From positions 37,967,201 to 38,031,200 of the forward strand of contig OZ038422.1 in the NCBI GenBank assembly GCA_964036155.1: DNA of 64,000 nucleotides, written 5' to 3'. The DNA comes from Diploscapter coronatus (lineage: Eukaryota; Nematoda; Chromadorea; Rhabditida; Rhabditidae). Below, in pieces: positions 1 through 64,000 of this stretch. Within the stretch, counting starts at the first letter, position 1, and each line of letters opens with the position of its first letter. Made by a program: the position numbers and the translations under genes. The notes below the pieces were generated by a model. It saw only the letters and a program-made list of their open reading frames with translations. It did no database searches and was not told the origin of the DNA.

Positions 1-3000
1 CTTGGACTAAAACTTTCGGGACTAGTTCTCTTGTTTCAGCACTTATCAAGGCCTCAAACCAACTGCAGCGGACGCCACCCAACGACGTCATCTCATTGGA
101 TTCTTGCATCGCACCTCTCATTTGTCTTTGACTTCAGAGTTATCTGGAGATGCTTCATTTTATCTAATTGGCAAGCAAATTGAATCATTAGGAGCAGAAC
201 TTATTTATTCGCGGAAACTTCAAAACTATTCTGTTGATTCAGGTCACCGAGGGCGAGGTCGTTATGAGGACTCCACTATGGGCTCAGAATCGGATGCTCG
301 CATGTTCTCCGATGAAGATGACAGGTAATAACTCATTTTCTAGGAAAAATCCAAATATCGATCTTGCCTTTGCTACTTTGACCAAGGGCCCTTCGTCATT
401 CTTTCTCTCTCGTGCGTATACGAAGAAGGTATTAGTACGCATTAGTTGAAAAACGGGGGCTCTAAACATAACTTTCGGACGCTGCAGCTCATATTGATTC
501 TTCCATTTGCCTTTATTGCTTCAACTATGTCTGGATATCTTTCTGAGGACGGAGATTTTGACTCTTGTGAGGCGAAAACGTATTATTCAACTACTTCGAC
601 TAGCGAAGATCATTATTACACTGTTTCAAAGGCAAAGTAAGAGAATGGATAAATTTATGAAACTTCTTGGCTTTGATCACCTCCATGACTATTTGTCAAA
701 GACTTGATTATGTTTGAAATGAAAAACCGCCTTTTGAGCTGCCGGTGTTCTTTCGCCAGTAAATCATGTGGTAATTGCTTCACCCTGAAGAGGATATTGC
801 TATTTGATTGCCAGAAAGATAAAAATACTCCCTGGTCCAGAAAGTGCAAATATCGCGTTTTTAGGGGTTCGACGACAACTGACCTGACGTCGGTGTCACG
901 TCAACATGAAAATCTTACTAGGCGACGTCGAAATCGGCGTCATTACAGGAAACCCTCAAGGGCGTCTTCCTTCTCGTCCATTACTGGTAGACCAATAGGG
1001 AAGAAAAAGTTGTAAATAAATCGATTTCAGAGTCCTCTATGAGTTTGGATGTGATCACAGTAACATTGAACATGGACACTGTTAACTTTCTGGGCATTTC
1101 CATTGTTGGTCAGACGGGACTCCGAGGCGACAGCGGAATTTATGTCGCTAGCATAATGAAAGGCAAGAGGATCAATAAGTTTACGAACTCCAAGTTGACG
1201 TAATTCAGGAGGCGCAGTGGCTCTTGATGGTCGCATCGAGGCTGGTGACATGATTCTCCAAGTCAATGACATCGCCTTCGACAATTTCACCAACGATCAA
1301 GCAGTGGACGTTCTCAGGGACGCAGTAGCTCGTCGAGGACCCATCAAGCTGACGGTCGCCAAATGCTTTGATGCTGGACCAAGGGACGGGTTCACGATTC
1401 CTCGACACCAACGGGACGAACCAGTCAGGCCGATCGACACTCAGGCATGGATCCAGCACACGAATGCTATGAGGGGAATGCCGAGTATTATTGAAGGTAA
1501 GGAACTCTTCAGCGAGTTTATGAAATAGAGACATTTCAGGCTCTGAGGGAGCACCCACCCCCATTCCTCATGATTGGCCTGCTCATCAACGACCTGCTAG
1601 CAGTTCGACGGTCACCTCCACTGGCTCAAATGGCCACAATACGGTGATTGGCTCGAGCATTCGATTGGATCTTAGGACTGATAAGAAAGAGGCAATTTTT
1701 CCCTCTCATTCAAAACACGGAACTCTTCTTTCAGGTCGTTAAAGTAATGGCCATGCCGAACTCCGGCCTGGATATCAAGGATCGAACGTGGCTGAAGATA
1801 CCCATTCCTATGTCTTTCTTGGGCTCTGACTTGGTTGATTGGCTACTGGATCATGTCGACGGTCTGAGGGAAAGGAAAGATGCCAGAAAGTACGCCTCGG
1901 AACTTCTGAGGTTGAAACTGATCGTCCACGTCGTCAGCAAGATCACGTTCACTGAGCAGTGCTACTATGTTCTGGGCGATGCAGTTCAAGGTTGATCTTT
2001 TGTGCGCCATAGAAGAAGTTGCAATAAGAAAACTTAGAAGCGACCCGCTACCGTTCGAACGATGCCCTCTCCCAACAACCTCCAGTGCGCTACACGCCCC
2101 AGACGCATTGGTCCGCAGGAAACAACCAGCAGGTGGGACTGATGAGTGCGGGCCTGGCGCCGAGCCTTGGCAGCTTGGCGCCGAAAGGACGAGCACTGGG
2201 TGCTTCGTCGCTGGTGAGCGACTCGATCGCTGGCGTGCCGCCACCCAACACGCCATTGCCTCAGAGCGGACAACAACAAGCACCGTCGAATGCGTCATCA
2301 TCAAACGCACCAAATGCACAAGCACCAATGTATGTCATGCACATTTGAATATCGTCAATAATCTGAAAATGTTTGCATAGTCTTTGCTTGAAATTGACGA
2401 TAAATAAATGTCAGCTAAATGATAAAATGATATGATCTAATTGATTTATGTATCGATGAAATTCTAAGAACATTGACTGTGTTACTAATTTTTATGTGGA
2501 TTTTATCAAGAATTAGAAATTCTCAAGCGCCAGATTTCAAATTTGTTATTTAGTCTTGATTGATGAACCACTTTGTTTCATTCGTTGTCATTTTTATGTT
2601 TTAACAAATTCTTTATTGTTTGATTGAAGATTCAGTTTCTTAACATGTCATTGCCAAAACTTTGTTCGTCACAGTGTCAGAAGATTTTTACGCCATTAAC
2701 AGACCTAGGGAGCACTTTCGTCAGACAAAGAATTCTATGGGGGTGGTCGCAGAGGGAAAATTTTGTATGACGGCGTAGGTCGCAAACTTGAATGTTTACG
2801 CTATTGATTGATTAGAGATACAAAATTCTTGAGAAAATATATAGAGGGGGTAGGTCGCAAGGGGTTTCTGGCGATCGTCCTCCCTAGGTCTGGTCATTAA
2901 CTTTTTATTCAATCGCATTTAAGCCGGTGCCATTCATTAACGAGTTTTTTTTTTCAAAATGTTTCTACAGATTTTTGCATTCTACTCATGATCAGCATGA

Positions 3001-3472
3001 TATGATGTTATAGTCCATTTTTACGATTTTGCCTGAATATTATCTGCCTTCTTCCAAAGAAACCATGGCACTTTATGTTCTCTGTGGTACTACTTTTTGT
3101 GCGTCATATGCATCAATTCACCTATAACTTTGTCTATTGTTTTCGCACGATGAATAAAAATGTTTAAATCGAATAAAAGTTCCAAAATTTAAACTAGATC
3201 CAAAAATTCAGGTAAGCGACTACGCTTCGTTGCCGCACACTCCAGTGCCTCCATCTCTGCATTCGAATGTGCAACGGGTAGATTTGGGAGGTGCCCCTCA
3301 AGCTGTTCCGGGACGCTCCCATAGCGATGGAGGCTCAAGCGGCACGGGCAAGTCGGCGAGCAGCGGGCGGGATCGCGATTCCGCACATATGCAACCGGAG
3401 TGCGCGCCTTCCCGACAGTCCTTCAGACAAGCCATGATGCAGCCATATGAGTGTTATGTTGATAAGATTTAA
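1..3472 (+). CDS. dsh: Dishevelled family Wnt signalling scaffold, 3' part
   Basis: Cytoplasmic hub that relays Frizzled signals to the beta-catenin and planar-polarity branches. Exons I can join in frame: 243-324, 865-986, 1031-1162, 1209-1496, 1540-1643, 1735-1990, 2038-2329, 3217-3472 (510 codons including stop). They read, in order: an acidic Ser stretch ([12 protein letters not shown]), a basic linker ([20 protein letters not shown]), a PDZ domain with the carboxylate loop [10 protein letters not shown] and [15 protein letters not shown], a DEP domain with [14 protein letters not shown] and [14 protein letters not shown], a Pro/Ser/Gln-rich tail, and the conserved end [20 protein letters not shown]. 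An earlier exon probably starts at 40 after a TTTCAG acceptor, but its frame and end are unclear; the N-terminal DIX domain lies upstream of the window. The last acceptor is ambiguous (3212 or 3217). Nematodes have several paralogues (dsh-1, dsh-2, mig-5) and I cannot say which this is. Family call very secure; N-terminal exons are not. Confidence 0.93.
1163..1208 (+). other. GC-AG intron inside the Dishevelled PDZ domain
   Basis: A 46-nt intron beginning GCAAG and ending TTCAG. Removing it restores the family motif [14 protein letters not shown] (AAA G|GA GGC GCA). No GT donor nearby gives an open frame: the next GT (1174) leads to a stop after the acceptor. The base at the intron start is therefore a true non-canonical C, unless it is a sequencing error. 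Confidence 0.85.
2700..2892. mobile_element. MITE family A, copy 1 (hAT-like ends), in dsh intron
   Basis: 193 bp bounded by inverted ends CAGACCTAGGGAG and CTCCCTAGGTCTG, lying in the large dsh intron 2330-3216. The inside carries GGGGGTAGGTCGCAAGGGG and two degenerate copies of GTAGGTCGCAA. Flanks gccattaa and gtcattaa differ at one of eight bases, consistent with an 8-bp target duplication. CAG-type ends plus 8-bp duplications suggest a hAT-type non-autonomous element (inference). Two more copies occur at 20156-20241 and 30981-31163. No transposase ORF. Confidence 0.85.
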
Positions 3473-3731
3473 TTTTCCTCCTACTTTTGTCATGACCAAT
3501 TTATTCCATGAGCTCAAACCTTCACCCACACGTGCTACAGCTTTCAAACCATGATTTGCCTTATCCTATTTTGAATTTCATTCATTTCGCTCATCTCGTT
3601 AGTATTGTTAATCTTTATCGTCATGTTTTCCATTTCGTCTACGGGCCATCTCCGCATGGTGTTAATTCTGAGACTTTCTGAGCTATCTATTCGGATCAAT
3701 ATTTCTCGAGATTACAGTAAGAATAAATATT

Positions 3732-4172
3732 TTATACGAACCTACAACATAAAATCAAGAGAATCACATAAAGTAGTGAAAAATGAAATATTGTGGGGTT
3801 TGATGCGAAATTGCACATGTGAGTACCCGAACAGATGTAGCAATGAGGGTCGCCTCCGATGTATTGGCACATGGAGAGGGCTTGGTGGCAGGATTCATTT
3901 TGCAGTCCTGTAGCGGTCTCAGCAACATTTACGCCGCAACCACGAGCGACGAAGGCTCCTTCTGCAATTTGTCCCATCAATGAAATCGAAAGGTCAATTG
4001 TATTTGCTCAAATCCGACCTTCGATCCCGTCGCAGACGAATTTGAAGCACTCGAGGGTCTGAGACGGGCATTGCGTCGGTGAGTAGATCTTCTCACCACC
4101 TTCGTGGCACCACAAATTTCCTGAGCGGATAAAAATCAAGAAGATCATCGATGCTTGGTTTACCATATTCAT
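3732..4172 (-). CDS. Ly6/uPAR-like three-finger protein, probably GPI-anchored
   Basis: Two exons, 4172-4019 and 3961-3732, joined across a 57-nt GT-AG intron, give 127 residues. The start (ATG 4172, or the in-frame ATG 4166) precedes a short hydrophobic stretch MIFLIFI, a weak signal peptide. The mature part begins NLWCHEGGEKIYSPTQCPS and has ten cysteines spaced as in the nematode Ly6/uPAR family, ending CYICSGTHMCN. The last ~25 residues are hydrophobic (LLYVILLILCCRFV), as expected for GPI attachment. Such proteins are extracellular modulators at the plasma membrane, some acting on receptors or in sensory neurons; the partner here cannot be inferred. The gene is convergent with dsh, with about 260 bp between the stops, so the 3' UTRs may overlap (an AATAAA for dsh lies at 3722). 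The short, weak signal peptide leaves room for an unseen upstream exon. Confidence 0.8.
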
Positions 4173-5314
4173 ACGCTGCCGACAATCCTTGGAAAACGGA
4201 ATAAATTAAAACCTGTAGCATTTTGAAAGTAGATTATTTTCAGTTTGACAAAGATGATAGATAAGTGTTGTCGAATGGGTGAAACTTTCACCGTCAAATT
4301 GTTGGAACAAGGGCTAACAGTCAGCAGCGAAGAAGCTCTCTGCTGATAACTATTTCCTCTGGAATTTAGAGAAATAGGAGAATTTCGAGAGTATTGAATG
4401 AAGAAATGAGGCAAAATGAGGGAGTACAAGCATTCGAGAGTCGAGAAGGCACAACGAGACATACGCAATGGGTGAGACTTGAGCAAACACTGGGCAAAAG
4501 TGTGGGTAAGTCGAGGAAAAATAGTTCGGAAAATTAGGGTGATAAGGTGGCTCAAAATACGATTTTTCAATAAGTTTATCTGCGATACTGATGCCACATG
4601 ATGTACATGAAACTTTCGTTTGACAATTTTTATGTAGAAGTAGAAGTTATGGACTTCCTAATTGAATGCCCGTGGACTTTGATAAGAACATACCAAAAAT
4701 CTCTTCACAAAAATATATTTATTTTCAAATCAAATGCTCAAATTTTATATGGCGAAGCCATGAAAGACTTATGAAAATGGTGAAAATTCGTCAAAATGTA
4801 CATTCATTTAGAAAAATGCAAATAAATGATTATGACTAGCACCGAATTTTGAAAAATATTAGGAAGAAAAATGCAAGTCAGGATATGTATAATCAAATCA
4901 AATATAATGGGAGACTACACGTATTTGGATTTAGATCGCAGTTTTAGCAATTTTAGGGCGACTGATATGGAGAGCAGTCAATGTTTGTGAAAATCACATC
5001 AGTTTACCCATACTTGCAAGTAAAATAACCAACTTGAAAGCATTCAATTTAATACTCCAACTGAAAAGCGAACTCTAAAGCTTTTATGCGGTAAATTTCG
5101 TAGGCAAATATACGATTTACGAGGTTAATGCTTACTACGATGCCTCAAATTATAGCGATAAATGGAGTTACAGTTTGAATTCGAAGTTCCATTTCTCCTG
5201 GAGCAATGAATTTTGCCGAGACCATTGGAGTTTATCAATGGTAGCATCATTTCAGTTGCTCCTAAAATTTGAGAAAAGTAAAATTCGACTGGTTCAAGAA
5301 TCACCTACTAGGTC
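4173..5314. other. Intergenic, upstream of the Ly6-like gene
   Basis: AT-rich DNA between the Ly6-like start and the 3' end of the acyltransferase. It should hold the Ly6 promoter and the acyltransferase 3' UTR. Open frames here (for example 4169-4597 minus and 5175-5402 plus) lack domain similarity or convincing splice context. I see no RNA gene or repeat. Confidence 0.5.
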
Positions 5315-8090
5315 CTATAGCTTTGGGGAAGACGGTTTCAACTGGAGTTCGGAGTCTGAGGTCGGTGCCGGCTTTAAAGTCGTCTTGTTCTTGGCAGGAT
5401 GAAGCAGCATCCGTTCGATATTCAAAGCAGGGTATTCCACGGACAGCGTACAGATAATCGCGAATACGTAGGTCAGCAATAATTGGACGACACAATGAAT
5501 GAAAATGGGTATTTGCGAGTCGAACCAAATCGGGAAGGGCACCAATAGATAGGTAAACACGACGGGTATCATGTGGAAGAGGTAGGCCTGGAATCATATT
5601 TCTTAGACACTATCCTGGACGGTGATTTTACCGTAAAGCACAGATTCGACAAAGGAAGGAGGACGTAATGTGATAAGAGTCGGTTGACGAAGCCGCCAAT
5701 GCCTGTATGACAGGCGTAAATTATGAAGGAAATTCCAACTGCGAATACGTCTCTGTAAAAATCAATTTGAGTTTGAAGACATTTCTAAAAACCCTACCTG
5801 TGAATGGTACCATACACCAAATGGTATATCGGCCAGTTCCAACCATGCAAAGATGGGTACAGTCCGTAAAGAGCCCCAAGGGTGCATCCTAATCCAACGA
5901 TCCAAACTCCGGCGATATGGTTATTGGATCGCTCAGGCTTGATGGTCTTCCTCTGGTAGCAAGCGAGATAGTAGCCCAACAGGATTCCGATTATGTACGG
6001 GCCAATGCGGAATTGGGGCTTGATGTAGATCTCGATGTGGTGCTGCAAATATTTCTTCGTGAAATTTGTTGAAGATGAGTTTTTACCTGGATGAAATTGT
6101 GATTGAATATGTCCGGTTGCTTCCACAGGAGTTGAGTTGGTGGGAAGTTGTTCTCGATCATGGACCAGGTGTTCAGGCCGGCTGATGCGGCTATCGTCAG
6201 TATGCAAAGCAGCTGAATTTGCCAATTTCGTATTTCTTCCTACTAAAGCCCTCTTACGAATCCCAACTTCGGCCTCTTCCTCAAAGAGAGCAAGAAGATC
6301 GGAGAAATGACATAATAGATAAATTCCGTGCCAATGTACCTAAACCATTCAGCTATTTAAATGAATAGCGGGGAAAAAGTGACCAAGTCCAAGGCATGCA
6401 TCGGTTGTTGAAGAGACTGTTGACGAATAGTGCGTTCTCCCACCAGTGAATCGGGCACTGGATCGCTGGATCAGTGGGGGGCCACATCGGGTGGTAGTGA
6501 GTTACCTAAAAATCGGCCATTCAATTTATCAACCTCCCCTAAGAGCGTACCGAGAGTCTCAGCGTTACGGCGAGTACCGTATACAGGTACGCAGGCCAGA
6601 GACGAACGACTCGGTGTCGGTAGAACTTCAGCCAGTAGCCGTACGAAGTCCAGGAAGGTTCTGGCTCTAAACCACAGCACTTTCAAGGAATTTCGGCTAC
6701 AAAAGGGAAACGTACCAGAGTTGTTCTTCAGCCACTTCCTGAACCAGCTATAAGAGAGCACTGTGCCGCCGAGCACGAAGAAGGTGTCAACTGATAGCGT
6801 GAAGTTAGTGATCCATTGGTTCCAGAAAGAGTTTGCCATTGTGTCTTTGAATTCTTCGACGTTTTCAAGGTACGCCTGGAGAGTTCTGTCATAGGGAATG
6901 ATCAAATCTAAAAAATGCACACCTGGATGAAGATGAAGGAGTGCCCAATAAGTGTCCAGACCATGGACAGAAATCTTATTCCGAACATGCAGGTGATGCA
7001 GGATTGGGGATCCTTGGGCAGTTCGATGAGTTTCTTCACGTTCGTCTTCAGCGAGAAGGCGAGCATCAGCTGGGGACCCCATCCCTTCACCTGGTCACCA
7101 CCCTTGACGTAGTGGAAGCTGGTCGCCATTGCGATGAACATCGTGAGCATGATGTTGAAGGCCAGATCGGTCAGTGGGACGAGCTGCTCGAACCTAAAAA
7201 AATTCCTTTTAGTTAGGGCACGATTCGCACATAATAATCTAACCCCTACTTAATTGCATCTCTAACCTTAGATACCTCGCCCTTGATCTCTATAAATACC
7301 CCAATCTGTCAGCTAATAAATGCGTTTCACTACTCGCGTTTTGGTCTACCTTCTAAAACCTCTACACAGCAGCATCAACACCCTCGACATTTTTGTGGAA
7401 TTCAGTTCTCAACTCTTCTTGAAAGGTCTACTTTGGAAGCTTCTTACCACTGCTTCTCATGCCTCGATCTTGTACAGGAGGTGAAGTGCATGGGCTTTTC
7501 TGCATCCTTGGGCTCAGTCAACCGTCTCCACTCCTTTAGGAGCGTTTCATTGTCATCAGCGCATGGAGATGGAATGCAGATACTATAGGCGGTGATGTTT
7601 TTGTCCTGAAAAGACAAAATTGAAGGATTTTAAAAGTGAACTTCTAAAAGACCTTATCATCGTCGTGAGAATAACAGTAGTGCATGGGATGTTCGGACTT
7701 AGAGTAGATCGTCTCTCCAGCGGAAAGTAGGCATTCGTAGCCTCGGTAGACCCACCGATCCTGGTCTCTTGACAAGAAGAAATTATTTGGACCTGAATTC
7801 TCGCACTTCTTCGGACATGTACATTGAACGATACCTGTACTGAAGGATTGTGAATAGTATATCCGCTGAGCTTCTAGCGTCTCCTTATCGTTTAGATACG
7901 ATTTTATCCTGCCAAGAGCGTCCTTGCATTTCGTACTGATCTCCTTGAGTTGTCGGGATCGGTTGATGAAGTGGAACACGTATTCCTCCGAGTATTCATC
8001 CAACGCGGCATTAGATATTTGAATATAGTTTATCGATACGAATATGAATATCAGTAGAAATATCACATTTTGGTATGATGTCCAACCCAT
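5315..8090 (-). CDS. NRF-6/OAC-type membrane acyltransferase
   Basis: Multi-pass protein of the acyltransferase-3 family, whose nematode members (nrf-6, ndg-4, oac genes) move acyl groups or affect lipid and drug transport. The first exon (ATG 8090) encodes a signal peptide (LLIFIFVSINYIQISNA) and a cysteine-containing luminal NRF domain, continuing in the next exon with YSICIPSPC. Then come the conserved blocks: LMLAFSLKTNVKKL, GIRFLSMVWTLIGHSFIF, DTFFVLGGTVLSYSWFRKWL, FYRHRVVRLWPAYLYTVLAV, WPPTDPAIQCPIHWWENALF, FRIGPYIIGILLGYYLACY, and a final set of membrane helices ending VEYPALNIERML plus a short hydrophilic tail. Main coding blocks lie near 8090-7653, 7605-7450, 7195-6923, 6910-6717, 6660-6300, 6290-5780 and 5740-5315. 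I could not settle the small exons around 7240-7450 that join the luminal domain to the first helix. Substrate unknown; family call firm. Confidence 0.9.
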
Positions 8091-11000
8091 TTTTGATACG
8101 GTGGTTCTTTACCTAAAATTTTTATTGAAGATAGAAGAAACTGGCGATATTTTGACGAGGTATACGTGATATAACGGGCGTTTTAGAACATCGCGAATCC
8201 CATAAATACCCTGCGTTAATTAGATACCGTCATGTTTTCGCGTTGAAATGCGGGGCCGTCGGTGTGCGTTCACAAGCCCCAGATGACCATGCACCGTTTG
8301 ATCCACTTTAATCGCGTCTATTTGCTTACAAAGCCTTGGAAAAACAACATCGGTTGCGCCGAATCCTATGCATCTCTAACTTTCGCCTGTTGTGAAACAT
8401 ATGTGAGGATACTCTGCATGCACGATGAGGCGAGTTTGCGCCTTTTTGCGGCGGGGGATTTCAGCACTTGGAATGGGGGGCGTCCAGTGCGCAATGCGCA
8501 TTTGTTGGCTGTTTCGGAAACAAGGTCAGTCGAAATGCAAACATAAACGAGTAAAAATGATGAGTTGAAATCGAGGAATAAGAATCCAAGAAATATACAT
8601 AATACACGTTTGGCAATCAAGGAAGCTGCGCATAAATTATGAAATAGTGAAAATAGACGGAATATGAAAATCCATAGCATATCCAAATTTTATCCTCAGA
8701 AATTCGTAAAGTTCACAGATGGCTATACACATTTCCTACAGTTGGCAGAGGCAATGCTTCATTCATAACGAGTAAATATTAGGCCGCAAAACAATCTATC
8801 TAGTAATGGGACGACGATCTTATTTAGATAGCATGAAAAACGAGATTTTATTGCGAGAGAGTGATGACGATGATGAATGAAATTTACCATGCTGGACTAG
8901 AAGGCGTAATTTTTTATTGAATTGCAATCACTAATTCATTTCATCAAAAACATCGTTTCTACGTGAAGACGATCAAGATATGTGTGGGAGGGAGTTAAGA
9001 GGGTTGTACTTTGGAATCTCGAAGTAATAGGAGTATTTATCGGAGTTAATTTGGCAAGTACGAAATCGAATGCGAGATGGCTCAAAACACGTAACACGTT
9101 CTTGGACGAATCAGTGATACGGAAAATAGTGGGAAAATCGAAAGTACGAAAAAATTAGGAAGACCTCCTTCTTTCTTATTTCATCGATTATTTCATTATG
9201 TGGTAGTTTTTTGGACGGGCAGATAAAAAATCAAACTCACCTTTTATTTACGGGTTGGAGATTTGAAATAATGAAAAAATGGTGTGATGACCTCGGCGCG
9301 CAAAATTCACTGAATACACTGCCGTTAGACTAATACTCGATTTGACAAATTCAGTTTTCAATTTCTAACTTTTCCCATCGTTCATTCATTTCCCAATTTT
9401 CGGTGTTACATGTACTAATTAACCTTTGGAAGGCATTAGCAAACCCTATTGTACAAGATCTTGCGTCTTTTGTAAGAATTTATGACCGCATAAAAATTGG
9501 ACACCAAATATTTTTAACAATGTTCCAAAAAGTAACAGTCGAAGTTTTCCCGGGAACAACATGATAGCCGCCCGTGAGTTTTTCTCAAAACTATTCTCTT
9601 GGAAGCAATTTTTTGCTGTTAGTTTTCTGGGAAATTTGTGTACAATTTCGGTATTTTCTTGGCTAATTTGAAATTCGACTGTGAAATGACCAAAATATAA
9701 TGAGTTAATCGATTCTCTACATACATAAACACCGACAAATACACAAATTGGGGTCTTTGCTTTGGTTTGGCTAGCGGACAAAATAAAGACTCTGTGAAGG
9801 TCATTCACAATGAAGAAAAACGGGCGCAAAACTGCCCCCTCAGGCGAGGACTGTCGGAATGAAGAATGTTGTTACAATAGAATAATAGGTCGATGGAGAG
9901 ACTGCGGAAAAATGAGACCACAAAGATTTGGAAATCGCAACAAAAAAGTAATGACAAATCTGAATGAAGAATGGGAAAAAGTCGATGCAAATATAACATC
10001 AGAAAAAACGAGAATTTCAGTCGTTGGAAAGCGGAAAATCGCCCTAAACCGAGCAAACTTGATATTTGAATTGTAAAAGCGACAGAGTTAATCTTCCGGC
10101 CATATTCTGACCAGGGAGTAGATAAAATCTCAATTTCACATCGAAAAGTCCAATCGTTTTTGAGGGGAGCGAGTTCGGACTTCAATTTCGATTATAAATT
10201 CTCTTTGGAATTCAATTTAGTCTTTCTTTGATTGATAATTCTTATACAGTCAAGACAATGACATTTCGTGATTGAAACCCCTCAAATCCGGCCAAATTTA
10301 GTCGATGCACTATAAAAGCAGAGGGAAATAGCATATGATTTGAGATGAGAAAAGAAGAATGCTGAATGGAGATTTCTATGTCAAAAGCCTCCGCGCATTG
10401 TCAGGTTTGAATCTAGCCAGGAAGCTGGTTTTCACTCTGAGGTCAGAGTCATTTATTCTGATAGAGACGTAGAGGAAGAGATATAAGCGACGGTTAGACT
10501 TCAAGTGAGATTTAGATAGACTTTTAGTTCGAATGAAAAATTATAAGGTAGGGGATCCGTAAGACAGAAACTTTCTAGCGCAAGTTGATACATCGAAGGT
10601 CCACAATACACAATTCACAATTGTTGCAGAAAATTTTGGCTTATGGAAGTACGCACGAAGGATCGGCTTAAACCCTGCCTAGAGGCCTGTTTCAAGCTGG
10701 AAGCTAAAGGCTGAGAATGACCAGAAACGATTCCTAGGATGGAATAATCAATGGTCTCTCCTAGGTTTAGGAAAGAACAATCACACTTGTAAGGAATCAC
10801 GAACCCTTTTTTATAGCTTTGCAGACAACGCTTAATGGAACACCAATATATTAGACGAAAATTTTTAATTTAAAGAGATATGGCCTTCATAAAACGCCAT
10901 AATAAATCACGAATAATGATGAGGTATTTGTACGAAAAATTGCATAAATCATCAGACTTAATAAAAGCAAGACCTCAAAAATCTTAGACATCGCCCCAAT

Positions 11001-13681
11001 ACAAACCTGCCTATCTTTTATACCGAAAAAAAACCATCGGATTTCCGAACGAAGCAAATAGCCTACGGAATTTCGAAGGAATCCGCATGTTTTGTCTTTT
11101 TTCCGGTATCTCTCCGATGTTCCAATTAGGCTAAATTCCGAACACCACGAATTTCGAAGCGCGACTATTCAAGTGCGGATCGGAGAATTTCCGCGTAGTT
11201 CGTATTCGCCGTAATTATCTCATCGCCCTGGAAAGGATCGCAGAACATCGGGAAAATCGTCGGAGAGGACAATGAAGGTGCAAAATCGGGCTAATAACTC
11301 GCAAATCGCGGGGTAATTTTGTCCGAAATTTCACTACGACGCTAAAATAGAGCTAGGGAATTCAATTACACATCAATTTATTGGCCGTCGAAAGGATTGA
11401 AAAGTGAATTTGAAAGTTCTCAAGTCAAAAACCGACAAAATTTTGCAAAAATACTTAACGATCAAATATGAAGGAACAGTATGAAACCAAGGACAATTCG
11501 GGGGATATTTTGCCAAAATTTCAATCAGACAGTAAAATAGAACTCCAAATTCACTTAGAGTAAAGACAAGTTGAATGTAAACACTCGAAAGTCAATACAA
11601 AGACGAGGACTAAAGAAAACAGAGTTGCAAAGTTCTGACCATCAGGCGCAATTTTCTGACCCTCACGAATTGGAATAACGGTGCATCGATGCGTGAAAAA
11701 CGGCGGTGATGACAGAATTTTTAAACAGAACAATATTGATTTTAATCGGCTATAGTTTCTGAGATGCAATGCGGGCAAATTGAAAATGAAGGCGCAGAAG
11801 AATAAGAAGAAGAGGTGGTGTGAGACGGTTAGGCGGTTAGGCTTGGATGGGGCAGAGAATGGAGGAGAATTGGGAGAAACACTCGAAGAGGAGATCGGCC
11901 AGATGATATCGTTCTCACAGTTAGCCTTGAAAATACCAGCTTGTTCGCGAGCGTCATCATTCAATAGGCAGAAACACATAGGTAGGTGCTAATTGGTTTT
12001 GATTGGACGCGTTGAGTCATCACTGTGATCATAGCTGGAAGAGGGCATCAACGCGGAGGTCATGATAAAGACAATTCATAACCATAGGCAACTTGAATAT
12101 TTCGTCAAGCCCAAGGAAATAGTAGAGAAAGATTCCCTCTGTCCTTGCCCACACTAGCCATGCGGCGGAGAATCCAAATAACTATAGAGCTATGGCTGAT
12201 ATAATAACTGAAAAATGCTGCCAAGATTTTAGAAACGATTTGAATAAAGTTTCATTAAATGAGAAAAAATAGAAATTTTTGGAGAATAAAGACTAATTTC
12301 ACGACTATGCGAAAATTTTGCCAAACGTTGAAGGGCTTGGGACGATTCATATCAAAATTTACGGAGATTCCCTGGTTCTCCGCCAAATTTGGCCACAATT
12401 AGTCCTCCACACCCAATTTTAGTAGGGGAAACACAATGAGATCTTCAAAAAGGGCGAAATCGGAAATTTTAGAAGAATAATATTTTCATAGCACTGATTC
12501 GTATAGTTTTAGAACAAAAGAATAGGTCTAAAGACACAAAAAACGAGGGGCGAATAAAATAAAAATCGAATTCCCCGAACTTAATGGAGCCTATCAGGGC
12601 GAAACCAATCGCCCAATTCTCCCCCTTCTCCCCCTTCTTTTTCCCCTACGTGATCACCTATGTTTGGCGTAGTTTTCGCAGTAACATTAAATTTATGAAA
12701 ACCAAACTTGTTGACCATTTCTACATCAAATTAGCATACTTTTGCATGGATAAAAGCGAAACAAATCGTACGATTCGGGCATCCAATAAATTCTAGGAGT
12801 TCTCAAAATTAACACTTCTTTACTTCAATGATATTTTCATTTCCTCTGACTAGAATAGCGTAGGAACATACGTATGTTATTTTTCAGTCCGGAAAACTTA
12901 TTGAACAGTTCTGTATCAATGAAAATAGCCAATATTTGTAAATATGACCAAAATTCAAAAATTCTTATCGAATGTAAAAGAGACAAAGAGAACTTCATCA
13001 ACAAAGAAAAGGCGAGGGAGCGACCGAACAAAAAACTAACGAAAGTGTGATTTAATGAGAAGATAGGAGAAATTGCGCTAACATGACGTAGAAAAACTGT
13101 CAATTTATGAAAATATTTTTAGGAGAATCAAAATATAAAATTCAAAAATAATCCAGATTAAATCAAGCTAAGAAAATATCTGAGTAGGAATACGAATTAA
13201 TAATTTCAAAAGTTTCAAAAATCCTGCACCAAATTTACCTTTCGATTGAATGGGGAATTTGAAAGGGAAACGAAAGCAAGAGATCGAGTCGGTCTGAAGA
13301 GATTCAAAGAAACAGATGCCCTCATTTCGGAAGAGAAATAAAAGGGATATTCTCTATCCTTTGACCTCTCAAAATTTCCTGCTATTTCCTCTATATTTTA
13401 ATTTCTCTCTTTCCAATCGCACGATTTCATTCAATATACGTGAATGAATCCTGTAAAAACGAATTCCGGAAAAATAAACACCCAGAAAGTTACAACATCA
13501 AAGTGATAGAAAAGCAAATATCAAAAAATGCGAATCATGAGAAACAAAAACTTTATTAAATTGATTAAATTCGTAAATTTAAATGAAACGCAAAATCATT
13601 ATTTATATTTGATACCCGCGATTCTATTTGATTTAAATAAAAATCCGATATTTAAATCTTATCGCAAATGAAGAACGAAAT
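8091..13681. other. Gene-free interval, 5.6 kb
   Basis: Lies between the acyltransferase start and the 3' end of the GPCR gene. The first part should contain the acyltransferase promoter. Several open frames exceed 100 codons (8366-8686, 9446-9829, 9805-10185 and 11551-11979, all minus), but their translations are low-complexity or Phe/Ser/Leu-rich, without family motifs or flanking splice signals, so I do not annotate them. A slightly GC-rich patch lies at 8400-8520. No tRNA, rRNA or transposon ORF seen. Confidence 0.45.
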
Positions 13682-16122
13682 TTATTCGATGGCCGGTACT
13701 TCATGCATTTTGCCGGATCGCGTGATAAATTGTCGGATTTCGTTTCTCAACTTCGGATTGCACTTGCAGTAGATGAAAATCCTTATCGCTGATGTCACCA
13801 TGTACAAAATACTGACCGTATCAGATAGGGCTAAATTAAGTCATTCATAATTTTTACTCATATCATTAAAGAGTAGCAAATTTACTAGAAGAAAACTAAC
13901 TGCTTCAATCTAACTTTAATAAAATGAGCTATTTCGTATTATTGTTGTTGGGCTGAGGCAAGATTTCATCATTTAAATTAATTATCTAATATAAAGAAAT
14001 GTTGAGCGAATTACCTATATAAAAGTTGCTGGACTGACTCTGATCCTCTGCCGAGTACAGGATGCTCGAGTCGAATTTCTCAAGCAGCGTGGTGAACATA
14101 TGAATTGAATTGCACATTAGGTATGACGTGACGATGGCTAACATCGTGTAAATCGCGTTTCTCAATTGACTTCGCTTGCTTCTTGAAGACCTAAAATTTA
14201 AAATATCTTAAAAATTCCGATCTCCTTAAGTTCTATGTCTAATTTCTTTCGAACAGCCTGGGTAATTCATTACTTCGTATCCTACAAAATAGTATTCGGA
14301 AAGATTTCTTCATACCTTGCCTTATACCTTCAATTATAGCTAGCGAAGTAGCGAACTATCCAAATTGTCCCAATTTCGTGCATAGATTCTGTGTCATGCG
14401 CAGGGGGTTTTTTTTAATAAAGTGCAGAAATTTGAATAACTCTAAGTGTGCAGCATAATCAATTTCAAACCGTGCTTTCTATCGGCCAAATATGATTTTC
14501 TACTAAAGATTTGAAAATCGATGGCGTTGAAAATGTGTTCCAATGCTAAACGTTAGTAGTCTTTTCTTAACCTTCCTCAATAGAGCAAAAAGAAGACTTT
14601 GCTAACATTTAGCAATGCAGTAGATTTCAGAGGTCGATTTGTATGGCATTTTCAACCGAATAACTCACTCCTCAATTTGTTGCGCTAACTCTAACAGTAC
14701 GGAATGTCGACGTTGTTGAGTGGGACTTGCTTTTTCGCTGTATTCGTAAAAATCAATATCTGTTCGAGTTTTAGCCGTACCTGTGAACTAACGACTCCTT
14801 TATGACTTCGGTAGCGACTTCGAGAAGAACGCAATTTTCCGGCATATTCCCGTTCTTTTGAAGAGTAAATTCGTTAAAGGCCCGATTCGACATAGGGTTT
14901 GATAGCTATAGTTTAAACATTCGAATTTGTAGCAAATTGAAGAAAAAAACAATTTACATGCTCTCTCTTCTCTGCTTTCATCCGCATGACGATAATGATA
15001 TTGAATACAAGCAGGACTAAAAACGGTACGAACGTCTGTATGAAAGTTATCACGTGTAGGTCGAAGATTTGATAGCCTAAAGTTATAAGTAAAAACTTCT
15101 ACTCAAAAATGCCATTATTGATTGGAGAGAACGCGTCGATATCCTAAATTGTGCTATTCTTCTAGTTTCTCTTCTACGCGACACTATTTCGCTCTTCAAT
15201 TCGATTTCTAATTGCTGCATGAATATCGACTTTGTTCTCCAATCAATGATACAACCTATCCAATTCGCAAACTCCGTCGGCCACAAACTTTCAGTTCGAA
15301 AGTAATCCTCGCAATTGGGGTATTGTTTTATCTGCGATTTGTAAAATTTTCGAGAAATCGGTACGGACAAACCTCCGTGGCGAGAATCACCGGAAATCTC
15401 ATGGCCAGTGAAAACGCCGCTAGAAATAGCACCGTGAGGAATCGACCGGTATCGCTAAACACCGCAGCGAACATTTGCCTGAAAAATTTATATAAAATTC
15501 GGAAGAAGTTGTGTAGTAACTCTGCGGTTAGAGTCAGGAAGAAATAGTGAGCAGGCATACGGAAAAGACGCAGAAGATAGAAAGAGGAAACTAGGAAGAG
15601 TTATCTCTGGGCATTTTAGAGGTAAAAAACAACAAATACCTCGTTTTCTCTCGGGCCGTCCAAAGATATCGTTCAAACGTGATCAAAATTAGCATATAGG
15701 GTATGGCGAATTGCACGACCTTAGCGAGAAATAATGTTGGCAGAATATATCGGAAGTATAATTGAAACAAAGTCTAAAATTGATATTTATTGATTTTTAT
15801 TTAAATAAAAATACCACATCTCGCAGATAAACTATTGCAGCGTCAACTCCGAATAGTAAAATATAAGTCAGGCAAATTAGCATATCCAATAGAGCCAAAG
15901 TCGCCAAATAGACGTTCGATGATATGTTCCTTGCGAATACCATGATTAAAAGCTAAATTTAAAATTTTATACAAATGAGAAAGTGTAAATTTATACCGTG
16001 TTAAACAAAACTCCAAAGAAGGATAATCCGGAGAACGCGATAACAATTATGAAGCGTTGCAAAGTGTAGCCCTCGTACAGGCCACATTTAATTTCCTCCA
16101 TTGTTTGGCTTGTGTCGTTCAT
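13682..16122 (-). CDS. Rhodopsin-family G-protein-coupled receptor (peptide-receptor-like)
   Basis: Seven-helix plasma-membrane receptor of about 400 residues from nine exons. Exon 1 (ATG 16122 to 15997) gives the N-terminus and helix 1; 15952-15815 gives helix 2 (SNVYLATLALLDMLICL). The next exon, from about 15773, gives helix 3 with the DRY-equivalent ERY (LILITFERYLWTAREKT). Later exons give helix 4, a second loop with a Cys (QYPNCEDYFR), helix 5 (FLVLLVFNIIIVMRMKAEKR), a third loop (SRSKRSQLRN), helix 6 (YTMLAIVTSYLMCNSIHM) and helix 7 (ILYMVTSAIRIFIY). The usual NPxxY is replaced by SAIRIFIY, a variation common in nematode peptide receptors. Junctions checked keep frame. The short tail ends KMHEVPAIE before TAA at 13682-13684. 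The general look (ERY, short tail, helix 6 TMLAIVTSYL) fits FMRFamide/myosuppressin-like receptors, but ligand assignment would be a guess. It is divergent from the ZP gene across 5.8 kb. Confidence 0.87.
14526..14656. repeat. Foldback element in GPCR intron
   Basis: About 131 bp whose ends, GTTGAAAATG and CATTTTCAAC, are inverted; the internal arms CAATGCTAAACGTTAG and CTAACATTTAGCAATG are also near-complementary, followed by AGTCTTTTCTT against AGAAGACTTTG. It lies in the intron after the third-loop exon. It is likely an old non-autonomous DNA element; no related copy was recognised in the window. Confidence 0.7.
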
Positions 16123-17744
16123 TTTCTAAATCCGTTTCAATTTTTAAAATAACAGAAATAAGATATACGAAATAAACATAGAATACATTACTCTCATTCG
16201 ACACTTTCTTCCCAATTTGGGGACAAGGTATTCGTTTTTGGAAGCAAACTATTTGAAGGCGAATTAAAAATGAAGAGCGGAATGAGAAAAAAAGCAATTA
16301 GCAACTCGTCATCAATCTGGGAAAATTCAATACAGACGTTAATAAATGTGAGTATTAATCAATTATGTGGTGGTGATGGGGGCTTTCTAAAATGAGCTTT
16401 CTTTCTAATGGCTCGCAGCTAGAACGCTGAAACTTATAGATTTATGACATAATGCCAATGAAAACTAAAAAGGGGATCCCTAAATGGATTAAGGAATGGT
16501 TGCTATATAACTCTTTTGAAGTATCCACAATGGATATGATTTTGCAAGGACAATGGGTAAAGGTAATTGATGAAAGAAGGTAAATCTGTCATGATGTATG
16601 ATTAGCAAGAGCATGTGTATTAACATTCTATGAGCATATTTTAGAAAATGATTTTAATAAATGCTCGAGATTATGATGTAGCTTAAAGACGACGCATTTT
16701 CTCAAAGATCGGCCAGAACGAGAATCAACATCTCATTTACATTTGCGCAAGGCTCCCCTGGCCGATTATACATCAATCTATGCTTTGATACCTAAGCGCA
16801 TAATTCCCGCTCTAAAATAGCTCTGAAAAGCTCGGCTTTTAAAAATTCCAAGGTTTGAACTCATCGGAAATTTAAATTCTACTTGTAGAAACTCAAGTTG
16901 GGCTTAAAATTTAGAAAACAGGAGGAAAATGCGATTTTTCTCGGAAAATTAGGTCGGAACATTTTGAATTGTCCTAAGATTGACAAGGTGGAGTAAATGC
17001 ATAGGGGGGCTATGAATGAGCGTTTCTTTTCGGGTATCAAGCCGGGCGCTTCGACCTTCGAATGTCAATCCACTTAGGAAAAAGTGTCGACTTTTTCAGA
17101 GGCCTTAAAAATCTCCGTATTCATGCATAAAACCTATGGCAGTGACAGCTAGACTCTCGAGGCAAATCAACGTGAAACTACAAAGACTAAAATCGAAAAC
17201 GAGGTGAAATGACAATTTTAGAAAAAAAAAAAGCGAAGCAGCACATCTACACGAGAGTTTCCGCATCGAAAATCTAATTACCTGCCGAAATATGATGAAT
17301 AGAGCAAGGAATATGAAAAGAGGATTTAGGCGGATATGCTTCAAATATTGAGCGGGAAGTTCATATTTGACTTACTTCTAGCAATACTTGTTAGCTGTTC
17401 GATAGTTCGTCAAATTTTGATTTGAATGCAATTTAAACTAAGATTGAAGTTGGATTAATTTCAATGCAAACGATACTCGTGTGTCTATTCTAAATTTTGA
17501 AATTTGGCTCGGCTAACTTCCAAAAATTCATTTTCCATTCAATCTCCTTTGAAATTTTGATATCCTGTCGAATTGACAAAGTTCTAGGAGCCACGCAACT
17601 TTTATGCCAAAGTAAAATGAGGTTCAGGTGATTTTACGAACCCGATTGAGAAAAATTACGTCTTTAGAAAACTAAAATTTAAGGAATAAAAAATCAGAAC
17701 TCAAAGCAGCGACACATGCTCTCTTGGGGCTTTTAGGGGCAAAT

Positions 17745-18430
17745 AATAGACATGGGCGGGGATGATGAAGATCCACCGATATGAGGAATGAACATGAAAA
17801 GCATGAATTATGACAACAACAAAAGTCGAGTCACAATAATATCCAACTGAACGTCTGGGAGTTGCGAAAACTTACACGCCTATTTTAGATCGTAAAAATC
17901 CAGAAGAGTTATATTTTTAAAGATCTACTTTTACTTTGATCCCCAAGCTCGGGAGTTTTGTTCAAATCCGTAGATATTAGAGAATGCGAGCATGAAAAGC
18001 ATGAATTATGAATTATGTCAACAACAGAAGCAGAGTCACAATATTATTTAACGGAACATCACAAAATTGCTAAGATTGCGTATCTATTTTAGATTGTAAA
18101 GTTGTTCAGGAGAAATATTCTAAAACTCTATTTATATCAGATCATCCTAGGATAGCAACTTTAAATGTCCACCGAAATGATGTGAGCTTTATGAAGAGAA
18201 TGAATTATGACAACAATAAAGTAGAGAGGGTAATAATAATACCTAGAAGAACATCGTAAAGTTATGAAGTTGCACACCTATTTTGGGATATTTATAAATG
18301 ACGGAATTCGGGATTCTATAGTTTGAATTTGAAGATAATATGAGACTAGGGTAAAGAATTGGTAAAATTGACTCTTTCAATTTCTTAATTAAAATGATTC
18401 CTATTTTAGATTCTAAAAGTTATATTGTAA
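17745..18430. repeat. Degenerate ~200-bp tandem repeat, 3 units plus a partial
   Basis: Three diverged units, plus part of a fourth, repeat the same order of landmarks: a TCCACCGATATGAGG-like start (17773, 18168), AGCATGAATTATGACAACAAC (about 17800, 17998, 18201), an AGTCACAATAATA-like stretch, and CCTATTTTAGAT followed by TGTAAA or CGTAAA (about 17880, 18085, 18285, 18398). Spacing is 195-205 bp. Units differ by many substitutions and small indels, so the array is old. No coding potential is evident. Confidence 0.7.
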
Positions 18431-20155
18431 TAAAAAACGAAGAGTTTTTAGAATGCCGAGGCAGATTTTCACATAGAACGGAAATTAGTGGTGAGGGTTT
18501 TTCAAATCAATTTTCATAGAAAGTTGATATTTAAGGGGGTCTGCGGCAAAATTTTAGTTGGACATTTTTTGCCTAATTGTACACACACACAGGATCTGGC
18601 TTAATCCCCTCTCTTTGGATCTCAAATTTAGGGGTCCTTTTACATGGGATTATCCAAAAGAATCTTGAAATTGAAGATTAACAAGAGTCTTTTGCCTAAA
18701 TTATTTCTATTTAAAGAAGTTTAAAATATCACTGGGGGCTAGAAAATGTTAATTTTTCAAATTCCTCAACATATTGAATGACCCTATGCGCCATGACATT
18801 AGGGGCTGAACTTCCTAAATTGGTTGTCATAGAAAATCAGAGACTTTAAAAAGCAGACTATTGTTTTAAGAGCTCTTCAAAGTGAGTGTATGATTGGCCC
18901 CAAACCCCACGAAGACAAGCTCCCCTTGACGAGAAAAATAGAAATAAGTCTTGTACTTGCGTGCGCACAGGTAAAATCGAGTTTGAGCCGGAAAATTAGA
19001 AACAGGCCTCTAGGGAATTATTTTTGAGAGGGTGGATTCGAAGAGAATGGCCTCTGAAAAGATAGGGAGATAGCTTATATCGTGCGTTTAGAGCGAAAGT
19101 TACGTGAAAGCTTAAGACCCTCCAAAATCGACATAATTTAAGTAATAATGACCACGAAAATACCTTAGTAATGAAGTTACGCTATTTCTGAGAATAAATT
19201 ATTTTTCAGAATAGCAAAAGAATCTCAAACTACTAAACTCGAGAAACTTAGGCGAGGTTTTAATTTCGGGGAATGAGATGCGCTTAATTTAAACAATATT
19301 TTACGATATTTAGCAGGCGACGGGTGCTGAAATGAGAAATAAATGGAGATGAACGAAAATAGGAAAGATTTTTGAGAGACGAGGAGAAGAGCTATGGATT
19401 CTCATCCATTTCAGGGGATAGGTTAGGTCTGAGATGGCCGATTTGTTTGCCTATAGGGTTCGAGTTGAGAATGTTCATCAGGGCCCTAGAAGAGATAAAT
19501 TAGCCGGAAAATGGGGTTTGGGGTTGGGAATTTAAATCGCAAGTTGAGATTTAAATTCGAGAAATGTAGTGTTAGATGGCTAGTTTCAATATAATTTTCG
19601 AAACTTTGAAAAAATTTCAATATGATGGTATACGGAAATCATGAAATGATAACCTTGCTAGGGTACATCCGAAAAATGTCCTGGAAAGATAATGGATCTG
19701 AGAATTATAAACGCGGAAAAAATTGACTTGGGGCAGCCAGAAATAAGAGGCTATTTGAAGCTATCAGCGGCACGATGTGCATCCTTGAAGCCTGAGAGCT
19801 ATCGGAAAAGACTTGAAGTTATGAAAATCCTCTGGATAACTCGAAATAATTCAGACTGATTGACGTAAGTCGGGATATGATTCAACGAATTCAAAACGAG
19901 AATCCTTATTTTGAAAGCTAAATGGGTAAATCGAGAGAGTACCGCAAATCCAATGAAAGATACCTAATTTGAGAGTTTTACAATTATGATGTAAGATTGG
20001 TAAGGGAATTGAGATTCTCATTCATTGGTGGAGTAAAACGAAGGCGGGTGATCAGCCCACTTCGTGTATGTTAGTTGTTGTTAGGAGTAGTCGGACACTT
20101 ATAATAGTAGAAAGAGATACCTCAAGCTTGGGTAATTAAACCATTTATTCAAAGT

Positions 20156-20241
20156 CAGACCTAGGGAGCACTTTCATCAGACGAAAAAAATCTATGGGGG
20201 TAGGTCGCAAGGGGTTTCTGACGGTCGTCCTCCTAGGTCTG
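20156..20241. mobile_element. MITE family A, copy 2, internally deleted
   Basis: 86-bp short form with the same ends as 2700-2892 (CAGACCTAGGGAG at left, TCCTAGGTCTG at right) and the internal GGGGGTAGGTCGCAAGGGG. It lacks about 100 bp of the middle. The flanks ttcaaagt and ttcaaaac share six of eight bases, compatible with a decayed 8-bp target duplication. Confidence 0.85.
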
Positions 20242-21957
20242 TTCAAAACAAAAAAAATCAAAATAACAAATAAATCCGGTAAGAAATGTGTGAGCAGGAA
20301 GAAATGCTCTTTTTATCTTGGGGCAGAAAGCGCGAGGAAGGAGGAAAAGAAAACGTTTTCTAATATTGGGGATAGATTCAATCGATAATATAGAAAATCA
20401 TAACTTTTCTACGAAATGGAAGAGCGAAGGTCGCAATTTGCGACGATTGGGTTTCGGGGGTTTTTTTTCAACATTACTACTAAAATGCAATTAACAAACT
20501 TCATGGTCGATTATCAACGATTCAAAATGATTTGAACGTAAACATTTGGGAGAAAAAATCAACCAACGGAATATTTTTATTGTTGAAATTTGCCAATTCA
20601 CCTGCTAATTTCAAGAAAGAAGGAAATGATTTATCTGAAGCAATAATAATAATAGCAAATAAAAGGATATCCATCATAATTAAATTAGATGCATGCATAT
20701 TTGGTTCCACTAGTCCCCAACACTTGTTAAATTTGAAGACAATTTATCTAAGGTCAGGGTTTTGACAGTGATGATGTATTATGCTTCCGTTACACACACT
20801 CCCATTTTCGAGACTTCCAATATCTGGATTTTTTTTTTCGAAAAAGTACCAATAAAAGACGTGACTTTTCGTCGTCAATCTGTTTTTTGGACTTTAGAGG
20901 ATTGCGGCATTATGCAAATCTTCTTCGGAGAAAGTTTTGGATTTATGCCCAGTTGTAATTTATCTAACTTCCCATACTGTTGCGGTTGCCCTTTCACTAT
21001 TTACTTTTGCCTTTTCGCCCTTTGACAGGGAACTTTTTCGCTTTATCGTTTTTCCTCTGATTTTTCTCTTTTTGTAAGGATATGTTAATTAGGCGGATGT
21101 ATGCCTTGCGCAACGCCCTGAGATCGAATTTTTTCGGTGTAATTTTCTTCGAAATCTGCCTTTGAAGTTGCAAAAATGTTAAAAGGGTTTGCGCGTGAAA
21201 TTTTGCGGCGCTAAATAAAAGCCTATATAAGGCCGCGAAGTCTTACGATCGAATCCCGTATGCCATTTGAAAATTCGCTAATGCATTTCAATAGCTTAGA
21301 TTAATTAGAACGAAGAACGCGCATCTTAGGCTGACTATTTTATCTTTATTTCAAATTTTAGCCGAGAGATCGGGATCTCCAGAATTTTCAAATTTTATTA
21401 CTTTGATGATTTTATTTATAATGATTCTTTTATCTTTTCGTTTTGAAGTTGAATAGACCACACTGTAATTTAGAAATACTACATTTTAAGATTTGAAATA
21501 ATATCCAAAGGATGATCTTTACCCTAACTTACTTACAGTTTTCATTTTATTTCATATTTCTCTCTCAAAGCGCCATTCCCCTCAAGCCCCGCCCACTTAC
21601 TTTTCCTCCCTTCTTCCCTCGACCCTTTTAGGGTAACATCATGTGAACTATTCTTAGACATTCCTTGCAAACCATAACCACTATTTTTGATTATTATGTT
21701 TAACTTTGATATAAAACTCAAGGGTAATGTTAAGATCAGTTTTTCTTGATCTTGCAGATTTTATCTTCGATATGCGAATTTTTCTATGATTTCTTTGAAG
21801 CCAAGGAAACTTAGTTCAAATTCAGTGTGCATTCAATAGATCTACTTCGTACTTATAACAATTTTTATTACCCGTAGATTTTTCATTAATTTTCTTCATT
21901 TGCATTATTTTGTACCGATTTTCCTGATATTTCATTTTAGATAGATCCTTCATTACA

Positions 21958-24900
21958 TGGGTATGCTCGATACGATATTCAGGATATTTCTATTTTTCCC
22001 AATATGGATTCTGATGATTCGCTCGGTTTTCGGTCAGGACATTGATAATGGTATCGTAGGTAAGTAGGATAAAATTTGAAAATTTTCTGGCTTTCCAAAA
22101 ACAGGTTAAGCTATTCTTCCTGGCTAAAAATGATAAACTTTATTTTAAGATTTAATTTCTCAGTTATCCTCGGTTTTTGCCATACAATCCTCGTACTTTC
22201 CTCGTATCTTTTACTCTCTTATTTTCGCGTTCTCTCTTCATTTTAACCATTCTTCATTTTGAAGGAAACATTGACAGGAGGCTTTTACCCAATAAGGAAA
22301 AGGGAGAGATTTCTGCAGAGAAGGTAGAATTCCGAAATAGCATGTGAAAATTGCTGCAGAGAAACGCGAAAACCCAAAAATAGTAAAGAAAATTTAGAGA
22401 GAAAGAGCTAGGGACAGTCTAGTTCTGGGGTTGCGTATCGCGTTAGCCACATACGCTTCTTCCTAAAAAAATGCGCGCCACTCCGTCCGAAAATGCTAAG
22501 GTATTTCAAATCTCTGCTTTCTTAAAACCTCTTATTTTCGGAAAATCTTTCGCGAAAACGCAAATTTCACTGACTTTTCCCTTTCCTCTCCTTTCCGCCT
22601 TCGTAGATGACAACGCTATTTTCCGGATAATGAATAACCGCAGCGAAGAAAAAGCCGAAAGATGAGGCTAATTCTATTCACTTTGAGAAGGATTATATGC
22701 GAAAAGCCGTTATAAAAATTTGAAAAATACAGTACTGCAAAATAATTAAATGGGTCAAAGAATTTGATCGACTCTAGCAATTTTTGACGGGTTGATCATT
22801 ATCAAGGTCTCCAATTATACGTATTTTTTTTATTTTGAAAGGTGGAGCATAAAAATCGAAATGATTTTCAATAAATCATTCTTCATCCTTCTGAAACATA
22901 TTCCAACCAATTCCTTCATCCGCTCCACAAGTATGGATTATAATTCCTTCTTCAGTAATTTGCAAGTATTTTGTATCCAATAAACATCGTTATTTTGTCG
23001 AAAGCAGTTCACTGTCTCTAAAATCGTGAATCTCGTTTTGTCTGCTGTCTGTCCGAGGCGAAATGTGAGGAAATGCCATATTTAGTCGTGGGAGACGGCG
23101 CGCTCTGCCAGACACCCGCAATTAGCCATACCTCAAGCCACAGACACGCAGAGGAAGCATAAGCGAAGTCTGTAAGCTGTGCATATTTTGTCGACTTTCC
23201 AACAGGGAGAGAAGATTCGCTTCTACTTTCATAACCTTGGACCGATTTTACGCGACTTTGAGTTCTAATTCGATTTTTATACTTTGACGCGCCGCGAAAT
23301 TCTAACCTCGAGACCACTTTCCTTGAATCCGCGTCGGAAAGCCATTATCCAGATTATATCCACGGGGGATTTCTGTACAAATCGACTGGAAAAAAATTCA
23401 AAGAGAAAAACATCTTGGATTTAGAATGGGAAAAAGTGAAATTCAATCAAATCCCAAATAATAATAAACACCGTAAAACTATTAGGGTATTCCAAAGTTT
23501 TGCAAATTAATCACAAATGCTATGCAAGGTTAGGAGCGAATAAGAAAAATGAAGGGAAAAAACATATCTCACTTTCACATATACTATTTTGTCGGATTTG
23601 CGATTTACCAAATATATTACATTCATTTCAGATTTTAGCAGAATTCAATTTTCTAAAGATATATTAATTTTAGGCACCCCTCAAGTGATCTGCAACGCCG
23701 ACTCGATACAGCTGAATTTCGACACGAAAAATCCGTTTAATGGCAAGGTTTTCGTCAAGGTTAGAAACGTTTAAATTTCCGCATGCAATTTTTAAAATAT
23801 AGGGATTTTCCACGAGTGATTCCTGTACGATGATCGGCAACAAAGAGAAGAACTACTCTTTTACAATGGAGCATGGGTCTTGTGGGCTTCGCAGACAACG
23901 AGAGGTAATTTTTAGAGAATATTGAAAATTAGGTAAAATTTTCAGGTTAATGGAGTTGTAATGGCTGCAACTATCGTTGTATCTTTTCATCCGGTAATTT
24001 TTGATTATTAAATTTTAAATATTATACTTGTTAAAAATATTACATTGTTACGTGTGAGGTAATAGAAAAACGTCTCTAATGTCCTATTATTTCTATTTAG
24101 CGTTAATAATGTAACTTCCTCAAAAATTTCGTATTTTTTTTTAGAAGTTTTAAATTTTCAGATTTTCATCACAAAAATCGATCGTGCTTTCCGAACCTCG
24201 TGTTTCTACGTGGAGGCGAAGCGTTCCGTTCAACACCAACTCGATATTTCGTACGTTGCAGAGTTTGACTTTTTGTACAATTCACCGAAGCCTTCTTCCA
24301 CCAGGAATTTATAAAATTTAACAAAATTCCTAGGGCTAGGAGCCTAGGGAAATAAAAAATAACTGGTAAATTCTACAAATAGTGGTGTTGGCTTGCTGGT
24401 GAATTGTACGAGGTCTTTAGGCTTATTTACCCGTTTTCTCCTTCCTCTTCCATTCATAAGCATTCATTTTTTTTACCTTCGACGTTTGAGAATAAGAGTC
24501 GAAAGTTATGAAAATTTTATCGGTTCAAGGGGCATATAATTCTGCATAATGAACGATTTGTGACAGAGAAGCTAGAACTGTAAAAAGGTAACAAGCGAAA
24601 AACTGAATTTCTAGAAGCGATCACTTGTTGTACATTGCATATTACTATGCTATTCGACAAATTGGATTAATTTTTGAAAATTTTCTGGAAAAGTACAAAT
24701 TTTCTTTCTTTTTGAGTGAAGAAGCAAATGAACACAAGAATTCGTCTCTTGCTGCCAAAATCTGGATATCCTTAGCTACAAGCCGCTAAGTCTGCAAAGT
24801 AATAAAGCGCAAAATCGTAAACTTACTTACCTATCGCAAAGAAGAAAGAAGAATGGCTTGAACCAGGTTTGAGGAGTCATAAAGCTTGACATTGCTTACT

Positions 24901-27743
24901 CTATGTATCGAAGAAAGTAATGGGATGGGCAAGAAATGGCATGGTCTTAGGATCGGAGGTGAATCGAACCAACATGTCAAGATATCCAGTAAAAATTGAA
25001 ACTTGCAAATAGGGATGTCTATAGACACCGAAAATTGCACTTGAGCATTACCTTTTCATATTAGTATTTGTCGTACATGCTCCTTACCTTTACCTATGAG
25101 TAGCCCTGCTTAAAAGTAGACTACAAAAAAGGTTAATAGAAATGGTTAAAAATAGTCACTTTTTCATCGTATAATTATGCATTCTCCTTGAACCTTAAAA
25201 CTTTAAAACTCATTCTGATGGCAAATGGCAAATTAGAAACGTTGTTTTTAGCGGACTGACCACCGAGCAACTTGAAGGTCAAACGCAGCTGCCCGTCTGC
25301 AAGTAAGTCTCGAATAGTGATTACTAGGGATCAATCAATTTAGCGTCGTTTTCTTAACTCATTAAACTTAAGATACGAAATCCTGTCGGAACCGGATCGA
25401 AAACCCATCAAATATGCCAGAATCGGAGAGACCGTCTACCATCATTGGTATTGAAATCGCGAAAGATATAACGAGTAATTTCAAGACAGCTGTGATTTTA
25501 AGGGTGTGCTACCCGGAAATCGTCGACATGTATTGCATGAAAGTCCACTCGTGCACGGTCTATGATGGTCAGGGAGGTCCGGCGGTTTCTGTCCTAGACG
25601 AGGATGGGTAAGATTTAGAACTTAATAATTAAAAAAACGAATAATTTTCATATGAAATAATATAAAAATTAGTAAAAGCTCAATTAGTAAAGCGTGGAAA
25701 TACTTCTGCGATTGTTTTACATTGGGTCTTCCAATAAGTTTTAGAATTCAAAAATTAATATATTTCTTTTCCTCATTCTATTTCTGTCGGAGAAGGTGGA
25801 AATAGTATGGGGAAAAGAAATGCTAATTGTTAAATTTTGAAAACTTATTGGTTGATCAAATAATAATAACACCTAATATTTCCTGAGTTTACAGATTTAA
25901 AAATTCCAGATGCTCCACAGACGGTGTAATCCTCAAGGACCTCGAATATCTAAGCGACTTGGAAGCTTCTAGGAATTCTCAAGTAAAATTGATTATTTTG
26001 AAAAAAATGACCATCTAAAAATTTTTGAGGTCTTCAAATTCGCCGACAAAGCGGGCTTATTTTTCAACTGTCAGATTCAGTTATCGTTGAAGGATGACAC
26101 TTATGGGTGTGAACAAGCGGTAAGAAGAACTTTCAGGGCCAGACTTCTCAAAACTCGACCCGCAGAAATATAGTGCGCCGTTTTCTGAGAGAGAAGGACG
26201 ATATACTCTTTTCCTCTCTCGATATGACATACTATCTTTTCTGCGGGTTGAATTTTGAGAAATCTGTTCAGGATGAAATTTCAATTTTTAAATTAGCATC
26301 CCCGTTGCGATCAAGTCCAAACGATCGTAGAGCCAGCTTCGAAGACTACAGAAGTCGCCACCGAGTACCTGCCAAATGATCTGACCAGCACTGAGACTTA
26401 CACCGGTAAAATTTTCAGGGGTTAGTCAAGTTTTCTTCTACTGGTGTGCAGACATAACTCTATTTTAAAGAGGCAACTCGGAAATGACACGACTTTCCGA
26501 CGGCCCCTTGTAATCCACACCCACTTCTTTTTGAGAAGAGAGTAGGGGAAAAGAAAAAAAGTGGGTGTGGACTACAGGAGGCCCTTTTTAACAACAACAA
26601 CAACAACAGCAACAGCAACAAGACATGAAATGCCAGACTTAGAGGACCTATTGAATAGACGAAGTGTAGTCTTAGCTATGAAAGAGTTAAGTCCTGTAAT
26701 TTCAGCGTCTTGTTTGCAAATAGTCATGTTATTTCTGAGTGGCTACTTTTAACCATAACTTAATCTGAATACCGGTGGAAGAATAACGAACTAACCGAAA
26801 TTTTCAGGGATCTATTATGATAGAAAGATCAAATTTAGAGTTTACAACAATTTCTCCAGTCTATCCTCCAGCCCCACCTCAGCCACAGGACTTCATTACC
26901 CCGGGCTATTCCGAGATCTACCCGAGCACCACGACCAGTGCCAGATACAACTCCCCAGGCCTACATCCCCCTGAGTCTTACAAAAAGGCGGTACGGCATA
27001 TCTCGGTCAATTCGGAGAAAAACGATATTCCAACATAATACGAGGGCTAGGAGAGGGTCGGTAGGGGAAAATTTGCTCTCTGCATTTTCCATACGATCAC
27101 TTTGGAATGTCTTTTTCGAGTTGTCGCATCTCGCTCCACCCGATTTAAAGATTCGAGTTTAGACTGAACAAACCGTCGCACCCCCACCTCCATACAGGAT
27201 AAAGAGGACGGAAAATCGAAACAGTACGCGAAAAGTCCGCTCCGTGGCCGATTTCGACCTGCCTGAGACTGGCATCACCGTTTTCGGCATTGAGGATCAT
27301 GCTGACGGTACTTTATCAGGGGGGAGGAGGAAGTGGAAAATGCTAATCTGGAAAATTTTTGATATCTTACGTGACCCAATCCTTTTGGCCAATTTTCCTC
27401 ATGGCATGACGTTAGAAATCTTCCAATAGTTCATTTAGATCAAGGGCTTACGCGAATTTCGTTTTACGCTTTCGTGTTCGAAATTTCAAGTTCTATTTAA
27501 AAGCGCACTCCTGATTCAGTCGAATGCGTAATGTTGACCATTTTAGATCTCTCTCTGCCAAAATCCAGCAAAGACTCGACTTCTACCGACGACATTCTGA
27601 AGTTGAACTTACCATGCCAAGATCAATCCACAGTCATTCTCTATCTGATCCCTTTCATCATCACCCTGATTTTGTCGCTGGTGCTATCTTTGATTATCTA
27701 CCGCCAACGACAGATCATTTCTCGGACGTTCCTCAAACAATAG
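21958..27743 (+). CDS. ZP-domain, cuticlin-like transmembrane protein
   Basis: Secreted-pathway protein with one zona pellucida domain, the module that polymerises into cuticle or apical matrix in nematodes. Exon 1 (21958-22059) encodes a signal peptide ending VFGQDIDNG. After a 1.6-kb intron come short exons: 23674-23759 (TPQVICNADSIQLNF), 23803-23905, about 23946-23996, about 24163-24230, about 25252-25300, then 25372 onward with IGETVYHHW joined to VCYPEIVDMYCMKVHSC, and EDGCSTDGVILKDL near 25915-25981. The typical ZP cysteines are present, ending CEQAHPRCD. A Pro/Thr-rich linker (26839-26992), two furin-type sites (RIKR and RKVR) in 27162-27306, and a last exon (27540-27743) with helix ILYLIPFIITLILSLVLSLI and a short basic tail complete it. 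All junctions listed keep frame. It probably acts at the epidermal apical surface and is shed at the furin site. The specific cutl/dpy-type orthologue is not assigned. Confidence 0.9.
24275..24409. repeat. Foldback element in ZP-gene intron
   Basis: About 135 bp with outer inverted ends GTACAATTCACC and GGTGAATTGTAC, exact over 12 bp, continuing imperfectly inward (AAGCC...CCACCA against TGGTGTTGGCTT). Sits in the intron before the TTEQLEGQTQL exon. Confidence 0.75.
25731..25851. repeat. Foldback element in ZP-gene intron
   Basis: 121 bp with inverted ends CCAATAAGTTTT and AAAACTTATTGG. The arms continue (TTTCTTTTCCTCAT-TCTATTTC against GGAAATAGTATGGGGAAAAGAAA), so nearly the whole element pairs with itself. 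Confidence 0.8.
26147..26260. repeat. Foldback element in ZP-gene intron
   Basis: About 114 bp: CTCAAAACTCGACCCGCAGAAA is mirrored by TTTCTGCGGGTTGAATTTTGAG at the other end, and the middle AGAGAGAAGGACGATA partly pairs with TCCTCTCTCG. It lies directly after the exon ending CEQA. Confidence 0.8.
26502..26584. mobile_element. MITE family C, copy 1, in ZP-gene intron
   Basis: About 83 bp with arms GGCCCCTTGTAATCCACACC and GGTGTGGACTACAGGAGGCC, extended inward by CCACTTCTTTTT and AAAAAAAGTGGG. A second, more diverged copy lies at 49195-49287, which shows it is a dispersed family rather than a chance hairpin. Confidence 0.8.
26591..26622 (+). repeat. CAA/CAG trinucleotide repeat
   Basis: Short microsatellite (five ACA-type units, then AGCAAC units) in the same ZP-gene intron, directly after the family C element. 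Confidence 0.85.
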
Positions 27744-28476
27744 ATGAATTTTAGAGATTATGTTTTCAGAGTGCCTTAAGAGACTATTTTAAAAATTCTG
27801 TTCCCTATTCGAGTTGCCATGACGTTTTGCCCATAACATGTTACGATAAATTTTAAGTTTATGGTTTAAATTGAAATCTAGCTATTTCATGATGTACAGA
27901 CGCTAATGACAAGTAAAATTGCGTGAAAGTGGAGATTTTTCAGATTTGTTTTACAAAGTCTTAATTTACGTTGTATGTCATGAGATTTCCAGATTGTCTT
28001 TTGATAAATATTGAATAAATTTTGTTATGTGTCTGTAAATAAAAGTGTCAATTGAACATTGCTTGGATGTTTACTATCAATCTAAAATCAATAGGCCTTA
28101 TCTCATTTCTAAGGACCATTTCAAGCGATAAGACCATATTGGGTCTTCAAAATATTGTTCCCCTTTCGGTTCGGTCTTAAACTCGATTGCTCTCTAATGA
28201 TTTGATAAGCAAGATTCTATCTTTCACTTCGGCACGAAAATTCCTCGTCTTATTTTTATTTTGATCTTCATAGCTCGTAACAACGATACTTTGGTTTCTA
28301 TGATAGCTCAAAAATTTTAATTTTCTAATTTATCAAAACAAAATCCTAAAATCACTTATCCTTTTACAATGCCACTTTCAAAATGCTATTTCGCCTAAAG
28401 TTACATTACCCTTAGCACCTAGGACTCATAAAGGGTTCAAAATTCATTTATTTCGAAGGAAGACATTCTAGAAAAA
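27744..28476. other. Intergenic between ZP and TTL genes
   Basis: Holds the ZP-gene 3' UTR, with AATAAA motifs near 28013 and 28038, and the promoter of the transthyretin-like gene. Nothing else recognised. Confidence 0.5.
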
Positions 28477-29617
28477 ATGCTCCGTTGGCAGTTGGGACTT
28501 CTATTTTTCGTCGTGGTGCTTCAATTCGCCTGGGCTATGCGCAAGCAGGGCGTGGCAGTGCGTGGCAAATTCAGGTGCGGTCTTCACGGTGCCAACTACA
28601 CCAAGGTCCGAATCGTCGATATCGACTACGGTAATACAAGTGCAACCTGTATTTACAGACGGGTGATATACACGGACGGCTGTATTTGTCAGCTTCTCTT
28701 TCCTTATACTTTTGCGCTTTTTTACATTCCCTACTGTAGCCACTATTTGAGGAACTCTTTTCCTCACATTATTTCGCCATATTATAGCATGCCTTCCCTA
28801 TTTCTGAATATAAGGGCGTTAGTTCATTTAGTAGCTGTCACTACCTACCTTCCCTATTGGCTGACAAATACTGCCGTCTGTAAATACAGGGATCTCAATA
28901 GAAAAGTCCCCGAAAAATATCAAATAAAAACAAACGTTTAGGCCCAGACCCGGATGATACGTTGGACCAGAAATACACTGACGTGACCGGCTCTTTTGAG
29001 CTGAACGGCTACACCCACGAACTGACACCGATTGATCCGGTGCTGTACGTCTGGCACGAGTGCCGAGACGAGGATACCCCGTGCAGAAGGAAGTTGAAGG
29101 TAAAGCTGTGGTGGCATTAGTCCTCATTAGAACGAGGTGCAGATCACAAGAAAATAGTCTTCAAAACAAGATCTCGCTTCTGAAGACTATTTCCTTGTGG
29201 TCCACACCTCGTTCTAACAAGAATTGATACCATTTCTGGTAAAAATGAAACGTTAACTTCAGTAATCTTCTATTAACTTTCAAAAATCCTACTAGGCATC
29301 AAACTGAATTCAATGAAATTGCCGTTTGAAGTTAACTTCAGGTATCGATAGTGATTAAACTTGACCAATCTAGAAATGTTATCACATTTGATAGAAAAAA
29401 TCGCCTGGAAATATCATCAAATTGGTTACTCTTCATAATAAGCGACGATATTTTCAAATTACGATTAAATCGATGTGTTAAAACTGACATTTAGTTCACG
29501 ATTCCGAAGTCGTTCATTCATAATGGAGAACCTAATGCTGAGCAATGGCTGGACATAGGAACTTTGAACCTCGAAGGGACATTCGAAAAGGAAGAACGAG
29601 AATGCCCCAAGGACTAA
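28477..29617 (+). CDS. Transthyretin-like (TTL) family secreted protein
   Basis: Member of the large nematode TTL family of small secreted proteins with a transthyretin-type beta-sandwich; a few act as bridging or neuronal factors, most are unassigned. Three exons (28477-28630, 28942-29099, 29495-29617) give 144 residues with frame kept. The signal peptide is LLFFVVVLQFAWA, followed by the signature GVAVRGKFRCGLHGANYTKV, then PDPDDTLD and GSFELNGYTHEL. Cysteines occur at HECRDEDTPC and REC near the end, the usual family pairing. The first intron contains a MITE (28646-28891) and the second a near-perfect hairpin (29127-29217). A polyadenylation signal AATAAATAAA follows about 95 bases after the stop. 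Length is normal for the family. Which ttr gene this is cannot be said. Confidence 0.93.
28646..28891. mobile_element. MITE family B, copy 1, in TTL intron 1
   Basis: 246 bp with terminal inverted repeats CCTGTATTTACAGACGG and CCGTCTGTAAATACAGGG, and inner arms GGCTGTATTTGTCAG and CTGACAAATACTGCC. It fills most of the 311-nt first intron of the transthyretin-like gene. A second copy is at 31962-32072. No ORF of note. The superfamily is not assigned, because target duplications are not clear. Confidence 0.85.
29127..29217. repeat. Near-perfect hairpin in TTL intron 2
   Basis: 91 bp in which TTAGAACGAGGTG and CACCTCGTTCTAA pair exactly, followed by ATCACAAG..AAATAGTCTTCA against TGAAGACTATTT..CTTGTGG. 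Loop of roughly 15-20 nt. It could be a very short MITE or a small-RNA precursor. No sequence relative found in the window. Confidence 0.8.
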
Positions 29618-30686
29618 ATCAGTTTTAAATCTTATTTTTCACTTTCTAGATATGATAAAAATTCGTAGAATTTGCAAGTTTTTCAATGATAAGATAAAAT
29701 TTTCATAATCGAATAAATAAAGTGCTACTTCAATCAGCTTTCAGTTGGATTTGAGATAGATTTTGGTATGGAACAGATTCGGATTTAGGTTTTATTATTT
29801 TATTTTTGACCTAAATGACGCAGAATTTAATTCCACAGTCTGTTCCACGCTAACTTTTTCAAAAATTAAAAACAATTTCAGAAAAAATAGCGAGTTTCAC
29901 ATAGATGCATATTCCATTTAATATGTGACGTCAGATGAAATAGTAATTTGATATTTAGAGCTATATCAAACGCCTATTTTAGTGGTCTAAGCTCTAAATT
30001 TAGGATACTCTGAATCCATGTTTATAAAAAACTAATAGCATTGTCATTTAACGAGTAAGTCCCAGTCAAACCTATATTTCCATACGGCTTTGTTGAGAGC
30101 CGTAAATTTTTTCCAATTCAGAGCTTGACTTCACTATGGTACTAAGCGAAACATTTGCATCTTAAAGTCTCATAATTATCTATTAGGTTTAATTAATGGA
30201 TCCGGAGTCTGATCCCTGATGAACCTCACTTTTCCGAATCTTTCCCAATATGTGGCATAAATCTATTGTTCATTTTTACGTTCAGTTTACATTCGTTCTC
30301 GTGTTTGACTATGATAAATGCGTAATTCATTGCTTATTTTGAACCCATTTTTATTATTGACTCCACATGAGTTCACAATTTATTATAATTTCTGCGGTAA
30401 GAGCATTGCTCGCAATACAAAGATCAACCTATTATATTCGTGTATATTTAATCGATATATTCATTGCCACATTATTTATTTACAATTTTATTACGTGCGA
30501 TTTATACAATCAGAAAACTAAGACATATTGTACCCGTAGTGGACTACAAAAATTGCCTAAATTTAGCCATAAGCAAGGAAACCTTCACAACGCATTAATT
30601 TTGATATCGTTTCATAGAATTTGATTTGGATAAGGTTTATGAAGCTGATTGAATATTTAATGATGATTGATTTCAAATGGCAACCT

Positions 30687-30791
30687 GGAAAAGTAGTTGC
30701 ATCGTTGCGTACGAAGTAGTATTAGGAAGGGAATCTTTTCCCTAAAACGAATCCTATACTATTTCGCATGCAACAATGCAGCTATTTTTCC
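30687..30791. repeat. Foldback element
   Basis: 105 bp: GGAAAAGTAGTTGCATCGTTGC near the left end is mirrored, with several mismatches, by GCAACAATGCAGCTATTTTTCC at the right; AGTAGTATTAGGAAGGGAA against TTCCCTAAAACGAATCCTATACT extends the stem. Probably a non-autonomous DNA element. Confidence 0.75.
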
Positions 30792-30980
30792 CAAATTGCT
30801 TTTCTAATGAAACGATTTAAAATTTTTCCAGGGCTGCCCACAGGTATTGAACAATCGTGCTTGTGTCTTATTAAATTCAAAATTTTTGGCCTTCCACCTG
30901 CTTTATTTATGAACAGACACAATTCTTCGTACCTGTTTGTCTTTCTCCTTCGGTATTTTTAGGAAAAATTCCATACCCCT

Positions 30981-31163
30981 CAGACCTAGGGAGCACTTTC
31001 GTCAAGCGAAAATGAACTATAGGGGGTAGGTCACACGAGAGAAATTTTGGCTATGATACCAAAAAATTTAGACCAACTACAGCAGGCTAGAGAGAAATTT
31101 GCTAAGAAAATATGCTGGGGGTAGGTCGCAAGGGCTTTCTGACGATCGTTCTCCCTAGGTCTG
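30981..31163. mobile_element. MITE family A, copy 3
   Basis: 183 bp with ends CAGACCTAGGGAGCACTTTC and CTCCCTAGGTCTG, and internal GGGGGTAGGTCGCAAGGGCT. Length and order match the copy at 2700-2892. The flanks show no clear target duplication, so this insertion is older or was partly lost at one side. Confidence 0.85.
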
Positions 31164-31961
31164 ATGCTTGTGAATTACCTGTGGACAGCCTTGATTTTTT
31201 AAAAGAAACAAAAATATCATTTCACTTGAAATTCATAATAATACGAGTAGTATCATCGCATAAAATGAGAAAATATGATTGAAAAAAACCCGCTTTTAAA
31301 TAAGAAAACAAAATATCGAATGTTTTAAGAATAGGAACGCTGAAAGACGCGCGAAAATCGACAACCAAATATAGCTCTTGGCAAAAATTTAGCTCATAAA
31401 ATCGGTGATACAGAACACATTCAGACTAAAATTTTCAATTTTAGGCCTTCAAATTATATTTTGAAGAATTTTCTACATATCTTTTGTTAATTTGAGAACC
31501 TAAAATTTGCTTATAATGAATTACCGGAGTCTGATATCTACAATTAATGGGGAACTACTTACAACCTGCGACATGAGTTTTGATTCTAGCATCAAATTTT
31601 GATTGAAATTCGGGTATCGGATATTTTTGATGTTGGCTGGCTTGTACTTTGGTGATAAATTATCAATCATAAGTGAATTTAGGTTCACTTAAAAATAACC
31701 TATCGTACAAATAATGCCTAAATTCACTCGTATTGAAATGAATTTTTTTTAGATATTATGCTGGAATTCAATTAAGATTCAAAACATGGAAGAATATATC
31801 TGAAAGTGCTTTTTTAAGATTAGTAAATTTTATCCTCCATATTTTTCAACAAATTTAGGTATCCGGGAGAAATGATAGAATGGTAAGAATTGGCTGCTTA
31901 TTGTTTAAAATCAATTTTTTGAAAAATAAAATGAGACAGAATAATATGGTAAAAACTACGA

Positions 31962-32072
31962 GGGCTCCCTATATTTTCAGACGAATGACAGACAGACGGC
32001 TCTTTTCTTTTTCATTTTTCCGCTTTTCCTACATTCCCTGTCCTCCTTATTCGTCTGTAAATACAAGGGCCC
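31962..32072. mobile_element. MITE family B, copy 2
   Basis: 111 bp with ends GGGCTCCCTATATTTTCAGACG and CGTCTGTAAATACAAGGGCCC. The TGTATTTACAGACG core is the same as in the copy inside the TTL intron. The interior is short and pyrimidine-rich, so this copy looks internally deleted. Confidence 0.75.
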
Positions 32073-32512
32073 ATATATGAGAACCAAGAATTATTGGAAA
32101 ATGACTGTATGTGTGTTTCGAATCGATCACATGTTTGCTGGGATATGGTTGGAGGAGTGTGTAGATATGATGTGGGTACTGTACAGCATTCGATGACTTA
32201 TATGATTAAATGGTAACTCGGAAAAAAGACCCCCAAAGCCCAACGAATGCGAGCCTCAATTCTACCAGCCCTATATTGTTGATAATGAAACCTCGGAAGC
32301 GTGCAAAGTGGTGTATGGTTATTTTTAGTGGTTAGAAAATCGAGAAATAGCACGCGAAAAGGAGAGACTGACCTAAAATAGTTTGTTCTCCCCTCATTTT
32401 TGACCTCCAAGATTTCGAACTCAACAATATCATAATGGTAAAAATGTTTAAATCGGGGTTCTTTTTCTTTGGACTTGGGGCACTTATCCGATTTATGTGG
32501 TTAAATGGTTAT

Positions 32513-32610
32513 TTGGAAACCTCAAGCCATGCGAAATAGGGTGAGGGATGGTAGGGAAGACGGTTCTTTTCTCTCACTATTTCGCATGGCTTGAGGGTTG
32601 AGGTTTCCAA
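32513..32610. repeat. Foldback element
   Basis: 98 bp with arms TTGGAAACCTCAAGCCATGC and GCATGGCTTGAGGGTTGAGG (then TTTCCAA), plus GAAATAGGGTGAG against CTCACTATTTC. Strongly self-complementary, and 0.4 kb beyond the insulin A-chain exon. Confidence 0.8.
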
Positions 32611-33007
32611 GTTGCCGATTAAATTGTGGGGGGTTTTGTTGGACTATTTCGGGATCGCTCAAAGACCGGTAATCAGCTCGAACGACAGCGGGAACATTTG
32701 ACGTCAGATGTAAATTTGAGTCATCTAAAAGGAAGTTATTTTAAAATTTTAAAAATACTGAATCTTGATTCCAATAATCAGATAAAAAATCACATTCCTC
32801 TTAATCCACTATCGTGCTTCTTTAAATTTTTCTAATTGAACATTTTTTGAATTTTAGTATGAAAGATGGGTTTTAAGATTATGATAATTTCTATAAAATG
32901 TTCAATTGAAATAAATGGTATTGATTTAGATATGATTTTAAAAATGGAATAAAATAAAATATGAACGTTAAGATTAAGATAATTTTTATTGAATATCTAA
33001 ATTTGTA

Positions 33008-33141
33008 TTAAGTTACAAAAAATCTCACTTTATCTTTAATATTGTCTCGATTGCAAAACCGCTTCCTGAGATAGTCCAAGGAGCAGGGCTTAAAACAACA
33101 CTCGGCAGAGATCTTGCTTGTGGGGTTGAGATCGTCGCTAA
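33008..33141 (-). CDS. Insulin-like peptide, A-chain (terminal) exon
   Basis: Exon 33141-33008 on the minus strand, preceded by a clean acceptor (ATTATTTTGCAG), encodes a short C-peptide-like lead (SDDLNPTSK) and an insulin A chain: ISAECCFKPC, nine residues (SLDYLRKRF), then C. The CC-x3-C core is the A-chain signature. The gap to the last Cys is nine residues where eight is usual. The protein ends KVRFFVT, TAA 33010-33008, with AATAAA just after. The exon has no start codon or signal peptide of its own, so it must be spliced to an upstream B-chain exon. The only ones I find are at 41467-41782 and 42798-42978, same strand. Its first two bases complete a phase-1 codon, matching both. The product would be a secreted hormone acting on an insulin/IGF-type receptor. 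Confidence 0.82.
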
Positions 33142-36100
33142 CTGCAAAATAATCTTATTCAGTTTAATTCTTTTATTTCATTTTTTAAAAATATTATTCC
33201 TTTATTCACTAACTTTATAGTTAAGTATTTTATTTATCTTTTTACTCTATCCTTCCCATAAGTATTATCTTTCACTTTATCTTTTTAAACATTATAAATG
33301 TTGTTCCAATTCTAAGTTCTTGCAATTAGATACTTAAAGTATCATTTTCATTTCAAGATTTCAATTTAATAATTTAGATCGTATAATTTTCAGCTTTATG
33401 ATTCGATATTTTGCAACGAAATGATTAGCATGAATAATTTGAGCTATTATTAATGCTCGAACTGCCTAAGTTTACATATTGTTGTTAAGTAAATTTCGAA
33501 ATTAATATGATTATTATTTTTGGAAAGTATAATAGGCTCAATATCAACACTAGCTTGAAATCTTCGCTAATAATATCACGAGATTTTTAGTTTCCGAGGG
33601 TAATGTTGCGGAAAAATCCGTTAATTTGATAACATGGGAGTTTTAAGTAAAATAGTGAAGTTCAACTGTTTTGAGATGCGGAAGAAAATTTTGCAGTTTT
33701 CCTAATTTTCCTATTTTTAGACGTTGAATCACAAATTTGCTAAAATTAGATGACCAAACTTCCGATTTTTTTCTTTAGCCATGAAACAACTTGCAACGTC
33801 ATAATTCAACTTATCCTTAATGATATAATAATTTTACATATAATTTCTTAGGATTGGAATCTTCTAAATCTCTAAAACCAAGGATACCCTTGGGTGATTC
33901 ATAAAAATTAATGGTATCTATTCGAATGCGTACCATGTTGTGCCAGGGTTAACCATGTTTTTCCGCATTAGTTTTTCGTTAGGCGTTCAGGTTTTTGTGA
34001 TGACACCCCTCTTGCAAAGGCCGACCTTTTTCGACGATTTCTAAGCGCGTGTGAACTTGGGCCAACAATTTTCCGAATTCACCCCCATTTTTCGTTTTTG
34101 CTCACTTTTGCATGAAGAACATGTGAATTCGCCAGATAACTAGTGACATTGGAAAAGGAAAAGTGAAAGGGAAAAAATCGAAGTTCACTAAAGATCAATT
34201 ACGATAGAGAAATTTAAAAGGTTGATCTTTTAAAGTAGTTTAAATGAAAAAACTTCTATTTTTATATGAATCCCCTGAAAGTTTGGTAAACGAATATAGT
34301 TCCTCAAATAGTGATAGTTCAAAGCGAGAAAACAAGAAAAACTTGAAAGAATTACCGACAACTGTTAGGGTTCAAATTTTCAAATGGAAAATGAGTAACC
34401 TAGATTTTTTGCTTGTTTTGAATTTTTCCAAGCTCTTATTTTTCAAATTAGATCCAAAGTAAAAGTCCTTATTTACTCAAAGTTTATTGAGAATTTTCTT
34501 ATTTGTAAAAGTTCTGTAAAATTACTCAACCATGCAGCAAATAGCTCGTACTTATACAAATTTCTTAGAACAGAGTCGTAGAATTGTTGCATTACTGTGA
34601 TTGCAGAAAAATTGCCCTCTAAAATAAGAATGAACTTCAAATTCCTATAAACCCTTTAAGGAAATATCGTAAACTTGTTGATTTCTGAATAACCATTTCT
34701 TAAAGTTCTAGTGCCAGTCCGTATAATCTATTTACCGCATTTACGTAAATCAAAGGCATTTTTCTACCGTAATCAAGATTACCCTAAAAGTTATACTTTA
34801 AACATCTAGAAAGTTTTTCATTATTTATCACATTTTTATATTTTTCATGGCGTTTTCCGAGTTTTGTTTCGATGTCAGCTAATTTGAGGGGGCTTATGAA
34901 TTTTACACCAGGTGGTTTTGATGGAATATATTTTATTATTGACGAAAATATGATAGATTTGACACGAAATGCAGTGTAAATCCGTTGAAAATATATTGAA
35001 GGCTATCGGGAGAAGAATGCGCGTAAAAGTCAGCGTAGAATGGGGGTAGCACGTGGGGTTGAAAATCTAGAGGAACAAAACAATTTTTATCTAATGTTGA
35101 AGAATGGAAGATCAAACCGGGCGATATATCAGATAGAATGTTTTGAGCATGAGACTTCATGCTAATGCAATTTTCAGTTGACCTTGAATTTTTTATTTTT
35201 CACCCACTCGGTCTGAGGATCAAAATTTGTAGAGCTAGATCAACAAAATTTAGCGAATTTTGAAATTTTCAGCCTACTATAGGAATTAAAGAGAAATATC
35301 CATAAATCCTAGATTTAGGCATTCTTCTGGATTGATTGAATGATAATATCAAGAATAATTAGCTATTTTATATGTTTATGAATAAATTTCAAGTCCCTTT
35401 CCAAATATGAACATAGGTTTCCCTACTTTCTTTCCGATCTTCAGATTTGCAAGTTTTCATCAGATAGGACCAGATCAGGATCAATCATATGATAAAATGA
35501 CTAGCAAGTCACATTCGTCCCTTTATTATCAGCAAATGAAAAAGCTGATCTTCATTTCTGACTTCGTGATTCTCCACTTTATGCGTAAACAACTCGCGGA
35601 AACCTGTAGACTTTTGGATGATTCATTAAGAGATGCGGATTGTTCTTAAATAGCATATTGGAATGTTTAATTTTTAGTTAATTATTTAAAAACTTTTTTT
35701 AAAAATATTTTTTCACTAATATTAGCTGTTTTTTTTTATCGATATTCGATCATTTTTTGTGAGTCGGAGAAAAAATTGATGGAAAATTGAGTGCAGGAAA
35801 AATTGAGATCGCAAAAAACCCAGGATAAACAATTTTAATAGAAGAAAACTGATGTGGCGATGAAATCTCCAATCTATTGCCGTGAAAAAGTCAGTTTTCT
35901 TTCAGATTTTATCGGGTGTTTTTCAATGTTTCTTCAAAGTAGCAGGAATCATGAAGATAAAAAAGAAACACTTTTAGTTTCCTGATAAATTTAGCTCTAA
36001 TTTGGTTTGAAGGTCGAAAAAATTAGAGATTCGCACCAAAATAGCAACTCAAAAATTGATCAGCAATTAAAAGTCTCTTATATTTGACAAAATATTTTAA

Positions 36101-39100
36101 ATTTTAAAATTTGTTATTTCGATTTCGAAAATCCTATTTGTTATTTGGCGATTGCCAGTTTTTCGTAGTTTCATGTCAAAAACGCTTTCCGGTCACGTGA
36201 AAATGGTCGGGGTTTTCGAGATTTCGCCCGAAATTCGATATGCCTTTTGGTTTTCGTCATATTTTTGCAATGAATATACGAAGCGATCTCGCACGTATGA
36301 GACTTGACGACAATTCTGCGCTTTAAATTTTCCGCATTACACATTTTCAACCTAATACGGGACAATGCATCAAATTAGACGTCAGAAATTTTCAGACGCG
36401 GAATTTTGTGTAATGCGTACTAAATTTGTACTATGGCTAAAATTGTAACAATAGTTAGGAAAAAGGAAGTTCAAAAATTAAGATCAGGGGGAACAGAATC
36501 GATTATTAAAATTTAGAATATTCCAAAATGTATAGATATCAGAGACTGGATTTCAATTTTTACACGTTTTCGTTTTAAAAATTTACAATAACTTGGAAAA
36601 AATCTTTTTTTTCCATATATTAACTAAAACTTAAATAAAAATATCATGAATCTGTTTATATCATTGTTTATTTGTCATCTATCCATATCTATTTTGCTCT
36701 AAATCAGATGATAATGTTTGCATATTCGGATATTATGCAAGAGCAGCGCAGACTGTCTAATAATCAAAGACATCGAGGGAAAATGAGAGAAATGAGAAAT
36801 TTGGTCCGATTTTCAGCACAGTTCATAATATGTGCGTTCGTGCATTTTCAAATTCTTCAAATTCTTAGACTCAGCATTGAAATGAACTCAAAATATGAAG
36901 AGTTCAACAATTTTCCATAATTTATTATTTAATCATAAAATTTTTAAATTTATATTTAAGTTAGTCTCAAAATATGCTATTTAAAAATATGTAAAACTTA
37001 GGAGCATCACAATTTGAATCTTATCAGATGAAACGTCGATTATTTGCTAATTTTTAGCATTAAATTTAAAATTTTTGAACGAACTGAACTATAAATCTGA
37101 CTTTCCTCATTTTTATGGGTCGATTCAATAGTGCTCAAATGGTGTAACCCACTTCACCTTTGAAGAGCCCATTTAGGGTCACAAAATGTGCAAGTCAAAA
37201 TGGTGCAAAGATTGGAGGAAATAGTCGAAAGATTGACGTTTTTCTCTTTCCACTTATAAAGTGCTTGACTTAAATAAGAACAACTGTTCATATTTAAGGA
37301 GAACTGTCAATTATTATGATCTAATAAGTAACGAGTGCCAGGTGACGAAAAATATGAGAATTTGAATTTATTATAGCTTTCCTCAGTTAATCTTACACCT
37401 AGAAAGAATATTTTTGATTGATTTTTCGAAAGAAATTTACTTTTTACGTTCAAGAGTTCCAAAGTTCGCTATTTGTCGGTGTAAATTTAGATTTAGGCAG
37501 TTTGTTTGTTTATTTGTTTTCTCAAGCCTTTACGCGTGATGTTGTAGAAATCAGAAAGCAGTAAAGAAGTAAATGTAAAAAAAAAAAGTTAGTATTATCT
37601 CTAATTCTCTGTGTCTCTTTATATCCCAATGGTTAGAGTCTAAATCTCATCTACGCCCTAACCTATTCTAATGATAAAAGATAGGCGAGTTTAGACAGAA
37701 CTCTGATCTAGCAGAATCTGAAACGTCGCATTCGCGTAAGACAAACAGTTGCATGGGCGCGAGGGAGTAGGCGAACTGGAGAGAATACCAGACAGTAAAA
37801 GGGGAAGAGGAGAAAACAAAGAAAAATACCTCATTAAGCGCGACAGTTTTGCTTTGGTAGTAAGGAAGAAATGAATGTACCAAAATAACTCAATTTTCTA
37901 TTGTTCGTTTGAAAATCTGTTGTGTAGAAATTTCAAAACGGAAGAAATTCTTTTATTCTTCCATTTTAAAATTAAAAACTGGGGATCCAGAAAACCCCGC
38001 ATTTGTCCAAATACTCCAGAAACGATGATTGATTTAGAGGAAAATAAATAAAACCGAAAAATGTGCGTCAAGGCGCTCTTAAATCGCGACATTTCGTCGC
38101 CAAATCAATTTGACATTCCTCGTTTTTATCCGAGCAGAATGAGCAACGACCCTCGAAACAACACTTTACTTTTGCCACTTAATCTTGGCCAAGTATTTTA
38201 AACTTTTAGATTATTTTTCCTATGTTTTGAGTTTTAAATGATCTTTTGAAAAGAACATTTGCAAATTTCACGCTGAAAGTTTTATGACATCAAATTTCAC
38301 TAGAGCTAGACAATGATGTTTTACGAGGGAAGCCCTACGCTTTTTTGCAGACGCGCTTTTACCGATCCATGAAGATCAACCTCCTCCGTATTCGCGTAAA
38401 AAATGGCATAAAACTGCAAAAATTTTCCGATATGATACATTTTCCAAGACGTGGAAAAAGACTTGAAATTAATCAACTGTAACGTCTCGGCTCAATAGAA
38501 TGTAGCAAATCATTCAGAGATGTTAATGTTCAATCAAATGAAAACTTGAATTTGTACAACTTCTTATAATTTAGCACGGTTAATTAGGGATTAAATTTAA
38601 AATTCAGGTTTATGCTGTTGAGTTTTCGGAGAGCGAAAAAGTTTCCACGGTAAATTTGTTTTAATAGAAAAAGTTGCGAATTCATTTTTCAAAGTTTGGA
38701 TACAGTATTTTCTCGTGAATACACTATTATCTTTCCACACTTAACCTCTTTAGAAATTGCGGTGAAAGACCAATGTGGCCAGATTCTTGCAAAACTTCAC
38801 ACCTCTCAACACATTGTTGCAATGCAACTTTTTGATCATGCAACGAACGTTCTTAAGGCGTTTTCCCCCGATCGAATACGAAAGTTACGAGTAAAAAATA
38901 GCTGTTTGAAAAGAGTTGAGTCCAAAAGATCGATCACCTCATAATTTTCGAGAGTTAGGAGATCCGCGATTTTAACGCCTATCTTGCAGTTTGATGAGGG
39001 CAGAGTAGCACAAAAATTGGAAGGGAGGAAAATAAAATAAAGCACCAAAGTACAGCAATTCAGCAATGCAATTTGTTGCTTTCGCTGAATTTAGAGAAAC

Positions 39101-41466
39101 TATTCAAAGTTCGAGGAACTTTTCTTCAAAAGTGCCTTTCATGAGGAAAATCTACATTTGAAGGCGTGGATCAAGAAATTTCAATCAAATTAGACATTAT
39201 TTTAGTCTGTTGAGTTGCATTCTCCTTCCTCAAACTTGATAATATTCTTATCTTCATCGTTCTCTGCCCCTTCCTACAAAATCTGAACACCCCCAGAATA
39301 AAAAATCTCACTTTCTTCACTTCCAGCAAAAACTAAATACACTCCATTTATTTCACTTGAATGCAACTCTTCACGATTGTTGAAAAATCCTCTAGTCCTC
39401 TAGCACTTTTCTCGACCAATTTTCCTTCTTTCAGTCGTTTCTGACGTTCATCGTTTGTGTCAGTTCGGGATCTCTTCAAATTCTATGATCTCTACGGGGC
39501 TTCGGCCGTTCGCTTCAAAGCTTCCCCGTTCTCGGTTTTCAGGCACTTTCAATCAAATAACACAATTTGCCATACACACTTACACACACACACCTTTGCA
39601 CAGAGACAGGCCACAAGAAGTGTAAAACGAATCGACAATCGACTCTGGCATAGAGAACTATCCTTCAGCATCGATAAAGGTCAGAATCGCAGAACATGAA
39701 AGAGTTTCTTGCACTGATACAAGCGATGCTGGAGGAAATTTTGAGAATCAGGTTTGAACTTAAACATTGAATTTCGACGTCCTTCATCACTATCCATCAT
39801 TCAATGCTTTAGAAAAAGTCGTTCACAAGATCAAAACAAGTCCATTGCCGCATGCTACTAAACTACACCTCATGCTGTACTCACAACATCTTTAGCGAGC
39901 GTTTGACTCAAATTGACAGAAGAATGACGATGATAGGTAAAAATCCTTGTCAAGTTTTCGAACCCTAAATTTTCGTGATGTTGCATGTTTGGCCATTTAA
40001 AAAGTACGAAAACAGCGCTCTTTGAAGTTTGGGAAATTCCGAGCACCCAAGCGTGAAATTCGTCTGTATTTTGGCATATGTTCCAGGTTTCACTCCATGG
40101 GTTTGCAGAACGCGTATGCAAATGTCAAAAGCAATTTTTGCGGTTCCTAGAGCGGAGTTTTCGAAATTACACAGCTGGATTTCAGGATGTATATAGAGAT
40201 CTCTGGGGTATTGCAGAAAATTTTAAATTCAGTCCAAATCCAGCATGCTCAGCGTCTAAACTTCAGTTCTAACAGTTCCAATATTGCAGCGTTTAGCAAT
40301 TGGCACAGATTTTATAGTGCAAAACGAAGTTTGATTTGGGGGCTAAACTTCAATTTTTCTTCCGAATTTGTCTGTCAGTACGCGTTTGTCAAATTAGCTA
40401 CGGTTGATAGGCGTTTTGATGACAAAGAAACCGCAGGCCGCGCGATTTGACATCGGGAAGTTCTCCAGACCAGAGTCAGAAAATCCCTGATGGGCTGAAA
40501 AAGTCATCCTCGGAAAAAACTTCAGCGCAAAAATCGTTCCATCAATGGTTAAAAACGCCCTAGAACAGCTTGTTTGTTGTTTCTTAAATGTAGGCAAAAT
40601 CGCAACTGTGACGCGGAAAAACGCCTGGGCGAATTAGCTGCGGAGGGTAGAAAAGGTTGTAATGGCGCCGGCCGTGGCTGAGGCGCCTGAGAAACCGCAA
40701 ACAATAATCGTCAATATGACGATGATTTGATAAAATTGCCAACCGAAGCGCTTTTCACCGTCTAATTAGAAAATCAGTAGTCACATGGTTTGGCAGCGGA
40801 AAAAAGGCAGAAGCCGAAAATCAAGGGTCAGAAAAAGGCGGTAGAAAATTAGAAATGATCATTTTGAGAAGCAGAGATGCCGCAGTTTTGGTGCAAGCAC
40901 GAAGGTTTCTTGACTCTAGACAGAGGCACGTAGAAGACCCAGAAATTTCAAATTCAATGCTTGTAAGGTACGATTTTTCAATACTTGATGGAGCTTCTAT
41001 GTTGAGAGGAGTTGGTACGAATTTCTAAGATATCAAAATATTAGAAATGACACAAAATCGTTCAACCCTAATAAAAAGTACAGGATGATCTTCAGTGCAT
41101 TCGCAAAAGGACGATGATCTCGAAATCTGACCCTAATTGGCTAATTAGCAAACTTCTGATAATAGAGGATACGTCACTGGAGAGATATCATAACACGCGC
41201 TAATTTAATTAGAGAGCATAAATTAAAGGGAATCAAGATTCTCCGAATTAAGCGCGCTGCAGATTATCAGATGAATGAAAACGCGATTTTTCGCTGGCAA
41301 GAAAGGACAGATTGCGTAGTTTTCGTGAATGAAAATGTTGCTTTAAAATATGGCAAAATCACGAATAAAGGCTAGCGTAACAAGTCCAGAACTCATAATT
41401 CAGTAATTAAGACATGCTCAAATTTAGCGTAGATTTAAAAATAAACATTCAAAAATGATGACGCAC
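33142..41466 (-). other. Proposed 8.3-kb insulin intron
   Basis: Between the A-chain exon and the nearer B-chain exon. I scanned the minus strand for adjacent Cys-Cys codons that could begin another A chain. Hits near 34533, 38158, 39052 and 39884 all fail on spacing or run into stops. Several frames of 60-90 codons exist (for example 38696-38944 plus, 39870-40121 minus), but none has recognisable motifs. A CA-rich run lies at 39575-39592. If no long splicing occurs here, this is simply intergenic DNA. Confidence 0.4.
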
Positions 41467-41782
41467 CTCCTCTGGAGAAAAATCCGTCTGGGCAGGCCTT
41501 CTTAATCGCGAAAAACAGCGAGTCTCCGCAGTGTCGCTTCGGTCGAGCCGACGAATATGCGATACAGAAGAATAGGAGTAATAGCACGAAGAGGTACCGT
41601 GAGATCTTCGGAAAATTTAATGAATACCGGTGGGTTTCCGTAGGAGAATTCGAAGATCGGTACGGGCTCGAGTCCGCAGTGATCTCAATTGGAACGAGTT
41701 CGGACCGGATCAACCCCTGTTGTTCAGCAGGGTTAGGAGAATTGCAGGAATGGTCATGGTTGAGTTCAGCAGCAGCTACCAT
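41467..41782 (-). CDS. Insulin-like peptide, signal sequence plus B-chain exon 2
   Basis: Minus-strand exon from ATG 41782 to a donor GGAG|GTGCGT at 41467. The last part encodes a strong hydrophobic signal (YLFVLLLLFFCIAYSSA), a dibasic PKR and a B chain HCGDSLFFAIKKACPDGFF, with the standard CG-x10-C spacing. About 65 hydrophilic residues precede the hydrophobic core, unusually long for a signal peptide, with no internal Met. They may be real, giving a signal anchor, or the true start may lie in another exon: an acceptor ATTCCAG sits 14 bases before the ATG. The exon ends in phase 1 and fits the A-chain exon at 33141. Joined, the product would be 149 residues. A conventional partner A exon nearby was looked for and not found. 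Confidence 0.75.
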
Positions 41783-42797
41783 CGTATTATTGGACTGGAA
41801 TATATGAATTTGACGTCGTAAGATTCAGAAGCTTGACGTCGTCTTTTTATTCAAAGTTGACGTCCCCTGGATTCAGAATCCTAGCCCCCGTCGTCGTCGT
41901 CGTCGTTGTCGTGGTGTCTTGGTGGTGGACCCGTGTCAAAGTGCTGCCGCTGCTGAGAAAATAGTGGGGGTTGGAGACTAAAGGCGGAGACGGAAAGGGT
42001 GTGTGTGTGAGCGAAGGGGGAAGAGACAAAAAGCGGTTTAGCTAAGCGCGCGCCGAGAGTGTGAGAGCGTAGAAAAGGGGCGTGGCCTAGAGCATTATCA
42101 ATTTTCGTCGGTTTTGCAGCAGCAAAGATGACGAAAAAATGTGCGCTCTTGAAAAATGGGCGGAGTCGAATTCAAAGTATAAGAAAAAATTTCAAAAAAC
42201 TGTAGTCCTCGGTTAAAAAATAAGAATTGTACGAATAGAGAGCGAGATAAAATACTTGCAAACCGAAGTATTCGTGCTGCAAAATTGTGACTGAACTTTG
42301 AAAGGGAGCGGGATAAATTAAATTCGCCTTTGAGATTTTGTACTTCTCAAAATGTCTAATTCATGTTTTAGTGCAAGAAACGTCCAGACAGACGAACATT
42401 TGTATATCAACTTACGAAATGCCATTGAATTCTTTCAAGCGACAGTATTTGTTGCAAATTTCAAGGATTATTAAGGAGGGCTATGCATTAAACAATAGCA
42501 TAATGAGCGGTAATTATGATATTTAAAACTATCAACAACTGAAAATGCAAAATAACATGCCATCATGCGAACTTTCATGTGCGGAGACAATTTAAGTCAA
42601 TTGAAGTATCGTTTTTATAGAACACTAGACAATTTTCAGTTTAACTATGGGTGTTCCTTTAGTAAACATTTTAAAAGTAAAATAATTTGAAGCTTATCGA
42701 AAAAGGAAGTACTTTCAGGAAAGGATAGTATTTAGTAATATATGTCATTTTAATTAACAACATATTAAAATAGAATTTAAACATGAATTTGACTAAC
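41783..42797. other. Between the two insulin B-chain exons
   Basis: Contains a GTC trinucleotide run (about 41889-41915) and a GTGTGT tract (42000-42008), and presumably the promoter of the 41782 exon. The minus strand of this interval contains no A-chain-like Cys-Cys exon: the GCAGCAGCA at 42117 leads to a stop after five residues, and ACAACA at 42758 is followed directly by a stop. The 42978 exon therefore has no local partner. Confidence 0.5.
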
Positions 42798-42978
42798 CTT
42801 TATTGTATTTAATCCCGTCCTTGCATACCGCTTCAAGGTACCTGAGCGTCTCTTTGCCGCATAATTTTACTTCGTCATTCTGCGGCTCGGACGGTGCGGA
42901 ATCACAAATTTGAATCATCGATAAGACGAACAGAATCACCGAGCATATAGAGATTTTACAGTAGCTTGAAGCCATCAT
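42798..42978 (-). CDS. Insulin-like peptide, signal sequence plus B-chain exon 1
   Basis: Minus-strand exon from ATG 42978 (MMASSY) to donor AAAG|GTTAGT. It encodes a typical signal peptide (SVILFVLSMIQICDS), a short pro-region (APSEPQNDEV) and a B chain KLCGKETLRYLEAVCKDG, with CG-x10-C spacing. The exon is 60 codons plus one base, phase 1, the position of the conserved C-peptide intron in insulin genes. The next same-strand A-chain exon is at 33141, 9.7 kb away, beyond a second B-chain exon. Joined to it, the product would be 104 residues, a normal size for a nematode insulin. CxDG after the second Cys is shared with the other B chain, which suggests duplication of the exon. Alternatively, this gene has lost its A chain. 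Confidence 0.85.
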
Positions 42979-43255
42979 CGAATATGTTTAGGAGGGAAGT
43001 TATCGCCCAAGATTGAGCAATCTGAAAGACTTATAATTGTAATCTCCGGGAAGTGTAACTCTAGCCTAAAACGATATCGAGTGTAAATGGGTCATCGATG
43101 AAGAATAAAAATGAAACAACGAATATCAAGAACTTCTATCGATTACAGAAAATATTTACATTATGTTGTTAAAACAAATAAATAGTCTACAGAATAAAAA
43201 ATGCATTTTAAGCAGACAAACTCAAAGATCATAGCAAAATGATAAAGAATGGAGT

Positions 43256-43420
43256 TCAAAATAAGCGCGCGCATTTTGCTTGATTGACATTTTCATCGAA
43301 AAGTGATAAACAACAATTTTTATCTTTTTTTTTCGTCGGAGGACGCTTAGTGACTTTCACCATGTCCTCCACATAGCAGCGCAGGGTCGCCGCGTTTCGT
43401 CGAACTTGATTCAGAAACAT
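43256..43420 (-). CDS. Possible small ORF or exon, unidentified
   Basis: A minus-strand frame of 54 residues beginning MFLNQVRRNAATLRCYVEDM and continuing VKVTKRPP, a Lys run, then a less regular end. The first 32 codons are GC-rich at third positions against an AT-rich background, like real exons elsewhere here, and the N-terminus is basic and amphipathic as in small mitochondrial proteins. A stop lies directly before the ATG. No family recognised. It could be a small gene, one exon of a larger one, or a decayed gene fragment. Another frame of the same strand is also open for about 30 codons. Confidence 0.25.
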   Translation of the reverse strand: MFLNQVRRNAATLRCYVEDMVKVTKRPPTKKKDKNCCLSLFDENVNQAKCARLF

Positions 43421-46400
43421 TCAAGGCGATTTTCTGCTCCGTATTTCTAATCATATAATTAATTCTTACAAAAAAATCCTCCCATCCAAATTAGCAAAAA
43501 AATACTTGAAATACCAACTTTCGCAAAAAAAAAATATAATGAGAGCAAGACAAGCAGTGATGCAGCTTGTTTTTTACAGGACATTCTTTGGAAAATGAGA
43601 AATTTAGATTCTGCAATACATGCGCAAAATGTTGAACTCGAATAAAGAGGCAGATTTTGAGATTTCTATTTGACCACCGGAAAACTCCGCCAATCAGTTC
43701 ATGAGAGTGGTTGATCGTTTTCTTATCATTTCCCCAGGGAAAAGGAGGCGTGGCTTCCCCAAGAAACACAATGAGAGACATAGTAAACCCGAATTTTTAT
43801 CTTTATTAGTAATCACTGACTCGACTGAAAAGTGAATTGTATGCCAAAGTCGTTATCAGCGTCTTTACTAAAATACCCCCATTCAAAGGCATTCGTAAAA
43901 TATTGGCATTTTAAAAATCTTTATGGGAATGATAAGGATATCGTGAAAATCAATCTATATTTGCTATTTGTTTATTTACTAACTTTGCAAGAAATATTCA
44001 TTTGCGTAGTTTCGGCGTGTTTTTGTACGAAAATTTCAAAGATATCGGGATTCTAAAAATCCAGCGAACAAAAAATTGAATTTGGCCTTTTAATCCTTAT
44101 GAGGGCTTAGTCGTTTTCTCACTCTGATCAAATTTCATGGTAGGCGTTTCGTATTTTCATTTTTCCCTACATCCTCCCTCTAAACTTTCCCCCTACATTT
44201 TTCTGAACATTTTCAATCCGTTGAAATTAGAACTCAATTTTGTCATAGGCCACTTTTGTTGATTTTAATGATAAAATGCAAACTTTGCTGCATAAAGCCG
44301 ATTTTGGAAACTTCGAATGAAATAATAAAATATAGACGAGTGAAATCTTATCTGTGTCCTGGAGTGTGCTTAGACCGTTGAAAACATCGAATGACGCAGA
44401 TTTTTAGTGAATAAAAAATATATACCCTTTTCAAAAAGCGGAATAAGCTTGGATTACTATTTGGCATTAAAATAACCGCTAGTGATTAAAACACAATTTA
44501 ATATTTTATTAAATGTAAAGAAAAGTATAATATTCTGAAAAAAAAAGAATTGGATGTTAAAGAACTCTTTAAGATTTATATACAAGATGCATAAGAAAAG
44601 TTGCGGTTTTTTTCAGATTTCTGAAGAGTCATCTTAATAATTTGATCATTTATATGAGTATTGCTCATTTATGAATCAGATACCTGTTAATAATTTTTGT
44701 GACGCCTATTATTATGTGTCATTTTGCAATGTCATATAAAATAAGTAATGAGTTCGAAAACTTTCGCAATGTTTCTGGTTTGTACCATGAAAAAGTAAAA
44801 AAAGATGTTTGTCATAGGTCCTCGAATTTTCGCAGTATCATGGAAGTAATAAAAAGTTTGATGGATTTGAAAATTTCCGAATTCCAGAAATTTGATACAA
44901 TAACATTCATCAGAACTTAGTATAATATTTCATTCAGAAAACTACAAATATTTAAAGTATAAAAAATTGAAATGAACTTTCGAATTTGACTTTCTAATGC
45001 TAGTCAAATTTGACATTGTTTGAAAAGTGATAAAGTTAAAATTTAACGATGATAAAACGCGCGCTTCCCGTAGGTTCATAAGCTTGTTTACAACATTTCA
45101 AACACTCTCAGAAAAAAATGGCTTGAGTTTGAAGGAAAAAGTGTTTAAATGAATTTTGGCCCCATCAAACTATACCAGAGTTTCAGGTACAATGATAAAC
45201 ATCATGAGTTGAAATTCATAGCAGAGAAAAGCTACAAACTGAAAAAAAAACTTTACGGATGCATTTAAACATCATAATAAAAGCTTAAGAACGATGTAAA
45301 TTTTTGAAGACCTAAGAAGGATAGGTTAGATTGAACATTGAGAATATTTTGGCATTTTATCAGGGAATTTGTGGGCGTATTACCAAAATTCAATGATATG
45401 AGTTGACAGTAAAACTTGAAATTGTCGTCATAAAAATTGCAGAAAAAGGCGAGAAAGACTGTAGCAATTCCTTACATCGCACGTGATTTAGCTGTGTATG
45501 AAAATTGATAAGAAAAAGTGATTAGAGAAATGACTCGACTTGAAATTTCTAAGTCAACAAATTTGATTCGAACCGAAACACAATGGAATTCCGGATTTTT
45601 CAATTTAAGACGATAGTGGTGCGTTAAAAATCTAATAGAAAATTTGATCTTCATCATTAGACACCCATAAATTGAACCATAACTGCCTGGTATTAAGGCT
45701 ACGTAAAATTAAACACAATTCCAAAATATCACCAATTTCAATATTTCTTAGAAGTTTAGTACACTTTACAAGTGTGTATGCTCTTACTTAGGCTTCGAAA
45801 ATATTTCAGGATTAAATTGTATCTCATATTTTGCTAAACTCCTATCTTTTCAAATTCAAAGAAACTGACTCTTCAACATGCGGCTGTACGTAAAGGTACG
45901 TGTAAATAATGCTAGAAGATTTCCCTTTAATGTTTAAAAATGTAATCTTAATTCCGTCTGAGATATTTTGAATTCTGTGCACAAAATGAAAATGTTTTGT
46001 ATGATATTGTTTGCAAATAATCGGGGATAAATAGGACCGCAGTAGATCTAAAAAATCAGGACTACATTTTAACCGAACGCCTATTAAAAATGGCATTTGT
46101 CTTCAAAATGCCGTCGTCTCATAAGCGACGTTTCAGAAATTCTCGCTATTGTCACGAATAAACGGAAAATTGTGCTCAAAATTTATTCTTTTTTTTTAAA
46201 TCAAAATCCAAATTTTCAACAGACTTTTTTAAAAGGTTAAAAGTTATCAAAGTTGGAGAAAAAATTTTACTAGATAACTCTTAAAATATTGTGAGGTTCA
46301 AATAATAGTTTTCTTCATAAAATGTCGACGAAAAATAATATGAACTCAAAATTTCACTTGGAAGACCAAAGGGCAATTGTAAACGAGATTTCTTCTGACC

Positions 46401-48956
46401 TTCACGAAATTACTGTAATTCGAAAAATCTTCTATGTTTTGATGTTCAATTTCTTCGATGATAAAATGGTATTGTGATAAGAGAAATCGCAAGAAATCAT
46501 CAATTATCGAATTAATGAACAAGTGAAAATTCGGAGAAAGAAATTTGAAATTCGAAGCATTCCTGACCAAATTTTCAAAACAGCGAAATTTCATTTTTAT
46601 ATCCGAACCTACACCGACTTTCTGACCTCTATGGTTTAACACATAAGACGAGAGTCACTTATTCGGTAACTAAAATGTGTCAGAACATGAAATATCAAGA
46701 AAAAACTAAGGAAATTCTCTTTCTCTTAATGTTTCCCGAAAATTTTCAGATTTCAGACTGCCAAGAATGAGAGAAAAAGACTGTAGATTAAATCAGAAGA
46801 ACCACAAAAAATACGCGGCGTAACGCCCAAAAGACCAACCTTTATATTGGAGATTGGAGAAAGGTGAATTTGCCCGGAGTTCAGACAGCCATACTTCTTT
46901 ACTGTAGAAAGGGTAGAGATGCAAAGGACGAACGTTTTTTTTTTTCAATTCCCTCAAGTTTTATGTGTACTGATGATGAATTTCGGCGGCGTTCAATCGT
47001 GAAAATCATTATCTTAGACATTTTTCTGATTCTATGCTTCATTATTATCGCGAGATTTTATTATATCGGCCATTTTTTCTGGGGTATTCTTCAAAATGAA
47101 AGAAAATTGACGCATTAGTGTAAATATGTTGGAAGATTCAAGTTGCGTGCACGCTTTTTATGTGAGATTACTCACTTCATTCGACGAATTTTATTTGTAC
47201 AGCAAAAATCTCGACCAGTAAAAGTATTTGACATTTGGCACAACAATATCGCCGCCTTCCTGAAACGTGCGGGAGACGGCACGTGTGGCACACTCAAAGG
47301 TCGATTTGGGGCGAAATTTTTAAAACGCTATAACTTTTTCAGAATCATTGGGACTCCAGCCAAATGTGGTATCAAACGAAAGATCTCATCAAGCTGATCA
47401 ATCTCATGTAAAATTTGACTTGAATTCATAGGGTTTTTTGAAAAGTTATTGCCATTTAAATTCGCGACATCTTACCAAAATTTGTTGTTTTGTTACTTGT
47501 ACTCTGCGCGTGCACGTGGAACTCATAGTTACAGTTAAAAATTTGGGTGTTTTTCTGCGTCTCTACAAGTTACTGTAGTTAAGGATAGAAAACCCTGGCG
47601 CCCTCTAAAGTTTGGCATTTTTCACCAGAGATTAGTAATCAATTCGGCAATTTTCGGCTGGGAACAAATACCGAGTGCAACAAAAGTTATGACATATATT
47701 TCGACTTGAAGCGAAAACTTGATCAAGCTTCATTTTCTTCAAATAATAACCTTGTACCCCGTCAAAAAACACCAACAAATGACGGTTCACCTTGAAGATT
47801 TACTACATTTTTGCAGGCCCAATTCAATGAAATGATAAAATGGCGCGATTTTCAATAATTGTTTACTATACTATCGAAAAGTTCTTACAACGTGATCTAT
47901 CAATTCAATTAGTTGATCAGGGACTGTTTCTCGACACCCGGAATATTCAATGAAACGTCAAAACAAACACCCCGCATACCTGCATGCTTTAGCTTATCAC
48001 TAAAAAGGGGCATGAAAATGAAAACCAGCTTGGAATACGACATTAGATTCTTCGTCGAGGCCTAATTAGGCGCCTGAGGATACGAAACAAACAAACAAAT
48101 TTACGCGACGAAAATAGACGATGTCAAAAGAATTATCGTCTAATGGTAATGACAGGGAAGCAATATTGACTGGAATAATAATTTAAATGTTTAGAGGTTC
48201 ACTAATCTTATCAAAGCAATTCAATACTCACGAATAAATCGGTCAAGAATAAGATAAAAATAAAAGGAACTATGTCTATCTAGAGAAATTGTCCCAAAGT
48301 GTTCAACAACGATAATCATTTGTAAGCTTTTCGCCGCTAAACACAATTTTCCCTTATTTTTCATCTGATTGTCGAATTCTTGCCACTTTCTCCATTTCAC
48401 AACTGGAACTAATTTGTGAACGGTTTGTGAAAAATTCGAAGAAAACTGAAAAATAGCCCTCAAATCAGTTCGAAATTTGGACTGGTCGTTAATTATTTTG
48501 TGAAAGATGCGGCTATTTTTCGACGTATTGGAAATTGACCAGAAAATCGCTTTTTCCCTATAGAAAGTTTTAAAAGAAAGAGTATGTACATTGGCATTTT
48601 GTTTGTGATGTATAATCAGATTAGAAACATACTACAATTCCATCACATGGTTGAAATTTTCATCTTACTTTGTTATTGAAGAGGTCGAATTTTCTTGGGT
48701 TTTGTATTTAAATACTACATTTATAAATGTCTCCGAAACGTCAACTATAAAATTGTTGAAATTTCAAGGTTTTTCGAAAGCTCAATAAGCATTCCTCAGA
48801 CAGGATGAAAAATTTAAGTTGAGCAAAATTGAATAAATGTCCCAAAAACTAAGCAAAATCTAAACTCGATCAACTTTGCATATTTTATTTATCACTGCTG
48901 AAATTGAATTTCGAAATCATTATAAAAACAAGAATTTGCACACACTAGCGAATGAA

Positions 48957-49167
48957 TAAAAGAAGCTATTCCAAGAGTCGTTACCCAACTCTGAAGCGTC
49001 CTGCGAAATGCCTCGCGAAGACTGGTGGGATCCGGCGCAGAAGCCAAGCTGCATCGAAGGCGCGCTCGCGCTCGAGGTGGTCGACGAGAAGTCCGTTCAG
49101 CGCGTCGAAGCAGGTATCTTCGACAGCTACTTTGCGCAGAGTAAGGATAAAATGAATCTCCCTTGAT
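48957..49167 (+). CDS. GC-rich coding-like island, strand uncertain, unidentified
   Basis: Frame on the plus strand with ATG at 49008, reading MPREDWWDPAQKPSCIEGAL then EVVDEKSVQRVEAG, open from about 48960 to the stop at 49165-49167. The minus strand of the same DNA is also open and protein-like (CFDALNGLLVDHLERERAFD). Codons on both strands are strongly GC3-biased, unlike the surroundings, so this stretch has probably been under coding selection. I do not recognise the family and could not place flanking exons with confidence. A possible donor (GCAG|GTATCT, 49111) exists on the plus strand, and a possible donor (TTGG|GTAACG, near 48986) on the minus strand. Confidence 0.3.
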
Positions 49168-49194
49168 CATTGAGAAAATGTACCCACCTTTTTC

Positions 49195-49287
49195 GGGCCT
49201 CTTGTATTCCACACCCACTTTTTTCTGTTCCCCTACCTCCCTACTCTATTCTCTCCTCAAAAAGTGAATATGGAATATAAAGACCCC
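49195..49287. mobile_element. MITE family C, copy 2
   Basis: 93 bp with arms GGGCCTCTTGTATTCCACAC and ATATGGAATATAAAGACCCC, inner CCCACTTTTTT and AAAAAGTGAAT. The left arm matches the left arm of the copy at 26502 almost base for base, whereas the right arm has drifted. Confidence 0.75.
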
Positions 49288-49723
49288 TTTTTCGTGATAT
49301 AAAGTGCAGGGAATCTATGATTTTGGCTAGAAGTTTACTCCTCTTTCTTGAAAAGACGTGAACACGTAGGTAACGTATTGAGGAAGTTTCTCTGCATTCT
49401 AGCCTTTTATTGATTTTTGTTTACCATATTCTTTAACGAAGGAAAATTTCATTTTTTGCAAATCTATCGAAAATATAAAAAAAGAATTTATTCCTTTCAA
49501 AGTTCAATAAGTTCACGTGCAAAAGAGAATGAGAATTGACAAAAAAAATCTTAGAAATTACAAAAGGCAATGAAGGCCCAGATAAACCCGAAGTGACATT
49601 TCATGTGTTGATGATTGAATGATTAAGATGAAATTAAAATGACTTAATTATTATAAGTAATAAAGTAATCTCAGGAATTATAAATACTGGTAACAATGAC
49701 GAATCATAAAATAACGAAGATGG

Positions 49724-52700
49724 CTATTTTGCGAAGTTCTTGATTCTCATGGAGAGTTGAGGCGGTTTGCGTTCGAGGGTACTTGAGCTTGAGACTCGTG
49801 TCAGACCGTAGGTTGGTCGTCGTATGGAGGATCTAAAGAAATTCATTTTGAAAAAGTAAATCTACTTATTTTTGAACAAAATAATATCACCTGTATTTTT
49901 ACAATATCTTATACGGAAAAGTACTTTACACGTCTAGAATATACACTTCTTCCAAATAAACCTCTTTCTCTAAAAATGTCAGAATTCATCCACTTACGTG
50001 CTATTAATCATCTGCGAATAAGACGAAGTCGAGGTCGTCGAATTTAAAGATGATGACGTGGCTGATCGCCTCAACATCGACGATGAAGGGGGTTCCAATT
50101 TGGATGAGGTTGAATTGAGCGAAGAATTCGACGAATAGGTTGAGCTTATCCTTCTAGGCGAGCCGGGGGTAGTTGACATGGACCTTGATCGAATGTGGTC
50201 TGAAGATTGATCATTATCACGGGTGACTCCACTAGAGTATAGGATAGAGGTGTGTTGGATAGTTCTTGTGAAAAAACAACGAATCACACCAAACCTTTTC
50301 AATAGTAGAATGTTTGACTCATGAAAGAACCAACCCCGTTCCCTAACAGACGAAGTACTTAAAGGTAGCCTGCTTGGTCGCGGTTCCTTCGGCGAGTTCG
50401 GCAGGCTCGAGGAGTGATTGTTGTTCAGACTGTTCAAAGTGCCGATTCCAGTCATACTCGACGGCGCTGGACTGGGTGATCTATACTCCCTAGAACGGTA
50501 GAACATTTTGCTGCACTTGATGATTGGCCTACCTCATGACGACAATAGGCTGCGGTTTGACAATTGCAATCGCTCGACGCTCAGTTCGCCATGGCGAGAG
50601 CTTGCGGTTATCGGGGTCATAGATTTTGATGCTCAAATTTAACACTTCTTTCACTTATCTTCAAATTTCAACAGAGAATATGAAGAGTTTTGACTTATAT
50701 TTAGTGTGCAGAGGTGATTAAAACACTTGTTGAAATGGAAATTTTGTATTTTTGTGCAAATTCGAGGTATCGGAATGATCAAGTACCTCAAAGTAGTCGT
50801 GTTATTCGAGTTATTCTTCGAGCTAGTATCTTCATCGTCCGACTCGATCGACTCTTCCTTTCCGTTGCACACATCTGCCTTCCTCTCTTCGCTCCATAAT
50901 TCCGATTCTTCTCGTTGCTTCCTTGCGTCTTCCAGGTCGTACTTGTCTTCTTTTGTTTCTTTCCTGGACAGTTCGCAGGCCGCCTGAAGTTGATCCTCAG
51001 ATGACTCATATCTTTGACTTTAAAAATTCAATCTCTTTCCAAGATGGAGATAATTAATAAATTTAAATGATCACTATTCTTCAGCTTATGACTACCATTA
51101 AATCCGAGTAATATTTTCTTTCAAGATTATTGGTATTATCAAATTGAAGCATTTTCCATCAATTAAATAGTTTCATTTTAAAATCTACCTTCTGCAACAG
51201 CTCTCTCGTACTGTTGTGCTTCTCGCTCGCCAAGGCTTCACTGACGCATCGTTCAATGCTGATCAGCGTGTCGTTGTCCTGGGGCAACCTCAACTCGCCT
51301 TTAATTTGTGGGAGACATCGAACTGCTTTCAGTCTAAATTCAGCTTCCTTAAACCAATCTATCGAAAAACATTCTTTACCTGACATTCCTAACCGGATCC
51401 TTGGTCAGCTTCAACAATGGTTCAAGAAAGTTGTCGATGAAAAATTGTCGACTAAACAATTCGAGGGCTATCAGCGCGACGTCGATGTAGAGCATGCGAC
51501 GGTACGAACAGATGTGCTCGCCAATTTCTAGAGGGCAAACTTTCACATTTTATAAATTGAAGAGGGAATACCTTCTTCGAAAAAGTCGAATATCTCTTGC
51601 CTTGTGCTTTCAACAGGATGCTCTTTCGTGAAAACTAGCAAACTCTTTGCTGCTGCTATTCGGCATGGGATGGCTCTCTAAAATTTTTAATCCTTGAAAA
51701 GTCGTGAAGCGTTGAACAACTCACGACTTGAAGCACTTCTTTTTTCAGCAGAGGGACGAAGTTGTCGAACAGCTGGGTCGGACTTAGGATCGACTTGAGC
51801 GTCATGATCTTCGTGAGGAACGCCTCGTGACTTCGCCAACTTCCTGTACTCCTTAGGACTGTATTGCATCCGATCAAAATTCGCCCTATTTGGGCTCTAG
51901 TGACTTTCTAAAACCTCGAATCTCGTCTAACCTAGAGGAAATTCAAAGTACCGACGAGTTCCCCCGTTTCTCCTTCGTACAATCATACAGAACCGGTAGA
52001 ATTTTGTCCAGGTTAAAAGTGATCTTAATTATGATTTTATGTTATTTTAAAAAAATTCTCAAAAAATGTACCTTAGCAATAACTTCCGAAGCTCCACCTC
52101 GAATCAGCTCGATGAAAGGCGGAATCAAGTCTTGAGAGGAGTTATTCAGCTGCAAGATTTCATGGTACGCAGCGGCAATAGCAAGTCGGACTTCGTCGTC
52201 TAAGTTTAATCAAAAAATCGTTTCCCAGAAGAAGAACTAAAGAAAGTACCTGCACTCGTGCAAAACGATTGGAATATCGGCAGTAATCGGTCGAAGGATC
52301 TCTTCAGGAGTTGCATCATGCACTGAAAACCCGCTTCAACTCTTCTTTCAAGTAAATTTCTAGAGGAATTGTAAGTCTTGATAGGGTCAAGTAGAAATTG
52401 ATGATTTCAAGAATTTTTTTGTCTAGACTTACCGGGAAATTATACGCAGCCATCCGCAAAACGTTCGTTTGAATCATCGTGGAGACTTGCGTATCCGTAG
52501 AGCTATTCTTCGCCTCTCCGACCTGGACCAGCTTGCAATAGGTGTTCAACAACCAACACGTGTCCAAGGTGTCGAAAACGTCTCTTAGGTAATAGCACCT
52601 GAATTTTAACTCAACCCAACATTTTTCTGCGTCCTTCATACCATTGCCCCAAGTTCTTTGCGACAGCCACCAAAGTTTCGTCTTTCCGGTCTATGCTGTC

Positions 52701-55700
52701 CTCGGTTGCTTTCTTGATCAAAGGAAAGACAGTTTTTCTCAGAGCATCTAGAACTCCAGTCATTTTTATAAGCAAAATGAGTATCACCTTGAGTCATGTA
52801 CGGCATGCATTGAGAAAGTGAATTCAGCGCAGCTTCCCTCGTGGATGTGTCTTCGTCCGAGCACAATTCAACCACGCAGGGCAGCACGAGGGAGACGCAT
52901 TCTCGCTCGTTCCTGGAATCGAAGAATAAGCTGACCTTCAGAAACTCGATCATTTGAATTTACAAAGTTCCAGGGTGGGATAAAATATCGTGAGTTTCTT
53001 CTTATTGATGCACAAGAAGACGAAAATCCTTACTTGATCGCATTAGCAATTGAGTGAAGTCTTTGCGCCATCGCTGTCCTCACATTCGAGTTGGGGTCTT
53101 GACAGAGGGAGTGGACGCTCTGGCCGAGGGATTTTCGGATTCTAAAACATTTTTCCAATCTTTTTTTCCAAAATTGATCACACTCAGTCGAAGGTAGGAT
53201 ATCCGCCAATTTCTGCACGAGTTTCGCAGCGATGATCCTCCTTTGAACTCGCTGAGTTGGTTCTGCTTGTTGTTGAACGACGGGCAGGATCTTAAAGGAA
53301 AATGATTTCAGGACATGAATTTTTTGAGAGCTTGACATATAGCGGTGAATGACCTTGAAATATCTACATATGCTGTAGCACCGATTTGAACAAGACTGAT
53401 GTGAAAAGCGACTATCTATACTTTGGAATGAGATAGAGAATCTTTGATATCATGCCGTATGTGCGCTAAATGTGCTTACATATTCTTGCACGGACGATAG
53501 CGGTACTCGGTGCGAGACTTCGATGAGCGTTTCGAGCCATGCCGCCGCGCTCACTGGAATCAATTGGCAACATTATTACGACACTTAGTGCGAGTACAAC
53601 AAGGCAAATCACCCTGGACTTGGGACGCATCACAAATATCACACCAAATGTCAGATAGAGAAAGATTGCTTTTGGGGCAAAATCTTTGAAGATTCATGCT
53701 AAGGTTCTTCATCATGATAAATATTGAAGTGGTCGCAGTTTCTTGTAGCATGTAATGAATATTTCGTCAAACTTTCTCAATTTCAGTGAAGAAATCACAC
53801 AAATAGGCATTCATTCCCTTCCAAGAAAAGTAGCTGGAAAAGCCTTACAATGGTGGACCTGTGGCTCGTTGGCCCTTATTTGTATGATCACTCGATTGTT
53901 AGTGCCGTCTGCCGTGCATGCTAAGAACACGGATATTTGTTGAATCTAGACTAATGCTAATATCGCGTTAAGCATTTAGGTGCTAGTCGAGTGAAGTATG
54001 AGTATAAGTTATATTAACTAAGTTGGGCCTGGATCAGGAACTAAAACCTATCTAATCAGAACTTAGAAAAGTCTAGTCTGAAACAATCTTAATGTATACA
54101 CCCCCGACTAACACCTCTATTCCTAAGTTTTCTATGTCAATCTCGGAATTTAGTAAACATTTGGATGAACTAATTTTAAGTCGTGTTCTTCTTAGACTCA
54201 CGTTTCTCCTTTTGTGCGGAAATATTGAACAGAATGCATTCCAGGAGATAGTCCATGAGGCCCCTAAAAGTTCAATCGCATTTCCATTCGATCGAATCAT
54301 TTCCATCCAAACTAGAGCTGTTTCGAAAGTGCTTCCTCGAGACAAGTGAAATTCGATACTTCGACGCGCTTATTGATCGCATATATCCGAATTTAACCCC
54401 GAGGAAGATTGTTCAGATTTAGGTCATATGATTAGGGAAATCTTATAGTTTAGTGAAAACACTTACGGTATTTTCTGAATCAACGAGTCATTGTGCAATA
54501 TCGACTTATAAACCACCGCAGCTTCACAGTGCATGTCCAGATTGGCTTTTTCGTTCTAAGAAGTATATTTTTATTTAATTTTTCAAAGTCCCACCTACTT
54601 TTAAAGTATTCTGGATCACAGGAATCAATTGGTCCCTCGCATTTTCTCCATCAGTATCAAGGAGCTGAGGCAATTGTCTGATAGCTGAGAGTTGTTGAAA
54701 TTCTTTGCCATCTCTGAAGTAAAGCTTCGATGATTTTGAAATTTAGCTCAACTTTATATGGTCATGAATTATCGTTGATGTCGAAATGTGGAAGGTCGAA
54801 AATGAGAGAAAAATAATGATCTTAGGCCAGTCTCTCTCCTTTCCGCGTGCCATTTCTCGTCTTTCTAACCACCAAAAACAACTGCGCCACTTTGCACGCC
54901 TCCCAGATTTCAGCATCAACAATATTGTTCAGCAAAGAATACTCAGTCTTTTGAAACAAAATTATGTAGAAATGCATGAAATTTATGATAAGCCTGAAAT
55001 TTCTCACTCCAAATTATGAATAGCTATATCTATCGGTGATCGCATAATGTCTTGTATGTCCTCGTCGTCTTCGCACATTCTGAACAACTTGTCGAAATCC
55101 AGTCTGTTGCTCGGCGGTTCAGGCTTCTCGTCCTCCTCGCCCTCCTCCTCTTCGTCTTCTTCTTCCTGGAAATGTCGTCTTATCAGGAAAACATTGTAAT
55201 TCAGGCAAAGCCCTAAATTTAAAATATCTGTCCAACGGATGATGAGATCATCAAGATGTGATAAGATAATTTATTATGAAATCAGTCAAAGAAGAATGTG
55301 CTTAAAGCGTCTACACTAATTCCACTACCAAGCCACGAGGATGAGATCGATGAGCTCTTGTCAGAGAATGTCAAGAGGAATCTAGATGAATGATGAAACC
55401 CTGAGAAATCTGTTAGATTCTCGCAAAAATCGATGCCAGAATTCAAAAGGACTTTGCAAAGGTGTACTGACTAATGTCCAGTAATGAACCGATGCGTTCA
55501 GCAGGCTTGGCGACTCATCGCCCGCGCTTTCGAGGAGCACTGCTGCTGCTGCAACCAAATACCTGACAGCATATTCGTTACCGCTTTTTGTCAAATGTCG
55601 CCCCGAGTTTATGTCTCGGAGGAAACAAGAACGCGCTCAAAATGATGATGGTAATCGAATCGCGCGGGAAGAGCTGCCCTAGGTCATGATTAGAACAAAC

Positions 55701-56393
55701 TTGAAAATTGAGCCTGAAAACATCGGCATGATATTGATATTTTAAAATACATGTGAGAAAGAGCAATCAATAGGTGAAAATTCTTAACATTAGTTCAAAC
55801 GTAGAAGAGTCCGGTATAACAGCTGAGCTTGATAGCTTGAAATCACGAAATTGATCGACTCATAAACCTTTGACAAAGAGCAATCAAGTTGATGAAGAGA
55901 AATTCGATGAAAACAGAAAGTACTAGAATCCAGGTATGAAGGCTGTGAGCCTGATGAGACTGATGAAAGATGCGCTGACTGGAAGTCATAAAAATGATCG
56001 ATCAATCAGACTCGGAACCTGATGGAGAATGACAAAAAATCATGAAAGAGCAAAAACTCGAGCATTTCATGCAAGAAAAATGACAGATTATGATCAATTG
56101 CTGAATTGGCTTGAAAGAATTTACTAAATATCGGCCTAAGCTGAACTTCACAAGGGTTGGAAGTCAAGGAGTGTGCGCTCATGATCATGAGACCTAGAGA
56201 CTGATACCGATGTCAATGCGATGCGTTCTGGAAGAGCATAGGTTTCTCATCTGCTACCAGAAAAATCACGTCGTAAATCCGCTTTTTGGAAAATCAGTAA
56301 TTGCCCCAATCCTACCTCGTCGTTCTGCTCCTCCTTTATGATTCGCACTTCGAGGTTTTCGTCCTCATCTGGTGGATCGCTGTTGTCCGCCAT
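49724..56393 (-). CDS. ppfr-1: HEAT-repeat phosphatase regulatory subunit, PP4R1/PPFR-1-like
   Basis: Scaffold of stacked HEAT repeats that directs a PP2A/PP4-type catalytic subunit; in C. elegans PPFR-1 acts with PP4 on microtubule severing in meiosis. ATG 56393 opens an acidic N-terminus (MADNSDPPDEDENLEV), continued at 55165-55008 by an EEEDEEEEGEEDE run. HEAT helices follow in 54713-54599, 54555-54471, 53549-53480, 53290 onward, and down to about 51180. Examples: VRTAMAQRLHSIANAIK, REAALNSLSQCMPYM, ALRKTVFPLIKKATED, DEVRLAIAAAYHEILQL, EPLLKLTKDPVRNVR. A charged Glu/Lys-rich segment (about 51005-50780) and a long Ser-rich basic tail (YRSREYRSPSPAPSSM, RSATSSSLNSTTSTSS, ending MRIKNFAK) complete it. 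The tail may bind microtubules or be phosphorylated (inference). Introns near 53554-54470 and 55200-56315 are large and otherwise empty. The acceptor for the 53.5-kb exon is ambiguous (53549 or 53553); only 53549 keeps frame with the preceding exon. A generic PP2A A-like scaffold is the alternative. Confidence 0.82.
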
Positions 56394-57841
56394 TGCAATG
56401 TCGGCGAAGTCGACGGACGATAAAAATTAAGTCCCTGTGCTCTCCCGAGATGATTTGGGATTTAAGTGCGGATTCCGGCTCGTAGTGCTTATTGAATAGT
56501 CACTTTAGTGCTCGACACTGAAATTGATAAATTCCGCCGTCTACTCGATGAGTTTTCAAGTAATAGGCAGCAAAACGGCAAGGATTATCTCGCCGAGCGG
56601 CGTTCACTCGGGGGATTTAGAAAATAGGTACGGGCTCAGACCCGTAGCGATATCGAATGCGGATAAGAGGGGATGATCGGGGGGTGTGAGGGAGGTGAAG
56701 AATGCCCGATTTTCCTGCCACAGAGCTCTACGCCGCACACAGCTGTTAGAGATCTCTCTCGCTCTAATGAGAAGATAGTCAGTCGTCGCATGATGTTGGC
56801 ACAGAGAGGCAAGAGAAAAAAGCCCCGGGCCATATTGTTGTAAAGATTTGTGATGCGCACAGGGCAGGAAGTGAGGTTTAGAGATAAAAAGCGATTGACG
56901 AGACACGCAGAGGAAACGAGAAAATCAGATCCCCGACGCATAGAATTGTCATATGTGCATGTTGTTCGATTTGCCGTACATCTTTGTTTCATTATCTTTG
57001 TCTTTGTCTTTATCTTTTCATTCTTGTCTTTGCCTATTCTGCTTGATTTTTCGTTATTTTCACTCCCGAATGCTTCCCTTGCACTTTTATCACTAGGTTC
57101 TCGGTGACGATTTTCTCGTTTATAGCCTGCGGCAAGAAATCGAAAAGTTCAAGTCTTTGAAAAGTGGATCAGAGTTGATAAAGTGAACAAATTGCAGGAT
57201 ACATGGAATAAATCATACAGCAAAAATGAGTGTAGCAAGAATGCCTGAAACTCATGCATGTCATGTTTGTTCAGGACTAGAATTTCAAACAAAAATTAAA
57301 AATTAGAGATCGGAAAAAGATTGATACCCCCAATTTTTCGTCTCCTAGATTTTGCAACATTTATATTATCAACTCCTAAAATTACAATGAGTCCCAAGAT
57401 TGATTGATATCTCTGCAAAGAACGTGTATCATCAATTCCGACCCGAATTGATCTGATCCTCTGCGTCTATGTCCTCAATTTTTTCACATCTAGATGAAAT
57501 ATCGATGTGCTTTTCTCTCATCAACGGGAATGACTCGGGTTGTCAAATGCGCGTTCGACAATTTACCGAGGATGACGGAGATAAAGCGGAGCAAGACCTC
57601 GTTAAAATCGCGATAATTAGCAGCTGCGAGAAAGCGCTGTGAAATTTTCAAACACTAGCGGCAAAACCCGTGACATACAATTTTGAAGTCATGAAAATCA
57701 CTGAGTATGAAAATAGAGACTCTTAGATTGAAAACATCATTTATCATTCTTCAATGCATGCGAAAGACGGAATATTGACTATTTCAAAAGCAAAAATTCT
57801 GCCTGGCACAATTGGAACAAATTATCTTATTAAAATTGCTA
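56394..57841. other. Intergenic, promoter side of the PP4R1-like gene
   Basis: Between the PP4R1-like start and the 3' end of the lectin gene. It contains a pyrimidine-rich tract (TTTGTCTTTGTCTTTATC near 56996-57014) and otherwise mixed sequence. The overlapping frames at 56604-56992 minus and 56850-57107 plus are mutually exclusive and lack motifs. No RNA gene seen. Confidence 0.45.
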
Positions 57842-59307
57842 TCACGTCTGAGACAATATCACTTCACAGGCATAGGATGTTGTGGCTTCACTACAATTGA
57901 ACGGGTACCATTTACCAAGTAATGCTGAATTTTTTCCTGCTATTTGGAAAATCGACATCTAAAAACGTCATTTTGGAAAGAAACTCGAGATTTTCTTACA
58001 AATGCACAAGTGTAATTCGTATTATCAGCGTTATCACCGTCGGCCCAATTCGTGTAGTTTAGATTCGTACCGTCTTCCCACAACCAGCTACCAGAATTTT
58101 TGATTAGTCCCAAGATTAACTTTCCTGAATTGGCGTTAGACGATTGATAGCTCCTAATGGAGACTCCTAAGTGGTTTTCCTTTTTAATTTAAGATGTCTT
58201 AATTTTATATGAACCTAGCATAAATTCATTTTCTTCATAACTCTCAATTACTGCTGCCGCTAAATATGGACTTGCACTATGGCAGACTTGAGATGAACTA
58301 GTATAATTCCCAAAAGTTCGTTTATAGGCGACCTAATTTCTGTATCGGATGTAATAGATTTTAGCTTTTTTATACCGTATAGCAACTATTCGTCTTCTTA
58401 TAATACGTCCACCCATTAAGGCATTTTTCGACTAGATAATAAAAGGAAAGTATTATTAGTAGATGAATGAAATAAAAAGACTAACATACATTTCAATGGT
58501 GGATAGACACAATAGTATTTAAAGTAGTTTTTGCAATTTGAATGGTGCCAATCCCCGTAAATATCATTGGAAACGCAATCGTCTCCGGGGATATAGGCTA
58601 ACTTTAAAAATATTCGAATTAAAGTTTTTTTCTCTTACGACAGCAGCTGCCCTTCCAACACATATTATCGGGTAGGCAGACATTTTCGACACATTTATAT
58701 TTCGAGACTCGTTTATTCGGGCACATAGCCCATGTAGAGAAATTTAAATGAAACCAATCGTTATTTTCAGCAATTTTATGGGGTCTAAATAATATCTTTA
58801 TGCTAATTTAGTAGATTCGCTCCTACTTTTTGGAAGTAGTTTTAAAAGCGAACGGATTGTAAAAATTGGTGTAATTCGATTTCTGTCCATTCGTACAAGT
58901 ACCATTTGGCAGATTACCTAACCAAAGTCGGGAAATTTCATAGGCGTTCTTTTTTACTAAACACGTTTATAATTTGATAAATATTTTAAATTTAATTATT
59001 ACGGCTATTTTTATCGAACAATCGAAATAAGTTTGTATTGTACGAATCATCGATCACGCAAGGTAAATTACCGCCTAACTTTCGACAGGAATTTTCTGCC
59101 TAAACTGAATTATTTAGATCTTCAAGCTAAATTATACTTTATTACATTATGAAAAGTACCATATGCACCGTCTAAAATGCACATATTATTCCCAGTTCCA
59201 TAAATATCGTAGAGCTGTCCTCCATAATTACAGATATCGTTTATATTAGAATTAGAATACTTCAAAATCTCAAATATGACAAGTAGTAATAATGGAATAA
59301 TATGCAT
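57842..59307 (-). CDS. C-type lectin-domain protein, two CTLDs, secreted
   Basis: Secreted clec-type protein; such genes are often immune- or gut-expressed in nematodes. ATG 59307 starts a hydrophobic signal (IIPLLLLVIFEIL). The first CTLD runs from ICNYGGQLYDIYGTG through NAENSCRKLGGNLPCV and RLWLGNLPNGTC to DWHHSNCKNYFKYYCV. The second runs from CLNGWTYYKKTNSCYTV through GLIKNSGSWLWEDGTNLNYT, NWADGDNADN and KWYPFNCSEATTSYACEV to the end. Exons I can join in frame include 59307-59146, 59099-59003, and three more to about 58500, then 58429 onward; the last intron is only 44 nt. WADGDNADN resembles the calcium-site WND region but is not the canonical WND, so sugar binding is uncertain. Several N-glycosylation sequons (NYT, NGT, NFS) are present. 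Stop at 57844-57842. The precise clec gene is not assigned. Confidence 0.88.
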
Positions 59308-60265
59308 GAGGTCATGCAAGAAAATAATTTCGAGTCAAAAGGAGTCGTTAGTTTCAAACATTACCCAGATTATGATTATTTTCAAATGAAAATATCATTT
59401 TTAAGAGGATTTTGGGGTCTTATCACACTTTTACATTTTATGATTACCATTTTAAATTTATTTGAATTGACTTGATAACCAACATGAAGTATAGAATCAA
59501 AGCCTCGTCTGGTTCTGGCTTAAAAATTTAGAAAATGGCATGAAGAAAGTATTTCAGGAGTTTTCCGGGGGCGCGGTTGTACCATATTTTTCATATTGGG
59601 ACCACCTCACCTTAGATTTTGTCCTCAAATAATAAACAATTTGAAACTAAACAGACTTCGCTCCCGTTCGCTTTTTGACCGCTTACTTCCTGTCTACGGG
59701 CTGTCACACAGCTCGCGGTCGACTTCATATTCGTGCTCTAGAAATTGCCAATTTCAACAATTAACTTTATTTGTCTCGTTGATTTTCGCTCAAATTTCCT
59801 TACAGAACTATCTATTAGTTCATTTTAAAATGTTTAGCGGTCATTTTGAACTTGCTGCACTTTATTGATTGTTGTGTATGTAGAGAAAACGAAGCGAGAG
59901 AAATAGCGCATTAATGAAAAAGGAAACCAAATAAAGGACACGGAAAAGGCTATCTTCCCTCTCTCTCTTTCACATTAGTGTGAATCGTTTTGGATCTTCC
60001 ATAATATTTTCAAAATATATTGATTTTTCCAACACATATAATATTTTATATTATTTATCCAATTTGTCCATACTTTGATAGATAAGTTCATCATGCGTTC
60101 ACTTTTTTTTTTGTAAACATTCAAAATCTCCCCCCAAATTGACCGCTCGTTTATCGTTATGTTGGCGCTCTTCACAAATAATTGATTCACATTACTTTCC
60201 ATTGATAACGATCTTCTTAACCATCCTCTTTCTTCCTTCCGAAAACAGCCCCAAAACACGCATAT
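59308..60265. other. Divergent promoter region, lectin / aminotransferase
   Basis: 958 bp between the divergent lectin and aminotransferase starts, so both promoters should lie here. A polypyrimidine run (TTCCCTCTCTCTCTTTC) lies at 59954-59971. CCGAAAACAG just before the aminotransferase ATG could serve as a trans-splice or 5' UTR acceptor. No other feature recognised. Confidence 0.45.
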
Positions 60266-62012
60266 ATGGCCGCCCGTATTACTCTCATTCGTGTACCTTT
60301 GTTTGCCCGTTCTTTCTCTGCATTCCAGGCAAGATTTGTGGGAATTGCATATTTTTACATATCTCATGAGTTAATGCCCAGTTTCAGGCCAAAACCGCTC
60401 AATACCAAGGAAAGTCCGAAATCATGTCTTCAAATCTAATCCCACCACCAGACGTATTGAAAGAACCGATAAAAGTTCCTCCGAGGCAATTATTCGGGCC
60501 TGGTCCGTCGAATATGCCCGACGCCGTAGCCCACACTCAATCAATGAGTCTATTGGGACATTTGCACCCGGAATTCTTGAAGGTTCGCATTTCTTCTTGG
60601 AATCTTTAAAAATTCGACGAAAAGCAAGAAAACTTGATAAAATGACTTCCCAGGTAATGCACGATGTTCGCGATGGCCTGAAATACCTATTTCAAACCAC
60701 GAACGACTTTACGATGTGTGCTAGTGGGACAGGTATCAACTTCCAAAAAAGTCTTATAAAATTTCAAACCAGGTCATTCCGGCATGGAATGCGCCTTTCT
60801 GAATCTCCTTGAGCGTGGAGAGTCTCTTCTCTGTGTCACCACTGGGCTCTGGGGCAAGCGTGCCGAGAGTTTGGGACAGCGACTTGGGCTGCAGACGTTC
60901 GTCGTCGAAGCTTCACAGGGTGAAGTCGTATCGGTAGAGGAGATTTCCAAGGTTCTCAAAAATAGCTACCTTTTTCTAAAATGGAGCAAATTTCAGGCTA
61001 TTGAACAACACAAGCCCACTGCGATGTTCGTCTGCATCGGCGAGAGCTCCACTGGCATCGTTCAGCCGATCCAGGGTCTGTCTGAAGCCTGCAAGAAACA
61101 CAACACGCTCTTGATCGCTGACACGGTAAGTCGCAACTCGAATAAAAGCGACATTTTTCTTAAAAAAAAAAAAAAAAACCAACCATATTTCTTTCAGGTC
61201 GCATCAATCGGAGCGGAACCTTTCAAGATGGACGAGTGGGGCGTCGACTGCGTGTATTCCGCTACACAAAAAGTGCTCAATGCACCCCCTGGACTTGCGC
61301 CGATTTCATTCAGCAAGCGGGCCATGTTCGTTCAATTCGACGAAAGTGGCAATTTAAGGATTTCAGGGACAAGATCCGGAATCGTAAGACGAAGGTCGCA
61401 TCCTTCTACTTCGACGCATTGGAGCTTGGCAATTACTGGGGGTGCGATGGACAGATCACCAGGTGAGAAGCCATGAGGATTCAAGAAAACCCCGATAATA
61501 TTCATAGTATTGAAAAATTTCAGATACCACCACACCGCTCCAATTAGTTCTGTCTACGCTATCCGCTCCGCCCTTTCTATCATCGCCAACGAAAGCTTGG
61601 AGCACAGTTGGGAGCGACACAGGACAAACGTGAAACTTCTTCATTCTCTACTCGAAGAAAATGGATTTGAGTGCTTTGTACAAAAGCCGGTAGGAGTTCA
61701 ATTTTCCCAAAACAAAATCCCAACTTTGCAAGTCTAGGAGAACCGTCTTGCCTGCCTCACAGTCGTCAAAGTGCCACAAGGTGTGGATGGCAAGAAAGTG
61801 ACCTCTTCATTACTGGGGAAGGGACTGGAGGTTAGGCCAACAAATTTTCGACTCATCATTTTTTCGAGTTTTAGATAGCGAACGGTCTCGGTGAATCCGC
61901 AGCTAAATTGTGGAGAATCGGCACGTTCGGGGGGAATTCCGATGAACAGAAAATCCGAAACGTCGTCAAAATGCTCAAGGACGAGGTACAAAATCCGACC
62001 AACAAACTTTAA
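60266..62012 (+). CDS. agxt-1: Alanine-glyoxylate / serine-pyruvate aminotransferase
   Basis: PLP-dependent class V aminotransferase that converts glyoxylate to glycine using alanine or serine. Ten exons (60266-60328, 60388-60582, 60654-60732, 60773-60951, 60997-61125, 61198-61325, 61367-61462, 61524-61689, 61738-61830, 61875-62012) sum to 422 codons. Conserved blocks: QLFGPGPSNMP, ASGTGHSGMECA, GLWGKRAE, GESSTGIVQPIQG, LIADTVASIGAEP, and the PLP lysine in SATQKVLNAPPG, then FYFDALELGNYWGC and YHHTAPI. Exon 1 encodes an Arg-rich, acid-free leader (MAARITLIRVPLFARSFSAF) typical of mitochondrial import; an in-frame internal ATG at 60424 (MSSNLIPPPD) would give a leaderless form. The C-terminus NPTNKL ends in NKL, a PTS1-like tripeptide, comparable to KKL in the human enzyme. 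Dual mitochondrial and peroxisomal targeting is thus possible (inference). Body length matches human AGT. Polyadenylation signal AATAAA near 62072. Confidence 0.95.
60329..60387 (+). other. GC-AG intron joining the mitochondrial leader to agxt-1
   Basis: 59-nt intron with donor CAG|GCAAGA and acceptor GTTTCAG. Splicing joins the leader exon to AKTAQYQGKSEIMSSN in phase 0. Without splicing the frame does not meet the main coding frame, so only the internal ATG could be used. A weak GC donor is well placed to set the ratio of leader-containing to leaderless protein (inference). Confidence 0.8.
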
Positions 62013-64000
62013 AGTTTTTCCTTATGATTTTTTTTTTTATAATCAGTATTTTATACATACTAGCTCATTTGAATAAAATCTTTATCGGAATTCATGGTTT
62101 CAATAATTTCAGTCAATAAAAATAGCTATTTTTTGAATAACTTGCCCATTCTGACCAACCTAATTTCTTCTAGTCCACCCCTTATATTTGACCAACTCTC
62201 TAGACTTACCTATATTTGTACTTACTGTACTTACAAGAGGCGAACCCTCTTTCCCTCTATCTCAGCTCCTTAAACTGTCTCTAAGCATATTTGCCCTCTT
62301 CTAATAACTATCTACCCTTTATCCTTTCCCTATCCACCCTGTACATACTTGAACATAGGTAATCCGATTGGGCATATTTAGCCAAGAAGATGAGGCCTTT
62401 GATATGAGGCTACCAGAAAGGTATTATTTTATACTATCAAAGATAAACCCCACACTATAAGCGTTGATTTTTCCTAAATTATTAGTGAGGCAAACTACCT
62501 TGCCGAATTTTTCTATCAGACTAAAAATAGCCCAATACAAGTCGAAAATAAATATTGCCGATTCTACTAAAGTTAATAATTTCTTACAAGCATAAAATGT
62601 CATTCAAAGTATGAAAATCTTATTCTTCCAGCAAAAAGCGTGTTTTCATCAAAACTTTCACATGTTCTGATGAAGTTATAAGTTAATCATCCTCATGCCT
62701 GCCGCAAATCACGCTGGTTGTTCTTTTGTGCATATGTTAAGCAGCGCTTAATTACAACGTTCAAATTATAAACACTTTTAATTATACCGCATCGAAAATA
62801 TCACAGCACATGAAGAAAATACCTGCATCTATCCAAAAACTTGGCCAAATCACCTAACATTTTTCTCTTTAAAGTTCAAATATCCGAATTTTGTCGTTGT
62901 TGCTAAAATTCTCATTTTCATATGTCTAATTTAATCTTGCGCCTGAGGAAAACAATCAATTAAACTAAATTTGAAATTTTCAGCCGGCTTGATTTTTATC
63001 CTTCATTCCTTACCCTATATTCTATCTAAAAATTCTGTTCTATTGTTAAATATTAGTAGCTTTCTCATATTGTCAAAGCATGTCGATGTTAAAACCGTGG
63101 TCGTTAACATCTGTTAATGGATCACATTTTCAAAGGTCCGGTTATTTTTCTAGTCTATCGTAATCCCGCTTAACTTCTACCAGAGGGTGTGCATTATTCA
63201 ATAAAAATATTTTGCTGTAGTGATGTTCAACAAAGATAGATTAAATTATTGAGACTTTTGTTCAGTGATAAACTAAGAATGGCAATATAATTAGATTGCT
63301 TTAGGAAAAAGATGAGGTAGAGGATAGGGTAAGATATGAGGTAGAGTAGGTCATTGAGTGTGGTAAGGTAGAATCATAAATATCTAGATTTGTTTGATTT
63401 GGGTTAGACTAGACGAGTTCTTCAATGTAAAAGAAACAAGGTTATGATTATTTTATGGTTTAACTTTGAGACTGAATTCTCGAGTAAAATAATAAATATA
63501 AAAAGCTGTGTTGAACAACGCTACGGACTTTCCTACCAACTAGGCTAACATTAAACTTGTAGTCTAAAACGCCCTTTCAAAATCTAAAATCGCGTCTATT
63601 TTATGTTTGCGTTTCGTCAAAATCACATGCCGCTCATTTGGAGATACTCGAAAATTAGCCATTTTTTCAAAACACTTTTCAAATAAATTGGGCTTGTTTT
63701 GATTATCTTGGCTGAACTTCCTATTTTCTATGATCTTTGCGAGGGTGTCTAGATATTAATAAGCTAATTACAGGTGTCTAATTATATTCTTATGTGAGTT
63801 GTCAAGTCTACTATCTTCAAAATAGGCCTTGAAGTGTGAATTTATGAACTTAACATTCAAATTTCAGTTAGGCAAAATCTCAATCTTAACCTCTTTGATA
63901 AGAAAGCTTAAAAAAGACCTATCAACTCCAATTCTTTTAAAGTTAACACTCAGCTCCAAAATTAAATGTTCAGCTCAGATCTCAAATTATCTCAATTTCA
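62013..64000. other. 3' flank, no gene seen
   Basis: AT-rich DNA downstream of agxt-1, carrying its polyadenylation signal near 62072. A small purine-rich direct repeat with GATGAGGTAGAG and ATGAGGTAGAG occurs at 63310-63350. No ORF with family features and no RNA gene. Confidence 0.45.

Follow-up and report, generated by a model that had tools for sequence, protein, structure and literature searches.

The window, by which is meant the whole stretch of 64,000 nucleotides of Diploscapter coronatus DNA that was analysed, contains on its minus strand, in this order, two exons for insulin-like B chains (B1 and B2) and one exon for an A chain (Table 1). Both B exons end in phase 1, the A exon begins in the same phase and is the only A-chain exon found in the window, and the order of the exons is kept on the second haplotype. 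On balance, these exons appear from their sequence to form one insulin-like gene, in which two alternative first coding exons would feed one A exon. Transcripts starting upstream of B1 would skip B2 and have B1 joined to the distant A exon, and transcripts starting between B1 and B2 would have B2 joined to this same exon. Such a gene would employ two promoters, and the 5′ ends of its transcripts would probably be produced by spliced-leader trans-splicing at the CAG located just before each ATG. The two predicted precursors, both presumably secreted, would each have their own signal peptide and B chain, with the C-domain and A chain in common. As the link between B and A lacks a dibasic site, both products may act as single-chain hormones, as IGFs do. 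The B2–A pair appears well supported, whereas the B1–A pair is a weaker proposal, for which phase, intron position and intactness would argue.

Table 1. Features of the candidate insulin-like gene, with positions given in the window
Feature	Position	Strand	Description	Basis
Exon B1	42798..42978	-	Signal-like stretch and B chain (KLCGKETLRYLEAVCKDGIKYNK), phase-1 end	Translation and GT donor
Exon B2	41467..41782	-	N-terminal part of ~60 residues, hydrophobic stretch, KR, B chain (HCGDSLFFAIKKACPDGFFSRG), phase-1 end	
A exon, putatively shared	33008..33141	-	C-domain, A chain (KISAECCFKPCSLDYLRKRFCN), tail, stop	
Acceptor of the A exon, TTTTGCAG	33149-33142	-		
B2–A intron	33142..41466	-	8.3 kb	
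AATAAA	32985..32990	-	3′ of the A exon stop; this haplotype only, missing in the C2 copy	
TCTTTCAG	43022..43029	-	Possible acceptor for trans- or cis-splicing; the B1 ATG follows after 43 nt	
TTCCAG	41795..41800	-	Possible acceptor, 12 nt before the B2 ATG; kept on C2	
GC- and pyrimidine-rich block before B2	41901..42100	-	Possible promoter	

Exon anatomy and start regions

The first-pass annotation had described each B exon as a hydrophobic signal-like stretch and a B chain ending at a phase-1 GT donor, and this description was confirmed, its coordinates proving exact. The B chains (CGKETLRYLEAVC and CGDSLFFAIKKAC) have the pattern CG-x10-C, with CysB7 and CysB19 eleven residues apart and a glycine after CysB7, the spacing and residue that characterise the insulin superfamily. 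Genes of this superfamily possess a phase-1 intron between their B and A parts, and phase 1 was found at both B donors (exon/intron borders AATAAAG/GTTAGT for B1 and AGAGGAG/GTGCGT for B2) and at the A acceptor (TTTTGCAG/TTAGCG). CysB19 is separated from the donor by eight codons and one base in B1 and B2 alike, and the intron therefore occupies the same position in both. Joining either of them to the A exon gives one open frame with the same stop codon. The exact agreement in phase and in CysB19-to-donor distance, with one A exon only, favours two first exons using a common A exon. The A-chain signature of the superfamily is CC-x3-C-x8-C; here nine residues, not eight, lie between CysA11 and CysA20 on both haplotypes, one extra residue being present before CysA20. 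Beta-type insulins of nematodes have a fourth disulphide and eight Cys in B and A, and six Cys are present here.

Both strands of the window were scanned under strict rules, a B exon being defined by a hydrophobic stretch, CG-x10-C and a phase-1 GT, and an A exon by an acceptor, a phase-1 start, the motif CC-x3-C-x8-9-C and a stop codon. The scan identified two exons of the B type and a single one of the A type, all on the minus strand, against a chance level for the same scan of 0.0 B-like and 0.027 A-like exons per window (mean of 150 first-order Markov windows). Under these rules no third B exon was identified between B2 and A, including near 33-36 kb, where the earlier annotation had envisaged another partner for the A exon. 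A looser B list, which keeps only some of the residues after the first Cys, held a minus-strand match at 34605-34570, which was rejected as it has no signal stretch. The pattern CC-x3-C-x7-10-C occurred once in 64 kb over both strands, and a pattern scan with flexible spacing gave one further match in the window, located on the plus strand. Terminal frames in phase 1 that are bounded by AG and contain three Cys or more numbered 15 (distinct frames) in 42797-32000 and 11 in the corresponding stretch of the second haplotype. One of the 15 resembled an A chain, namely the A exon itself, and two lay wholly between B1 and B2, neither of them A-like. The earlier claim that no other plausible A chain is present was thus upheld: no second A chain was found by the whole-window pattern scans or by the terminal-frame scan on both haplotypes, and the same scans showed no remnant of one between B1 and B2. 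A Cys-rich phase-1 frame at 38073-38177 on the minus strand (KCCFEGRCSFCSDKNEEC) is kept on the second haplotype with one replacement and lacks a good acceptor; it probably arose by chance. Among the 15 frames it comes nearest to an A chain after the A exon itself; its Cys spacing is wrong and its acceptor, judged by eye, poor, and it was rejected as an A exon.

Elsewhere in the window, exons encoding a PDZ domain (1199-1528, plus strand), a C-type lectin domain (57940-58188, minus strand) and a class-V aminotransferase domain (60760-61476, plus strand) were identified over the Pfam cut-offs, and the remaining frames of the ten that were scanned gave no match. No structured RNA was found in the whole window at Rfam cut-offs, and short repeats in 32000-44500 included nothing bearing on the B exons.

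A simple search of up to 200 bases before each ATG identified one acceptor-like site for B1, whose counterpart on the second haplotype is TTTTTCAG, and three for B2: TTCCAG at 12 nt, TCCAG at 84 nt and TTTCTCAG at 170 nt, the two further CAGs ending at 41867 and 41953. In passages of PMC6231769, ~70% of the protein-coding transcripts of C. elegans are described as receiving a trans-spliced leader, and since trans-splicing is common in that species, the CAGs before the B1 and B2 ATGs are plausible leader sites. Two 100-base bins upstream of B2 have a GC content of 0.55-0.57 and a pyrimidine content of 0.61-0.69, compared with a mean GC of 0.342 in the B2–A intron; this block is a possible promoter situated inside the B1–A intron. 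No GC-rich block was detected in the five bins before B1 (43500-43001), where GC is 0.21-0.45. As to separate start regions for the two first exons, an acceptor-like CAG precedes each ATG and the GC-rich block is found before B2 alone. The CAGs and the B2 block favour alternative first exons.

Allelic comparison and a third sequence

The window lies in a contig of 87.7 Mb (C1) and a homologous region was identified in a contig of 82.0 Mb (C2), the third contig of the assembly being, by subtraction, ~13 kb. Two homologous contigs with so small a remainder are what would be anticipated for a parthenogenetic, unichromosomal nematode like Diploscapter. Nine alignment blocks longer than 200 bp between the window and C2 are 92.8-97.3% identical, a divergence of ~5% that fits a Diploscapter, D. 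coronatus being described in passages of PMC5483258 as having 2n = 2, 170 Mb in all and 5.7% heterozygosity. In the C2 copy the three exons retain their order and phases; the B- and A-chain cysteines are also retained, as is the CAG preceding each ATG. Between the haplotypes B1 shows four substitutions and no indel, with start, frame, both Cys, donor and acceptor intact; under a simple model in which any indel counts as damage, the chance of this is ~0.21, and the preservation of these signals is a further point in favour of B1 as a working exon. B1 and B2 together (497 bases) have no indel between haplotypes, for which the chance is ~0.083, given 0.0050 indel events per base locally.

The substitution spectrum of the intron (343 of 8,932 sites) served as the neutral yardstick for amino-acid and silent changes between haplotypes, and the P values are nominal, one per segment. 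The B2 core (41632-41468, 55 codons) shows no amino-acid and three silent changes against 4.4 and 2.4 expected (P 0.013), whereas the first 50 codons of B2 show six and three against 4.6 and 1.9. For B1 the figures are three and one against 5.1 and 2.1 (P 0.24), and for the A exon (41 codons compared) three and three against 3.5 and 1.5, the amino-acid changes of the latter falling in the C-domain and tail and none between KISAECC and FCN. With B1, the B2 core and the A exon pooled, six amino-acid changes were found against 12.9 expected (P 0.027). B2 is therefore under selection and the exon set as a whole probably is, while B1 alone shows no significant constraint in this test. The dN of B1 is 0.021 and its dS 0.029, values that rest on four changes, and the resulting dN/dS is far above the median allelic value of 0.12 given for D. 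coronatus gene pairs in passages of PMC5483258. The conserved arrangement on C2 and the constraint on the B2 core and on the pooled exons favour the proposed gene, which is weakened by the lack of significant constraint on B1 and by its dN/dS. The first-pass proposal of alternative first exons making two hormones is upheld in part: it agrees with the anatomy on both contigs and with the well-supported B2–A pair, and the allelic changes of B1 give no sign of purifying selection. The neutral-like change in 41633-41782, the first 50 codons of B2, may mean that the true protein start differs from the ATG at 41782, or that this part is unconstrained.

In C2, a deletion of ~110 bp (32900-33010 of the window; near 35665105 of C2) reaches the last bases of the A exon and removes its stop and AATAAA, so that the frame ends one codon later than in the window, and no AATAAA was found in the roughly 250 bases that follow. 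The A exon had been annotated with a phase-1 start and a stop and polyadenylation signal of its own; the start stands, and the latter two belong to this haplotype only. The deletion, like the A-chain spacing that is off by one, counts against the proposed gene. It apparently took place between imperfect 41-nt repeats (32859-32899 and 32954-32994 of the window, 76% alike).

A third source of B2 is P0001, a frame of 214 residues on a contig of 4,160 bases. Identity to the window is 89% over its last 132 residues, and its upstream part is 83% identical over 80 residues to the region before the B2 exon. Three replacements occur in the 55 residues of the B2 core and eight in the first 50 residues, the same contrast as between the haplotypes, and at the TTCCAG site of B2 the frame residues HIFQSNN are the same in P0001. 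This recurrence of the B2 core and its upstream region is in favour of the proposed gene. No relative of B1 was found in the protein collection, in which so short an exon would seldom appear as a called protein; its absence there and that of a GC-rich block before it weaken the case. Comparison of B1 and B2 revealed only two 11-base DNA matches (E 0.67) and no significant translated match. A recent duplication of one from the other was rejected on this near-absence of similarity; any copying would be old. A search for paralogues elsewhere in the genome, scoring the best candidates only, returned the two haplotype copies alone.

Family membership and known insulin-like genes

The B2–A join scores 24.1 bits with the Pfam model Ins_beta (PF03488), over the curated cut-off of 21, and the B2 core with the C2 A exon scores 25.2 bits, so that the cut-off is passed on both haplotypes, in favour of the proposed gene. 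The B1–A join falls short at 19.8 bits (18.5 for the C2 version); the A exon alone scores 19.5 bits, and B1 adds only 0.3 bit. That B1 contributes so little, and still less on C2, weakens the case for B1–A. With the general Insulin model of Pfam (cut-off 23) the scores are 21.3 for B1–A, 15.3 for B2–A, 16.7 for the A exon alone and 17.4 for B1–A of C2. B2 thus raises the score of the beta-type model and B1 that of the general model, which is still below its cut-off. For both joins, sequence matches to IGFs and insulins of the PDB span B and A (best E 0.0013 and 0.0016), and an NCBIfam search gave no match. The identification of B2–A as insulin-like is well supported by the curated Ins_beta model, on which it is based since the A-chain signature misses by one residue. 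B1–A is not assigned to Ins_beta and is proposed only to work like a member of it.

Like the nematode beta-type peptides of PF03488, B2–A has KR just before the B chain and a short B–A link without a dibasic site, besides scoring over their cut-off. Unlike them, the locus combines two B exons with a single A exon and has six Cys in B and A where they have eight, an extra residue between CysA11 and CysA20, and a B1–A join under the cut-off. At least two other insulin loci were found in the genome by the Pfam models, each present on both contigs and scoring over a Pfam cut-off (best E values 2.3e-5 and 0.0015); in these, a single B motif and a single A motif lie 0.19-0.26 kb from each other, with CC at the end of the A chain. 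A weak Pfam match on C2 at 29.2 Mb (E 4.4) was rejected, no A-chain motif being present in the 10 kb examined.

More than one precursor per insulin-family gene is also described, in passages of PMC7357564, for arthropod and vertebrate IGF genes with alternative splicing, in which the C-terminal extension varies, whereas here the signal peptide and B chain would. The C. elegans gene ins-31 likewise has more than one copy of an insulin part at one locus, described in passages of PMC3967928 as insulin-like repeats and not as two B exons with a common A exon. An insulin gene in which two B exons go with one A exon appears in none of the titles and abstract openings surveyed, subscription journals lying mostly outside them, and the passages of PMC7357564, PMC7041946 and PMC3967928 contain no such arrangement. 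The main text of the D. coronatus paper (PMC5483258), passages of which indicate that RNA-seq and ESTs exist for this species, has no occurrence of the word insulin.

Competing explanations and significance

B2–A could be a conventional insulin-like gene whose intron happens to be long, with B1 an orphan B exon from a neighbouring tandem copy that recently lost its A exon. This explanation, which we consider somewhat unlikely, agrees with allelic changes in B1 that are not significantly below neutral, with its almost nil contribution to the Ins_beta score, with the absence of a promoter-like block upstream, and with an intactness that has a fair chance under neutrality. However, the lack of DNA similarity to B2 would make B1 old, yet all its signals are intact on both haplotypes, and the stretch between B1 and B2 showed no trace of a second A chain. 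Alternatively, B1 could be part of a separate gene with a 3′ exon of its own, A-like or other, that was missed as it is unlike an insulin A chain. Nematode insulins vary and the scans rely on Cys patterns, the flexible one having given its further match on the plus strand; with so few candidate terminal frames downstream of B1, and neither of the two before B2 resembling an A chain, such an exon is improbable.

It is more improbable still that the B1 donor is normally joined to the acceptor of B2, so that the product is short and B-only and B1 serves as a regulatory leader of B2–A instead of contributing to a hormone. The acceptor-like CAG of B2 does lie inside the B1–A intron, and joining the B1 donor to 41794 gives one completed codon, CAA, and then TAA; the signal-like stretch and B chain of B1 would however be purposeless in such a leader, yet they are intact on both haplotypes. 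Two first exons sharing the A exon continue to be the preferred explanation.

The receptor-binding end of insulin is C-G-E-R-G-F-F. The B2 chain ends in C-P-D-G-F-F, which is close to it, and B1 in C-K-D-G-I-K-Y, without G-F-F. Altered receptor behaviour between the B1 and B2 products is possible. The more specific suggestion that the choice of first exon switches between receptor agonism (B2) and another activity, perhaps antagonism (B1), with an identical A half, is unlikely and put forward tentatively.

Forty insulin genes are described for C. elegans in passages of PMC3967928, nematodes diversifying insulin signalling by many genes. If the two-first-exon gene proposed here is real, the swapping of B chains by first-exon choice would be a second route to ligand diversity, and the locus would offer a natural experiment on the role of the B chain with the A chain fixed.
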